Position numbers and translations under genes: made by a program
Shown: positions 1 to 42,126 of the stretch, in pieces
How the letters are laid out: the number at the start of each line of letters is the position of its first letter
How positions within the stretch are numbered: the stretch's first letter is position 1
Virus record (IMG/VR): IMGVR_UViG_3300025065_000014
Location: 1-42,126 of that record
Length of the DNA stretch: 42,126 bases
Reading direction: 5' to 3' (one strand)
Source of the DNA: a virus
Notes under the pieces: model-generated
The model's database searches: none
The model's input: the letters and a program-made list of their open reading frames with translations, nothing else
Told to the model about the DNA's origin: nothing

Positions 1-126
1 TGCCTCTCTACCTATTTTTAGATATCCAGCTATTGCACCTTCTTCTACATCTTGTCCAAAAGGAATTTCTCTTGTCCATTTGTGGTAGCAGTTATAACAA
101 CCAAAGTTTAACTTATATGTTTTCAT
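1..126 (-). CDS. Small zinc-ribbon-like protein, cut by window edge
   Basis: ATG at 124-126 follows a strong ribosome binding site (GGAGAGGGAGTG). The frame stays open to position 1, giving 42 codons with no stop in the window. Residues 10-13 form a CxxC pair (CYNC), followed by HKW, as in one half of a zinc ribbon; a second pair would lie beyond the edge. It follows the methyltransferase at 152-781 and should be in the same transcript. Function unknown. Confidence 0.6.
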   Translation of the reverse strand, partial: MKTYKLNFGCYNCYHKWTREIPFGQDVEEGAIAGYLKIGREA

Positions 127-151
127 CACTCCCTCTCCAATCTTCTCAACA

Positions 152-781
152 TCAAAACAGGCTTTCCATAGTGTTATTTATTCGTTTTTGGGCGATTTCA
201 AAATAGTCCTTATTAATTTCTATGCCGATGAAGTCCAAACCCAATTCCTTGCAAGCTATACCTGTTGTGCCGGAACCCATAAAGGGGTCAAATATTTTTG
301 CTTTTGGAAAACTAAATTTCTTTAATGCCCACCTAAATAGTTGAACTGGTTTTTGTGTTGGGTGAAATTTACCATCTGTTTTATTTATATAAGCATCAGC
401 TCTTGACATATCAAATATATGTAGACCTTTCTCGAAACTTGTCCAAGCCATTTCTCCATCTGTCATATAATTTCGTTGTATTTTATTCCATATCAACCAT
501 TTTCTTTGAGAAGGTAAATTATAATATTGCCCTCCCCAAATAATTTGATTGCAACTTATTCTAAAAATTTCATCTAAATAAATAGTGGATATTTTTTTAT
601 CCCAATTATCCCCATAATGTTTCCATTTTCCTTTATTGCTTGTTCTACCAGATTGAGCTATTTTATCTTGCATTTTATCATAACCTATCCCATAAGGCGG
701 GTCAGTCAATACCAAATCCACACTCTTATCTGGTATCTTCTTCATCTCCTCTAAACAGTCTCCGTGTATTAGTTTAATCAC
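152..781 (-). CDS. DNA adenine/N4-cytosine methyltransferase, beta class (N6_N4_Mtase)
   Basis: A 209-residue SAM-dependent DNA methyltransferase. The catalytic motif IV DPPY is at residues 27-30. The SAM-binding motif I, FDPFMGSGTT, comes late at about 164-173. This order (IV before I) is that of the beta class, which methylates exocyclic amino groups of A or C. At about 210 residues it is short and has little room for a separate target-recognition domain. The start is GTG at 779-781, sharing one base with the upstream TAG and preceded by GGAGGGG. No restriction endonuclease is adjacent, so it is probably an orphan phage enzyme protecting the genome or altering regulation. The target site cannot be read. 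Confidence 0.9.
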   Translation of the reverse strand: MIKLIHGDCLEEMKKIPDKSVDLVLTDPPYGIGYDKMQDKIAQSGRTSNKGKWKHYGDNWDKKISTIYLDEIFRISCNQIIWGGQYYNLPSQRKWLIWNKIQRNYMTDGEMAWTSFEKGLHIFDMSRADAYINKTDGKFHPTQKPVQLFRWALKKFSFPKAKIFDPFMGSGTTGIACKELGLDFIGIEINKDYFEIAQKRINNTMESLF

Positions 782-1143
782 TACCCCTCCTCTACATTAT
801 GCTTCAAAACAAACTCTGCTGTCTTTAATAATAGCTTTTGAACTTCATGGTCATCCCACATCACTCTTATTTGTCCTGTTGCGCCTCTATCTTTATACCA
901 AGTCATTACTATATATCCCTGCTGTATACCTTCTTCTTCAGCTTCTGGGATAGGAACAATACCTATACTCGCACATCTCATATCATCTCTATGCGACCAA
1001 AAATCCTCTGCCATATCTCGTAGTTTGTTTATTGTGGCGCAATTCCAATTATCTTGTGAGTATAACCTACCATCAGGAAAAGCACATTGGGGGTCAGCAC
1101 CTTGCCAATCCTTGCCTCGTTTCTTACATTCTTTACACTTCAT
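781..1143 (-). CDS. Conserved-type phage hypothetical protein with N-terminal CxxC
   Basis: 120 residues; function not recognised. The N-terminus has two close cysteines (CKEC), then GADPQCAF and NWNCATINKLRD, so four cysteines could bind metal. The C-terminal half alternates beta strands and ends in a charged helix. The ATG follows a GGAGAGGGGAT site. It lies between a cytosine and an adenine methyltransferase and is tightly coupled to the downstream one (TAG/GTG overlap). Its last codons contain a copy of the junction sequence also seen at 1158-1171 and 2372-2385. Confidence 0.75.
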   Translation of the reverse strand: MKCKECKKRGKDWQGADPQCAFPDGRLYSQDNWNCATINKLRDMAEDFWSHRDDMRCASIGIVPIPEAEEEGIQQGYIVMTWYKDRGATGQIRVMWDDHEVQKLLLKTAEFVLKHNVEEG

Positions 1144-1165
1144 ATCCCCTCTCCTATGTTATGCT

Positions 1166-1846
1166 TCATTTAAACAAATCCCCTTGTATATCTCTTTGGC
1201 TTTCTTTTAGGATGTGGAGACCGAGATAAGGATTTACACAATTAGCCAAGAGTTTTCTTTTATCTCCAATATCATATTTACCAACATCAAAACCGATATA
1301 GTTCTGTAATTGTTCGACAACATCCTTGCTTTTTCGGCGAGTCGACTCTCTACTATTAGTAATTGTTATTTTCATATCTTTTTTTCTTCCACTTTCCCAA
1401 TCACCAATGAAAAAATTACTCCAAAAATAATGCCTATCTCTTTCAACGCATGAATATAAAGGCTTGTAATATGTAATAACGTTTTCTACACACCATTTAC
1501 CTTTAAAGAAATTCCTCAATAAAATTACTTCTTGCCATAATGCCATATCGGGATAACGCTTCGTTCCCTGCGCCATTAAAAAATTATTGACATTACTATG
1601 TGTCGGACAAGGAGGGCTACTCCATATAAAGTCATACTCGCTAAAGTGTTCAAGTAAGTATTGATGAGCGTCTCCTATAACCATCTTGTCTTTAGGGAAG
1701 AAGTCTTGGTATATGGTGGCTATCTTGGGATTTAGCTCAACTGCTGTGATGTCAACATCAAAACCAAGATTTTCTTTATTCCAATTCTTACGATTACCAC
1801 CAATTCCAGCATAAACATTGCAAATCTTTAAGACTTTATTCCCCAT
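1166..1846 (-). CDS. DNA cytosine-5 methyltransferase (C5-type)
   Basis: 226 residues with the ordered C5-methyltransferase motifs. Motif I, YAGIGGNR, is at 12-19 (SAM binding). Motif IV, PPCP, is at 78-81 with catalytic Cys80. Motif VI, ENV, is at 121-123. A motif X-like LANCVNPYLG lies near the C-terminus. The protein is much shorter than bacterial C5 enzymes (over 300 residues) and has a small recognition region, as in compact phage versions. ATG at 1846 follows GAAGGAAAA and overlaps the end of the HNH gene by 19 bases. The HNH gene with its own promoter sits immediately upstream and may drive it. An N-terminal fragment resembling this family is seen at 2301-2360. Confidence 0.85.
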   Translation of the reverse strand: MGNKVLKICNVYAGIGGNRKNWNKENLGFDVDITAVELNPKIATIYQDFFPKDKMVIGDAHQYLLEHFSEYDFIWSSPPCPTHSNVNNFLMAQGTKRYPDMALWQEVILLRNFFKGKWCVENVITYYKPLYSCVERDRHYFWSNFFIGDWESGRKKDMKITITNSRESTRRKSKDVVEQLQNYIGFDVGKYDIGDKRKLLANCVNPYLGLHILKESQRDIQGDLFK

Positions 1847-2286
1847 TTTTCCTTCTTATGTTTTTGATAATACTTTCGCATATATATTTTCCTATGTTTT
1901 TTATACTTTGGATTTTTACCAAGTTTTTTCCACATAATAAGACTACATCGAATACAACGATTTGAAGGTGTCATTCCTTTGCGTTGATAAAAGTTTTCAA
2001 GAGGCAAAGTAAGACCACAATCTTTGCAAGGTTTCCTTACCCACTCTCTGTTTTTACGAACCCAACCATTATGTAATCTAAAATGGTCTGATTGTGTAAG
2101 CAATTCTAAATTACCAATATCCCAATTACCTTTATCATCATCCTTATGATGAACTTGAAATCCTTTTGGTTTTTTCCCATTATATTTTTCCCATTCAAGA
2201 ATATGCACTTTTCTATCCCTACCTCTTATCCAAACTAAAGCATATCCTTTTTTATCAAAGTAAACTTTTCTATTCTCATATAGCAT
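1828..2286 (-). CDS. HNH endonuclease, homing-type, with zinc-ribbon tail
   Basis: 152 residues from ATG 2284-2286, chosen because GGGAGG lies just upstream; a longer in-frame start exists at 2316 but would place coding sequence across the promoter. The HNH core has VHHKDDDKGN (His46-His47), an Asn-containing helix (IGNLELL) and a final SDHFRLHNG. A zinc-ribbon-like pair, CKDCG and CIRC, follows, then a very basic tail. Free-standing HNH nucleases of this layout in phages are usually homing enzymes. It has its own sigma-70 promoter and lies directly before a methyltransferase gene, with a fragment like that gene's N-terminus on its other side, as an inserted mobile gene would. Confidence 0.85.
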   Translation of the reverse strand: MLYENRKVYFDKKGYALVWIRGRDRKVHILEWEKYNGKKPKGFQVHHKDDDKGNWDIGNLELLTQSDHFRLHNGWVRKNREWVRKPCKDCGLTLPLENFYQRKGMTPSNRCIRCSLIMWKKLGKNPKYKKHRKIYMRKYYQKHKKEKWGIKS

Positions 2287-2300
2287 ACTAACCTCCCTTT

Positions 2301-2360
2301 CTAACAAGTATACCATATAAGTTTAATCTTGTCAACTGCATAGAGATTAAGTATCTTCAT
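2301..2360 (-). pseudogene. Possible N-terminal fragment of a C5 methyltransferase
   Basis: ATG 2358-2360 opens a 19-codon frame that begins MKILNLYA and then diverges. The first eight residues resemble the start of C5 methyltransferases, whose motif I reads (K)xLNxYAGIGG, and match the start region of the neighbouring gene (KICNVYAGIGG). The match stops exactly where the promoter of the HNH gene begins (TTGACA at 2330-2335). The simplest reading is the stub of a methyltransferase gene interrupted or replaced by the HNH cassette. With only eight matching residues, chance is possible. Confidence 0.35.
2307..2335 (-). promoter_or_regulatory. Strong sigma-70 promoter (TTGACA-N17-TATACT)
   Basis: On the minus strand TTGACA (2330-2335) and TATACT (2307-2312) are separated by exactly 17 bases. 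The first box is a perfect -35 and the second matches the -10 consensus at five of six positions. Transcription would start near 2300, giving a leader of about 15 bases with GGGAGG before the HNH ATG at 2286. It probably also serves the methyltransferases downstream. The sequence after the -10 (TATACTTG) is shared with the promoter at 11001-11029. Confidence 0.85.
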
Positions 2361-2419
2361 ATATTCTTTAGGTTATGCTTCATTTGGGCTACTGCTTTAA
2401 GCGTCTTTGGGGGCTTCAT
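2357..2419 (-). CDS. Very small ORF coupled to the Dam-like gene
   Basis: Twenty codons starting at ATG 2417-2419, which overlaps the stop of the preceding methyltransferase as ATGA. It ends in TGA overlapping the next ATG at 2360. The basic peptide (starts MKPPKTLK) contains MKHN, encoded by the 14-bp repeat at 2372-2385. No independent ribosome binding site is visible. It may be a remnant or a translational coupler. Confidence 0.3.
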   Translation of the reverse strand: MKPPKTLKAVAQMKHNLKNI

Positions 2420-3006
2420 ATTACCCATCTATAATGACACCCTTCTTTATCCTTATACCAAAGAATTATAAGACCCACATCAAGGGCATGTTCTATTGTG
2501 TAGGACTTACCTTTGTAGGTTATCTTTGGGGGCATCTGAACCTCCTTTGATCTATATATTACCAACATACTTGGAAAAGGAGCAGGGGTCATACCGCTGA
2601 AGTCTCCTTGCTTAAACTTCTCGCTATCCATATCCCAAAACGTTATCCTTCCTCTTATGAACCTTACTTCTGCTTTGCTATAGATATAATCGTGAAAGTA
2701 ACTTGTATCTGTTCGTGAGGGCATTAAAATAACTACAGATGTGTTTGGCTTTTGGCTCTCTTCATAACATTTCTTAACCCACTTCTTAATCTGCCTTCCA
2801 TATGGAGGATTGACAAAGACTGTTTCGCCACCCCAGTCTTGCACAAGACCGTCTTCAGTTGGTGTGTAGAATTTCTTACACTTGGCACTTGTCGGAGTGG
2901 CACATGGATCGAGAGTAAAGTTAAATTCTTTGTTAAGTTCATCAAAGAATGGTTGAGGAGTACACCATGCGTTGTTATAACTACTAAACATTAACTTGCG
3001 ATCCAT
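2416..3006 (-). CDS. DNA N6-adenine methyltransferase, phage Dam family (PF05869-like)
   Basis: 196 residues. The family signature is plain: CTPQPFFDELNKEF near the N-terminus, LDPCAT at 32-37, GLVQDWGG, catalytic NPPYG at 66-70, then ILMPSRTDTSYFHD and IRGRITFW. Length is typical of this orphan phage methyltransferase family, which transfers a methyl group from SAM to N6 of adenine. ATG 3004-3006 has AAAGAGG upstream. The last 30 residues (PPKITYKGKSYTIEHAL onward) look like a small added segment. It is one of five methyltransferase genes in this genome and has no restriction partner nearby. Confidence 0.93.
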   Translation of the reverse strand: MDRKLMFSSYNNAWCTPQPFFDELNKEFNFTLDPCATPTSAKCKKFYTPTEDGLVQDWGGETVFVNPPYGRQIKKWVKKCYEESQKPNTSVVILMPSRTDTSYFHDYIYSKAEVRFIRGRITFWDMDSEKFKQGDFSGMTPAPFPSMLVIYRSKEVQMPPKITYKGKSYTIEHALDVGLIILWYKDKEGCHYRWVI

Positions 3007-3095
3007 TTAATCCTCTTTAAGTAGAAGCCCCGTTGTCTGATAAGGCGTCCCTTATCTCCGATTATGTCTTTAACTGATAAACAGTTATTGAACAC
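2991..3095 (-). CDS. Putative 34-residue basic protein
   Basis: GTG 3093-3095 is preceded by TAGGAGCCTC, a good ribosome binding site. The frame runs 34 codons (starts MFNNCLSVKDII) and overlaps the start of the Dam-like gene by 16 bases in another frame, consistent with translational coupling. The product is basic and not recognised. Support is limited to spacing and ribosome binding site. Confidence 0.4.
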   Translation of the reverse strand: MFNNCLSVKDIIGDKGRLIRQRGFYLKRIKWIAS

Positions 3096-3102
3096 GAGGC
3101 TC

Positions 3103-3174
3103 CTATACTATGCAGGGGGGTCTTGTATGTTCACAATGAGCTTTAACCGACATTGCCGTAGCTTTAGTCCCCAT
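3103..3174 (-). CDS. Putative 23-residue peptide
   Basis: ATG 3172-3174 follows GGGGAGG at good spacing, and the stop lies next to the ribosome binding site of the next small ORF. The peptide starts MGTKATAMSV and has two cysteines and two histidines (HCEH...C). Function unknown; it may only be a translational relay. Confidence 0.3.
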   Translation of the reverse strand: MGTKATAMSVKAHCEHTRPPCIV

Positions 3175-3203
3175 TGTTTAACCTCCCCTGCGTTATTTGT
3201 TAT

Positions 3204-3314
3204 CTAAAATATTAAGAAAAGTAATAAGAAAAGACTTCCTATAAAAAGGATATAAAATATTGTAACCCCCCTCGACATTTCTTCTGCCCAATTAGTAGCT
3301 TTTTTCTTTTTCAT
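3204..3314 (-). CDS. Putative single-span membrane peptide, 36 residues
   Basis: ATG 3312-3314 opens 36 codons: a lysine-rich N-terminus (MKKKKATNWAEEM), then a continuous hydrophobic segment (ILFIGSLFLLLFLIF) to the stop. A positive start and a C-terminal membrane span would place the N-terminus in the cytoplasm. No strong ribosome binding site is visible. Three small ORFs (this one, 3103-3174 and 2991-3095) fill the 314-base stretch between the two methyltransferase genes; nothing else was seen there. Confidence 0.45.
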   Translation of the reverse strand: MKKKKATNWAEEMSRGVTIFYILFIGSLFLLLFLIF

Positions 3315-3320
3315 AATTTT

Positions 3321-3860
3321 CTAAATCCAATCTATCGTTGGTAATCCAGTATAATTTTTATCCCATATAAACCAAGCATAGGCTATTAAGCCAGAGTTTT
3401 TTCCCATCTTGCCATAAGCATATATCTTTAACCTCTTACGAAATACATATACTTTTCTTAGGCGATTGTTCTCAAATAATCTTTTTCGAGATTGACTTTC
3501 AAGAAATACGAGCTTTAATAACATAGCCACTTTTTTGTTAGCACAAGCTAAAGAATGTTCTACAAACTTCTGAGCATATTTATAAGGTGGATTGGTGATT
3601 ATGTTATCTACCCTTCTATCTTCCAAGAAGAAATTTATGCCTTTTTCCCCATAGACATCTTCATCAGTTCTTATATCAGAAGCCATACAGTTAGGAAAAA
3701 ACTTAGCTATCGCCCCATTACCTGAAGCTGGCTCCCAGATAGTTCCTTCAAATGTTTCTCTTTTCAGAAGCTCTTGCGTGGCATAATTGGGTGTGGGATA
3801 GAAATCAGCAGTTGCCCTATTAATTCCAAATCCCACTATAGATAAATGTTTATCATTCAC
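3321..3860 (-). CDS. DNA adenine methyltransferase-like protein (EPASGNG/NPPY)
   Basis: 179 residues from GTG 3858-3860. This start is chosen over an upstream ATG at 3923 because AAGGGGGATGGA lies just before it, the same sequence that precedes the GTG of the pentapeptide gene, and because it removes an overlap with the previous gene. DFYPTP, motif I EPASGNG (43-49) and catalytic NPPY (90-93) identify a gamma-like amino-methyltransferase acting on N6 of adenine. The C-terminal third (KRLKIYAYGK, AWFIWDK) is typical of phage DNA methyltransferases of this kind. Target site unknown. Confidence 0.85.
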   Translation of the reverse strand: MNDKHLSIVGFGINRATADFYPTPNYATQELLKRETFEGTIWEPASGNGAIAKFFPNCMASDIRTDEDVYGEKGINFFLEDRRVDNIITNPPYKYAQKFVEHSLACANKKVAMLLKLVFLESQSRKRLFENNRLRKVYVFRKRLKIYAYGKMGKNSGLIAYAWFIWDKNYTGLPTIDWI

Positions 3861-3870
3861 TCCATCCCCC

Positions 3871-4149
3871 TTATAGCTTAGATACCTTATTTTGGCAGTC
3901 TGTGATGGCTTGGTTATAGCCACAGTTATATGGTTGCACTGTAGAACGCTTGCCTTTTAAATAAACTACCCAACCTGTTCTCTTCTTCAACCCATCCAAC
4001 TCCTCATTTATAAGAGATTTGATGGCGGATTCTGCTTGGTCTAATACCTTATCAGGCAACCAGCATATTAGTTTCTCGTAGTTAGTCTTGTGTCCTTGAT
4101 ACATCTTTAACAATATCTCCCTTATCTTAACGCTCTTATCGGGTTTCAT
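3871..4149 (-). CDS. Hypothetical protein, 92 residues
   Basis: Not recognised. Mostly helical and basic N-terminal half (REILLKMYQGHKTNYEKLICWLPDKVLDQAESAIKSLI), then GWVVYLKGKRSTVQPYNCGYNQAI, suggesting a small alpha/beta fold. The start ATG overlaps the stop of the RyR-domain gene (ATGA), so the two are translationally coupled. The first five codons (MKPDK) lie in a 14-bp sequence repeated at 4513-4526. Confidence 0.65.
   Translation of the reverse strand: MKPDKSVKIREILLKMYQGHKTNYEKLICWLPDKVLDQAESAIKSLINEELDGLKKRTGWVVYLKGKRSTVQPYNCGYNQAITDCQNKVSKL
4136..4149. repeat. 14-bp junction repeat, copy 1 (also 4513-4526)
   Basis: ttatcgggtttcat occurs here and again at 4513-4526, in both cases with an ATG start on the minus strand. 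The genes that follow are unrelated (92-residue hypothetical and RyR-domain protein), so the repeat belongs to the junction and not to the protein family. Confidence 0.7.
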
Positions 4150-4502
4150 CTCATCCTCTTAGCAATCTTACAGAGCATAAAGAACACCCAATCCTTCTCT
4201 TGTTCTTTCTTACCTAACTTACAATAAGACACCATATCAGGGTGGGTCTTTAGCTTAGTGTCCCTTACCTTCCCATACTTCCACCCCATTTTCTCATATG
4301 CCTTAACCCATCTATCATGGAGTATAACAACAGATTTAGAAGCGTTCTTACCGCATTGTTTAGCGACTGCTCTTATCATATTCTTACGAAACTTTATGTC
4401 CCTATCTTCCCATACTTCAGGATTGATGGGTCTATTAGCTGCTTCATTCTCTACCCTTGCTGCTTCATACACGAACCATGCTCTGCGTTCTGCTAACTTC
4501 AT
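4146..4502 (-). CDS. RyR-domain protein
   Basis: 118 residues from ATG 4500-4502, chosen because GGAGGATAT precedes it. The sequence follows the RyR domain pattern known from ryanodine receptors and from phage and bacterial proteins: ARVENEAANRPINPEVWEDRD near the N-terminus, then LHDRWVKAYEKMGWKYG, HPDMVSY and EKDWVFFML. The domain makes up almost the whole protein. In bacteria RyR domains often accompany nucleotide-signal or sensor proteins; a phage role is not established. It lies between the pentapeptide-repeat gene and a small hypothetical gene in one operon. The domain call is by eye from the HxxW...GWxYG...HP...D pattern. Confidence 0.7.
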   Translation of the reverse strand: MKLAERRAWFVYEAARVENEAANRPINPEVWEDRDIKFRKNMIRAVAKQCGKNASKSVVILHDRWVKAYEKMGWKYGKVRDTKLKTHPDMVSYCKLGKKEQEKDWVFFMLCKIAKRMR

Positions 4503-4512
4503 ATATCCTCCT

Positions 4513-5070
4513 TTATCGGGTTTCATTAATCACCCTTGTTAGTTCGTCTGTTTTTAAATATGTTATCTGACATTTTTTCAAAAATTCGTCATAACCTAAT
4601 TTCTTTAATTTTTTACAAACACTTAGGGCAATTTTGTATTTCCTTATTTCTTCCCAACAAAATCTTTTTACTATGAGTTTTCCTATAAAAGACCATTCTT
4701 TATCTGTAAAATGGTTTGTATCTTGTCGTCTTATTATTTCATAGGCGAAGTCGTGGGAGTTATAATAGTTTTTTGCGCCTCTCAAGTATGCGCCTCCCAA
4801 GTCTGCGCCTCTCAAGTCTGCGCCTCCCAAGTCTGCGCCTCCCAAGTCTGCGCCTCCCAAGTATGCGCCTCCCAAGTCTGCGCCTCCCAAGTCTGCGCCT
4901 CTCAAGTATGCGCCTCCCAAGTCTGCGCCTCTCAAGTCTGCGCCTCCCAAGTATGCGCCTCCCAAGTCTGCGCCTCTATTCTTCTCTAAACAATCTTTAA
5001 TACTTTCATACCTTCCGCAGACTAAAATTTTAGAACTATCCCAACAACTTACTATTTTAATTTCTTTCAC
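4513..5070 (-). CDS. Pentapeptide-repeat protein
   Basis: 185 residues from GTG 5068-5070, preceded by AAGGAGGATGGA. After about 30 N-terminal residues, 13 consecutive A(D/Y)L(G/R)G pentapeptides follow, then an 80-residue basic helical C-terminal domain with no repeats. Pentapeptide repeats fold as a right-handed quadrilateral beta-helix, four repeats per turn, so about three turns here. Known family members such as Qnr and MfpA mimic DNA and bind gyrase; whether this one does is an inference. The repeats are nearly identical at DNA level, which suggests recent slippage or gene conversion, and leave almost no variation at positions that usually differ between coils. Confidence 0.9.
4775..4977. 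repeat. 15-bp tandem repeat array encoding the pentapeptides
   Basis: About 13 head-to-tail copies of a 15-bp unit (on the plus strand cgcctcccaagtctg and close variants: cctctcaag for Arg codons, gtatg for Tyr). The unit length equals five codons and the array is in frame with the minus-strand gene. There are no spacers, so this is not a CRISPR array. Confidence 0.9.
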
Positions 5071-5270
5071 TCCATCCTCCTTAGTTCCTCTTCGGTTATT
5101 TGCAACTCTTCTCTCCACATCTCAATTATCATATCTTCTTTTCCCATTGAATAAGAGTATTTGTTAGTCCATATAAATGAAATACAGTAAATTAATGTTA
5201 TCGCGGCGATTATTATTCTGTATCGCCTTCTAACGCGATCTACAGGGTTATAGTATGGGCCGAGTATCAT
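5067..5270 (-). CDS. Small membrane protein, 67 residues
   Basis: ATG 5268-5270 is chosen because GTGGAG precedes it and it overlaps the upstream stop as ATGA. A basic segment (RVRRRYR) precedes one hydrophobic span ([16 protein letters not shown]), followed by an acidic helical tail ([14 protein letters not shown]). This suggests a single-span inner-membrane protein with a charged C-terminal helix. No family recognised. Confidence 0.65.
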
Positions 5271-5635
5271 TTTCTCCACATCTTTTCTAATTCATCTTTA
5301 TTTGTGAAATCAGGGATATATTTATCTACTTGTTTTCTTTTGCAAATTTCCTTTTCTTCTTTAAGCGCCTTTCTTATCTTTGGTGATTTTCTTAGCCACT
5401 TATTGTAGGCGATCTGAAATTTTATCTTTTCAATAAATGTAAACTTTTTTGCCTCCTCTCGGCATTCATACAAACCATAAAAAAATAGACCATTACCTAT
5501 CCAAACTTTTAGAAAATCCCCACGATATTCATTATCATCAGAATTATTATTTTTCCGCCAAAAAACATACTTTCCTAATTCCCACATATCAGAGTTTACT
5601 TCCATATCTCTTATTATCTTATCTATTGCCTTCAT
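5267..5635 (-). CDS. Hypothetical protein, 122 residues
   Basis: Not recognised. Features: an aromatic N-terminal half (DMWELGKYVFWRKNN, VWIGNGLFFYGLYE) and a long lysine-rich helical C-terminal half (KFTFIEKIKFQIAYNKWLRKSPKIRKALKEE). Its ATG overlaps the stop of the NinG-like gene, and its own stop overlaps the next start. The coupling suggests co-expression with the recombination nuclease. Confidence 0.65.
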   Translation of the reverse strand: MKAIDKIIRDMEVNSDMWELGKYVFWRKNNNSDDNEYRGDFLKVWIGNGLFFYGLYECREEAKKFTFIEKIKFQIAYNKWLRKSPKIRKALKEEKEICKRKQVDKYIPDFTNKDELEKMWRK

Positions 5636-6066
5636 CCCTCAACCTCCTTCTTATAATACTCAATCAATTCTTCCAGTTCCCATCTTTTCCAGCTTTTAAG
5701 TATATTCTTTTCTTTATTTAAGTATTCCCATCTTTCGGGGAAAGTTTCTTTAAACCAGGCTTCGGCTTCCAGGGGATTAAGATGCCATTTTTGGATGTGG
5801 CAATGAAAACAAAGGCATTTAACATTTTGGGGATCGTATCTAAGATGATTGCTTATGCTTTTGGGGATCACATGGCTTGGGTGGGCGTTCTGTCCCTTCA
5901 CCGGCTTATGACACCAGCAACATTGCCAGCCATCACGGTTTTTTATGTATTCACCAAAGAGCTTATCTAACTGCTTTTTTAGCTTTGATATAGATTTGGG
6001 CGTTTTAAGGCGATTTAAGGCCTGTCTATTTCTTGCTTCTTTAGCCTGATATTGAGACATTTTCAT
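5632..6066 (-). CDS. ninG: NinG-like recombination nuclease (HNH/zinc fold)
   Basis: 144 residues. The N-terminal helix (EARNRQALNRLKTPKSISKLKKQLDKLFGEYIKNRDG) and a C-terminal zinc/HNH module (CCWCHK, NAHPSHVIPKS, LRYDPQNVKCLCFHCHIQ) follow the order of lambda NinG (Rap), which stimulates phage recombination. The pattern CxxC...H...N...CxxC with RYDPxN is diagnostic of this group. ATG 6064-6066 follows AAGGATATAAG. It comes directly after the helicase block. The symbol is assigned by family resemblance only. Confidence 0.8.
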   Translation of the reverse strand: MKMSQYQAKEARNRQALNRLKTPKSISKLKKQLDKLFGEYIKNRDGWQCCWCHKPVKGQNAHPSHVIPKSISNHLRYDPQNVKCLCFHCHIQKWHLNPLEAEAWFKETFPERWEYLNKEKNILKSWKRWELEELIEYYKKEVEG

Positions 6067-6204
6067 CTTATATCCTTATGTAAATACTACAGTTAAGTCG
6101 CTTACCACCTGTTTTTGGGCTCTTATAGTGTGCTTTAGACCCCCTAAAATCGCTTACAAGGCGTTTAAACGCAAGAAATAGCCCTAATTTCGGCTATCTG
6201 AGAC
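6067..6204 (-). terminator. Intergenic gap with hairpin, palindrome and repeats; weak terminator or origin candidate
   Basis: 138 bases without a supported gene. On the minus strand ATAGCC (6192-6197) and GGCTAT (6178-6183) form a 6-bp stem with an 8-base loop, followed by TTCTT, a weak terminator-like shape. Next comes a perfect 12-bp palindrome, gcgtttaaacgc (6161-6172), then two copies of GTAAGCGA. It is the longest gene-free gap in the replication block. It may hold an operator or replication signal; nothing proves which. Confidence 0.3.
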
Positions 6205-6381
6205 TTACTCGGCATATTTTTTGACTTTCACAGACTTGGCTATCCTTCTTTCGATCCGTTTTAAGGCTCTTCTGAAGTTCTTTAGCTCGGATTGGTTATT
6301 GTGTGTGTATATAATTCTACAATCTCTGGGGATCGGGGCGAATTTCCTGTTTGCATAGTCAAATGCTTCAGATAATCTCAT
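6205..6381 (-). CDS. Hypothetical basic protein, 58 residues
   Basis: ATG 6379-6381 (MRLSEAFDYANRKF) is preferred to an upstream in-frame ATG inside the helicase gene because AAGGCGAAA precedes it. It overlaps the helicase stop by 14 bases. The C-terminal half is very basic (RALKRIERRIAKSVKVKK), so nucleic-acid contact is possible. No family recognised. Confidence 0.65.
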   Translation of the reverse strand: MRLSEAFDYANRKFAPIPRDCRIIYTHNNQSELKNFRRALKRIERRIAKSVKVKKYAE

Positions 6382-7243
6382 TTTTCGCCTTATAATCTTT
6401 AAATTTATAATATACAGGCTCAAAACATAACCTCACCCCATCTTGAGATTTAGTTCTACCAAAACGGTTTTTACCTATCAAAATATAATATTCATGCTTA
6501 TCTTCGCTCGCGCCATACAAATAAGGCCAATGACATAAGAATATCACATCAGCAGTTTCTTCTATCGTGCCACTTTCTTTAAGTTGGCTTATTTTAGGCT
6601 TATCTTCCCCAGCTGTTCTATTGATTTGACTTGCCACGACTATTGCTATGTTTTTTGTAATAGCAAGTTCTTTTAACTTCCTTATATACTCTGACATAGC
6701 CTCATACTTACTTCTATATCCCACAGAACTTGACATTTGAATATGGTCTATAAATATAACATCTGGTAAAGGATTTAGCTTTTCTATAAACTCCGAAAAA
6801 TCATCAAAGTTATATCCAAAGCTATCTATAATAGCCATATTGCCATCCGTAGTCATTTTATTAAATTTATCTACACCTTCTTTTAATTCATTACTTAGGT
6901 GATCCAGTTCAAATAACCCATATTTAATAAACTGCCCCATACATACAAGCCTTTGGGCTATTTCTTCTTTGGACATCTCAAGAGAGAAAAACATAACCTT
7001 ACAATGTCTATCAGAAAGATTAAAAGCCAGATTACACATAAAAGCAGTTTTACCTATACTCGACCTGCCACCTATTACATACAATCGGTTCTTCCTAATA
7101 GCACTTATAACGTTATCAATTTCACTAAAACCCGTAGAATATTTATGGTTATCCTCAGAACTCCTTAATGATATATCTTTTATAATACCTTCTGTGATCT
7201 CACCAAGAGATTGTATTCTCGGCAGTTTTTTCTCTTTTAACAT
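6368..7243 (-). CDS. DnaB-like replicative helicase (RecA-fold domain only)
   Basis: 291 residues from ATG 7241-7243, with AAGG upstream; another ATG at 7252 has no room for a ribosome binding site. Walker A, GRSSIGKT, is at 59-66. VMFFSLEMSKEEIAQRL is helicase motif H1a. Walker B is FIDHIQMS, and IVVASQINR plus ESGTIEETADVIFL are motifs H3/H4. The protein corresponds to the C-terminal DnaB domain (SF4 helicase); the N-terminal primase-interaction domain is missing, as in several phage and loader-dependent helicases. It lies just after the initiator gene. No polymerase gene is present, so it presumably recruits host replication proteins. Confidence 0.92.
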   Translation of the reverse strand: MLKEKKLPRIQSLGEITEGIIKDISLRSSEDNHKYSTGFSEIDNVISAIRKNRLYVIGGRSSIGKTAFMCNLAFNLSDRHCKVMFFSLEMSKEEIAQRLVCMGQFIKYGLFELDHLSNELKEGVDKFNKMTTDGNMAIIDSFGYNFDDFSEFIEKLNPLPDVIFIDHIQMSSSVGYRSKYEAMSEYIRKLKELAITKNIAIVVASQINRTAGEDKPKISQLKESGTIEETADVIFLCHWPYLYGASEDKHEYYILIGKNRFGRTKSQDGVRLCFEPVYYKFKDYKAKNEII

Positions 7244-7409
7244 TAAACACATCCTTTCTTATTTTTCTAACCTCGTTTAACCTTTTAAGCAGTTCTGGCC
7301 TATCCCAACAACGCGGATACAAGTAATTCTCTATCTCCTCACACATTTGGGTTATTTCTTTCCCTTGTGTAGCTAATCTATTCTCTATAGTATCTTCTTT
7401 ATTATTCAT
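7200..7409 (-). CDS. Hypothetical helical protein between initiator and helicase
   Basis: 69 residues, mostly helical (NRLATQGKEITQMCEEIENYL, LLKRLNEVRKIRKDVF), with a central YPRCWDRPEL. It overlaps the helicase start by 44 bases and the initiator stop by 8, so it is translationally embedded between the two. Its place between initiator and helicase genes suggests a helicase loader or co-factor, but it has no ATPase motif and no recognised family. Confidence 0.55.
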   Translation of the reverse strand: MNNKEDTIENRLATQGKEITQMCEEIENYLYPRCWDRPELLKRLNEVRKIRKDVFNVKREKTAENTISW

Positions 7410-8091
7410 CTGGGCGACCCCTTTTTATCTTATCTTTGTTTAGCTTATTGATCTGGCTTTGAAACACCCCTATTCCGTAATCAGAGTCTTTTATAAATTT
7501 GTCATTACTTGAAAAAAATGTATCTATTAGTTCTTTTAACCTTTCATCTGGGAGGGCGGCGCGGAGATTTTTGAAGATCTTGCCATCCTTACCGAAGTTT
7601 GCAAAGTAGTCTTTTTTAAATACTTGTTTGTAAGAGGAGTAGAAATAACTCTGGGGTGGGGGCAACACCCCTTTCTCTTTCTTTTCCTTCTTCTCTTTAT
7701 TAGTTGTGTTCGCTGGTTGTTCTTTTGTTGTTCTTTTGTTGTTCTTTTGCTGTTCATTTATACTTTCGCTATCTTGGTAAGTGCAGTAATTATTTACAGT
7801 TATAACACTAAACTTGTTGTTCGGTTTTATGTCGCAAAAATGTATACTTTTTAACAGATTCAATTTCCGGTAAACTGTAGAAGGATTTATGCCTGTAAGC
7901 ATGGCGATCTTGTCCCTGCCTGTGATAAAACTACCTCTTTTAACTACCATTTCTTCACCATTAAACACTATTTTTTTATCTTTATAATTTGCGTTAAGGA
8001 TAAGATGACAAGCTAGGTGTATTGCATAACTATCTTTACTAAACGACGTATCAAACATTTTTCTCCAGATCTTTACATAGCCACGATACAT
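7402..8091 (-). CDS. Replication initiator, winged-helix (DnaD/phage_rep_org type)
   Basis: 229 residues from ATG 8089-8091 with AAGGAG at good spacing. The N-terminal 110 residues show the winged-helix pattern of phage replication initiators (VKIWRKMF, YAIHLACHLILNAN, FITGRDKIAMLTGINPSTVYRKLNLLKS, then NNKFSVITVNNYCTYQ). A low-complexity polar linker follows (about 112-145, rich in Q, N, T, then K/E), then a C-terminal helical region that could load the helicase. Families of this layout bind the origin, often within their own gene, and recruit a DnaB-type helicase, which is encoded two genes on. The mRNA leader can form a pseudoknot and carries an overlapping small ORF. Confidence 0.8.
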   Translation of the reverse strand: MYRGYVKIWRKMFDTSFSKDSYAIHLACHLILNANYKDKKIVFNGEEMVVKRGSFITGRDKIAMLTGINPSTVYRKLNLLKSIHFCDIKPNNKFSVITVNNYCTYQDSESINEQQKNNKRTTKEQPANTTNKEKKEKKEKGVLPPPQSYFYSSYKQVFKKDYFANFGKDGKIFKNLRAALPDERLKELIDTFFSSNDKFIKDSDYGIGVFQSQINKLNKDKIKRGRPDE

Positions 8092-8185
8092 TACCACTCC
8101 TTAAAATAAGAGAGAGCCGTTCAGGAGGCAGAAAAAGAAGGTTGCCCTTCAATCGTCCCTTACTAAGCCCTCTCATTATACACAT
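8051..8185 (-). CDS. Leader ORF overlapping the initiator start, 44 codons
   Basis: ATG 8183-8185 has a perfect AAGGAGG site (8193-8199) seven bases upstream. The frame (begins MCIMRGLSKGRLKGN, basic) runs across the initiator ribosome binding site and stops 41 bases inside the initiator gene in another frame. The AAGGAGG lies inside the 5' strand of a 16-bp stem, so translation of this ORF and folding of the leader exclude each other. It may be a regulatory leader peptide or a real small protein. Confidence 0.45.
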   Translation of the reverse strand: MCIMRGLSKGRLKGNLLFLPPERLSLILRSGNVSWLCKDLEKNV

Positions 8186-8208
8186 AGAAAATCCTCCTTC
8201 TTCTGCCT
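8110..8208 (-). promoter_or_regulatory. Structured mRNA leader: predicted H-type pseudoknot before the initiator gene
   Basis: In the minus-strand transcript AGGCAGAAGAAGGAGG (8208-8193) pairs with CCTTCTTTTTCTGCCT (8141-8126): 16 bp, of which two are G-U. GAGAGGGC in its loop (8174-8167) pairs with GCTCTCTC downstream (8117-8110): 8 bp, one G-U. The order 1-2-1'-2' is that of a pseudoknot. All three non-Watson-Crick pairs are G-U wobbles in this strand and would be A-C mismatches in the other, so selection would be on the RNA. The element ends 12 bases before the AAGGAG of the initiator. The expected transcription start of the promoter at 8214-8242 falls on its first base. Confidence 0.6.
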
Positions 8209-8213
8209 AATAC

Positions 8214-8242
8214 AAGTTACACTATAAAAGGTCATTAGTCAA
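8214..8242 (-). promoter_or_regulatory. Probable promoter for initiator/helicase operon, degenerate -10
   Basis: TTGACT (8237-8242), 17 bases, then TAACTT (8214-8219). The -35 is good and the -10 weak. The region aligns with the strong promoter at 11001-11029: both contain CCTTT, two bases, then TAGTGTA(T)ACTTG, and the copy here lacks one T in the -10. The start point would be near 8207-8208, the first base of the leader stem. The -35 overlaps the stop codon of the preceding gene. Confidence 0.5.
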
Positions 8243-8472
8243 TAGATGTTCTTTCCCGGGCCGGAATTATCATATATTCTTTGTAATTCATATAGCCGTC
8301 GTAGTTCTTGAAGGCGATCCATGTGTTCTTGTTGCCTTTGCATTTCATATTCGTTCTGTAATCTTATATCTTCTGCTTCTGTGTCATCAAAAATATCTGT
8401 CATATCGTCATATTCATAAGCGAAACAAGGCGAACACATAAATACTACTAAAAGCAAAGCTATGTATCTCAT
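8239..8472 (-). CDS. Small exported protein with charged coiled coil
   Basis: 77 residues. A Sec signal peptide is evident: MRYIALLLVVFMCSPCFA, with cleavage likely after CFA. The mature part is acidic (YEYDDMTDIFDDTEAEDI), then a Gln/Arg/Leu-rich helix likely to form a coiled coil (RQQEHMDRLQELRRLYELQRI). The ATG is one base from the preceding HTH gene's stop. An exported product inside the replication block is odd; a periplasmic role such as superinfection exclusion is possible but not shown. Confidence 0.7.
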   Translation of the reverse strand: MRYIALLLVVFMCSPCFAYEYDDMTDIFDDTEAEDIRLQNEYEMQRQQEHMDRLQELRRLYELQRIYDNSGPGKNIY

Positions 8473-8473
8473 G

Positions 8474-8674
8474 TTAAACCTCCAATCTGTAAGAGCAGAA
8501 AGACTTACCGTTCCTGTAAATCATCGTAGAAATAATGTCGTAGCCTTTCATTCTTAAATCACTGATACGGCTCGCTAATCTCATTACGCCCCAACGCCTA
8601 AGAGCTTCTAAGGGTGTGATCGACTTACCTTTCTTCAGGTGCGCTAAAATGCGCTTTTCCTGACTTAGTTTCAT
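8474..8674 (-). CDS. Helix-turn-helix DNA-binding protein (HTH_39-like)
   Basis: 66 residues: SQEKRILAHLKKGKSITPLEALRRWGVMRLASRISDLRMKGYDI, followed by a short wing (YRNGKSFCSYRLEV). This is the compact winged-helix pattern of small phage DNA-binding proteins (ILxxLxxGxxITPxEAxxxxGxxRLAxRIxDLRxxGYxI). ATG 8672-8674 has AAAGGAGG upstream. It overlaps the acyl carrier protein C-terminus by 50 bases. It may regulate the early operon; the operator is unknown. Confidence 0.75.
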   Translation of the reverse strand: MKLSQEKRILAHLKKGKSITPLEALRRWGVMRLASRISDLRMKGYDIISTMIYRNGKSFCSYRLEV

Positions 8675-8912
8675 GACTTACCTCCTTTTTTACAAATGTT
8701 ATCAAATCTTCCACAGTCTTAACACCTTTAACATCATCATCTATTGTGTTTAAGTTAAACTCATCTTCTACTGCTAAGATAATTTCCATTGTTTCAAGGG
8801 AGTCCGAGCCTAAATCTTCTGTTATTCGGGAATCAGGTTTTATCTCTTTATAAGGTATGGCGAGTGTGTTCGTAAGGATTATCTTTATGCGATCTTCTAC
8901 TGTTCCTGTCAT
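8625..8912 (-). CDS. Acyl carrier protein
   Basis: 95 residues from ATG 8910-8912 (AAAGAGGATAT upstream; an in-frame ATG further up lacks a site). VEDRIKIILTNTLAI, then IKPDSRITEDLGSDSLETMEIILAVEDEFNL and a final helix VEDLITFVKKEV match ACP along the whole domain. Ser38 in the DSL motif is the residue that receives 4'-phosphopantetheine. About 18 extra residues at the C-terminus arise from overlap with the HTH gene. No acyl-ACP synthase, ketosynthase or phosphopantetheinyl transferase is nearby, so it would be charged by host enzymes. It may redirect host acyl groups or act as an ACP decoy; both are guesses. Confidence 0.92.
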   Translation of the reverse strand: MTGTVEDRIKIILTNTLAIPYKEIKPDSRITEDLGSDSLETMEIILAVEDEFNLNTIDDDVKGVKTVEDLITFVKKEVSHETKSGKAHFSAPEER

Positions 8913-8987
8913 ATATCCTCTTTCTGCGGGGCGCATACTTTGGCTATTTCAAGGTCGCACTAAAACCCCATAGTTACTAACGGAACG

Positions 8988-9566
8988 CTATCCCGCCTGT
9001 GTTTCTTTTAAATTAGTTGTAATACTCTCCACTTCGCCTTTTATCCAGTCAAAGAGGTTTTTGGGGAGCTTTCCGGCATCTACGCGCATCTCTTGTTTGC
9101 GTTCTTCAAGCTGTTCAAGAGTTTCAGAATTCCTTAAATAATCAGCGATTTCGGCGGCTTTAGCCTCTTGTTCGGGGGTTGCAGGTTGTGTCCTTTGCGT
9201 CGTCCCAGACTTCTTAGCGGCGCTTGCCAAGCCCTTAGAAGGGCTGTAATAGGCCACTTTCTTAATAATACCAAAGACATTCTTATCTTCAAGGTGTATT
9301 TGGGCTTCCTTGCCGATCCATTTGGAAGTATCAAAACCCCAGGCCTCGCCTAAGTTCCGGGTGGACTTGGAGTTCAAAGATACCATTTTCTTCTTGTTGT
9401 TTATGAGAACTGTTACAGAAAAGGTGTCTTTTTTCTCCTCACCCTTTTTACCAAAGGCACTCTTTTCAAGTTTTCCGGCATCTAAGAACTTTACTACCGT
9501 TCCTTCATTAATGGATATACCTACTTTAGCAAATTCGCCTTCTGCATAATCAGTTATGTTAGGCAT
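8988..9566 (-). CDS. Putative DNA-binding (OB-fold-like) recombination protein
   Basis: 192 residues, not firmly assigned. The N-terminal 115 residues are beta-rich (GTVVKFLDAG, KKDTFSVTVLINNKKKMVSLN, WIGKEAQIHLEDKNVFGIIKKVAYY), as in phage single-strand-binding or OB-fold proteins. A low-complexity A/T/Q linker follows and a helical C-terminal domain (TLEQLEERKQEMRVDAGKLPKNLFDWIKGEVESI). The gene overlaps the start-proximal PD-(D/E)XK nuclease by 8 bases, a pairing common for phage recombination modules. ATG follows GGGAGG. Confidence 0.5.
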   Translation of the reverse strand: MPNITDYAEGEFAKVGISINEGTVVKFLDAGKLEKSAFGKKGEEKKDTFSVTVLINNKKKMVSLNSKSTRNLGEAWGFDTSKWIGKEAQIHLEDKNVFGIIKKVAYYSPSKGLASAAKKSGTTQRTQPATPEQEAKAAEIADYLRNSETLEQLEERKQEMRVDAGKLPKNLFDWIKGEVESITTNLKETQAG

Positions 9567-10320
9567 TTTTGTCCTCCCTTAGTGTTAGTGATGTTGGATA
9601 ATCCTTCTTTAATGGTTCTATCTTTGAGCATTCCTCTGACCATATTGTCTTAGCCGCTAAAAAGAGATCGAACTTGTCTTTAATTTCTGTGAACTTATAC
9701 TTCCTTTTATTCTTACGAAATCCGAGTTGGAGTATACCGATCTTGTGTTCTGTTACGTTGTCCTTGTCTATCACATTCTTATAAGCCGATACCTGTAATT
9801 CATGTGAAGGCCATATATATTGAGAGGTCTTAAAGTCTATAACCCAGGGGATACCGTTTATTTCACATATAAGGTCTACTGTTCCGGCATAGTTAAAATC
9901 ATCATCAAACACGATAAGTTCCCTTGCGAGTATTCTCGGCTTAACCAATGATCGCCACCAGGCAACGAAAGACATAAGGGCTTCGTATTCTTCTAAGGTC
10001 AGTTCTTCCATTTCCTCGGTTGAATTATTAAAGTATTGTGCTTCCATAGTAACCTCGTTGCCGTCAAGCAAATCTACGATAGCACTATGGACTTTGCTTC
10101 CCTTATCTCCGGCTGCGATTTTTAAAGCCTCTGCCTCGTCCCATCCCTTTTGGGCGAGCCACTTATGATAAGCTATTCCTTTTGGGTAGTAACTTGTGAT
10201 CCACGTTACAGAAGGCACATACTTTGTTTCTTCTTCGTTCTGTTTTGAATACCAACGTTCATCGCAAACTGTGATCTGTATAATACCTTTATCTTTATCT
10301 TCCTTTATTATTTTTTTCAT
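9559..10320 (-). CDS. PD-(D/E)XK nuclease (Cas4/RecB-like exonuclease)
   Basis: 253 residues. The catalytic core is visible: AGTVDLICEINGIPWVIDFKTS gives the acidic D, the second acidic residue and the lysine of the D...(D/E)xK motif, followed by HELQVSAYKNVI, the QxxxY helix of the Cas4/RecB branch. The N-terminal VTWITSYYPKGIAYHKWLAQKG and GSKVHSAIVDLLDG are usual in phage exonucleases of this type. No four-cysteine iron-sulfur cluster is visible. It probably resects DNA for recombination or genome processing. Its ATG overlaps the preceding small ORF as ATGA. Confidence 0.88.
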   Translation of the reverse strand: MKKIIKEDKDKGIIQITVCDERWYSKQNEEETKYVPSVTWITSYYPKGIAYHKWLAQKGWDEAEALKIAAGDKGSKVHSAIVDLLDGNEVTMEAQYFNNSTEEMEELTLEEYEALMSFVAWWRSLVKPRILARELIVFDDDFNYAGTVDLICEINGIPWVIDFKTSQYIWPSHELQVSAYKNVIDKDNVTEHKIGILQLGFRKNKRKYKFTEIKDKFDLFLAAKTIWSEECSKIEPLKKDYPTSLTLREDKNA

Positions 10321-10442
10321 TCGTCACCTTCTTCCATAGCCTCTTTCTCTGTCGCCTGGTAGTCTCTTAACGCATTATCTTCGTCTATAGGTCTTTGTAA
10401 CGCATCTTTTAACCAAGTATCAAATAGATTTTTTCTGTTCAT
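10317..10442 (-). CDS. Small acidic helical protein, 41 residues
   Basis: ATG 10440-10442 has GGAGGCGGAG just upstream and overlaps the preceding stop (ATGA). The stop overlaps the nuclease ATG. The product begins MNRKNLFDTWLKDALQ and ends EKEAMEEGDE; acidic and helical. Chained ATGA overlaps on both sides make it very likely translated. No family. Confidence 0.65.
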   Translation of the reverse strand: MNRKNLFDTWLKDALQRPIDEDNALRDYQATEKEAMEEGDE

Positions 10443-10528
10443 CTCCGCCTCCTACAGGTATACTTGCATAGATAATATATAATACCTATTATTGACAAGG
10501 CGAGGAACGCTAAGAGGTACTTAATCAT
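10439..10528 (-). CDS. 29-residue single-span membrane peptide
   Basis: ATG 10526-10528 overlaps the stop of the preceding gene as ATGA, and its TGA overlaps the next ATG. MIKYLLAFLALSIIGIIYYL is a membrane span, followed by a Cys- and Arg-rich tail (CKYTCRRRR). The positive C-terminus suggests it faces the cytoplasm. Function unknown. Confidence 0.6.
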   Translation of the reverse strand: MIKYLLAFLALSIIGIIYYLCKYTCRRRR

Positions 10529-10683
10529 ATCTTCACCCATATCTGGTACTGAAGCCCCCTCATGGTCGTTGTGATGTTATTCTTGCCGTATTTTTCTTCC
10601 ATGTTTAGTACAGAGCTTATGGCAGCTTGTGTCCATCCATCCCAGGACATATTGACTTCAACTTCAAGCCTGTAGCCTTTCAT
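10525..10683 (-). CDS. Hypothetical protein, 52 residues
   Basis: Start ATG 10681-10683 is chosen for its GAGGAGG site; an upstream in-frame extension has none. MKGYRLEVEVNMSWDGWTQAAISSVLNMEEKYG suggests a small alpha/beta fold with an amphipathic helix, ending YQIWVKI. It overlaps the preceding ORF by 20 bases. Not recognised. Confidence 0.6.
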   Translation of the reverse strand: MKGYRLEVEVNMSWDGWTQAAISSVLNMEEKYGKNNITTTMRGLQYQIWVKI

Positions 10684-10840
10684 TGTGGGCCTCCTCATGG
10701 TCAAAATCAGGTTCTTGTCCACTATTCGCGTATTCATCAAACACGAACTCATCCCATAAGTCTTGGTACTTCTTAATGAACTTGTCTACCAAGTCGTCAA
10801 AGTTACTTTCCTCAAATCTTATAAAGTGATCGTGGCTCAT
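10664..10840 (-). CDS. Small acidic protein, first gene after the early leader
   Basis: 58 residues from ATG 10838-10840, chosen because TATAGGAGG precedes it. It is strongly acidic (DDLVDKFIKKYQDLWDEFVFDEYANSGQEPDFDHEEAHNE), a composition seen in phage DNA-mimic or host-takeover proteins, though none is matched. It is the first gene after the attenuator-like leader hairpin, so its expression and that of all early genes behind it may depend on that element. Confidence 0.65.
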   Translation of the reverse strand: MSHDHFIRFEESNFDDLVDKFIKKYQDLWDEFVFDEYANSGQEPDFDHEEAHNERLQA

Positions 10841-10850
10841 ATCCGGCCTC

Positions 10851-10979
10851 CTATATAAAAAAAGAACCCCAGTTGATCTGCGCCTGCGGATTTCTCTGTA
10901 GGCTTCCCATCTCACGATTAAGGACAACTGGGGTTAAAATAAAAACTTCCGCCATCACAGATATTTTTTGGGTTTGCAT
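10851..10979 (-). CDS. Leader peptide of the early operon, 42 codons
   Basis: ATG 10977-10979 is preceded by AAAGGAG and lies about 15 bases after the expected start of the promoter at 11001-11029. The frame begins MQTQKISVMAEVF and ends NWGSFFI. It spans both arms and the loop of the hairpin (10865-10935), and its stop touches the ribosome binding site of the next gene. A ribosome translating it would block the hairpin. It may be a regulatory leader peptide or an independently functional small protein. Confidence 0.6.
   Translation of the reverse strand: MQTQKISVMAEVFILTPVVLNREMGSLQRNPQAQINWGSFFI
10855..10935 (-). terminator. Attenuator-like intrinsic terminator in the early leader
   Basis: AACCCCAGTTG (minus strand, 10935-10925) and CAACTGGGGTT (10875-10865) form a perfect 11-bp stem around a 49-base loop. 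CTTTTTTT follows the stem at once (minus strand, about 10864-10856). Stem plus U-tract is the shape of a rho-independent terminator, although the loop is long. Inside the loop GCCT/AGGC can pair. It is the only leader between the strong promoter and the early genes, so it can act as an on/off switch. Confidence 0.6.
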
Positions 10980-11000
10980 GGTCTTTCTCCTTTGAGAGCA

Positions 11001-11029
11001 AGTATACACTAAGAAAGGCTTATCGTCAA
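11001..11029 (-). promoter_or_regulatory. Strong sigma-70 early promoter (TTGACG-N17-TATACT)
   Basis: TTGACG (11024-11029) and TATACT (11001-11006) are separated by exactly 17 bases: five of six matches in each box. It sits in the gap after the lysis genes and faces the replication block, so it is probably the main early promoter. Sequence around the -10 is shared with 8214-8242 and partly with 2307-2335. Confidence 0.87.
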
Positions 11030-11045
11030 GCTAGCTTTTTTATTA

Positions 11046-11618
11046 CTAACAATCCATTAAATACTCACTCCTATTGAGATCGTGCGGAGAAATCGTAGAA
11101 GCATTTGCCGACGGGAAAAGATCAATATGCAAGTTTTCACCATAAGCACGATAAACCAATTCTGAGCAAATAAATTTGAAGCGCCGGTCTAGCCATGAAG
11201 TCCTATTTTTAAGAAAGCGGTAAAGAGGCGGGATGATACGGAATATACTCCTGAAAGCAATGGAAAGTATCTGCCACTTATCATAGGGTTGACCTATACG
11301 CTCTAAAAGCCACTCGCGGAGCCTATCTTCATGTAGTTCAGCCAATGAACCATCCGGCCAGAACTGTGTATCCATGCGTTTCCACCATGTAATCATGTCT
11401 AGTTGGCGGTCGTAGTGATTAATAGATACTTTTCGGATGCCCTTTCCCCATACACTTTCTATTATTGTATACTGATCTAAACATATACAGCAATGATATG
11501 GAACTCTATTTTTAAAAGGGTTTATTTTATTTGTTGTAGCTAACATGACAGCAGTAGATACTAAGGAAAGAGGATTTGTGCAATGGACGAATAGAACATC
11601 CCCGATTTTATGTTTCAT
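11046..11618 (-). CDS. Papain-like amidase/peptidase of the YiiX/NlpC-P60 superfamily; lysis enzyme candidate
   Basis: 190 residues. N-terminal KIGDVLFVHCTNPLSLVST, then a His motif YHCCICLD (His42), ESVWGKGIRKVSI, GQPYDKWQILSIAF and a Cys motif FICSELVYRAY (Cys151). His before Cys is the circularly permuted arrangement of YiiX/YaeF-like NlpC/P60 relatives, which cleave peptide, amide or acyl bonds in cell wall or lipid substrates. No other endolysin is recognised in the window, and the gene follows a predicted holin-like protein, so peptidoglycan cleavage at lysis is the likely role. No signal peptide is seen. It is the last gene of the late operon. Confidence 0.7.
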   Translation of the reverse strand: MKHKIGDVLFVHCTNPLSLVSTAVMLATTNKINPFKNRVPYHCCICLDQYTIIESVWGKGIRKVSINHYDRQLDMITWWKRMDTQFWPDGSLAELHEDRLREWLLERIGQPYDKWQILSIAFRSIFRIIPPLYRFLKNRTSWLDRRFKFICSELVYRAYGENLHIDLFPSANASTISPHDLNRSEYLMDC

Positions 11619-11621
11619 TTT

Positions 11622-11780
11622 TTACCTTTTAAGAAGTTCATTATCTTCCTTATTATCGACTTCTTTTGTTTCGATGCGGATGTAGATTTCGGTGAGAACA
11701 TCATTAAGTGCTTTCTGTAACTCGGCGAGCTTATGTAAGAGATCATGCAATTTTTCATCGGGTAAGTTGCGGTTTCCCAC
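11622..11780 (-). CDS. Small coiled-coil protein, 52 residues
   Basis: GTG 11778-11780 with AAAGGAG just upstream; it overlaps the end of the response regulator gene by 26 bases in another frame. The peptide has leucine heptads (KLHDLLHKLAELQKALNDVL), then a charged tail (ETKEVDNKEDNELLKR). It fills what would otherwise be a 136-base gap before the amidase gene. A soluble coiled-coil partner in lysis is possible. Confidence 0.6.
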   Translation of the reverse strand: MGNRNLPDEKLHDLLHKLAELQKALNDVLTEIYIRIETKEVDNKEDNELLKR

Positions 11781-12180
11781 AAATCTCCTTTACATGCTTT
11801 TCTAATATTTTCATACTTACTGGTTTAGACATATAGTAATTATTGCCTTCTTTATATATTTCTTTTTTACCTTCAAAGTCATGTATTATAGACAATATTA
11901 TTATAGGAATTTCAGTATCTTTATTCCTTATGTGGCTTATGACATCATATCCATCTCTGCCTGGCATAATCAGATCGCATATTACAATATCAGGTTTCTT
12001 ATGTTTGAATTTACTTAAACCAGCTGAAGCGTCTGAAGCGATAAAAGTCTTAAACCCGCGTAAATCAAGATACCCTTTTACAAGTTCAAGAAAGTCTACT
12101 TCGTCATCTATAAGAAGGACTTTTATTTCCTTTGAAAGAGTATCACGATTGCGCCCCATAACAATACTATCACACCCCAT
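11755..12180 (-). CDS. Single-domain response regulator (CheY-like receiver)
   Basis: 141 residues. All receiver landmarks are present: acidic Asp25-Asp26 (LLIDDE), phosphoacceptor Asp69 in VICDLIMPGRDGYD, the switch Ser97 (IIILS) and Lys119 in MSKPV. No output domain follows, so it is receiver-only, like CheY or Spo0F. The first 18 residues overlap the upstream gene and no clear ribosome binding site was found; ATG at 2159-equivalent residue 8 (MGRNRDTL) is an alternative start. No histidine kinase is in the window, so phosphate would come from the host. It lies between the holin-like gene and the amidase. Confidence 0.9.
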   Translation of the reverse strand: MGCDSIVMGRNRDTLSKEIKVLLIDDEVDFLELVKGYLDLRGFKTFIASDASAGLSKFKHKKPDIVICDLIMPGRDGYDVISHIRNKDTEIPIIILSIIHDFEGKKEIYKEGNNYYMSKPVSMKILEKHVKEICGKPQLTR

Positions 12181-12389
12181 AAGAACTTAACAGACTGCCT
12201 TACGAACCCATTTGTCTTTTTACCCTTAATATCTTTATCTAACTGGTCTATTGCTTTATTTAAATTATTATATCTTTCTTCGCTTGTCTTATCATGGTTA
12301 TCCCAGCGTTCTAACATGGTGGCGACATGGATTTCAACGGCGTGTAAGCGTTCTGATATTTTTAATTTTTCCATAGTAAAATCTGACAT
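12123..12389 (-). CDS. Coiled coil plus C-terminal membrane span (holin/XhlA-like)
   Basis: 88 residues. Residues 1-55 are a charged helix with heptads (MEKLKISERLHAVEIHVATMLERWDNHDKTSEERYNNLNKAIDQLDKDI). A C-terminal span follows (FLWGVIVLLWGAIVILF) and a short basic end (QRK). This order is that of XhlA-type haemolysin/holin-associated proteins. It lies beside a lipoprotein-like gene and the amidase, so a lysis role is likely. Its ATG overlaps the preceding stop. Confidence 0.65.
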   Translation of the reverse strand: MSDFTMEKLKISERLHAVEIHVATMLERWDNHDKTSEERYNNLNKAIDQLDKDIKGKKTNGFVRQSVKFLWGVIVLLWGAIVILFQRK

Positions 12390-12625
12390 TAATTATCTTC
12401 CTCATATTGCAAGTTAATATCGCTTGGTATTATCTTAACATCTATTTTAGCGGGGCCGTGTTCTGTGGGAATCTCCGCTGAAGTAAATGGGAATGCTGTT
12501 ACAGTAAGGGTATCAGGGTTGTAAGTGGCGCACGAGCTACAATATAATAAAACTACCGCGATAAGTAAAGCCACAAGTATGAACCAGAAAAAGCCGTTAT
12601 CGTCGGGGCGTTGGAAGGTTGTCAT
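12389..12625 (-). CDS. Membrane-anchored or lipoprotein-like protein of the lysis region
   Basis: 78 residues: a polar start (MTTFQRPDDNGFF), a strong hydrophobic segment (WFILVALLIAVVLLYC) and then CSSCATYNPD. The cysteines just after the span resemble a lipobox, but the n-region is not basic, so anchoring by uncleaved span or by lipid are both possible. The outer part is about 45 residues. Position next to the XhlA-like gene makes a spanin-type role conceivable; nothing proves it. Confidence 0.55.
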   Translation of the reverse strand: MTTFQRPDDNGFFWFILVALLIAVVLLYCSSCATYNPDTLTVTAFPFTSAEIPTEHGPAKIDVKIIPSDINLQYEEDN

Positions 12626-15600
12626 TGTATTCCTTTCAAAGGTTTAATTTTTGGCAGGGCTTTTATGGGACGAATACCGCTTAGTTTTTTCTTGGGTTCT
12701 CTACCATAAAATAGGGTTTGTCCTAAAGTCTTTTCACCACTTATATATCTATATAAGTCTTGTCCTGCAAGCCACCAGGGAATAAATATCTTTGAAGTCC
12801 TGCTTAAATTTCTTAATGCTTCTTTGGTTTTCCTGTCGTTCCCATCAGTTATACCTTGAGCTAAATCTCTAAGACTCAATAACATCTGCGCTATGGGAGC
12901 TTCCCTTAGGGGTGTAGGTTTAACTTGCCCTGTATAATCAATGACCGTTCCCGTAACTTCTTTTGAGTGTTCTTTAACAGCATATAAAGTTCCTGCTAAA
13001 ATAAGAAGCCGCATAACACCTAATCGTTCACTTCCTGGAACTACCCTACCTAATACGTCTTTACCAGTAAATGCTTTTCTTAATAACTCAGGCAAAAACC
13101 TTGTATAAAAATTCATCCACCATGAACCCAATGTCCAGAAAGCCCTGCCTGTGGTAGTCCAGTAAGCTCTCGGTAAGTCCTCACGCCTGTAAGACCATTG
13201 AGTAGAAGGTAAGTCTTGATCAGCCCATTTAATAGCTTTCTCAGGGGTCATCTTTAAGTTATCTATAGCATGGTGATAGCGAGTAAGTAACCCCCTACCT
13301 ACGTTATGTAAGTCAGAAGCCCTGTAACCCAAACCACCTATCTTAAATAACTTATTTAACGTCGCTATATCTTGGGCTTCGTAAGGAACGCGGGTTCTCC
13401 ATACTTTAGATTTTTTAAGTATTGCTCTACCTTCTTTTGTTAAGAACGCTTGTGAACCCTTTAAATAGGGTTTAGTCCCATACATCACCCAGTCAAAGGT
13501 GGACTGGACTAAATTACGAAGTATAGGGCGTATTCTCATGCCTAATGCCCCTGTATGGGCTGCCGCTGACAGAGTTGATACAAAGTCCCTCCAGGGCATA
13601 TGAGATACTTTTAAACCTGTCTTTCGTAATAAGGGTGCTAAAGTATATTCAGCTAAGTTATCAACTAATGTATCCCAATTAGAAGGGCGCATTTTGATAG
13701 CTTGCTTGATCCAATCATCTAAGTATTTATATGTTTCAGGCGACCATTCATCAATCATTCCTTGTTCAGTAACTTCTCGATAGCCTTTAACTGCCCTTAA
13801 ATAGGGGTCTATTTTCGTTAAAGCACGCTGTAAATGGATGTATTTAAGGTCAATAGCATACATCATTCTCATTAACTGATGTGGGTCTTTAACAAGCCAT
13901 TCTTCGGGGACACCTTTACGTTGTTCGGCTGTCCTTAAAAATAGGTTCTTGGGTGGGATATACTCCATTACTTTGGCAAGTTCCGACGGTATAACTCCCT
14001 TAGCGTAAATCTCGTTTAATATCTCTGGCTTTAAAGAATGGAGTATATAATTCTTGACTCCCTTGATTTCGTCTTTTCCTATCTCTTTTCTTACTTCATT
14101 TAAACGGCGTAGCATTTCTTCTGTTTCAGGTCTATACTTACGGGCTATGTGGGCTTCTACTGATTGGTCAGTAGCAGGAATACCCTTATCCATAAAGTTC
14201 CATATTTTTAAGTCAGATACTTTCTTCTTCCCTGAAGGTACAACTTTGTGGTGTTCTGATTGTATATTGCTTACGAACTTGGACTTGCCCTGTAGTTCTA
14301 TAGTAAAATCCTGCATAGCTTCTCTTACGGGCTGAGCTATCTTTTCTTCAAAGCCGAGTTCCTTTAAATGATATTCGGCAGGTTTGAAGTATTGGATTAT
14401 GCTTGTTTTGGGTTTAGGCTGTTTTAAAAAGGCTTCTTCTACTTTAGGTGCTTCAGGTGGTGCGGTGGGGGGTGCTTCCTGTGCTTGTTTCCAGATGTCG
14501 GTTAGTTGGGATTTGGTTACAATAACATCTGGTTTCATAACAATTACTTCTGAAAGCCATTTTTCTTTTGTATCGGGATCTCTATCCCATATTTCTACAA
14601 CGTCATACCCCTGCCCCATCATTCTATCAGATAAATATTGGTCGGTAATCATTCCTGGTTCGTATATATGTTTATAAACTTTTGCATCTGGCTTTATATA
14701 TGCTTCAATAATTCTTCCTTTACTCTTATCTGCTTCTAATGTTTTCACATAATCCAAATATTTATTAAGAACTTTTTTTAACTCATTATATTTTGGGGTG
14801 TCAAAACCTAAATCAATAGATTCATACATAGGTTTTGTGCCAAGTTCTTTAGCTTTATCTACATAATCTTGATACAACTTTTTAGCTTTTTTATCAGTTG
14901 CCGTTACTGCCTCTGTTCTATAATAATCTGCACCACTTTTTCTTGGGTCAAAATAGATACCAACTCTACCCCAGTCAGATCTTTTAAGTGTTCCTGCTTT
15001 CAAAATATCAAACCTATCAAAATCTTGTGATGTCCCGTGATACAACGGCTGACCTTGTGCCTTTATCCACTCCTCAGCACTCTTATACTTCTTAGCTTCT
15101 TCTATGAGGGGTTGTATAGGCTTAACTTTGGGTGCTACCACAGGTGGTCTTGCTTCAGGGGTTATAGTAGGCTTAATAGCTTCTTTCGCCAATGCTTGTG
15201 GTTCGGTAACGGCTCGTTCGGCTTGCCAGATTTTAACAACTTTCTTTTGCATATCGGGTTTGAGTTTTCTCAATGCACCCATAATGCTTTTTTCTTGTTG
15301 CACCCTTTGGGCTACTTCTTCAGCAGTTGCCCTGCCTAATCGTTCTTTCAATAACTGTTTTGCCTTTGGGATAAGCCCTATGCCTTTCTGGAATAGCTTT
15401 TCAAGCCCTATGATAGTTCCTACATCTACTCCTATGTCTACGGCTATCTTAGCTACATCTTCGGGTGCTCTTACAAGAGCTTCTTGGATAGGCCGTTGGA
15501 TCGCCCCTAAAGGTGTAGGACGTATAACTCTACGACCTTTTAAGGCAAGTTCTTTAACTTTTGGTAAAACACCTATTCTTTCAAGCCCCCTTGTAGCCGC

Positions 15601-15912
15601 AACAGCAGGGAAACCATAAGTCAGCTTTTCCGCAGCCCTGAAAGGTTTTTCTGCTATTTCTTCTCGTTGGACTTTAGGAAAGAATGGAAATAGAGTTCCG
15701 ACTGCGGCTTCTTTGGCAAGCCCTTTAACATCAACTTTGGGGATTTCTCGGCGGGGTTTTAATTCTTCTGTGGTAAGTATCTTGGGTTCTTCTTTTTTAA
15801 ACAAATCCTCTGTAGTAAGAACTTGTTTCTTTTTTACCCTAAACAATTCCTCTGAAGAAATTGTGTTTTTAGGTATCTGTTTTAATTTTTCTGTTGTTAT
15901 AATTCTTGCCAT
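12622..15912 (-). CDS. Large virion/ejected protein with ADP-ribosyltransferase-like domain (polyvalent type)
   Basis: 1096 residues. The first 55 carry four degenerate repeats of the form (I/V)(L/I)(T/S)(T/S)E(D/E/K)L. A proline-rich region follows. At about 288-470 is an ADP-ribosyltransferase-like domain: LYHGT with His292, then GRVGIYF (Tyr), and a downstream EVIVMKPD segment, matching the H-Y-E/Q pattern of the PARP-like toxins found in phage polyvalent proteins. The remaining 600 residues are mainly helical, with WWMNFYTRFLPELLRKAF and LGVMRLLILAGTLYAVKEH as possible membrane-active segments. Size and position at the end of the tail region suggest an internal virion protein ejected with DNA, with the ART domain acting on a host target. 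Confidence 0.75.
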   Translation of the reverse strand: MARIITTEKLKQIPKNTISSEELFRVKKKQVLTTEDLFKKEEPKILTTEELKPRREIPKVDVKGLAKEAAVGTLFPFFPKVQREEIAEKPFRAAEKLTYGFPAVAATRGLERIGVLPKVKELALKGRRVIRPTPLGAIQRPIQEALVRAPEDVAKIAVDIGVDVGTIIGLEKLFQKGIGLIPKAKQLLKERLGRATAEEVAQRVQQEKSIMGALRKLKPDMQKKVVKIWQAERAVTEPQALAKEAIKPTITPEARPPVVAPKVKPIQPLIEEAKKYKSAEEWIKAQGQPLYHGTSQDFDRFDILKAGTLKRSDWGRVGIYFDPRKSGADYYRTEAVTATDKKAKKLYQDYVDKAKELGTKPMYESIDLGFDTPKYNELKKVLNKYLDYVKTLEADKSKGRIIEAYIKPDAKVYKHIYEPGMITDQYLSDRMMGQGYDVVEIWDRDPDTKEKWLSEVIVMKPDVIVTKSQLTDIWKQAQEAPPTAPPEAPKVEEAFLKQPKPKTSIIQYFKPAEYHLKELGFEEKIAQPVREAMQDFTIELQGKSKFVSNIQSEHHKVVPSGKKKVSDLKIWNFMDKGIPATDQSVEAHIARKYRPETEEMLRRLNEVRKEIGKDEIKGVKNYILHSLKPEILNEIYAKGVIPSELAKVMEYIPPKNLFLRTAEQRKGVPEEWLVKDPHQLMRMMYAIDLKYIHLQRALTKIDPYLRAVKGYREVTEQGMIDEWSPETYKYLDDWIKQAIKMRPSNWDTLVDNLAEYTLAPLLRKTGLKVSHMPWRDFVSTLSAAAHTGALGMRIRPILRNLVQSTFDWVMYGTKPYLKGSQAFLTKEGRAILKKSKVWRTRVPYEAQDIATLNKLFKIGGLGYRASDLHNVGRGLLTRYHHAIDNLKMTPEKAIKWADQDLPSTQWSYRREDLPRAYWTTTGRAFWTLGSWWMNFYTRFLPELLRKAFTGKDVLGRVVPGSERLGVMRLLILAGTLYAVKEHSKEVTGTVIDYTGQVKPTPLREAPIAQMLLSLRDLAQGITDGNDRKTKEALRNLSRTSKIFIPWWLAGQDLYRYISGEKTLGQTLFYGREPKKKLSGIRPIKALPKIKPLKGIQ

Positions 15913-16547
15913 TGATTATTACCTATGTATTTATACCTCTTTTTATTTACAGTAGCTTCTTCACCTATAATATAACCAAATTCATCTTTGCCTGTAGGTT
16001 CAGTTGGTTCTGTAGGTTCTATAGGTGCTTCAGCGCCTTGCTTCCTTTCTAACAATTCCCTTGCACGAGTTCTTAACATCTCTTGTTCAGGGGTATATCC
16101 TCTCTTTCCACCTATGCCAAACCGCCCACCTGTTACTTCCCCTGCTGGTTCTGTAGCTAAAATCTTATATATATTTATCAAGTCAGAAGGGGTAAGTTCT
16201 TCTTCAGGTTTTTCAATAACACCCTTTAATACTACATCAGCTTCAGTTTCAGTTTCAGTAATCTCACCTGTAATAGGATGAACTAAGCCAACTCTTTTTG
16301 GTCTTTCAAATGTTCGTTGTGCTTCTAACTTCTGTCTTTCTTTTTCATATGGAGATAGTTCGGCTGTGGTTTCTGTTGGCATTTTGCCTTCAAGCAATAT
16401 AGAAGGTGCAGCCTTTAAACCTGCTGTAAGTCCATGTTTTACAGCCCTTCCAAACCTACTTCCACCTTCTCCATCTGTTCTTTGTTTTAGAGCAATTAAC
16501 TCCTCATCCGACATGCTTTCTAATAGTTCACGGGATATTTTTGGCAT
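15897..16547 (-). CDS. Putative internal virion protein, 216 residues
   Basis: Not recognised by motif. It begins with a short helix (LLESMSDEELIALKQRT), has a central Thr/Glu-rich segment (GEITETETEADVVLKG), a helical stretch (YTPEQEMLRTRARELLERK) and a PTE repeat (EPTEPTEPTG). It ends in a small beta domain (GEEATVNKKRYKYIGNNQWQEL). It overlaps the 1096-residue gene by 16 bases and probably forms part of the same ejectosome-like set. Confidence 0.6.
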   Translation of the reverse strand: MPKISRELLESMSDEELIALKQRTDGEGGSRFGRAVKHGLTAGLKAAPSILLEGKMPTETTAELSPYEKERQKLEAQRTFERPKRVGLVHPITGEITETETEADVVLKGVIEKPEEELTPSDLINIYKILATEPAGEVTGGRFGIGGKRGYTPEQEMLRTRARELLERKQGAEAPIEPTEPTEPTGKDEFGYIIGEEATVNKKRYKYIGNNQWQEL

Positions 16548-16556
16548 AGTATTCTC

Positions 16557-17297
16557 CTATACTTTTTGTTTTTTGGCACCCAAACCACGACGTTCAAATA
16601 TCTCATCTAACCATCCTTTTTCTTCTTCAGTAAGACCACCACCTTCGCCTGATCCAAATATCCTACTTGCGATAGACGCACCTGTTCCTGCACCTATTCC
16701 AAAATACTCTCCTGCTCCAGCTCCAGCTATTGTTAAACCCAATGCCTGAAGTTTCTGTAAATCTTTATTAGCTTCTTCAACTCTTTCATCCCTAATACCT
16801 TGTTGTCGCTCAAATTCTCTAACACTTAAAGCCTTTTCAGCAGCACTTGTTGTCGCGGCACTTCTGCCAAATTGTTGTAAGCCTGCTATTGCTGTATCTA
16901 ACTCTCGACGTTTTAACTCTTCATTCGCTATACGAAGCCGTGCAAGTTGGTCTGCAATCTTTTCTTCTCCCCTTAAAGCAATATCGCCTGTTTGTGCACC
17001 AGCTATGGTTGACTTACCTACTCCAGCAGCCGATCTCGCAGCAGCAGCCCTTTCTTGTGCCCGTGCCACACCACGGCGAATAGGGTCTGCAATAGGGCCA
17101 CCAGCACTCTCAAGAACTTCCTCTGGTATGCCTAAACCTAATCCCTGAAGTCTACGTTTAAGTTCATCGAAAGCCAAAGCACCAGGTTCAGTCTTATGAG
17201 GCGGTGTTCTCTTTAAGAATTGTGGGTCTATTCCTTTTTGTTCCCGTTTTTTCTTCCCAATCTTAAATGGATTTAAGAAATCAAAAAAGTTCGCCAT
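16557..17297 (-). CDS. Ala/Gly-rich helical internal virion protein
   Basis: 246 residues. N-terminal basic segment (FLNPFKIGKKKREQKG), then a long alanine-rich helix region (GVARAQERAAAARSAAG, LARLRIANEELKRRELDTAIAGL) and a glycine-rich hydrophobic stretch (LGLTIAGAGAGEYFGIGAGTGASIASRIFG) that could enter a membrane. This composition is that of T7 gp14-like or P22 ejection proteins. Family assignment is by composition and gene order only. Confidence 0.6.
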   Translation of the reverse strand: MANFFDFLNPFKIGKKKREQKGIDPQFLKRTPPHKTEPGALAFDELKRRLQGLGLGIPEEVLESAGGPIADPIRRGVARAQERAAAARSAAGVGKSTIAGAQTGDIALRGEEKIADQLARLRIANEELKRRELDTAIAGLQQFGRSAATTSAAEKALSVREFERQQGIRDERVEEANKDLQKLQALGLTIAGAGAGEYFGIGAGTGASIASRIFGSGEGGGLTEEEKGWLDEIFERRGLGAKKQKV

Positions 17298-17308
17298 GCT
17301 TTACCCCC

Positions 17309-17524
17309 TTATAAGGTAGTTACATCTATTGAAAATGCCGTTCCTTTATTAGTTTTATAATAAATTTTAGACGAATAATAATAGAATTGTCCTGCTTTCA
17401 TAGTAGCAGATGTTGGTGTAGCACTTGCTTCTATAATATTTCCAAGCGCATTACGATATATCCAATCCATCGCTGAATCTAAATCCCTCTTATCTTCTGG
17501 GAGCTTTCTAGGGTCTTTTTGCAT
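17309..17524 (-). CDS. Small structural protein, 71 residues
   Basis: Begins MQKDPRKLPEDKRDLDSAMDWIYRN, then a beta-rich half (SATMKAGQFYYYSSKIYYKTNKGTAFSIDVTTL) like the end of a fibre or base protein. It shares its first base with the stop of the exported protein gene upstream and lies among tail genes. Not recognised. Confidence 0.6.
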   Translation of the reverse strand: MQKDPRKLPEDKRDLDSAMDWIYRNALGNIIEASATPTSATMKAGQFYYYSSKIYYKTNKGTAFSIDVTTL

Positions 17525-17856
17525 TATGGATTATTCTTTATTTTTTTAATTTTCTCTTTTACATCTTCATCGTCGAGCAAATCCAATACCTTTGCTTTAC
17601 CATCTATTTCTTGTGGAATTTCATCTTCAGTTACGACTATATCTCCATTTTCATATTTTAATACTCTTTTATCAGCCGCGGGATTAGTCTTAAAGATCTT
17701 TAACTCCTCATCTACCGACATAGCAGGGGTTCCTATATATCTGCCTGATGTCCACGATCTAACGATTTTGGTGTTCTTATTTACTATACATTCTTTGGCA
17801 AAACAAGTACCTGTTAGAAGTAGGACTAAATTTAGTACAATAACTATTTTTCTCAT
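17524..17856 (-). CDS. Exported protein encoded in the tail region
   Basis: 110 residues with a clear Sec signal peptide (MRKIVIVLNLVLLLTGTCFA, cleavage after CFA). The mature protein has one Cys and an acidic/lysine-rich C-terminal helix (VLDLLDDEDVKEKIKKI). Not recognised. It directly follows the signal-bearing 435-residue fibre-like gene, so two adjacent tail-region genes encode proteins marked for export. Confidence 0.7.
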   Translation of the reverse strand: MRKIVIVLNLVLLLTGTCFAKECIVNKNTKIVRSWTSGRYIGTPAMSVDEELKIFKTNPAADKRVLKYENGDIVVTEDEIPQEIDGKAKVLDLLDDEDVKEKIKKIKNNP

Positions 17857-17865
17857 AAATCCTCC

Positions 17866-19173
17866 TTATCTGAATTTTAATGTGTATGCTTCCATCCAAC
17901 CTACAGCTGTATTCCCACCATCAGTCCTATAATCTATACCGGGTGAATTACTATCACTTGAAACAAATATCCAACCAACTGACATAGCCGTATTCCTATT
18001 GGCTTCTACTATATCAACAAGGTGTCTTTTAGTCTGTGCCGAACCAGAAGATTCTTGATTCATATTTGACCTTATAGATACAAAATCACCAGCATTATTA
18101 TTGCTTACCATAACATTTACAGCTTCTGAGAAAGGTGGAACTAAGTTAGATATATCGGCTTCTGCCCATGTGGTTGAAGTTCCCAAAGCGAAAGGATGGG
18201 GTATGCGATACCAGATTGTCCGTCCATCCTGCCAGAAATCCCATGAAACAATAGATGAACTGTTAGTTTTAAATACCCCTATAACCCTCCAATATTTTTC
18301 GTTTACAGAGTCATACCAATAAAGTTTATCTCCAGCCGTATTTCCGTCCGTATCAGATACATCAGGGGGATTTGCGCCTAAGAGCTTAATATTCCCATCT
18401 GTATCAACTCCTATCCACCACCAAGTGTCTGCCCCGGCATCTGCCATCCCATCATGCCAGTCATTAGCCGTTCCTGTGTCTAAGGTAGTTGAAACGGTCT
18501 TTTCTATCCTCGTTGTCCCTACATAGCATACTCCGGCATCTATAGTGATTAACCCCGCCACATAACAATCTGGAGATACCGCTATAACATTCATGCCAAA
18601 AAGGTAATGATCGTCTTTATTAGCCAATTCAACCGATGTTGTCCTCAAATCCACTACACTTGATACCGTAGTTCCATCAGTTACGACTTTAGCAAGGCGT
18701 ATAGAATCAGCTGTCGTAGCTGGCTCTGCCGCACCATTAGCGACCGCAGTATAAGTGTAAACACCTGTTTTTGATAGGTCTAAATACGTGTCCTTAGAAG
18801 CCGTGTAAGTATGTGCTGTAGCATCTTTCTCAACATAATAGCCATCTATAATAGCTCTACCTGAAGTTGTGGTTGAAGTTAGAGATGCTGAAGTCGGAGG
18901 TAAAAGCCCTGTAATTACGAATGAATTGAAGGTATCGTTCCAACGCAAAACAGGATCAGCATTGCGCGTAAGTGAATCGGAAGATATAGTTCGACTTCTT
19001 ATTAAAGTTCCATCAATGGAATTTAAAGCATTTGAAAATGTAGTTACCATGTCATTATGCCATGTAACAGTCATATCATCCTGAGAAACTATGGCATCCA
19101 CAGAAACAAGTCCTGCGTAAGAATTTGCAACCAATCCGAACATAAGTATTAAAATTATAGATATTTTTCTCAT
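17866..19173 (-). CDS. Fibre-like protein with signal peptide
   Basis: 435 residues. The N-terminus is a Sec signal peptide (MRKISIILILMFGLVANSYA, cleavage after SYA). The mature chain is rich in Ser, Thr, Gly and Asp with repeated beta-strand patterns (DPVLRWNDTFNSFVITGLLPP, TYLDLSKTGVYTYTA), typical of phage tail fibre shafts and tips. The stop-proximal part contains TDGGNTAVGWMEAYTLKF. It overlaps the nozzle gene by 4 bases. A signal peptide is unusual for a virion protein that assembles in the cytoplasm. Confidence 0.65.
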   Translation of the reverse strand: MRKISIILILMFGLVANSYAGLVSVDAIVSQDDMTVTWHNDMVTTFSNALNSIDGTLIRSRTISSDSLTRNADPVLRWNDTFNSFVITGLLPPTSASLTSTTTSGRAIIDGYYVEKDATAHTYTASKDTYLDLSKTGVYTYTAVANGAAEPATTADSIRLAKVVTDGTTVSSVVDLRTTSVELANKDDHYLFGMNVIAVSPDCYVAGLITIDAGVCYVGTTRIEKTVSTTLDTGTANDWHDGMADAGADTWWWIGVDTDGNIKLLGANPPDVSDTDGNTAGDKLYWYDSVNEKYWRVIGVFKTNSSSIVSWDFWQDGRTIWYRIPHPFALGTSTTWAEADISNLVPPFSEAVNVMVSNNNAGDFVSIRSNMNQESSGSAQTKRHLVDIVEANRNTAMSVGWIFVSSDSNSPGIDYRTDGGNTAVGWMEAYTLKFR

Positions 19174-21440
19174 TGTCCGACTATCCTCCCCTTAACTACC
19201 GTTTTTGGAATAAATCCGAGCATTAAGCCACGAAACCTCGCTCTCATTTCATATGTGCTGTCTATCATAATAAATGAAATACTTTGTCCGCGAGAATACC
19301 TTATTTTAGGTCTTATTCTATCCATAAATTGCGATTGATTTTGGAAAACCATTGAACCTTCTGGATAGGTATAATTAGCCTCAATATCAAATTCTCCTCG
19401 TAGACTTTGAGTAAATTCAGCCTTCACATCTCCCGGAAACACATTCTTAGGAAATTGATACACCACCCCTTGCCTGCCATTTAAAAAATAAGCGAATATC
19501 AAACTACGCTGTCCTGTAGGTTCAAATTCAGGGAATAGCGCATTAAACCTTACATTCATACCCTTAATCGGTGTAATATCCCGTGTTATTAATTTAGTTA
19601 TGATCGGTTGTCCATCAAATGTTAAACCTCTCTCTGCCCATACGATAGCCGGAATGTCGCTTCTTCCCATTTGCATAAAGTAATCTTCTTTCGTCTCGTC
19701 TATATGAGATAGATAGCACGACACGTTTCTTCCCCTTACAAACTCGCATTTCACTTCTAAACTGTCCCACCAGACCTCCAATCTCGGAATACTTTGTCCG
19801 GTTTCAACAAAAGATAATTTATAATATCCATCCTCATAAGTAGAACTTGCTTTTCTAAGCATCTCTAAAGTTGGATTTATAATATTAGATAAATTTTCAT
19901 CATAGCTTAACATCTTAGAATTATGCCCGTTAAAGGCATACAATTCTATTTGAGTATGCATACCAGCATCGGTTCCTAAGAATACTAAGGCTTGTTCTAC
20001 CCTAAAACCTGATCTGCCAGGAACAGATTTTATATCGTCTACTTTTTCAATCTCAAACGTAACAGCCAAAGCTGATATAAGATCTCCTATTAAAGCAAAA
20101 GTTCCTTCAGTTGTCCGTATAAACAACCTATCTATAATCGTTCCTAAAGCCACATTCTCACCCTTACCAGAACCAACTATTAATTGAATTGAATCTGTGG
20201 CACTATCAAATGTATCAAAATCTTGATTAGCCGATACAAATAAGAAATTCGCTGATATTAAAAAAAGCCTATCTTTATGCTCAATCAAATCTATCGGGTT
20301 TACAGGATTTCCTTCGGAGTCATTTACAGTTATTTTATCAAATCTATTATCATTATTCCCATCAAACTTGTAAAGGTCTCTACCATCTACTAAATATAAA
20401 TAATACTGTTCGCCTGTTTTTATCATCCAGCTCTTAGGATAAGCACTTTGGTTAAGCCCCGCCTTTACTTCCCGCATTATCTTGTTTACATCATCTACTA
20501 TGAATAATCTACCATCTTGTGTATAGCAGAATGTTCGGGGGGATTTCTGACCTGTTTCATCAGTATAGTATCTACCTTCCCATGTAACTATGCTTGTAAG
20601 AGGATTTGTGCCGGTATCGGGCGCATAAGGCTCTGTAGGAGGCGTAAAGGCTGCTGTATGACGCGCTATGCCCTTTGATATACGCAATTCATCCAATTTG
20701 CCGTTTAAATAATTAGTGGAGTTCTGTTGCCCTATTATAAGGGCTGCTGCTATATTACCTACGTCATTTGCTCCAAAAGCCGTGGTTTCGGTTAAGGTTT
20801 GAGCTACACCCTTAATAAATAAGTTACAACCAGTAGTTGATCTGTTTATTTTAACATGGAACCATACATCTGTCTGTGCGTTAACCCAGGCTGATGTCAT
20901 TACATATTCACCTTTAACAACTCCACCATCTTCAAAGCGTATCTTCCACTTATTACCGCCAGCATTAGTGCCTTTTTCTATATACCAATTATCATCTGCA
21001 CCTTCATACTGGCCTATGATTACTTGTGCATTTGTAAGATCGGAAAACTTAACTCTAAAATCAATCTCAAAATCCCCTGTTCCAAAATAATAATCAGCAC
21101 TATCAGGATATGATACATAATCTCCTGTACCATCAAAAAGACCACAACTTGAACCGAATACACCATCTGTAGTCTGTATTACGGCATCTTCAAAGACTGT
21201 AGGAGTAGCCCCTAGTTCGTCTTTAAAAGTATCCTGAAAATGTAAAAGGAATTTAGTATAAGTATCAAAAGTGAAAGCCGAATAATATTTTAATCTCTCT
21301 GTTCCTCTAGGATATTTTAACACCCGATTACGGGATAACCAGTTCTCGCGTTCCATAGGAGAATTATAATCTCCTTCATTACGCGGAAGTCTACGATTTA
21401 TACGATCTGCGAAATGATAGTGTTTATATTTTATAGCCAT
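19170..21440 (-). CDS. Tail nozzle-like protein (P22 gp10/T7 gp12 type) with LamG domain
   Basis: 756 residues. Residues about 62-272 form a LamG/concanavalin-like jelly roll: FLLHFQDTF, FDGTGDYVSYPDS, FEIDFRVKF, WFHVKINRS and LNGKLDELRISKGIARH. Before and after it the chain resembles phage nozzle or DNA-stabilisation proteins: YYLYLVDGRDLYKFDGN, IDLIEHKDRLFLISANFLFVSANQDFDTF, then IDRLFIRTTEGTFALIGD, repeated blades of a propeller-like fold. The N-terminus (ADRINRRLPRNEGD) fits a tail-hub contact. The LamG insertion may bind host surface sugars. No signal peptide. This gene is the main support for a short-tailed virion. Confidence 0.65.
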   Translation of the reverse strand: MAIKYKHYHFADRINRRLPRNEGDYNSPMERENWLSRNRVLKYPRGTERLKYYSAFTFDTYTKFLLHFQDTFKDELGATPTVFEDAVIQTTDGVFGSSCGLFDGTGDYVSYPDSADYYFGTGDFEIDFRVKFSDLTNAQVIIGQYEGADDNWYIEKGTNAGGNKWKIRFEDGGVVKGEYVMTSAWVNAQTDVWFHVKINRSTTGCNLFIKGVAQTLTETTAFGANDVGNIAAALIIGQQNSTNYLNGKLDELRISKGIARHTAAFTPPTEPYAPDTGTNPLTSIVTWEGRYYTDETGQKSPRTFCYTQDGRLFIVDDVNKIMREVKAGLNQSAYPKSWMIKTGEQYYLYLVDGRDLYKFDGNNDNRFDKITVNDSEGNPVNPIDLIEHKDRLFLISANFLFVSANQDFDTFDSATDSIQLIVGSGKGENVALGTIIDRLFIRTTEGTFALIGDLISALAVTFEIEKVDDIKSVPGRSGFRVEQALVFLGTDAGMHTQIELYAFNGHNSKMLSYDENLSNIINPTLEMLRKASSTYEDGYYKLSFVETGQSIPRLEVWWDSLEVKCEFVRGRNVSCYLSHIDETKEDYFMQMGRSDIPAIVWAERGLTFDGQPIITKLITRDITPIKGMNVRFNALFPEFEPTGQRSLIFAYFLNGRQGVVYQFPKNVFPGDVKAEFTQSLRGEFDIEANYTYPEGSMVFQNQSQFMDRIRPKIRYSRGQSISFIMIDSTYEMRARFRGLMLGFIPKTVVKGRIVGQ

Positions 21441-21444
21441 TAAT

Positions 21445-21732
21445 TTACTCCGCTATTGTATCATCTGGTGTATAGGAAACTGCTTGTCTTGCTGTAGCTT
21501 GTTCATAACGAGCTACTGTGTGTATTATCCACCTACGCAAGGCTTCTTTAGCCCATTGTTTATCTGTGAAATCTGGTTGTCCATCCTGGTCTGCATCGGG
21601 GATTGGGTAGATACCCTTCATGGCAGCTATTACTCTTGATAACTTAGCATCAGGTATAGTAAAAGTTATCTCTGCTGCTAGTGCCTGGCCTGTGATTAAC
21701 ATTATTGCCAATAGACATACTGCTTTCTTCAT
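21445..21732 (-). CDS. Exported small protein, 95 residues
   Basis: Sec signal peptide MKKAVCLLAIMLITGQALA, cleavage after ALA. The mature part (TFTIPDAKLSRVIAAMKGIYP, DADQDGQPDFTDKQWAKEALRRWI) contains DADQDGQPD, which resembles a calcium-binding loop, followed by an amphipathic helix. It lies 4 bases from the nozzle gene start. Not recognised; a phage protein displayed in the periplasm or on the tail are both possible. Confidence 0.7.
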   Translation of the reverse strand: MKKAVCLLAIMLITGQALAAEITFTIPDAKLSRVIAAMKGIYPIPDADQDGQPDFTDKQWAKEALRRWIIHTVARYEQATARQAVSYTPDDTIAE

Positions 21733-21740
21733 ACTTCCTC

Positions 21741-22010
21741 CTATCCAAAGAAAAACGGTTTGCTATAAGGCGGTCCGTAAGCTAGTGACACATCATCCTT
21801 CTCAAATACTATTTTTCTATGTATATTCTTCAAAATTCTCGCAGCTACTTTATCCTTATTTTTCGGTTTGTAATTCACTTTTAAACTCGGAGTTGCCGTA
21901 GCATATTCACTAACAATCATCCTCATAGCAAATGCAGCCGTAATAGCTATCTTCTTAGCCGCAGTTCCCCTGCGAGTCGATGTGATACGGCCTCGTTTCG
22001 AAGTCCCCAT
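21741..22010 (-). CDS. Hypothetical basic protein, 89 residues
   Basis: ATG 22008-22010 has GAAAGGAAG upstream. The N-terminus is very basic (MGTSKRGRITSTRRGTAAKK), then a hydrophobic helix (IAITAAFAMRMIVSEYA) and a lysine-rich section. It overlaps the end of the glycosyltransferase gene by 56 bases in another frame. Not recognised; may be a tail completion protein. Confidence 0.55.
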   Translation of the reverse strand: MGTSKRGRITSTRRGTAAKKIAITAAFAMRMIVSEYATATPSLKVNYKPKNKDKVAARILKNIHRKIVFEKDDVSLAYGPPYSKPFFFG

Positions 22011-22782
22011 ATACTTCCTTTCCTGCTTTTATGATATCCAAACTAACCAGTATGTCTACTCCGTAGGGTTTGTTCATGTCTTTGTGTTTTACTGTAGCTC
22101 TAAAAGGAAGCTTCTTCTTTAAGACTTTAGGGCATCGGGACCGCTTAAACAAAGTTACCCCTAAATTTCCCCCTGCTATCTTCTGTACCCCCCACGGCTT
22201 AGAAAAGGGTTGTATAGCTTTCGTCATCTTGATTCTTCCGTTCTTATCCAATATAGGTACTTCCCGTAAGTCCCAAAGGCCTATAACGTTTCTAAAGTGT
22301 CTACACATGATAGAACCTATTACCTCTGCCGCCTTCGGGCGCTCATCTATAATGCCTACAAACCTCTTTAGCGTGTGGGCAGGAAGAAGGATGTCATCTT
22401 CTACTGAGAATACATAATCTGTCTTTACATATTGCCAAGCGGCGTTATACATGGCCGCTATGGTATTGAGTTGCAGGATATAATTCGTGGCCCTTTTTTC
22501 CTCCGAATCTTTAGGCTTTATCTCTGAAAAAGCCAGCGGAGACATAGGGATGGAATCATCATATTTTATTATCACATCGTCATATCCTTTTAAAGCCTTG
22601 CCACATAATTCAAGCGTATTAAAGAACGCCTCATGGCCGCCGCAATACCAGACTATTCTAAGGCGATCTTTAGGATAGTCCAGGTTCTCTAAGCCATAGA
22701 GATAGTGGCTGAGACACCCAAAGCGTCCTGAGAATAGAGATACTATCGTTACTAAGGGATATTTATGCTTTTTCACGTTCAC
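21955..22782 (-). CDS. Glycosyltransferase, GT-A fold (GT2-like)
   Basis: 275 residues. N-terminal beta strand and loop YPLVTIVSLFSGRFGCL, then ENLDYPKDRLRIVWYCGG, then the metal/nucleotide-sugar motif VFSVEDDILLP (DxD-like), and a later GGNLGVTLFKRS and YGVDILVSLDIIKAG acceptor region. This is the arrangement of GT-A glycosyltransferases that use nucleotide-sugar donors. The start is GTG (NVKK next), with AGGATAGG upstream. It sits among tail genes beside a sulfotransferase and probably modifies host surface glycan or virion protein. Confidence 0.82.
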   Translation of the reverse strand: MNVKKHKYPLVTIVSLFSGRFGCLSHYLYGLENLDYPKDRLRIVWYCGGHEAFFNTLELCGKALKGYDDVIIKYDDSIPMSPLAFSEIKPKDSEEKRATNYILQLNTIAAMYNAAWQYVKTDYVFSVEDDILLPAHTLKRFVGIIDERPKAAEVIGSIMCRHFRNVIGLWDLREVPILDKNGRIKMTKAIQPFSKPWGVQKIAGGNLGVTLFKRSRCPKVLKKKLPFRATVKHKDMNKPYGVDILVSLDIIKAGKEVYGDFETRPYHIDSQGNCG

Positions 22783-22912
22783 CTATCCTGACTTTAGCCC
22801 GCCTACAGAAAGGGACTTTATACTTCGTCCCATCCTTCTCCTGGGTGTTTATAGTATAAGCAACACAAGTCTCGTTACATTCCCTAGTCTTATCGAACAT
22901 GCAGTACTTCAT
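22763..22912 (-). CDS. Small cysteine-rich protein between sulfotransferase and glycosyltransferase
   Basis: 49 residues from ATG 22910-22912, which overlaps the sulfotransferase stop as ATGA. Cysteines at CMFDKTRECNETC and again at FCRRAK could form a small metal site. The stop lies inside the start of the glycosyltransferase gene. Coupling on both sides supports translation and shared function with the two enzymes. Confidence 0.6.
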   Translation of the reverse strand: MKYCMFDKTRECNETCVAYTINTQEKDGTKYKVPFCRRAKVRIGEREKA

Positions 22913-23541
22913 TTAGCCCCCTTTATAAGCTTTGTGTCAAACTTGTCCTGTAACTCCAGAAAATCCGCCAGCTCCTTTGCCATCTTTTTAGGCTTAGACC
23001 TTAACTTCTCAAGTGTAAGGATGTGTATATTAGGTCTATCCTTTACATATTCAATGAATGAATTAACCCTGTCTATCTCAACACTTATCTTACCTAAATC
23101 CCCATGAAACCAATGTTGGCGCAGTAAGGATTTTATTATCTCCCCCTTATCCCGCTTAGTAATAACCATCTTAAAGTTAGGTAACAGTATGGGGAGGAAA
23201 TTTATCTCCTTCATATATGAATAATGCTTATCTCCAAAATACTGTATACCCTTCTTAAAATACACACATTCAAGAGACTTTCTAAGTCCAGCTGCAATAG
23301 CCTTCCTGATAGCAAGCCACTCATCAACCGTTTCAGCTGTATAAGAATATTTCTCAGGTTTAGTTTTACCTAATCGGGTGCTGTGCATATCAAGGTCTCT
23401 AAGATATGCGAGCATGGTACGGATTATCCTTTTTTCTACGGTCATGTGTATTGCAGGGTGGCTGTCCAAAAGCCTTGCTGTTATAGTCGTTCCTGTCCTA
23501 CCCATGCCTGATACTAATAATGGTTTCATATTAAGTGTCAT
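22909..23541 (-). CDS. Sulfotransferase (PAPS-dependent)
   Basis: 210 residues. The N-terminal 5'-phosphosulfate loop SGMGRTGTT (11-19) and following helix ITARLLDSHPAIHM are diagnostic. A 3'-phosphate-binding region follows (FKMVITKRDKGEIIKSLLRQHW), then the C-terminal LEKLRSKPKKMAKELADFL common to Sulfotransfer_3 enzymes. It transfers sulfate from PAPS to a hydroxyl or amino group, often of a sugar. Two starts (23541, or Met5 at 23529) are possible; neither has a clear ribosome binding site, so coupling to the fibre gene stop is likely. Together with the glycosyltransferase it suggests sulfated glycan synthesis. Confidence 0.82.
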   Translation of the reverse strand: MTLNMKPLLVSGMGRTGTTITARLLDSHPAIHMTVEKRIIRTMLAYLRDLDMHSTRLGKTKPEKYSYTAETVDEWLAIRKAIAAGLRKSLECVYFKKGIQYFGDKHYSYMKEINFLPILLPNFKMVITKRDKGEIIKSLLRQHWFHGDLGKISVEIDRVNSFIEYVKDRPNIHILTLEKLRSKPKKMAKELADFLELQDKFDTKLIKGAK

Positions 23542-26500
23542 TATACTGGCTTATCCCGTATTCGATTCTTACGCCTATAAACCTTGCATCCACACCCAAA
23601 TTATCCTGCGATACATCTCTGCCCATTCTGAAATGAACATATTCCCCTGCCGCTGGTGTTCCTGCTAATGTTACTGCACCGCTTTCAGGCGATTCGTGCA
23701 GATCGTTTGCGGTTATCAGGGTATCCAACGCTTCCCCAGCAGTCCCCCATGCCTGGTCTAAGGCATCGCTGTCAGCGTATGACCTGCCCTGTAAGTCCCA
23801 TGCTACAGTTCCCGAACCGCTTGCTGCTGTCCAGTCTACATGATATGTAATAGTTCCTGCATCCCAATTTTTAGGCATTATCAAAGAGAATTGGGCATAC
23901 TCATCCGCACCTGTGGCAAAGTCAAGAGTCTGTATATCCACATCATTCGTGCCGAGTTCTGTTTTGGTAATAGCTGAACATCCATTTGTTGTAGATGGCC
24001 ACATAGCTGTTGCAGGAACGAAGACAGATTTCTTGGGGTCAGCTCCTGCTATTTGAATGTTCGCTGCGGCATTGGCTAAACTTATATCATTACCGCTTGG
24101 AGTAATTGTAAGAAGACCATTTGTGTCTACTTCAAAATCACAATCGTCTACGCCATCCGTATGCGTTAATCTTAATTGCACATCAGTATCTAAAATTTCT
24201 AAGGCTTTATCAGGGGTTACATCTCCTATTCCTACATGATTATAGAAGTTCCAAAAAAATGCATTTACTCCGTTTGTAACAGAACCGAACTTGACATCCC
24301 TTGTGCCATCCCCTTCGAAGTATAAATCCCCAGCACTATTGTATAAGTTGGCAATAACAGCCGTCCCGTCAGGGCCTCCCATAACAAATTTATTGTTACT
24401 GTTTATTCTCAAATTACAATCAGCAAAGTCTATATTGTCAGGAGCTGGCGTAGAGTCGAAGATTATCCTTGCGTTATTTGGAGAAGCTATCCCTATCCAG
24501 TCATCATCTCCTAATGTAATATCACCATTAACATCTAATGTGGTGGCGGGGGTTGCTGTTCCTATGCCGACGTTGCCATCGTTATCAACAGTTACTTTAA
24601 CGGTATCAGACATTGCAATTTTTAATTCTGATGTACTAATTCGCATCGGCTGATAAGAACTGGCAACGCGGTCATAAGACAAAATACGTGCGTCACCTGT
24701 AGTTGTGCCAAGTTCGATTCCAGTATCGCCTGTCACAATTGTAGAAAGCGGGCTTTGAGGCGTCGTTGTCCCTATACCAACGTTACCATTATTTATTATC
24801 AAATCCCCCGAACCTACTTCTTGAGGGTCTATTACCATATCACTACCATCATAGTAAATAGACCCATCTTGAGCAGCACCTACATAGAACTTATTGGAGT
24901 CTGAATCTACCACCATATTTCCCGTAGTCCAAAGGTTTTCATCAGAGAAGTTGATCTTGCCTGTTCCACATATTATCCAAGCATCTGTTTGATTATGCAT
25001 GAACTCCAAATAGTCATTAGCCTGTGTTGCGTCACTTGAATATAGTCTAAGCTTTGGGTCAGCAGAATTGAAGCTTGGAGAACGATTAGCATTACCTAAG
25101 TCTGCTAAGTCTAGTATAGAGAAGTAACCAGAATAAGAGTCACTTGCTAAACCTAAACCTAACTGAAGATTATCAATACCTGTAGTTTCCCATACAAACT
25201 TAGAATCGGTTGTATCTCCTATCTGTAAAGCATTGTCGTCAGTTATTATTACACCATTAGTTGTAACAATACCTGTAGTGGTGTCATTTGCGTCATTAAC
25301 AAGAAAAGCATCATCTACGTTAAGAGTGTCATCAGATAAAGTACAGTTCGTGCCTCCTGCTAAGTTAGTATCATCTGATATGTCTACACCTGAGATGGAA
25401 GCTCCTGTATGCGTATGTCCTGGATCTGCACCAGAGGTTACATTGGCTCCTGTTATCGTAGTTCCCGCAACCGTTCCCGCCACTGTAAGAGTATTCGCTT
25501 CCAGTTTCATTAAATCGTCGTCATCATCTCTGCCTATATAAGATATATTGGTATCGGTCTTGAAGGTTATATAGTCATCGTTATCACCCGAAGGTCTAAT
25601 GTGTATCGTGGCGGCGTCCTGAATAAGAGGAGTATCTACTACGGCGGCTGTAAGAGTATCGGTTACGGTAGCGTCATCAGTTGAGGTAAGCTGTTCGGCT
25701 GTTACTGTGCCTGCTACAATATCTCCCCAATTTACCAACTTCAGTGAAACATCATCTATTCTAAATGTTTGCCCACCAGTAAAAGAAGTAGTTGATAATA
25801 TAAAATTACCTGGAGAGGCGGCAGTTTTAAAATAAATGGTGTGTGTGCCATCAGTTGTAACAAGAGTTTTAGCAGTTGCGGCAAAAGCTGTGGTTATCGT
25901 AGTACCAGGCGGCATGGTACCATTACTGATAGTGTATGTAAACGCATACCAGCTATCTCCGACAGCGGCAGCGGCGAAATTTGCAGAGGTTTGTGTTAAT
26001 GTCCCTGAACCCCCTGAGTGTGCATATTCGCCATAACCGCTTGTGTCGTCCCAATCACCAACTACATCCCATTTAGCATGAGTGGCAAAATCTGTCTCAG
26101 ACAAGACTTCTGATCCTAAATCTCCAGTATCCACTACATCAATAGCCGCATTAAATCGTGCATACTGATTATCAATTTCACCATACAAAATAGTAGAAGC
26201 AAAATTATCGTCATTAGCAATATAAAGTGTGTTAGAGCCTGTCTCACTTGCTCCCGCATTGTTTCCTATGCAAATGTTTCCTGCCCCTGTTACTGCATTT
26301 CCAGCGTTATAACCTACAAGCGTGTTATCATCACTGCCAGCAACATAATATCCTGTTCCGCTGCCAATGAGAGTATTCTGAGATCCTGTTGTCATATCGT
26401 CGCCAGCACCATAACCTACACAAGTGTTATTAGCACCAGTAGTTCCTGATTCTCCTGCGTAAGAACCAAGATAGGTATTACTAGTTCCGCTTGTATTTGA

Positions 26501-27283
26501 AAGACCCGCCCTATAGCCTATAAAAGTATGGTCAGAGCCAGTGGTATTCGTATCTCCTGAACTTAAACCCACAAAAGTATTTTGGGAGCCAGTAGTGGTA
26601 TTCTGACCGACTGATGTACCGATAAAAACATTACCGGCACCTTCTGTTAAATCATAGCCCGCACGGTAGCCTACTGCTACGTTATCATCTCCTATGGTAA
26701 GAGAGTTGAATACATTATAGCCTACAGCAGTATTACTGTCTGCGCCAACAGCTATCTGTGCTATTTGAGAACCTATAAATGTATTGAAGTTGTCCGAAGT
26801 ATCTACAAGAGCCTTGCCTGAGTCAGAACCTATTATAGTATTGTTGGTCGCTGTAGTTATGGAATCCCCGGCATTTTCACCTACTAAAGTGTTGTTAGTC
26901 CCCGTGGTGAGAGAATCCCCGGCATTTGGCCCTACACTAATACTCAAATTACCTGTTGTATGCAAGAAAGTAGTTCCATCTAAGGCAAGACTGCTTTGTA
27001 TGTCTAATTCTGCTGTTAAGGGGTCATTGGAAGTATCTAATCTTAAAAAATTACTACCTACTTGAGATGTGGTCATCATGTCTAAGGAAACATTTACTCC
27101 ATAGACAGTCATCATATCATTTGTAACAAATACTTTAAACGTATCTAACGAAGAAGGCGAGCCATCCTCTTCTTCGATAGATACAGCCCTATCTAAGTCT
27201 ATTAGAGTAGGCTGTAAAACAGCATACGCAGGTGAAACTACCAGTAATAAGCTAAAAAGTAGTGCTAAATATTTTTTAACCAT
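23531..27283 (-). CDS. Giant tail fibre/adhesin with signal peptide and YadA-like head repeats
   Basis: 1250 residues. A Sec signal peptide (MVKKYLALLFSLLLVVSPAYA) starts the protein. Residues about 113-350 hold some 14 repeats of the form NTxxGxxAGxxxTTGxxN, the left-handed beta-roll of YadA-type trimeric adhesins. Further on are NGNVGIGTTTP and DNDGNVGIGTATPATTLDVNG, typical of phage and adhesin shafts, with GHTHTGASISG, a His/Gly collar motif of fibres. The last 150 residues are beta-rich. It is the largest gene and likely the host-recognition fibre. The signal peptide is unexpected for a cytoplasm-assembled tail. Confidence 0.75.
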   Translation of the reverse strand: MVKKYLALLFSLLLVVSPAYAVLQPTLIDLDRAVSIEEEDGSPSSLDTFKVFVTNDMMTVYGVNVSLDMMTTSQVGSNFLRLDTSNDPLTAELDIQSSLALDGTTFLHTTGNLSISVGPNAGDSLTTGTNNTLVGENAGDSITTATNNTIIGSDSGKALVDTSDNFNTFIGSQIAQIAVGADSNTAVGYNVFNSLTIGDDNVAVGYRAGYDLTEGAGNVFIGTSVGQNTTTGSQNTFVGLSSGDTNTTGSDHTFIGYRAGLSNTSGTSNTYLGSYAGESGTTGANNTCVGYGAGDDMTTGSQNTLIGSGTGYYVAGSDDNTLVGYNAGNAVTGAGNICIGNNAGASETGSNTLYIANDDNFASTILYGEIDNQYARFNAAIDVVDTGDLGSEVLSETDFATHAKWDVVGDWDDTSGYGEYAHSGGSGTLTQTSANFAAAAVGDSWYAFTYTISNGTMPPGTTITTAFAATAKTLVTTDGTHTIYFKTAASPGNFILSTTSFTGGQTFRIDDVSLKLVNWGDIVAGTVTAEQLTSTDDATVTDTLTAAVVDTPLIQDAATIHIRPSGDNDDYITFKTDTNISYIGRDDDDDLMKLEANTLTVAGTVAGTTITGANVTSGADPGHTHTGASISGVDISDDTNLAGGTNCTLSDDTLNVDDAFLVNDANDTTTGIVTTNGVIITDDNALQIGDTTDSKFVWETTGIDNLQLGLGLASDSYSGYFSILDLADLGNANRSPSFNSADPKLRLYSSDATQANDYLEFMHNQTDAWIICGTGKINFSDENLWTTGNMVVDSDSNKFYVGAAQDGSIYYDGSDMVIDPQEVGSGDLIINNGNVGIGTTTPQSPLSTIVTGDTGIELGTTTGDARILSYDRVASSYQPMRISTSELKIAMSDTVKVTVDNDGNVGIGTATPATTLDVNGDITLGDDDWIGIASPNNARIIFDSTPAPDNIDFADCNLRINSNNKFVMGGPDGTAVIANLYNSAGDLYFEGDGTRDVKFGSVTNGVNAFFWNFYNHVGIGDVTPDKALEILDTDVQLRLTHTDGVDDCDFEVDTNGLLTITPSGNDISLANAAANIQIAGADPKKSVFVPATAMWPSTTNGCSAITKTELGTNDVDIQTLDFATGADEYAQFSLIMPKNWDAGTITYHVDWTAASGSGTVAWDLQGRSYADSDALDQAWGTAGEALDTLITANDLHESPESGAVTLAGTPAAGEYVHFRMGRDVSQDNLGVDARFIGVRIEYGISQYNDT

Positions 27284-27933
27284 ATCTTATTCCAAGTAAT
27301 TTTAGTATGACATTTAATACACAAAGTTATTAAATTTTCTGGATTCAAATTATTTTTATCCTTATCAATATGATGAATATGCAATTTTTTTAAACATTCT
27401 ATTTCAGGAGTACCACATATTTGGCATTTATAATTATCTCGTTGTCTAATGGACTCTTTTAACATTTTAGTCCATCCAAAGGGATAGGGTTTTTTACTTA
27501 TTCCACCTTTCCAAAGAGGATGTTCTTTACCGTTTTTAAACTGTCCACCTTTAATTACTTTTTTCTTTTGAGCTATAGCCATACATTTTTTGGAACAATA
27601 TTTTCTATTATGTCCTGTTTTATTAGGAAATTCAGTATTGCAAATAGGGCAAGTCCAAAAATCAGGGTATTTTTTATTCCATGCTTTCATTACTCCTTTG
27701 GTTCCTTTGTTCCAAGGAATATGATTTTTCTTAAACCAAAATTCCTTATTTGGAGCTTCATTGTTTCTTTTTTTAGCTGCTCTTATTTTTTCTATTGTTT
27801 CTTGACTCCTTTTTTTACCATGCCAATGGGCGTAACCCGTTTTAATACCCTTATTCCAAGGTTTTTTACCTTTTGAAGATATACTCATTTTTTTCTTTGA
27901 CTCTAATGTGTGTTTTTTATTTAACATTGTCAT
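27265..27933 (-). CDS. HNH homing endonuclease with NUMOD3-like repeats
   Basis: 222 residues. The N-terminal part has NUMOD3-like DNA-binding repeats: HTLESKKKMSISSKGKKPWNKG, GKKRSQETIEKIRAAKK and WNKGTKG. A zinc finger follows (CPICNTEF, YCSKKC) and then the HNH nuclease with CQICG, HIHHIDKDKNNLNPENL and CIKCH. NUMOD3 plus HNH is typical of homing endonucleases. It lies between a small fibre-associated gene and the giant fibre, overlapping the latter's signal peptide start by 19 bases. It is a mobile gene inserted between tail genes. AT content is higher than its neighbours. Confidence 0.88.
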   Translation of the reverse strand: MTMLNKKHTLESKKKMSISSKGKKPWNKGIKTGYAHWHGKKRSQETIEKIRAAKKRNNEAPNKEFWFKKNHIPWNKGTKGVMKAWNKKYPDFWTCPICNTEFPNKTGHNRKYCSKKCMAIAQKKKVIKGGQFKNGKEHPLWKGGISKKPYPFGWTKMLKESIRQRDNYKCQICGTPEIECLKKLHIHHIDKDKNNLNPENLITLCIKCHTKITWNKIWLKNI

Positions 27934-27936
27934 ATA

Positions 27937-28245
27937 TTAAAATGTCGCAGAAAACGAATTATACGACTCCGCTACACGATTGGCCCAGTCATAACCACTT
28001 GAACCAGCCGCGTAAGTATGAGTAGTCTCACTGCTTGATATTACACTTCTACGAATAAACCACGCACCGTCCGCATTCAAATATCCGTAATAAGATGTAG
28101 TTCCGAGTTCCTGGTCTGAGATATGATACCCTTCCAAAGGTTGAAGGACATTACGAACCCGTAAATCCCTCTTAGTGCCGTTTTGTTCAGAGGCTAAATC
28201 GTTAAAAAACTCCTCTACACTCCTATTGTCCCCATCTCCAGCCAT
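27937..28245 (-). CDS. Small tail/fibre-associated phage protein, 102 residues
   Basis: Begins MAGDGDNRSVEEFFNDLASEQNG. Then RVRNVLQPLEGYHISDQE, TSYYGYLNADGAWFIRRS and HTYAAGSSGYDWANRVAESYNSF. The pattern LNADGAWFIRR...Y.AG...Y..W..R....Y..F occurs in short phage proteins next to tail fibre genes. Its ATG overlaps the preceding stop by one base. Exact role unknown. Confidence 0.6.
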   Translation of the reverse strand: MAGDGDNRSVEEFFNDLASEQNGTKRDLRVRNVLQPLEGYHISDQELGTTSYYGYLNADGAWFIRRSVISSSETTHTYAAGSSGYDWANRVAESYNSFSATF

Positions 28246-28853
28246 TATTTAGCCTTTAATCTTTTCTTTTCTAACTTTACACTTTTTTCTTTGATCTGCA
28301 CGTTTAACTGTTCTTCGTTTAATTTATTCTCTCGTTCAGATACCCTCATTTCCCTGTTATCCAATGACTTATCCCTTAGATCAAGCCTGTGTTGCCTATC
28401 GTCAAGTTCAGCTTTACGAGTGTTTAGACTATCTTCGTCTTTTTTGAGCAATTTCAATTTATTATCATGTGCAGTAATTTTCTCGGATAACTTACGACTT
28501 TTTTCCTCCTGTTTTTCCTGTTCTATCTTAGCGCCTTCTAAATGCTTTTCGGCTTTCTTCTTTAACTTTTCAACGTCAGATTTAAGTGCTTCAAATTTCT
28601 CGAACTCTCTTTGTGTCTTATCCTGGGATTTTTGGAGTTCATTCTTTTGATCGTAGATTTCGGCATAACGGTCTTTCAGCTTATTCTCGTTTTCATCTGT
28701 TAAATCTCTTAATTCCTGCCGTTCTTTCTGTATAGCGGTATTAAAGTTTTCATAGTTCTTTATCTCTTTTTTTAAAATATTTTCAACGTCTTTAAGTCCT
28801 TCTACAAACTTATCCGATACAAACTTAATCTTATTCAATACTTCCTGTTTCAT
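28245..28853 (-). CDS. Long coiled-coil protein
   Basis: 202 residues almost entirely in charged heptad repeats (Lys, Glu, Leu), for example LKKKAEKHLEGAKIEQEKQ and LDDRQHRLDLRDKSLDNREM. No signal or membrane segment. Long coiled coils in tail regions can be tape-measure-like, chaperone or fibre-linker proteins. At this length a short-tail role is likelier than a long tape measure. AAGATC precedes the ATG, with GAGAAG as ribosome binding site. Confidence 0.65.
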   Translation of the reverse strand: MKQEVLNKIKFVSDKFVEGLKDVENILKKEIKNYENFNTAIQKERQELRDLTDENENKLKDRYAEIYDQKNELQKSQDKTQREFEKFEALKSDVEKLKKKAEKHLEGAKIEQEKQEEKSRKLSEKITAHDNKLKLLKKDEDSLNTRKAELDDRQHRLDLRDKSLDNREMRVSERENKLNEEQLNVQIKEKSVKLEKKRLKAK

Positions 28854-28862
28854 GATCTTCTC

Positions 28863-30032
28863 CTATTCTGTAAGTTGCACCTCTAAGAGGGCGCAAAGTG
28901 GTATGATAAAAACGACAAATCTTGAAAGGAACATTGGGAAATTCCCTATGCTTATAAACAACACCGCAACTACAACCCCAGCTAAACCTAGAGTATTAGG
29001 CTCTTTTATAGCCCTTTTAAACCATAGAGTTAATTGCCTTAAATAGCCAAAGAATATAATCAAACCAATAATACCGAACTCAAATGCCATAGATATATAC
29101 AAGTTATGAGGGTTATCCCATAAGGCCGCGCCAGCTCCATCAGGTGCGCCCATAGCAAATATAAAGTTCTTATGTGGTAGATCATTCCTTCTGAAAGAAT
29201 CAAGCCCCCATCCTATAAAAGGATGGACATTCAAACAGTTTATTGTTTTTAACCATACATCAAACCTCTCAAATCCAGGCTTATCTATATGAAAATAATA
29301 AGCAAGACAAGCTAAAATACAACCTATTAAGACAACAAAAAATACCCATCTTTTAACCCTGAAAAATAAAATAAACAAAAAAACCACACCCGCAGCGATC
29401 GTATTCGTAAACGATCTAGCTATAAATAAAGGTATGAACATCAAAGCTCCAAGCCATATACTTCTGCGAGTAGCAATTAAAGGAATAGCTATTACTATTA
29501 ACATACCCATCCATGCCTCATTCAACATAAATCCACCTGGATGGGTATTCTGAACCAAAGCAAATTTGCCGACTGATGTAACAGCATTTGAAAATATGTA
29601 ATCTTTTCCCGTAACCTGAAGTATACAATACGACAAGTTAAGGAACACAAACCACAAGAATATCTTAATATAGAAATCAATATGTTCTTTTTTAAATGAT
29701 AATTTAGTAAGATAATAAAGTATCATACCGGAAAATATATTAGCGGCATAAATCTGACCAAATTGACACCTATATAAACCAAATAATATCAAAGTCCATG
29801 CTGAAAATAACATCACCCAGATATTATCTATTATTAACGTAAATAGAGCCATAACACCAAGATTAAATATCATTTGCTGGGATATGCGCGGTTCTTGCCC
29901 GTATAATTGAAATATCGTAGCAAACATAAATGATGCTATAAGTAAACGGAGTATTTTGGGGGTATCTACTGCGACATTGACATAAGGAAGGCGCATCTTA
30001 GGCAATATCAATCTTGGTATTTTAAACCTCAT
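28863..30032 (-). CDS. O-antigen ligase/polymerase-like membrane protein (Wzy/WaaL)
   Basis: 389 residues with about ten hydrophobic spans. The large outer loop holds HPFIGWGLDSFRR and DNPHNLYISMAFEFGIIGLIIFFGYL, the conserved PHN-L...EFG-IGL signature of the Wzy_C (PF04932) family of O-antigen ligases and polymerases. These act in the inner membrane, periplasmic face, on lipid-linked glycans. In a phage, such an enzyme would modify host O-antigen or capsule, for instance to block re-infection. It sits between the adaptor and coiled-coil genes in the structural operon. Its ATG overlaps the adaptor stop by 4 bases. Confidence 0.82.
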   Translation of the reverse strand: MRFKIPRLILPKMRLPYVNVAVDTPKILRLLIASFMFATIFQLYGQEPRISQQMIFNLGVMALFTLIIDNIWVMLFSAWTLILFGLYRCQFGQIYAANIFSGMILYYLTKLSFKKEHIDFYIKIFLWFVFLNLSYCILQVTGKDYIFSNAVTSVGKFALVQNTHPGGFMLNEAWMGMLIVIAIPLIATRRSIWLGALMFIPLFIARSFTNTIAAGVVFLFILFFRVKRWVFFVVLIGCILACLAYYFHIDKPGFERFDVWLKTINCLNVHPFIGWGLDSFRRNDLPHKNFIFAMGAPDGAGAALWDNPHNLYISMAFEFGIIGLIIFFGYLRQLTLWFKRAIKEPNTLGLAGVVVAVLFISIGNFPMFLSRFVVFIIPLCALLEVQLTE

Positions 30033-31012
30033 CTTGCCCTCGGTCTGATATAGGGTGACTCCTCGCGCCTGGAAGAAGCCTGTCGTGAGTAAGGACGACT
30101 AGCAGCCGTTATAAGATCATGTGTAAGTCCTTTGATTTCTTGTTTATAATCTGCTATTGCTATGGCGTTTGTATTGTCTAAAAATCTTATTAAATCAAGT
30201 TTAACCATAGCGGCTAAAAGAATATCATATTTATCCTCAAACGGCATAGTCCCGCCTGCTGCAACATCAGCAAACAACTTATAATAGTCCATATATATAA
30301 GAATTGATTGGCTTGGTCTCGGCCCAAAGTATATCCTATTTCGGTGTTGTGTAGCAGCATCAGGTACTTGAGAGCTTGAAGCTGTTGGATCGGTATAAAA
30401 ACCTCTAAATACATCCCATGAAAATAATGGTATACGTCTGTCATTTACACGTTCAGTTAAAGTAATAATCTTGTCCAAATCATCTATGCCGGTTGAAGTC
30501 CTACGAGCTTCAGCGTCAAATATATCCCCTACTACAGTCTGGCCGGTATTCGTCCCATCCGCTACGGTTACATTTGAAGTTGAACCTGAAGTGGTAGAAG
30601 TTATTTGTAGGTATCCATCTGTGGTTTCTGAGGCTTCTGTGCCGCTTGTAGCGGCGTTTATTGCTGTCACAAGGTCTGCTATAGAAGTGGAAGCTGATAT
30701 GTCAATATCATCATAGTCTGTGCTGTCTATTGTAACTTTTAACTTATCATTAGCTATGCCTGTAAAACTAGACGTATCACCCACAACTACAGCTATGCCA
30801 ATATCTCTGTATTCCTGATCTTCTATTGTTACGAAATTCGCGCCAGCTCTAATATCATCTATAAAACCAAAGTCTTTAAGCAGACTTTTAACACGCTTTA
30901 TAGCTTTGTTTGTAAGTGATAAAGTGAGTGTATCTAAGTCAGTATCTGTAATACTGTAATCAATCTCTAATTGGCATTCGTTTAAAAAAACATCCACACT
31001 TGTTTTACTCAT
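30029..31012 (-). CDS. Head-tail adaptor-like protein with inserted flagellin-hook-like domain
   Basis: 327 residues. The outer parts are helical and resemble short-tailed phage adaptors (VDVFLNECQLEIDYSI, then RNRIYFGPRPSQSILIYMDYYK, EDKYDILLAAMVKLDLIRFLDN). Residues about 82-168 interrupt this with a Ser/Thr/Asp-rich beta segment: DKLKVTIDSTDYDDIDISA, IADLVTAINAATSG and GYLQITSTTSGSTSNVTV. This resembles the IN/hook motif of flagellin-hook and FliD proteins. The insertion would decorate the connector. It precedes the Wzy-like gene and follows the capsid genes, as expected for an adaptor. Confidence 0.55.
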   Translation of the reverse strand: MSKTSVDVFLNECQLEIDYSITDTDLDTLTLSLTNKAIKRVKSLLKDFGFIDDIRAGANFVTIEDQEYRDIGIAVVVGDTSSFTGIANDKLKVTIDSTDYDDIDISASTSIADLVTAINAATSGTEASETTDGYLQITSTTSGSTSNVTVADGTNTGQTVVGDIFDAEARRTSTGIDDLDKIITLTERVNDRRIPLFSWDVFRGFYTDPTASSSQVPDAATQHRNRIYFGPRPSQSILIYMDYYKLFADVAAGGTMPFEDKYDILLAAMVKLDLIRFLDNTNAIAIADYKQEIKGLTHDLITAASRPYSRQASSRREESPYIRPRAR

Positions 31013-31310
31013 ATTGTCTCCTTGATAAAGAGGAAAATGTAGTTGCCTCCCAAACTACTTCTGTTATCATACTAAATTCTTCTGGTTCTATCGGAAAGTA
31101 TGTATGTATATAATAATGTGATCCTTTCGATTCGACAAATCCCCATGAACCATCAGTCCTATCATTAGCCGAAAGGTCAACCTTATATCCTCTTTTAGCA
31201 AAACCTTCTTGTATCTCCTTTGGGTAGCAATCAAAAATAATCTCGACGCTATCGCAGAAAGCTATAGTTGTGACAAAAAATAATGCTATGAATACAATTA
31301 ATTTTTTCAT
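31005..31310 (-). CDS. Exported protein, 101 residues
   Basis: Sec-type signal (MKKLIVFIALFFVTTIAFC), then DSVEIIFDCYPKEIQEGFAKRGYKVDLS and GSHYYIHTYFPIEPEEFSMITEVVWEATTF, a compact alpha/beta fold. The only nearby sequence before its ATG is a pyrimidine-rich hairpin with no ribosome binding site, so it is likely poorly translated or coupled. It overlaps the adaptor start by 8 bases. Not recognised. Confidence 0.6.
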   Translation of the reverse strand: MKKLIVFIALFFVTTIAFCDSVEIIFDCYPKEIQEGFAKRGYKVDLSANDRTDGSWGFVESKGSHYYIHTYFPIEPEEFSMITEVVWEATTFSSLSRRQYE

Positions 31311-31319
31311 AAAATTGAT

Positions 31320-31345
31320 GGAGGGTTTAATTCGCCAAACCCCCC
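31320..31345 (-). terminator. Hairpin after the capsid/decoration genes
   Basis: Minus-strand GGGGGGTTT (31345-31337) pairs with AAACCCTCC (31328-31320), 9 bp with one G-U and an 8-base loop. Only a short T run (ATTTT) follows, so termination may be partial, lowering expression of the genes beyond the highly expressed capsid genes. It sits 10 bases before the ATG of the exported protein and may also limit its translation. Confidence 0.5.
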
Positions 31346-31378
31346 AAAAATGCGATGAACAAACAGCCTCAAGTATGT

Positions 31379-32026
31379 TTATTCACATTTTACGATAACA
31401 TTAACATAATCACCACTAGAATACCCTGCATCAGCTTCCAATGCTACACCGAGAATACCGCACCTTGCGGGATCGGCTGGGCCTGCTGTGGCTTTACCCG
31501 TAGTGCTTGACGCGTTTAAGATATCCCAAGGAGCTGCTCCACCTGTTACAGCGAATGCAGTTCCAAGTAGATCACCTGCTGAAACCGCAGCACCTATGAT
31601 AGTGTATATCTTTCCATAGGTCTGGACATAGCCCCAGTTAGAATAACCGTAATCATCTGTTGCATACTGCATGTTGCGAGTAGACTCAGATGAGATCACT
31701 GTGTTATTAACCAGAACACCAGCTACGCGTGAATCAAGCGTTACCCTTGCACTAGGAGCTACTGTTACACCATCCGAACCAGAAGTGCCTGTCCACCAGA
31801 TCATTACTGAACCAGCAGAGACATTATAGTTTATCGGATCGGTTACAATAGCGCCTGAGTAATTCTCACCAGGAATTAGCCTCACAAGACGGAATGTCTT
31901 ATGAGCTTCCCAGTTAGCCTTACCCTGACCCATTAAGTCACCTGTGCCTGGGCCTTGCGGGTTAATGGCATACGCTGTCCCGGTCATAAAAAGGACAGCA
32001 ACGAGCGTAATGAATAATTTTCTCAT
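31379..32026 (-). CDS. Putative capsid decoration protein with signal peptide
   Basis: 215 residues, directly after the major capsid gene. The N-terminus is a textbook Sec signal (MRKLFITLVAVLFMTGTAYA, cleavage after AYA). The mature protein is beta-rich with AGDLLGTAFAVTGGAA, CGILGVALEADAGYSSGDYVNVIVKCE, a pattern found in head decoration or capping proteins (AGDLLG...GVALE). Position and pattern support a virion role, and the signal peptide conflicts with cytoplasmic head assembly. Either the signal is a cleaved or unused N-arm, or the protein is exported. Confidence 0.55.
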   Translation of the reverse strand: MRKLFITLVAVLFMTGTAYAINPQGPGTGDLMGQGKANWEAHKTFRLVRLIPGENYSGAIVTDPINYNVSAGSVMIWWTGTSGSDGVTVAPSARVTLDSRVAGVLVNNTVISSESTRNMQYATDDYGYSNWGYVQTYGKIYTIIGAAVSAGDLLGTAFAVTGGAAPWDILNASSTTGKATAGPADPARCGILGVALEADAGYSSGDYVNVIVKCE

Positions 32027-32036
32027 TGTCTCCTCC

Positions 32037-33047
32037 TTATCCGGTTACAGACGTCATTACAACGTGTGCTCTAGGCAGGTTAGTAACTAACTGCCCGGCC
32101 CATGTGTAATATAGCGCCATGTTTAGTGATTTGTTAACTCGTTCCCAATTTACTTCCCAATTACCTGCCATGTCCTTGAGAACCTTTATCCACATGAATT
32201 TGGAGTTAATAAGATAAACTCTTGATACATTTATCGTATTCGCTCCGCCTAATACGGATGTGTTCTCTGACACGACATCTGCGAATCCTAAGTTGATTGA
32301 CGGTATTTTGAGTTGTGCTAACTTATCAGACGGTCGATACCTCATATTAGCTGTCAAAAATGACGCTAATGACGACCATCTTGGTACTGAAGCCACAACT
32401 ATATCCGCCACACTTGTACCGATTTGGTTTAACGATTGGGCTTCCATCAAAGCACCTATACCTGCTTCAGAACCTAAATCTGTTACTGAAGTCGTATAAG
32501 TTCCATTCTGGAGATATGCACCACCTGACCTTGTAAGGCCACCAATAGAACCAGTTGTAGGGGTCGTTGAAATGAAGCTCGGAATGGAGTTTATTTCAGT
32601 AGATGCAGGTGACGCCTTCCAAAGACCAGAGTTAAACTGGTTTTCATTGGTAGACGTTGCCTGTCTCCTCAGAGATTCAAGTAACGGCTTAATGTTAGCC
32701 CTACCCTTGTTCATGGCTTTATCGAGCTTGTTCAAGACTATACTATTGGTAAATATAGCCCACTGCCAACGAAGCCTTCTATTAGGGTCTTGGGTGGTAG
32801 CATTCATCTCTTCATCCCTGCCCTGCCATTTGGCATTCGAGGATTCGGCATACATAATACCGGCCCACGGCTCTAATCCACCATCTATTACTTCAGTCGT
32901 TCCTTTGGCGTTTAGTGCTGCGGTGAGACCGTTTACGTTTATTATACCGTCCCCGTGTGCGGTCTGGTGAGGGAGGATATGAAGGACTAATGTCTCCAGC
33001 GATGGCGCGCCCGTAATCTGCGTTGCATAACTTATGTTGGTTGGCAT
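32037..33047 (-). CDS. Major capsid protein
   Basis: 336 residues, between scaffold and decoration genes. IDGGLEPWAGIMYAES, then LRWQWAIFTNSIVLNKLDKAMNKG, IKPLLESLRRQA, a Ser/Thr-rich middle, and C-terminal VVASVPRWSSLASFLTANMRYRP, FMWIKVLKDMAGNW. The order (beta-hinge, spine-like helix, then P-domain-like section) is consistent with a HK97-fold capsid protein of about the usual size. No N-terminal delta domain or protease is obvious, which fits the separate scaffold. Assignment rests on position and pattern. Confidence 0.75.
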   Translation of the reverse strand: MPTNISYATQITGAPSLETLVLHILPHQTAHGDGIINVNGLTAALNAKGTTEVIDGGLEPWAGIMYAESSNAKWQGRDEEMNATTQDPNRRLRWQWAIFTNSIVLNKLDKAMNKGRANIKPLLESLRRQATSTNENQFNSGLWKASPASTEINSIPSFISTTPTTGSIGGLTRSGGAYLQNGTYTTSVTDLGSEAGIGALMEAQSLNQIGTSVADIVVASVPRWSSLASFLTANMRYRPSDKLAQLKIPSINLGFADVVSENTSVLGGANTINVSRVYLINSKFMWIKVLKDMAGNWEVNWERVNKSLNMALYYTWAGQLVTNLPRAHVVMTSVTG

Positions 33048-33064
33048 CGCTTACTCCTAATGCC

Positions 33065-34084
33065 TCAAGAGATTTTATAGAAGTCCATAAGGGCATCCAT
33101 GTCTTGACTATGATTGCCTGTCTTTTTCGGTAGCTTTGTCATATCAACAGGTGTCGTCTTAGTCTCAGAACGTAGATTACCCTTTTTCTCATCCCTTGCG
33201 GCTTTACGTTTTTTACCTTGCAATCGTTCAACGGTAAGCCGATGCTTTAGTTCTCCGAAATACTTATAAACGTCATCTTGAGTTAAGTCAGGATTTTTAG
33301 CTTTCTCTTCATCTATCCATTTACTTAACTCAGGAGCTATATCTTTTGCATAATCGAGGATCGGCCTACCATCTGTGCCCTTATCTTGGGCAAGTTCAGA
33401 CTGCATCTTCTCATGCAGTTGAGCGCCTTGACGTTCCCTCTCATGTGAAAAGACTTGCTCTTGTAATGGTTTGAGCGTAGCAGGGAGTTTATTCCCTAAG
33501 ATGTGCTCAACCATAACCCTTGCTATCTTGGTCTGATCGGTTATATAAGCCCTGTCCTGTTCAGTCAAGGTCTTATTATCCAAACCTAACTTACCGATAA
33601 CAAGTTCAACGTCGTTTACTGGTCTTTCGGGGACTGTATGTCCAGCATCTCTTAATCGTTTATCGATTGCTTCCTGAGTAAGTCCATCGTGTTTACCTTT
33701 TAACTGGATGTACTCAGGGGAACTTTGGACAGCCCTCAGTTCCTCCATTGTCTCTTTGGAAGGAAGTGAACTTTTGATCTCCGCTATTTCCTTGTCATAT
33801 TTCGCTTTAAGCTCGTTGTGAGCCTTGCGATACATTTGAGTTCGCGGATCATCATCTTCCTTCTCAGGCGTCTCCTCTTCAGTTTCTTCGGGTTTTTCTT
33901 CGGCCGTTTTTGGCTGTTCGGCGACAGCACCCTCAGATTCCTCAGTTTCTACACCTTCAGTCTCTTTTTCAGGCGAGCTACCTGATGGCTGACCTAATGT
34001 CCCGGCTTCATAAGCGTCGAGGGCATTATCTACAACTTCACTATCCCCCATAACCGCTGTCTGCCCTTCTTTAGGCTCTGGCAT
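33065..34084 (-). CDS. Scaffolding protein
   Basis: 339 residues. An acidic, disordered N-terminal third (EKETEGVETEESEGAVAEQP and EETEEETPEKEDDDP), then helical segments (MYRKAHNELKAKYDKEIAEIKS) and a basic C-terminal helix (LQGKKRKAARDEKKGN) end with DMDALMDFYKIS. Acidic helical proteins of this type between portal and capsid genes are scaffolds, removed during maturation. ATG follows AAAGGAG. Its leader can fold into a pseudoknot. Confidence 0.75.
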   Translation of the reverse strand: MPEPKEGQTAVMGDSEVVDNALDAYEAGTLGQPSGSSPEKETEGVETEESEGAVAEQPKTAEEKPEETEEETPEKEDDDPRTQMYRKAHNELKAKYDKEIAEIKSSLPSKETMEELRAVQSSPEYIQLKGKHDGLTQEAIDKRLRDAGHTVPERPVNDVELVIGKLGLDNKTLTEQDRAYITDQTKIARVMVEHILGNKLPATLKPLQEQVFSHERERQGAQLHEKMQSELAQDKGTDGRPILDYAKDIAPELSKWIDEEKAKNPDLTQDDVYKYFGELKHRLTVERLQGKKRKAARDEKKGNLRSETKTTPVDMTKLPKKTGNHSQDMDALMDFYKIS

Positions 34085-34103
34085 AACATACTCCTTTTTT
34101 TAG

Positions 34104-34149
34104 GCAGGCTGGAGTTGACAGTTGTAAACTTGCCTGCTACGGTTTACAA
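34104..34149 (-). promoter_or_regulatory. Predicted H-type pseudoknot before the scaffold gene
   Basis: In the minus-strand RNA UUGUAAAC (34149-34142) pairs with GUUUACAA (34129-34122), an 8-bp perfect stem. GCAGGC in its loop (34137-34132) pairs with GCCUGC downstream (34109-34104), 6 bp perfect. Linkers are 4, 2 and 12 bases. The stems end 8 bases before the AAAGGAG of the scaffold gene. A structure so close could regulate translation of scaffold relative to portal or capsid. No promoter of good quality was seen just upstream. Confidence 0.45.
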
Positions 34150-34200
34150 TTGTATAATTATTCCTCAGTAAAAAACACTCTATTTGAACCTGTTTGATTA

Positions 34201-34275
34201 TCAGCATTTGCGCTTTCCCTTAAAGCCTTTTTTTACTGCGAGTTTTTTTAACTTCCGCTCTAGTTCTACAGGCAT
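34201..34275 (-). CDS. Short basic peptide, 24 codons, perhaps truncated
   Basis: ATG 34273-34275 follows AAAGGAAAA. The product MPVELERKLKKLAVKKGFKG resembles the N-terminus of a short basic phage protein, commonly about 45 residues, that continues with a tyrosine-rich tail. Here the frame ends after KGKRKC. It may be a truncated or frame-shifted copy. Low information. Confidence 0.4.
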   Translation of the reverse strand: MPVELERKLKKLAVKKGFKGKRKC

Positions 34276-34277
34276 TA

Positions 34278-34493
34278 TTATTTTCCTTTCTGGATAACGA
34301 AATAATACTCACCATGCCTCTGAACAACGCCTAATACATCGTTCTTATATATCTCATGTAAAACAGCTTTTGTTTCTTCTCTACGACCAAAACTAAATGG
34401 TTTTCCTTTACTTTCCGCTTCCTGCTGTTTTCTTATTGTTTCCTCCTGGACTTTTGGCAAATAATCCGTTAAGCAAACGACTTCTATTTTCAT
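34278..34493 (-). CDS. Hypothetical protein, 71 residues
   Basis: ATG with GGAGGGAAC upstream. Begins MKIEVVCLTDYLPKVQEETIRK, then a basic middle (GKPFSFGRREETKAVLHEIYKND) and a beta C-terminus (VLGVVQRHGEYYFVIQKG). It overlaps the preceding gene by 86 bases in another frame. Not recognised. Confidence 0.55.
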   Translation of the reverse strand: MKIEVVCLTDYLPKVQEETIRKQQEAESKGKPFSFGRREETKAVLHEIYKNDVLGVVQRHGEYYFVIQKGK

Positions 34494-34731
34494 AAGTTCC
34501 CTCCCTTTTCCTTCGTGCTGTTTTTTCCTTCATCATCTCTTTCGTGTCATGATTTAAAGCCGGATCACTATGAGCATCCACGTATCCAGCCTTATCCCAC
34601 TCCCTGTGAGTGGTTATCTCTTTTCCTTCGTGATAAAAGTTCCTGCCTATACCAAATTGGTCTCTTGTTCCTGTGATACCAGGCATTTGCTTACATCTTA
34701 AAATCTCAGCTATTCCGCCATGGTTACGCAT
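34408..34731 (-). CDS. Hypothetical protein between portal and scaffold, 107 residues
   Basis: Not recognised by name, but MPGITGTRDQFGIGRNFYHEGKEITTHREWDKAGYVDAHSD has the look of a short conserved phage protein near portal genes. The C-terminal third is basic and glycine/asparagine-rich. ATG 34729-34731 follows AAAGGCGAA and overlaps the preceding gene by 22 bases. Confidence 0.55.
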   Translation of the reverse strand: MRNHGGIAEILRCKQMPGITGTRDQFGIGRNFYHEGKEITTHREWDKAGYVDAHSDPALNHDTKEMMKEKTARRKREGTYENRSRLLNGLFAKSPGGNNKKTAGSGK

Positions 34732-35120
34732 TTCGCCTTTATCTTCTTATCCTTCAAGAAGTCCTTTATCTGCTTCTCATCTACTCCCACAAGTAATATG
34801 GGTATTTTGGTCATCTTCTTACGCTTACATACACAAGCCCTATGAAGCCCTTTAATTGAATTGTTATTTATATCGTAGTAAGGAAGATTCCAAATGAAAT
34901 CTTTATTATTATATTGGATTGTTACGTTATTCAATACATCCTCATTAACAGGGATTTCAAGATTCACAAGTTTAAAGAAATCGTTTGTATTAATTTCGTA
35001 TACAATGCCTTTAAGATTATGCTTACCATGTAAGACTTCTGTGTAATAAGGCTTTCTAGCCTGCCTGTGTTTTGAAGTAAAGCCTGCTTTATCTAAGTTA
35101 AACTTATCTTGCCATTTCAT
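34710..35120 (-). CDS. Hypothetical protein after portal, 136 residues
   Basis: Begins MKWQDKFNLDKAGFTSKHRQ. Central beta-rich part (GIVYEINTNDFFKLVNLEIPV, FIWNLPYYDINN), one CVC pair, and a lysine-rich C-terminal domain (LVGVDEKQIKDFLKDKKIKAK). Its ATG overlaps the portal stop by 4 bases, so it is co-translated with the portal. Not recognised. Confidence 0.55.
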   Translation of the reverse strand: MKWQDKFNLDKAGFTSKHRQARKPYYTEVLHGKHNLKGIVYEINTNDFFKLVNLEIPVNEDVLNNVTIQYNNKDFIWNLPYYDINNNSIKGLHRACVCKRKKMTKIPILLVGVDEKQIKDFLKDKKIKAKCVTMAE

Positions 35121-36922
35121 TGTACTTGCCCTCCTGGAGGAGCTATCTCTCCTGTTGCGGCTAATCCTGGAACATCCTGGGGTTGAAGTTTAATTATCAA
35201 ATTCTCAGGTGAAAAACCATATTCTTTGGCGCTCTTCTTGATTTCTTCAGGATTGATTGAAAAGCCTTGTGGCAGTAATACTGTTGGATAAGCAGTCTGT
35301 ATAAGCCACGTAAGGTACTCAATCGTTTCTTTCTTCCTGAACTCTTTATTTGGTCTCAGCGCGGTAGTGACATCTATGTCTATCTCATAATCTAACGATA
35401 GTATCTCACTCAAAGGATTAGCCACCGAACCATCAGGATTCATCTGTGGCTGATACCACTCAGGCTTGGGTGAACCTGTGATCTTGACCCACATAGGATC
35501 ATCCCATAATTGAACGACTATATCCTTTAAAGTCTCGATTTGTGCCCTTAAATGATGCCGTAGGCCCTTCTGTGAGGCGATTTGGCGTGCCTGGAAGCCT
35601 CTTTCCTGTATTTTTAGCTCTTCTGCGAACTCAGGTGAAGTACCCACTTGCAGGCGCTCACCGGACACTCCCCAGAGTTTACGCTTGGTTGTGTCTAGGA
35701 TACCGTATAACTCATTATCATCCTTACTCACTGCTGACTGTGGGACTATACCTATGTTCTCTCCCCCACCATCCACACCGACATTTCCCATGACTTCTTT
35801 GTTATTCAAGATTTCTAATTCGGTATCTGTGACTTTATTCTTGTTGTACCACCTTTTAGGTATGTTCCTCTCAGCATTTTGCATTTTAAACGTCAAGTAG
35901 CTATTTATATCATCTTGAGTGGTCTTGTTTAACTGTGCCCTTGAGATAGGATAAGGCACTCCATAATCATCTAACATGCCTATTTTAAGGTTAAATCCAT
36001 TAGTAGTGTAAGGCCGGTCAAATCTGTAAAGAGACTTCTCTTTATAGCCTTTAGCGAGTAAAAACACCTCATAAACATTATTCTTCTTTCTATGCTCAAC
36101 TTGATAGAAAATCACGGTCTTTTTCATTCTCTCTTCAATATGAGCTGAAAACTCTATCTTTTCTTGTGCTGTAACCTTACCATCAAGTTCTGGAAACTCA
36201 GCTATAGCTTCAGCATAGGTCTTTCGTATGATTTTATAATTCCATTTCCTATCACATGCGCGGTCTACTTTGTAGTCAAAACCGAACTCTAATGGGTTCC
36301 ATCTTCGTATAAATAGATTGGTTTCTTTGGCTTGGATTTCCTCTTGTGAGGGTTCTTCTTTGGCTATATCTTCTTCAACCTTGTTAGGAGATAGATTCTT
36401 TCTGATTCTATTTAATATATTGGGTTCTTCTACTGGTGCTAGGGGATTAGGGTTAGGATTAACGATGTTTACTTCAATAGCAGATATGCCGGCCATGAGC
36501 TTGTCAAATAAACCTAAGTCATTCTCTTCGCCGCCACCTAGTTTCTTCCATAGATACTTTAAAGCACCCTTAAGAATAGGTGCCTGCTTTTCGTTATCTA
36601 TTACTTTCGGTAGTCTTGTAGCAGGGTCAATTATATCAGGCTTTACAGAAAATGGCTTTGTAGGTTCAGCTATGATCTCTAGGTTATCAAACCTAAACTC
36701 ACCTATAAGCTCATTTACATTGGGGAAGTATTCGTTCTGATGGACTGTCTTAGTCTTTAAGCCTGTCTTTAAATCAATTATCTCTTTGGCTATTTCACCT
36801 TCATAATACTTAAGAAGATCAGGATAGTTATTCCGTGCTTTTAGTTTTACATCCTTTTTTCTTTCACTAGACTCAATTTCTTTAAGCCAAAAGTCTACTT
36901 CGTGAAATGTCATCTCAGCCAT
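35117..36922 (-). CDS. Portal protein
   Basis: 601 residues, the size of short-tailed phage portals. After a helical N-terminal domain, the chain contains ILKGALKYLWKKLGG, FIRRWNPLEFGFDYKVDRACDRKW and KTTQDDINSYLTFKMQNAERNIPKRWYN, then a long stem-like helix region near ETLKDIVVQLWDD. The location directly after large terminase and the length make it the portal, the dodecameric ring through which DNA is packaged. The ATG overlaps the terminase stop by 8 bases. Confidence 0.8.
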   Translation of the reverse strand: MAEMTFHEVDFWLKEIESSERKKDVKLKARNNYPDLLKYYEGEIAKEIIDLKTGLKTKTVHQNEYFPNVNELIGEFRFDNLEIIAEPTKPFSVKPDIIDPATRLPKVIDNEKQAPILKGALKYLWKKLGGGEENDLGLFDKLMAGISAIEVNIVNPNPNPLAPVEEPNILNRIRKNLSPNKVEEDIAKEEPSQEEIQAKETNLFIRRWNPLEFGFDYKVDRACDRKWNYKIIRKTYAEAIAEFPELDGKVTAQEKIEFSAHIEERMKKTVIFYQVEHRKKNNVYEVFLLAKGYKEKSLYRFDRPYTTNGFNLKIGMLDDYGVPYPISRAQLNKTTQDDINSYLTFKMQNAERNIPKRWYNKNKVTDTELEILNNKEVMGNVGVDGGGENIGIVPQSAVSKDDNELYGILDTTKRKLWGVSGERLQVGTSPEFAEELKIQERGFQARQIASQKGLRHHLRAQIETLKDIVVQLWDDPMWVKITGSPKPEWYQPQMNPDGSVANPLSEILSLDYEIDIDVTTALRPNKEFRKKETIEYLTWLIQTAYPTVLLPQGFSINPEEIKKSAKEYGFSPENLIIKLQPQDVPGLAATGEIAPPGGQVQ

Positions 36923-38354
36923 ATATATAACTCCCTTGTGAATTTAATTTCCTTTTTCTCTGGTATCTAGCCCATACTGAATTAGGATTTAACTTCTTCT
37001 TTGGAAAGACGGTATCAGGCGGCCTAGAAGCACAAGCATAACGCGCCTCATCTGCCGTATGATCCTCACCATCTGTATTCAAATCTTCGGGCTTTCTTTC
37101 ATCATGTATGTTTGCCGGGAAGGTAGTTATGAAATGTGTGCAATTTGAGAATATTTCAAAGTTTGTGCCATCGTCACCTATCTTTAAAAAACGCTTTACT
37201 GTGCGCCAACCTTCAATACGTCTATTATCGCCTCTTGTTACGCTAAATCTTCTTTCTTCAGGTAACTCATTTATTATTGATTGCATTACTTCAGCGCCAC
37301 TTTCTGTTTCCCTGGCCTCTTTATGATGTTGTTTATCACCAAAAACTGCAGGATCAGACACTAAATACTCAATATTCTCTTTTTCAGTAGTCAATTTGCA
37401 TATTTCTCTTGCCAAAGTATCGTAATAAAAGCCTTCTTTGTATATCTCTCGATATCTTACAAGTCCGCCTTCTGGCTTAATAGCATACCAACCTACTGAA
37501 GCAGGTTTCTTCTCTCCATAATCGAGTGCTATAAATCTCTTCCAATATTCGGGTATGTAATATGGTTCAACTACATGAATACTATGCCTCCATTCCTTAA
37601 AATATTGGCCTGCAAATATGTTCCAATCCCCTTCAAGGAGAGCTTTTCTATCTTGTTCCGGCAGGCTTTCAAGCCTTTTCACATACATGGGGTCATTGGT
37701 AGTAAGTGAGGGGTTATCGTAGACTTTGGCAGGGATAAACATACTTGTCAGGCCAAGTTTATTTACATATACTGTCATTGTTTCTTTATCATCAATAAAC
37801 CTACGCTTTACCCACAAATGCCCGATATTGCCAGGATTAGCTGTTGCCCTTACTCTTACTGGAATATCCCTATCTGCTGATCTAGCTTGTGCTTTTAAGA
37901 ACTCGTACTGTGTTTCAGTAAACTCTTCAAGCTGGTCAAAGCCCATGTATTGATATTCATGTCCTTGATAATCATATTTACTTTCTTCGTGCTGACAATG
38001 AGCAAAATATAACTTTGCTCCGGAAGGCCACTCCCAACATCTTTCTTGCTTATTATAACTTGCTTGACCTGTAAGCCAATAATAAGCCCTATCTATGATC
38101 TCTCTTAGTCTTGGGAAAGTCCTGCGGAAGATTATGCCACGATAATTGGCTTTTTGTATAAGATTGGGTTCTATAAAATCGAAGAGGAGCCAATCAGTCT
38201 TTCCACCACCTTTAGCACCACCATATAGAAGTTCGTCTACATGAAAATATCTAAACGCTTCTGTTTGTGGCCCGGGATGTGGTCGCCATATCCTGCTTGG
38301 AGTATGGTTCTGGTCGGTAGATTTGGACGATTTGCTTGATTGATTGGTCAACAA
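36915..38354 (-). CDS. Terminase large subunit
   Basis: 479 residues. N-terminal ATPase: Walker A GGAKGGGKT (45-53), then a Walker B/catalytic site MGFDQLEEF and coupling-motif region RVRATANPG. C-terminal RNase H-like nuclease: FIALDYGEKKPASVGWY (first Asp), YLVSDPAVFG (second Asp) and DHTADEARYACAS (third Asp). These are the acidic residues that cut concatemeric DNA during headful or cos packaging. The gene overlaps small terminase by 104 bases in another frame, which suggests the true start may be later, for example the residues just before the Walker A. Confidence 0.93.
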   Translation of the reverse strand: MLTNQSSKSSKSTDQNHTPSRIWRPHPGPQTEAFRYFHVDELLYGGAKGGGKTDWLLFDFIEPNLIQKANYRGIIFRRTFPRLREIIDRAYYWLTGQASYNKQERCWEWPSGAKLYFAHCQHEESKYDYQGHEYQYMGFDQLEEFTETQYEFLKAQARSADRDIPVRVRATANPGNIGHLWVKRRFIDDKETMTVYVNKLGLTSMFIPAKVYDNPSLTTNDPMYVKRLESLPEQDRKALLEGDWNIFAGQYFKEWRHSIHVVEPYYIPEYWKRFIALDYGEKKPASVGWYAIKPEGGLVRYREIYKEGFYYDTLAREICKLTTEKENIEYLVSDPAVFGDKQHHKEARETESGAEVMQSIINELPEERRFSVTRGDNRRIEGWRTVKRFLKIGDDGTNFEIFSNCTHFITTFPANIHDERKPEDLNTDGEDHTADEARYACASRPPDTVFPKKKLNPNSVWARYQRKRKLNSQGSYIYG

Positions 38355-38718
38355 GAGGTTTGTCAGAGAATTTCTCCCTTAGTTTTAAGGCAGTTTCAAT
38401 AAACTTATGCCTTACACTCCAATCTGGAACATCTATGTAATCGCAAGTTTGACCATTTGCGTCTTTTTGTTTACCGGTAGGAGATACCATTGCAGAAATC
38501 ACTCTTGTGGCTTCTACGCCATCTTGAATTATTTTAGCGAGGTATGTATCAGTTAAACCAGCTTTTTCAAGCCAAAAATCCATATTTATGTGTTTTTCAA
38601 CCCTCTTAGCTTGAGAAGCATAACTGTGAGAATAACCTGCTTTTCGTGCGGATGTATATTTACTATAACCTTCTATACGATATTTTTTATATAATTGTTG
38701 GCGAGTGTTTAAACTCAA
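38251..38718 (-). CDS. Terminase small subunit-like protein
   Basis: 155 residues. N-terminal helix-turn-helix (LYKKYRIEGYSKYTSARKAGYSHSYASQAKRVEKHIN), then an oligomerisation-like helical region (AGLTDTYLAKIIQDGVEA, HKFIETALKLREKFSD) and a short C-terminal tail (QIVQIYRPEPY). This is the layout of terminase small subunits that select DNA for packaging. The start is TTG 38716-38718, overlapping the preceding stop as TTGA. It sits directly before the large subunit. Confidence 0.8.
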   Translation of the reverse strand: MSLNTRQQLYKKYRIEGYSKYTSARKAGYSHSYASQAKRVEKHINMDFWLEKAGLTDTYLAKIIQDGVEATRVISAMVSPTGKQKDANGQTCDYIDVPDWSVRHKFIETALKLREKFSDKPLVDQSIKQIVQIYRPEPYSKQDMATTSRATNRSV

Positions 38719-38888
38719 AATTCTTTTCCCCTCTTTTGCCTATCAAGATATTTCTCGAAACTTAATTCAGTCAAAGCTGAAAATTCGCCTCTGCCTTTAC
38801 GCCATGTTAGGTCATTTAGATCAGGGTTTCTATGCCATGTGTAACGATCTGTGAACTCTCTGCGCTTTGGGATGTGCAAATCAACCAT
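38715..38888 (-). CDS. Small basic protein before terminase, 57 residues
   Basis: ATG 38886-38888 has AAGGAT upstream. Product MVDLHIPKRREFTDRYTWHR then DLTWRKGRGEFSALTELSFEK and KRGKEF. The stop overlaps the terminase small-subunit TTG start. It resembles neither family clearly; a DNA-binding accessory to packaging is possible. Confidence 0.6.
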   Translation of the reverse strand: MVDLHIPKRREFTDRYTWHRNPDLNDLTWRKGRGEFSALTELSFEKYLDRQKRGKEF

Positions 38889-38934
38889 AGTATATCCTTA
38901 CATACTCTGGCGATTTGTCACATTTAGGAAGGAA

Positions 38935-39207
38935 TTACTTTGGATAGAGTTTACGGTAAGCTCTTTTATATATACGTCTTACAGTTTCATGGCTCTTTTT
39001 TAATACTGTCCCAATTTCCCTTAATGTATTGATCTGATATGCTGCATATATAAGTCGTTCTATTGGGGATAATTTATTAAAGCTATTACGAACACTGTCT
39101 TTTAATGTTGTGTATTTTTGGGGGATTTTATCTATTCTTATACCATATCTATAAAAATCTTTATCTATTCCGAACTTACGAAGCTCTTTTGATCTCTTTC
39201 CGCGCAT
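38935..39207 (-). CDS. Sigma region 4-like regulator
   Basis: 90 residues. The C-terminal half LSPIERLIYAAYQINTLREIGTVLKKSHETVRRIYKRAYRKL follows the sigma-70 region 4 helix-turn-helix (LxxxExxxIxxxxxxxxTLxEIGxxLxxSxETVRxIxxxAxxKL). No region 2 is present, so it cannot replace the main sigma factor. It may act as a late-gene activator for the terminase-capsid operon, like ArpU- or other phage activators. ATG follows AAAGGAG. Confidence 0.75.
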   Translation of the reverse strand: MRGKRSKELRKFGIDKDFYRYGIRIDKIPQKYTTLKDSVRNSFNKLSPIERLIYAAYQINTLREIGTVLKKSHETVRRIYKRAYRKLYPK

Positions 39208-39240
39208 AAGTCTCCTTTCGTAGTAAGGTTATTAGGGCGA

Positions 39241-39444
39241 TTATTCGCATTGACTTACTCTCAATTCCTTTTCAAACGTTGTATATAAGCTCCCCGGTTT
39301 AAATTCATAATCCTCGTTTATAATAAGAGTCGTAGAGCCGTTGTTTCTTATTGTTATGTGAGGAAAATCAAGTGTAATCAATGGATTTGTTTCTACATTC
39401 AAAACAGGTTTCTTTTCTTCACACCCACTACAAGCAACTAACAT
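39241..39444 (-). CDS. Probable lipoprotein with interrupted signal peptide
   Basis: 67 codons from ATG 39442-39444: MLVACSGCEEKKPVL, a lipobox with no preceding n- and h-regions. The missing parts are in another frame. TTG 39485-39487, after AGGAGG, encodes MKLLPILLAILHN, and the frames join to a complete lipoprotein signal (K-rich start, hydrophobic core, LVAC) if one base is removed around 39445. Either a frameshift in this genome, a sequence error, or programmed frameshifting. Mature protein ends in TTLIINEDYEFKPG. Function unknown. Confidence 0.55.
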   Translation of the reverse strand: MLVACSGCEEKKPVLNVETNPLITLDFPHITIRNNGSTTLIINEDYEFKPGSLYTTFEKELRVSQCE

Positions 39445-39483
39445 CAGTATTATGTAGTATTGCTAGTAGGATCGGTAGTAGTT

Positions 39484-39591
39484 TCAAGGTTTCCTCCTAT
39501 CATTCAAAAAATCTATTAAAGACTTGCATCTAAAATATATTTCAGGCGCGATAAATATGAGAATGATCCCCAATATTATTAGTATCTTCAT
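39484..39591 (-). CDS. 35-residue membrane peptide
   Basis: ATG 39589-39591, 3 bases after the preceding TGA. MKILIILGIILIFIAPEIYF is a membrane span, followed by a basic tail (CKSLIDFLNDRRKP). The stop overlaps the TTG of the lipoprotein start. No family recognised. Confidence 0.55.
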   Translation of the reverse strand: MKILIILGIILIFIAPEIYFRCKSLIDFLNDRRKP

Positions 39592-39594
39592 TAC

Positions 39595-39858
39595 TCAATC
39601 TCTGTAATTCCATCTATAGAATAACCATATACCAAATACAAAGAACCATATAGCTATTATGCCAAAAATACATCCTCCAAATAATGTCCCTAATTGTGCA
39701 GCACCGATACCTTCTTTATGTGCGAAACCTAATGCCGGCATAACAGCATCCATATTTAATGCTATATATGTGCATATAAAACTTACTGCACCCATGAAAA
39801 TTCCCGAAATTATTGATATAATACTTGCCCAAGTAATTTCATCCCATTGCACTTGCAT
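39595..39858 (-). CDS. Two-span membrane protein, 87 residues
   Basis: A polar start (MQVQWDEITW), two hydrophobic spans (IISIISGIFMGAVSFICTYIAL and LFGGCIFGIIAIWFFVFGIWLFY) joined by a short loop with AHKEGIGAAQ, and a short end. ATG follows GGAGG. Size and topology would suit a holin, but the position in the early region, far from the lysis genes, argues against it. Unknown role at the inner membrane. Confidence 0.6.
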   Translation of the reverse strand: MQVQWDEITWASIISIISGIFMGAVSFICTYIALNMDAVMPALGFAHKEGIGAAQLGTLFGGCIFGIIAIWFFVFGIWLFYRWNYRD

Positions 39859-39860
39859 AA

Positions 39861-40022
39861 TTACCTCCTTTTTTTCTTACGTTCATCTAACACTGCTTTT
39901 AACATTATAGCCGCGATCTTGGTTTCGTATTTCTGTATTGTAGGTATTAGGCCGTGTGGATGACCATAAATAATATCGTATGCAAAGTTTTCGAGTGTTT
40001 TATAGAGTTTTGATCTTTTCAT
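39861..40022 (-). CDS. Small basic protein, 53 residues
   Basis: ATG 40020-40022 with GAGAGG upstream. Product MKRSKLYKTLENFAYDIIYG, then HPHGLIPTIQKYETKIAAIML and a basic end (DERKKKRR). The stop overlaps the ribosome binding site of the next gene. Not recognised; probably helical. Confidence 0.6.
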   Translation of the reverse strand: MKRSKLYKTLENFAYDIIYGHPHGLIPTIQKYETKIAAIMLKAVLDERKKKRR

Positions 40023-40032
40023 ATTTGACCTC

Positions 40033-40224
40033 TCAGCGCCAAAACCTCTCCCTTATCCACCAGGGTATATCGGGTTCTAGGTTTACTGTTACTTGTTTAT
40101 CGAGATCGGTATTACATACAGGACATCTGTATTCTTTTGTGCCGTAGTTAAGATAGGTGTAGTTTTCTTTTGGGGCGAAGAGTAAAACACCACACTTCTT
40201 ACATATATAGCCTTTACGTTTCAT
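40033..40224 (-). CDS. Zinc-ribbon protein, 63 residues
   Basis: Two cysteine pairs (CKKC and CPVC) about 20 residues apart bind one zinc in a rubredoxin-like or zinc-ribbon fold. The C-terminal part is acidic then aromatic (PDIPWWIRERFW). ATG 40222-40224 overlaps the preceding gene by 11 bases. Role unknown; such proteins often contact nucleic acid. Confidence 0.65.
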   Translation of the reverse strand: MKRKGYICKKCGVLLFAPKENYTYLNYGTKEYRCPVCNTDLDKQVTVNLEPDIPWWIRERFWR

Positions 40225-40414
40225 TCTTTAACTGTGCCTTTTCTTTACATTTTTTTCTAAGCGCGGCAATACATTCATGCCGGCCACAACATATCTTTCC
40301 AAAAGCTGCTACAATATAGCTCTTGCTCTTGCCGATCTCTCTATCCCTGCCACAGCTCTCACATACTACATGAAATTTATTGTCTTTCCTATGCTTTACA
40401 GCTTTAGTGGTCAT
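40214..40414 (-). CDS. Cysteine/histidine metal-binding protein, 66 residues
   Basis: CESCGRDREIGKSKSYIVAAFG, then KICCGRHECIAAL provides Cys, Cys, His and Cys. The start ATG overlaps the preceding stop as ATGA and the gene is basic at both ends. Likely a small zinc finger protein; target unknown. Confidence 0.6.
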   Translation of the reverse strand: MTTKAVKHRKDNKFHVVCESCGRDREIGKSKSYIVAAFGKICCGRHECIAALRKKCKEKAQLKNET

Positions 40415-40590
40415 TGATTAACACCTCTTTCTTTAGCACAAGCTCCACTATGACATAGTTCTTTATACTTAGTGCAGAATAATATTCCACCGCTACAATG
40501 ATAACATTCAGCTTCTACTCTTGTGCCATCTCTATCGCATTCAAGTGCTTTCTTTCTGTAAGATACATACTTCCTCTTCCCAGACTTCAA
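40411..40590 (-). CDS. Cysteine-rich protein, 59 residues, TTG start
   Basis: TTG 40588-40590 follows GGAGGGGTC; the start region (40576-40596) duplicates 41172-41192 near the MT-A70 gene. Product has CDRDGTRVEAECYHCSGG, then FCTKYKELCHSGAC, so up to six cysteines for metal binding. Stop overlaps the next ATG. Function unknown. Confidence 0.6.
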   Translation of the reverse strand: MKSGKRKYVSYRKKALECDRDGTRVEAECYHCSGGILFCTKYKELCHSGACAKERGVNQ

Positions 40591-40596
40591 GACCCC
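40576..40596. repeat. 21-bp junction repeat, copy 1 (also 41172-41192)
   Basis: A perfect 21-bp direct repeat of a sequence that holds the TTG start codon and first codons of the cysteine-rich gene; at 41172-41192 it lies in the first codons of the MT-A70 gene. The two genes otherwise share nothing visible. Confidence 0.75.
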
Positions 40597-40649
40597 TCCT
40601 CCATATTAGATTGCCATTCGTTAAGAAGTTGATGCTGCCTCCACTTCTG

Positions 40650-41195
40650 TCATTGTGCCCCCAGTTCTATATCACTATCTACTTCATTACCCCATACATC
40701 CCAGCCTTCTGTTTTCTCACGAGCGAATAGTTCCAATCTTGATTCACCAAAAGGGGCTATAAGGTCTCTAAATATCTGGGGTTTTTTAGAGTGCTTATCT
40801 GTTTTAGCTTGAACCATAGTAGGAAATGCTTTTCTACGAGGATACATTTCTATTCTTCCTTTATAACCAAACAATAGAAACTCTGTTCTATGATGAAAAC
40901 CAAATAGACACATACCATTCTGTTTATCCCAAGTTATAGTCCTTTGATACTTAAATCCCCAACAACTAAGTACATCAAATGAATCAGGAAGATAGCGTTG
41001 AATAGTCCATAAAAAACAAACTGAGTTGTCATTAGATATTGACTCTATGGGTAGAGACTTAATTTCTTCTAAAGACATTGTAGGGTAATCCATCTCAACC
41101 TGATTAGGTCTAACCTTCCGCTTTATCTTTTTTATATCCCACGGTGGGTCAGCGTATATTATTTGATACTTCTTCCCAGACTTCAAGACCCCCAA
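40650..41195 (-). CDS. MT-A70 family adenine methyltransferase
   Basis: 181 residues from TTG 41193-41195, chosen because AGGAGG lies six bases upstream; TTG at 41186 is an alternative. DPPW at 16-19 is the catalytic motif of MT-A70 enzymes, followed by MDYPTMSLEEIKSLPI, VCFLWTIQRYLPDSFDVLSCWGF, HRTEFLLFGYKG and KHSKKPQIFRDLI, then LELFARE. These are the landmarks of this family, which methylates N6 of adenine in DNA (or RNA). Beyond the stop the same frame stays open for 20 more codons. It is the first of five methyltransferases in the genome and precedes the structural operon. Confidence 0.92.
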   Translation of the reverse strand: MGVLKSGKKYQIIYADPPWDIKKIKRKVRPNQVEMDYPTMSLEEIKSLPIESISNDNSVCFLWTIQRYLPDSFDVLSCWGFKYQRTITWDKQNGMCLFGFHHRTEFLLFGYKGRIEMYPRRKAFPTMVQAKTDKHSKKPQIFRDLIAPFGESRLELFAREKTEGWDVWGNEVDSDIELGAQ

Positions 41196-41196
41196 G

Positions 41197-41415
41197 CTAC
41201 ACCTCCTTGTGCTCTTGGACAACAATAGAGTTTATGGTTTCAACTGAAATTACTATAGCTTTTATTCCCTCTTCGTAGAGCTTTTGGGCAAGTTCTCTCA
41301 TAGCTTGAGGAGTAACTTCTGAACGAAGGCACTTGATAATATAGACCTTACCCTTCTCAAGCCCTATAAATGTTTTCTTCTTCCGCTTCTTACCCCTCCG
41401 CTTCAATGGTTTCAT
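41197..41415 (-). CDS. Small basic protein, 72 residues
   Basis: A very basic N-terminus (MKPLKRRGKKRKKKTF) and a folded C-terminal part with GLEKGKVYIIKCLRSEVTP and MRELAQKLYEEGIKAIVISVE (beta-alpha-beta). Its stop lies one base before the methyltransferase TTG. The first codons share a 16-bp repeat with 41855-41870. Function unknown. Confidence 0.6.
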   Translation of the reverse strand: MKPLKRRGKKRKKKTFIGLEKGKVYIIKCLRSEVTPQAMRELAQKLYEEGIKAIVISVETINSIVVQEHKEV

Positions 41416-41837
41416 CAAGATACATTGCTCGCAAAAGCTATAGCCATTTTCTTTGCGTCTTCTTCTGTTTTAGCAGTAAAGCCAATAGGTAATACATAGG
41501 GATCGGGATGTTCTTTTAAATATTCATCTGTCCACCCACTTGAAGCACAACAATCGCCCTTCTTAACTATATCCCCTATCTTAAATCCATAGATTGCTCT
41601 GTGCGACCATCCATACCACTTACCATCTTTTTCTGATTTGCCGATAGAGCAGACTTTATTATTCCCAAAGGTTTCTGGGAATATGCCTCTCTCTATCACG
41701 AGTTTTCTAAAATTATCGGGCGAGCCTATATACTTACTATTGTGGTTATAATAAGAGAACATTAAAATAGGTTTATCGTTGCCACAGCTATTGTATTCTG
41801 CCCTACATTCAAATCTTGCTATTATTTTTGTTTCCAT
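41415..41837 (-). CDS. Hypothetical protein, 140 residues
   Basis: ATG 41835-41837 is chosen for its GGGAGG; the frame is open further upstream but there it overlaps a better-supported gene. Product METKIIARFECRAEYNSCG, then ILMFSYYNHNSKYIGSPDNFRKL, KWYGWSHRAIYGFKIGDIVKKGD and a C-terminal TAKTEEDAKKMAIAFA. The SH3-like FKIGDIVKKGDCC may be a small barrel. Not recognised. Confidence 0.6.
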   Translation of the reverse strand: METKIIARFECRAEYNSCGNDKPILMFSYYNHNSKYIGSPDNFRKLVIERGIFPETFGNNKVCSIGKSEKDGKWYGWSHRAIYGFKIGDIVKKGDCCASSGWTDEYLKEHPDPYVLPIGFTAKTEEDAKKMAIAFASNVS

Positions 41838-41860
41838 AGTTCCTCCCTTTATATTCCGCT

Positions 41861-41880
41861 TCAATGGTTTAGGTGTCATT
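41861..41880. repeat. 20-bp junction repeat, copy 1 (also 42047-42066)
   Basis: tcaatggtttaggtgtcatt occurs here and at 42047-42066, each time spanning the stop of one small gene and the leader of the next. A shorter, related copy (16 bp, tccgcttcaatggttt) lies at 41397-41412 and at 41855-41870. Confidence 0.75.
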
Positions 41881-42036
41881 GTCGTCATCTTTGGTATTTG
41901 TAGAATATCTTGTTGTTGGCTGTGGAACACAAAAACAAGTGTAGGTATTAGGCGGTGGTAAAATTCCGTGCCATATTGCTGGTGCGTATATCGGTGCCCC
42001 ACATTTAGGACAACTTCCTACTTGAGTCCAACTCAT
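41869..42036 (-). CDS. Small zinc-ribbon protein, 55 residues
   Basis: ATG 42034-42036 is preceded by GGGAGGAGAT. Product MSWTQVGSCPKCGAPIYAPA, then TYTCFCVPQPTTRYS and an acidic end. Two cysteine pairs (CPKC and CFC) suit a zinc ribbon. It lies in another frame over the upstream extension of the 140-residue gene, which supports the later start of the latter. Confidence 0.6.
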   Translation of the reverse strand: MSWTQVGSCPKCGAPIYAPAIWHGILPPPNTYTCFCVPQPTTRYSTNTKDDDNDT

Positions 42037-42061
42037 ATCTCCTCCCTCAATGGTTTAGGTG

Positions 42062-42126
42062 TCATTTAATAGCCCACTTCCATAACTCAATCATTAACAT
42101 AATAGACGCACCTACCATTAAGCCCC
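42062..42126 (-). CDS. C-terminal end of a gene cut by the window edge
   Basis: A minus-strand frame enters at the window edge and stops at TGA 42062-42064. The visible 20 residues (GLMVGASIMLMIELWKWAIK) form a hydrophobic segment with a basic end, so it is probably a membrane protein. If the two window ends join, it could start at its internal ATG and be only 18 codons long. Confidence 0.45.
   Translation of the reverse strand, partial: GLMVGASIMLMIELWKWAIK

Follow-up and report, generated by a model that had tools for sequence, protein, structure and literature searches.

Which role could two long, crossing RNA helices play directly upstream of a phage replication initiator gene? The question is raised by the minus strand of the window, as we call the whole stretch analysed here (42,126 nucleotides of the IMG/VR record IMGVR_UViG_3300025065_000014, a stand-alone virus contig). 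The leader and its surroundings contain the following features.

6368..7252, minus strand: DnaB-type helicase gene, downstream of the initiator
7402..8091, minus strand: lambda-O-like / DnaD-like replication initiator gene
7707..7761, no strand assigned: four 11-bp iteron-like repeats in the initiator gene, probable origin
8051..8185, minus strand: 44-codon open reading frame, putatively coding, with its ribosome-binding site in stem 1 and overlapping the initiator start
8103..8109, minus strand: T-rich tract TTATTTT directly 3' of b', terminator-like with stem 2
8110..8118, minus strand: segment b', 3' arm of stem 2, with the 8-bp part GCUCUCUC (8117-8110)
8126..8141, minus strand: segment a', 3' arm of stem 1, within the loop of stem 2, CCUUCUUUUUCUGCCU
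8137..8150, minus strand: local terminator-like hairpin GAAGG-GCAA-CCTTC, followed by TTTTT
8166..8174, minus strand: segment b, 5' arm of stem 2, with the 8-bp part GAGAGGGC (8174-8167)
8193..8208, minus strand: segment a, 5' arm of stem 1, containing AAGGAGG (8199-8193), AGGCAGAAGAAGGAGG
8214..8242, minus strand: weak promoter-like sequence, TTGACT, 17 nt, TAACTT; also TATAGT at 8226-8221

Relatives of the initiator are annotated as O or as DnaD-like loader, a DnaB gene is its neighbour and iterons lie within the gene, which together mark it as lambda-O-like; the protein itself has no Pfam match. By analogy with lambda O, the iteron-like repeats at 7707-7761 are likely to be the replication origin. 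The replication region of the window has no DNA match in the phage collection, and neither an integrase nor an HTH_3 repressor was found in the window, a record that may be incomplete.

Crossing helices in the window leader

The two interleaved stems of the original prediction are borne out. Stem 1 (8208-8193/8141-8126) comprises 16 bp with two G-U pairs and a 51-nt loop, and stem 2 (8174-8167/8117-8110) comprises 8 bp with one G-U pair and can be extended by a ninth, a second G-U (U8166-G8118); the arms follow each other in the interleaved order a-b-a'-b'. Among helices with G-U pairs allowed, stem 1 ranks first in the whole 42 kb record on both strands. We scored crossing helices by the summed stacking energies of two interleaved helices, without loop terms. 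By this measure the window leader reaches -47.2 kcal/mol, the top value of 3,360 windows of 150 nt, while the next unrelated place in the record scores -36.9. Dinucleotide shuffling did not attain the leader's value in any of 5,000 trials. A chance origin of the pairing is ruled out by the shuffles together with the genome rank. The nested minimum free energy of the whole leader is unexceptional (z about 0), because the stems cross and nested folding counts just one of them. Taken with the anatomy shared by other leaders, these statistics make the structure well supported. The argument that departures from Watson-Crick pairing appear as G-U in the transcribed RNA, and hence favour function at the RNA level, is true of this leader, but it concerns only three pairs and proves little.

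The 3' half of the leader resembles an intrinsic terminator. Stem 2, with a stacking energy of about -18 kcal/mol, is followed by UUAUUUU, in agreement with the pattern of a GC-rich stem and a U-rich tract; the 8 nt after b' read TTATTTTA, with T in 6 of 8. The U tract is interrupted, and the putative terminator loop of about 47 nt is long for an intrinsic terminator. Only 7 nt separate a' from b'. With so short a spacer, and with the remaining loops long, stacking of the two helices at the a'-b' junction is conceivable.

Two further elements of the leader had been proposed upstream of the initiator. A promoter starting transcription on the first base of stem 1 now appears weak: TTGACT (8242-8237) has just TAACTT at a distance of 17 nt, the better -10-like sequence TATAGT (8226-8221) is without a -35, and the promoter scan lists no sigma-70-type promoter at 8242-8208. 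The small open reading frame is present: AAGGAGG (8199-8193), inside stem 1, precedes the ATG of the 44 codons by 7 nt, and the frame (8185-8051) runs over the initiator start, with the initiator ATG at 8091-8089 and its own AAGGAG at 8102-8097. It is not, however, a general part of such leaders, a comparable short frame being absent from the other significant leaders described below, except for one of 26 codons in L063. Its translation could be an extra input in the window phage, by analogy with IsrK-orf45-anrP of Gifsy-1 (PMC4825925).

The same layout in unrelated replication leaders

Is this arrangement peculiar to one phage? A close relative of the window leader was not found in DNA, protein, pattern and initiator-alignment scans. 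Scans with single proteins (the initiator, DnaB and the product of 8988-9566) returned next to nothing, no match was obtained when stem 1 was searched for directly as a pattern, and a pattern for the leader of L013/L015 matched L015 alone. Distant phage O proteins diverge too much for their alignment to be of use in scanning, and a genome scan with a two-sequence initiator alignment returned no relative. Two-sequence and six-sequence initiator alignments did work in viral contigs, and the scans with initiator alignments yielded 70 viral loci and later 80 viral and 8 genomic loci; the comparison set amounts to about 150 relatives of the lambda-O-like initiator. The claim that the leader belongs to no known RNA class holds, in that no Rfam 15 family exceeds its gathering threshold in the window leader or in the leaders of the relatives.

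In many of these phages, unrelated sequences share one anatomy, in which a-b-a'-b' is followed by a T tract and then by the gene. We scored the 150 nt before each initiator and grouped the loci by whether at least 94 nt of non-coding sequence precede the initiator. Strong interleaved pairing occurs mainly where this gap is present, whereas initiators abutting an upstream gene score as shuffled sequence does, with few exceptions. The score is reached by none of 200 shuffles in the window, L013, L016/L057, L025, L029, L056, L063/L065 and L066; pairing is weaker in L015, L010, L072 and L053/L054, and not significant in L026. Over the first sets of loci, p < 0.01 was found for 18 of 59 initiator leaders against 14 of 135 other intergenic leaders. 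Most of the strong cases among the others (L028, L046, L067, L091, L107, L118, L070, L035, L134) carry the layout before a gene situated earlier in the same cluster, so that it sometimes stands one or more genes ahead of the initiator, and several of these upstream leaders directly follow a TAnnTTTG-type promoter-like sequence. The element is therefore a feature of the replication operon's head rather than strictly of the initiator. A few controls (L044, L082, L106) are not accounted for in this way.

The 34 significant leaders fall into 17 sequence clusters by blastn. Their a'-b' spacer is mostly 5-11 nt long and b' mostly lies 10-26 nt before the next gene. In most leaders at least six of the 8 nt after b' are T; counted by cluster, this holds for 8 of the 17, against 4% expected by position, while L025 and L056 have strong pseudoknots without a T tract after the scored b'. 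Closest to the window in dimensions is L091, a near relative by its initiator, with a of 18 bp, b of 12, L2 of 27 and L3 of 10, and then TATTTTATAAGGAG. The window leader shows the same combination, with interleaved helices beyond the shuffles, a short spacer, a T-rich tract and the gene some 20 nt on (18 nt from b'). Layout, statistics and position thus suggest, from the sequence, that it belongs to this group.

Some other leaders are of interest in their own right. In L056:2335-2485, TTGGTCGGTT has two potential partners, AACCGACCA upstream of it and TTTAACCGACCGA directly ahead of the initiator start, and the alternatives possibly form a two-state switch. A second related leader class, A5 (L028, L046, L058, L059, L061, L067), has the form CAATCAA ... 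AGTAGG-a'-CCGAAAG at about 0.4-1.9 kb upstream of the initiator, and its loops are kept while the stems differ. In P22/mEp235-type phages (L006:700-830; L171) interleaved helices lie within orf48, ahead of gene 18/O, and L171 shows one compensatory change. This leader was dropped as evidence, being coding (DUF2740), devoid of a T tract and of little variation.

Covariation in a flavobacterial-type class

Compensatory changes had been named as a check, and they were found in comparable leaders of related phages. A class of 32 flavobacterial-type phage leaders, which include L094, L098, L112, L141 and L160, aligns well (alignment A4); the element also occurs at L176:2133-2230. The class heads replication operons, is absent from Rfam and is characterized by the promoter TAnnTTTG, a hairpin P1, kissing loops and a terminator. 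A covariation scan that assumed no structure returned as its top pairs four helices: P1 around a, a/a', c around a', and b/b'. With the full structure 94.8% of cells are paired, compared with 68.6% after shuffling, and the double-changed cells number 217 compared with 60. Changes on both sides are seen in 24 of the 27 pairs, and in 7 of the 8 pairs of the pseudoknot a/a'. The covariation score is 0.750 against 0.225 for shuffled alignments, and the signal is lost when partners are slid by 1-3 columns. Since every helix covaries, a/a' among them, a kissing-loop or pseudoknot terminator exists in this class.

A covariance model of the class, R1, built without the pseudoknot, matches the leader of Cellulophaga phage phi18:3, which lay outside the training set (E 3.5e-9). 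In the window it finds no match in the leader, its best score being 12 bits elsewhere. Both the class and the window leader have the a-b-a'-b' order and the T tract, and both head an O-type replication operon. Unlike the window leader, with its a of 16 bp and no clear P1 or c, the class carries a short a of about 8 bp in the loop of the P1 hairpin and a stem c around a', which form kissing loops. Because no close homologue was found and the R1 model does not match, the link between them is one of layout, compatible with common descent as well as with convergence.

Cultured phages carry the layout as well. In Cellulophaga phages phi46:3, phi13:2 and phi19:3 and in Flavobacterium phage morran9-1 the leader score is reached by 0-1 of 1,000 shuffles. 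The three Cellulophaga phages have 33 nt of promoter region in common with phi18:3 and continue into a different leader of the same layout, and morran9-1 has yet another. The sister Cellulophaga phages L176, L180, L181 and L182 combine the shared 33-nt promoter region and a common layout with unrelated leader RNAs, as if the leader were a module exchanged between them.

A candidate attenuator and its alternatives

What could such a leader do? Our preferred reading, which we hold with some reserve, is that the window leader is a pseudoknotted intrinsic terminator, or attenuator, before the initiator that would gate readthrough into the replication genes. Stem 2 and the U-rich tract would make up the terminator, at a distance of about 20 nt from the initiator gene, and its loop would be captured by segment a, which lies upstream and would pair with a'. 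The state of a:a' pairing at the moment b' emerges would then set the share of transcripts reading through into the initiator and helicase genes. Stem 1 might also act in the window as an antiterminator of the local hairpin 8150-8137 with its UUUUU, because that hairpin shares bases with a' and excludes stem 1. We infer that b/b' would terminate, that a:a' would modulate and that replication would thereby be controlled. The recurrence of one layout in unrelated sequences at the heads of replication operons points to transcription attenuation as the likely level, and for the window leader we tend, from sequence features, slightly towards attenuation. The proposal of a pseudoknot leader controlling the initiator thus stands as to the RNA-level pseudoknot, and is recast, in view of stem 2 and UUAUUUU, as transcription attenuation.

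Neighbouring solutions are known from other replicons. In the plasmid ColIb-P9 (IncI-alpha) the leader of the replication initiator gene repYZ reportedly contains a pseudoknot and an upstream small open reading frame; control there is translational and set by antisense RNA, whereas in the window the T tract points to transcription and the small frame is not shared. Attenuators of the pT181 type are said to place a conditional terminator upstream of a plasmid initiator gene, with a countertranscript driving alternative hairpins, while in the window leader an upstream segment forms a pseudoknot with the terminator loop itself. The leader of T4 gene 32 is a pseudoknot in the mRNA of a phage replication protein that serves translational autoregulation; it resembles the window leader in having a pseudoknot before a phage replication gene, and differs in being without a terminator.

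Translational control of the ColIb-P9 repYZ or T4 gene 32 kind would have the pseudoknot and the small frame set ribosome access to the initiator: stem 1 would hide the ribosome site of the small frame, and translation across the initiator start would switch the initiator on or off. The strong Shine-Dalgarno sequence in stem 1, the ATG and the 44 codons overlapping the initiator start are all of the kind expected, b' adjoins the initiator ribosome site, and IsrK-orf45-anrP provides a prophage precedent (PMC4825925). We nevertheless regard this reading as unlikely, given that the comparable frame is missing elsewhere apart from the 26 codons of L063 and that T tracts, unneeded for control of translation, are common after b'. 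Immunity or copy control of the P4 type, in which a short leader RNA would act in trans, its a pairing with the a' of newly made transcripts so that transcription of the replication operon stops early, seems less probable again. In P4, RNA-RNA pairing in the untranslated leader (CI RNA, seqA, seqC) decides the premature termination of the replication operon (PMC4825925), and the window leader is similar in linking leader pairing to termination, predicted in this case, in a replication operon. The strong divergence of a/a' among related phages, even between sister Cellulophaga phages with the same promoter region, would also be in keeping with immunity. Unlike in P4, however, the complementary segments of the window both belong to a single short leader and the terminator loop contains one of them, and neither a nor a' has another copy or complement of at least 11 nt on either strand of the 42 kb record, a result that leaves room for the leader RNA itself to act in trans. 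Most records are also without lysogeny genes: 23 of 25, the window included, lack an integrase and HTH_3 repressors are few, although many of the records are partial. The R1 class, too, is absent from 297 Bacteroidota genomes; it was likewise not found in a further 4, and an empty answer in these sets proves little. Lysogenic immunity as a general role was ranked low for the few signs of lysogeny, though the four Cellulophaga phages have an integrase-family gene.

The two remaining readings fare worse. One takes stem 2 for a normal terminator serving the gene upstream, and stem 1 for a pairing that arose by chance or has no connection with it. This would suit an upstream frame that ends at 8239 and a region with further terminator-like hairpins; with stems 1 and 2 together reached by 0 of 5,000 shuffles, and a/a' covarying as strongly as the terminator in the 32-leader class, we consider it very improbable. 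Least probable in our estimation is a ligand-sensing riboswitch with a pseudoknot aptamer. Several known riboswitch classes are pseudoknots, and the unpaired bases of the 32-leader class are more conserved than its stems. The other leader clusters, however, share the layout and not the loop sequences, Rfam gives no match and the genes directly downstream differ.

To return to the attenuator, the leader probably represents an RNA switch on phage replication that has gone unrecorded. We lean, by a little, towards a widespread kind of phage leader, likewise unrecorded, whose upstream segment captures a terminator loop as a pseudoknot or by kissing loops; it would be a gate on replication made of RNA only, and would change so fast that sister phages with one promoter have unrelated versions. 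No description of a pseudoknot or kissing terminator in phage replication leaders was found in the open-licence literature. If the proposal is true, phage DNA replication has a common and compact RNA gate that escaped notice, since its sequence varies between lineages and nested folding misses pseudoknots; the terminator-loop pseudoknot would join the known attenuators and offer a handle on the timing of phage replication. As cultured Cellulophaga and Flavobacterium phages carry the layout, the proposal can be tested at once.

Further features lie elsewhere in the window. An acyl-carrier-protein-like gene (Pfam PP-binding; 8625-8936, minus strand) lies in the phage early region. By eye, we also noted a pentapeptide-repeat-like protein with GADLGGAYL repeats (4513-5118, minus strand) and, among the structural genes, open reading frames resembling a glycosyltransferase, a sulfotransferase and an O-antigen ligase (21955-30032, minus strand).
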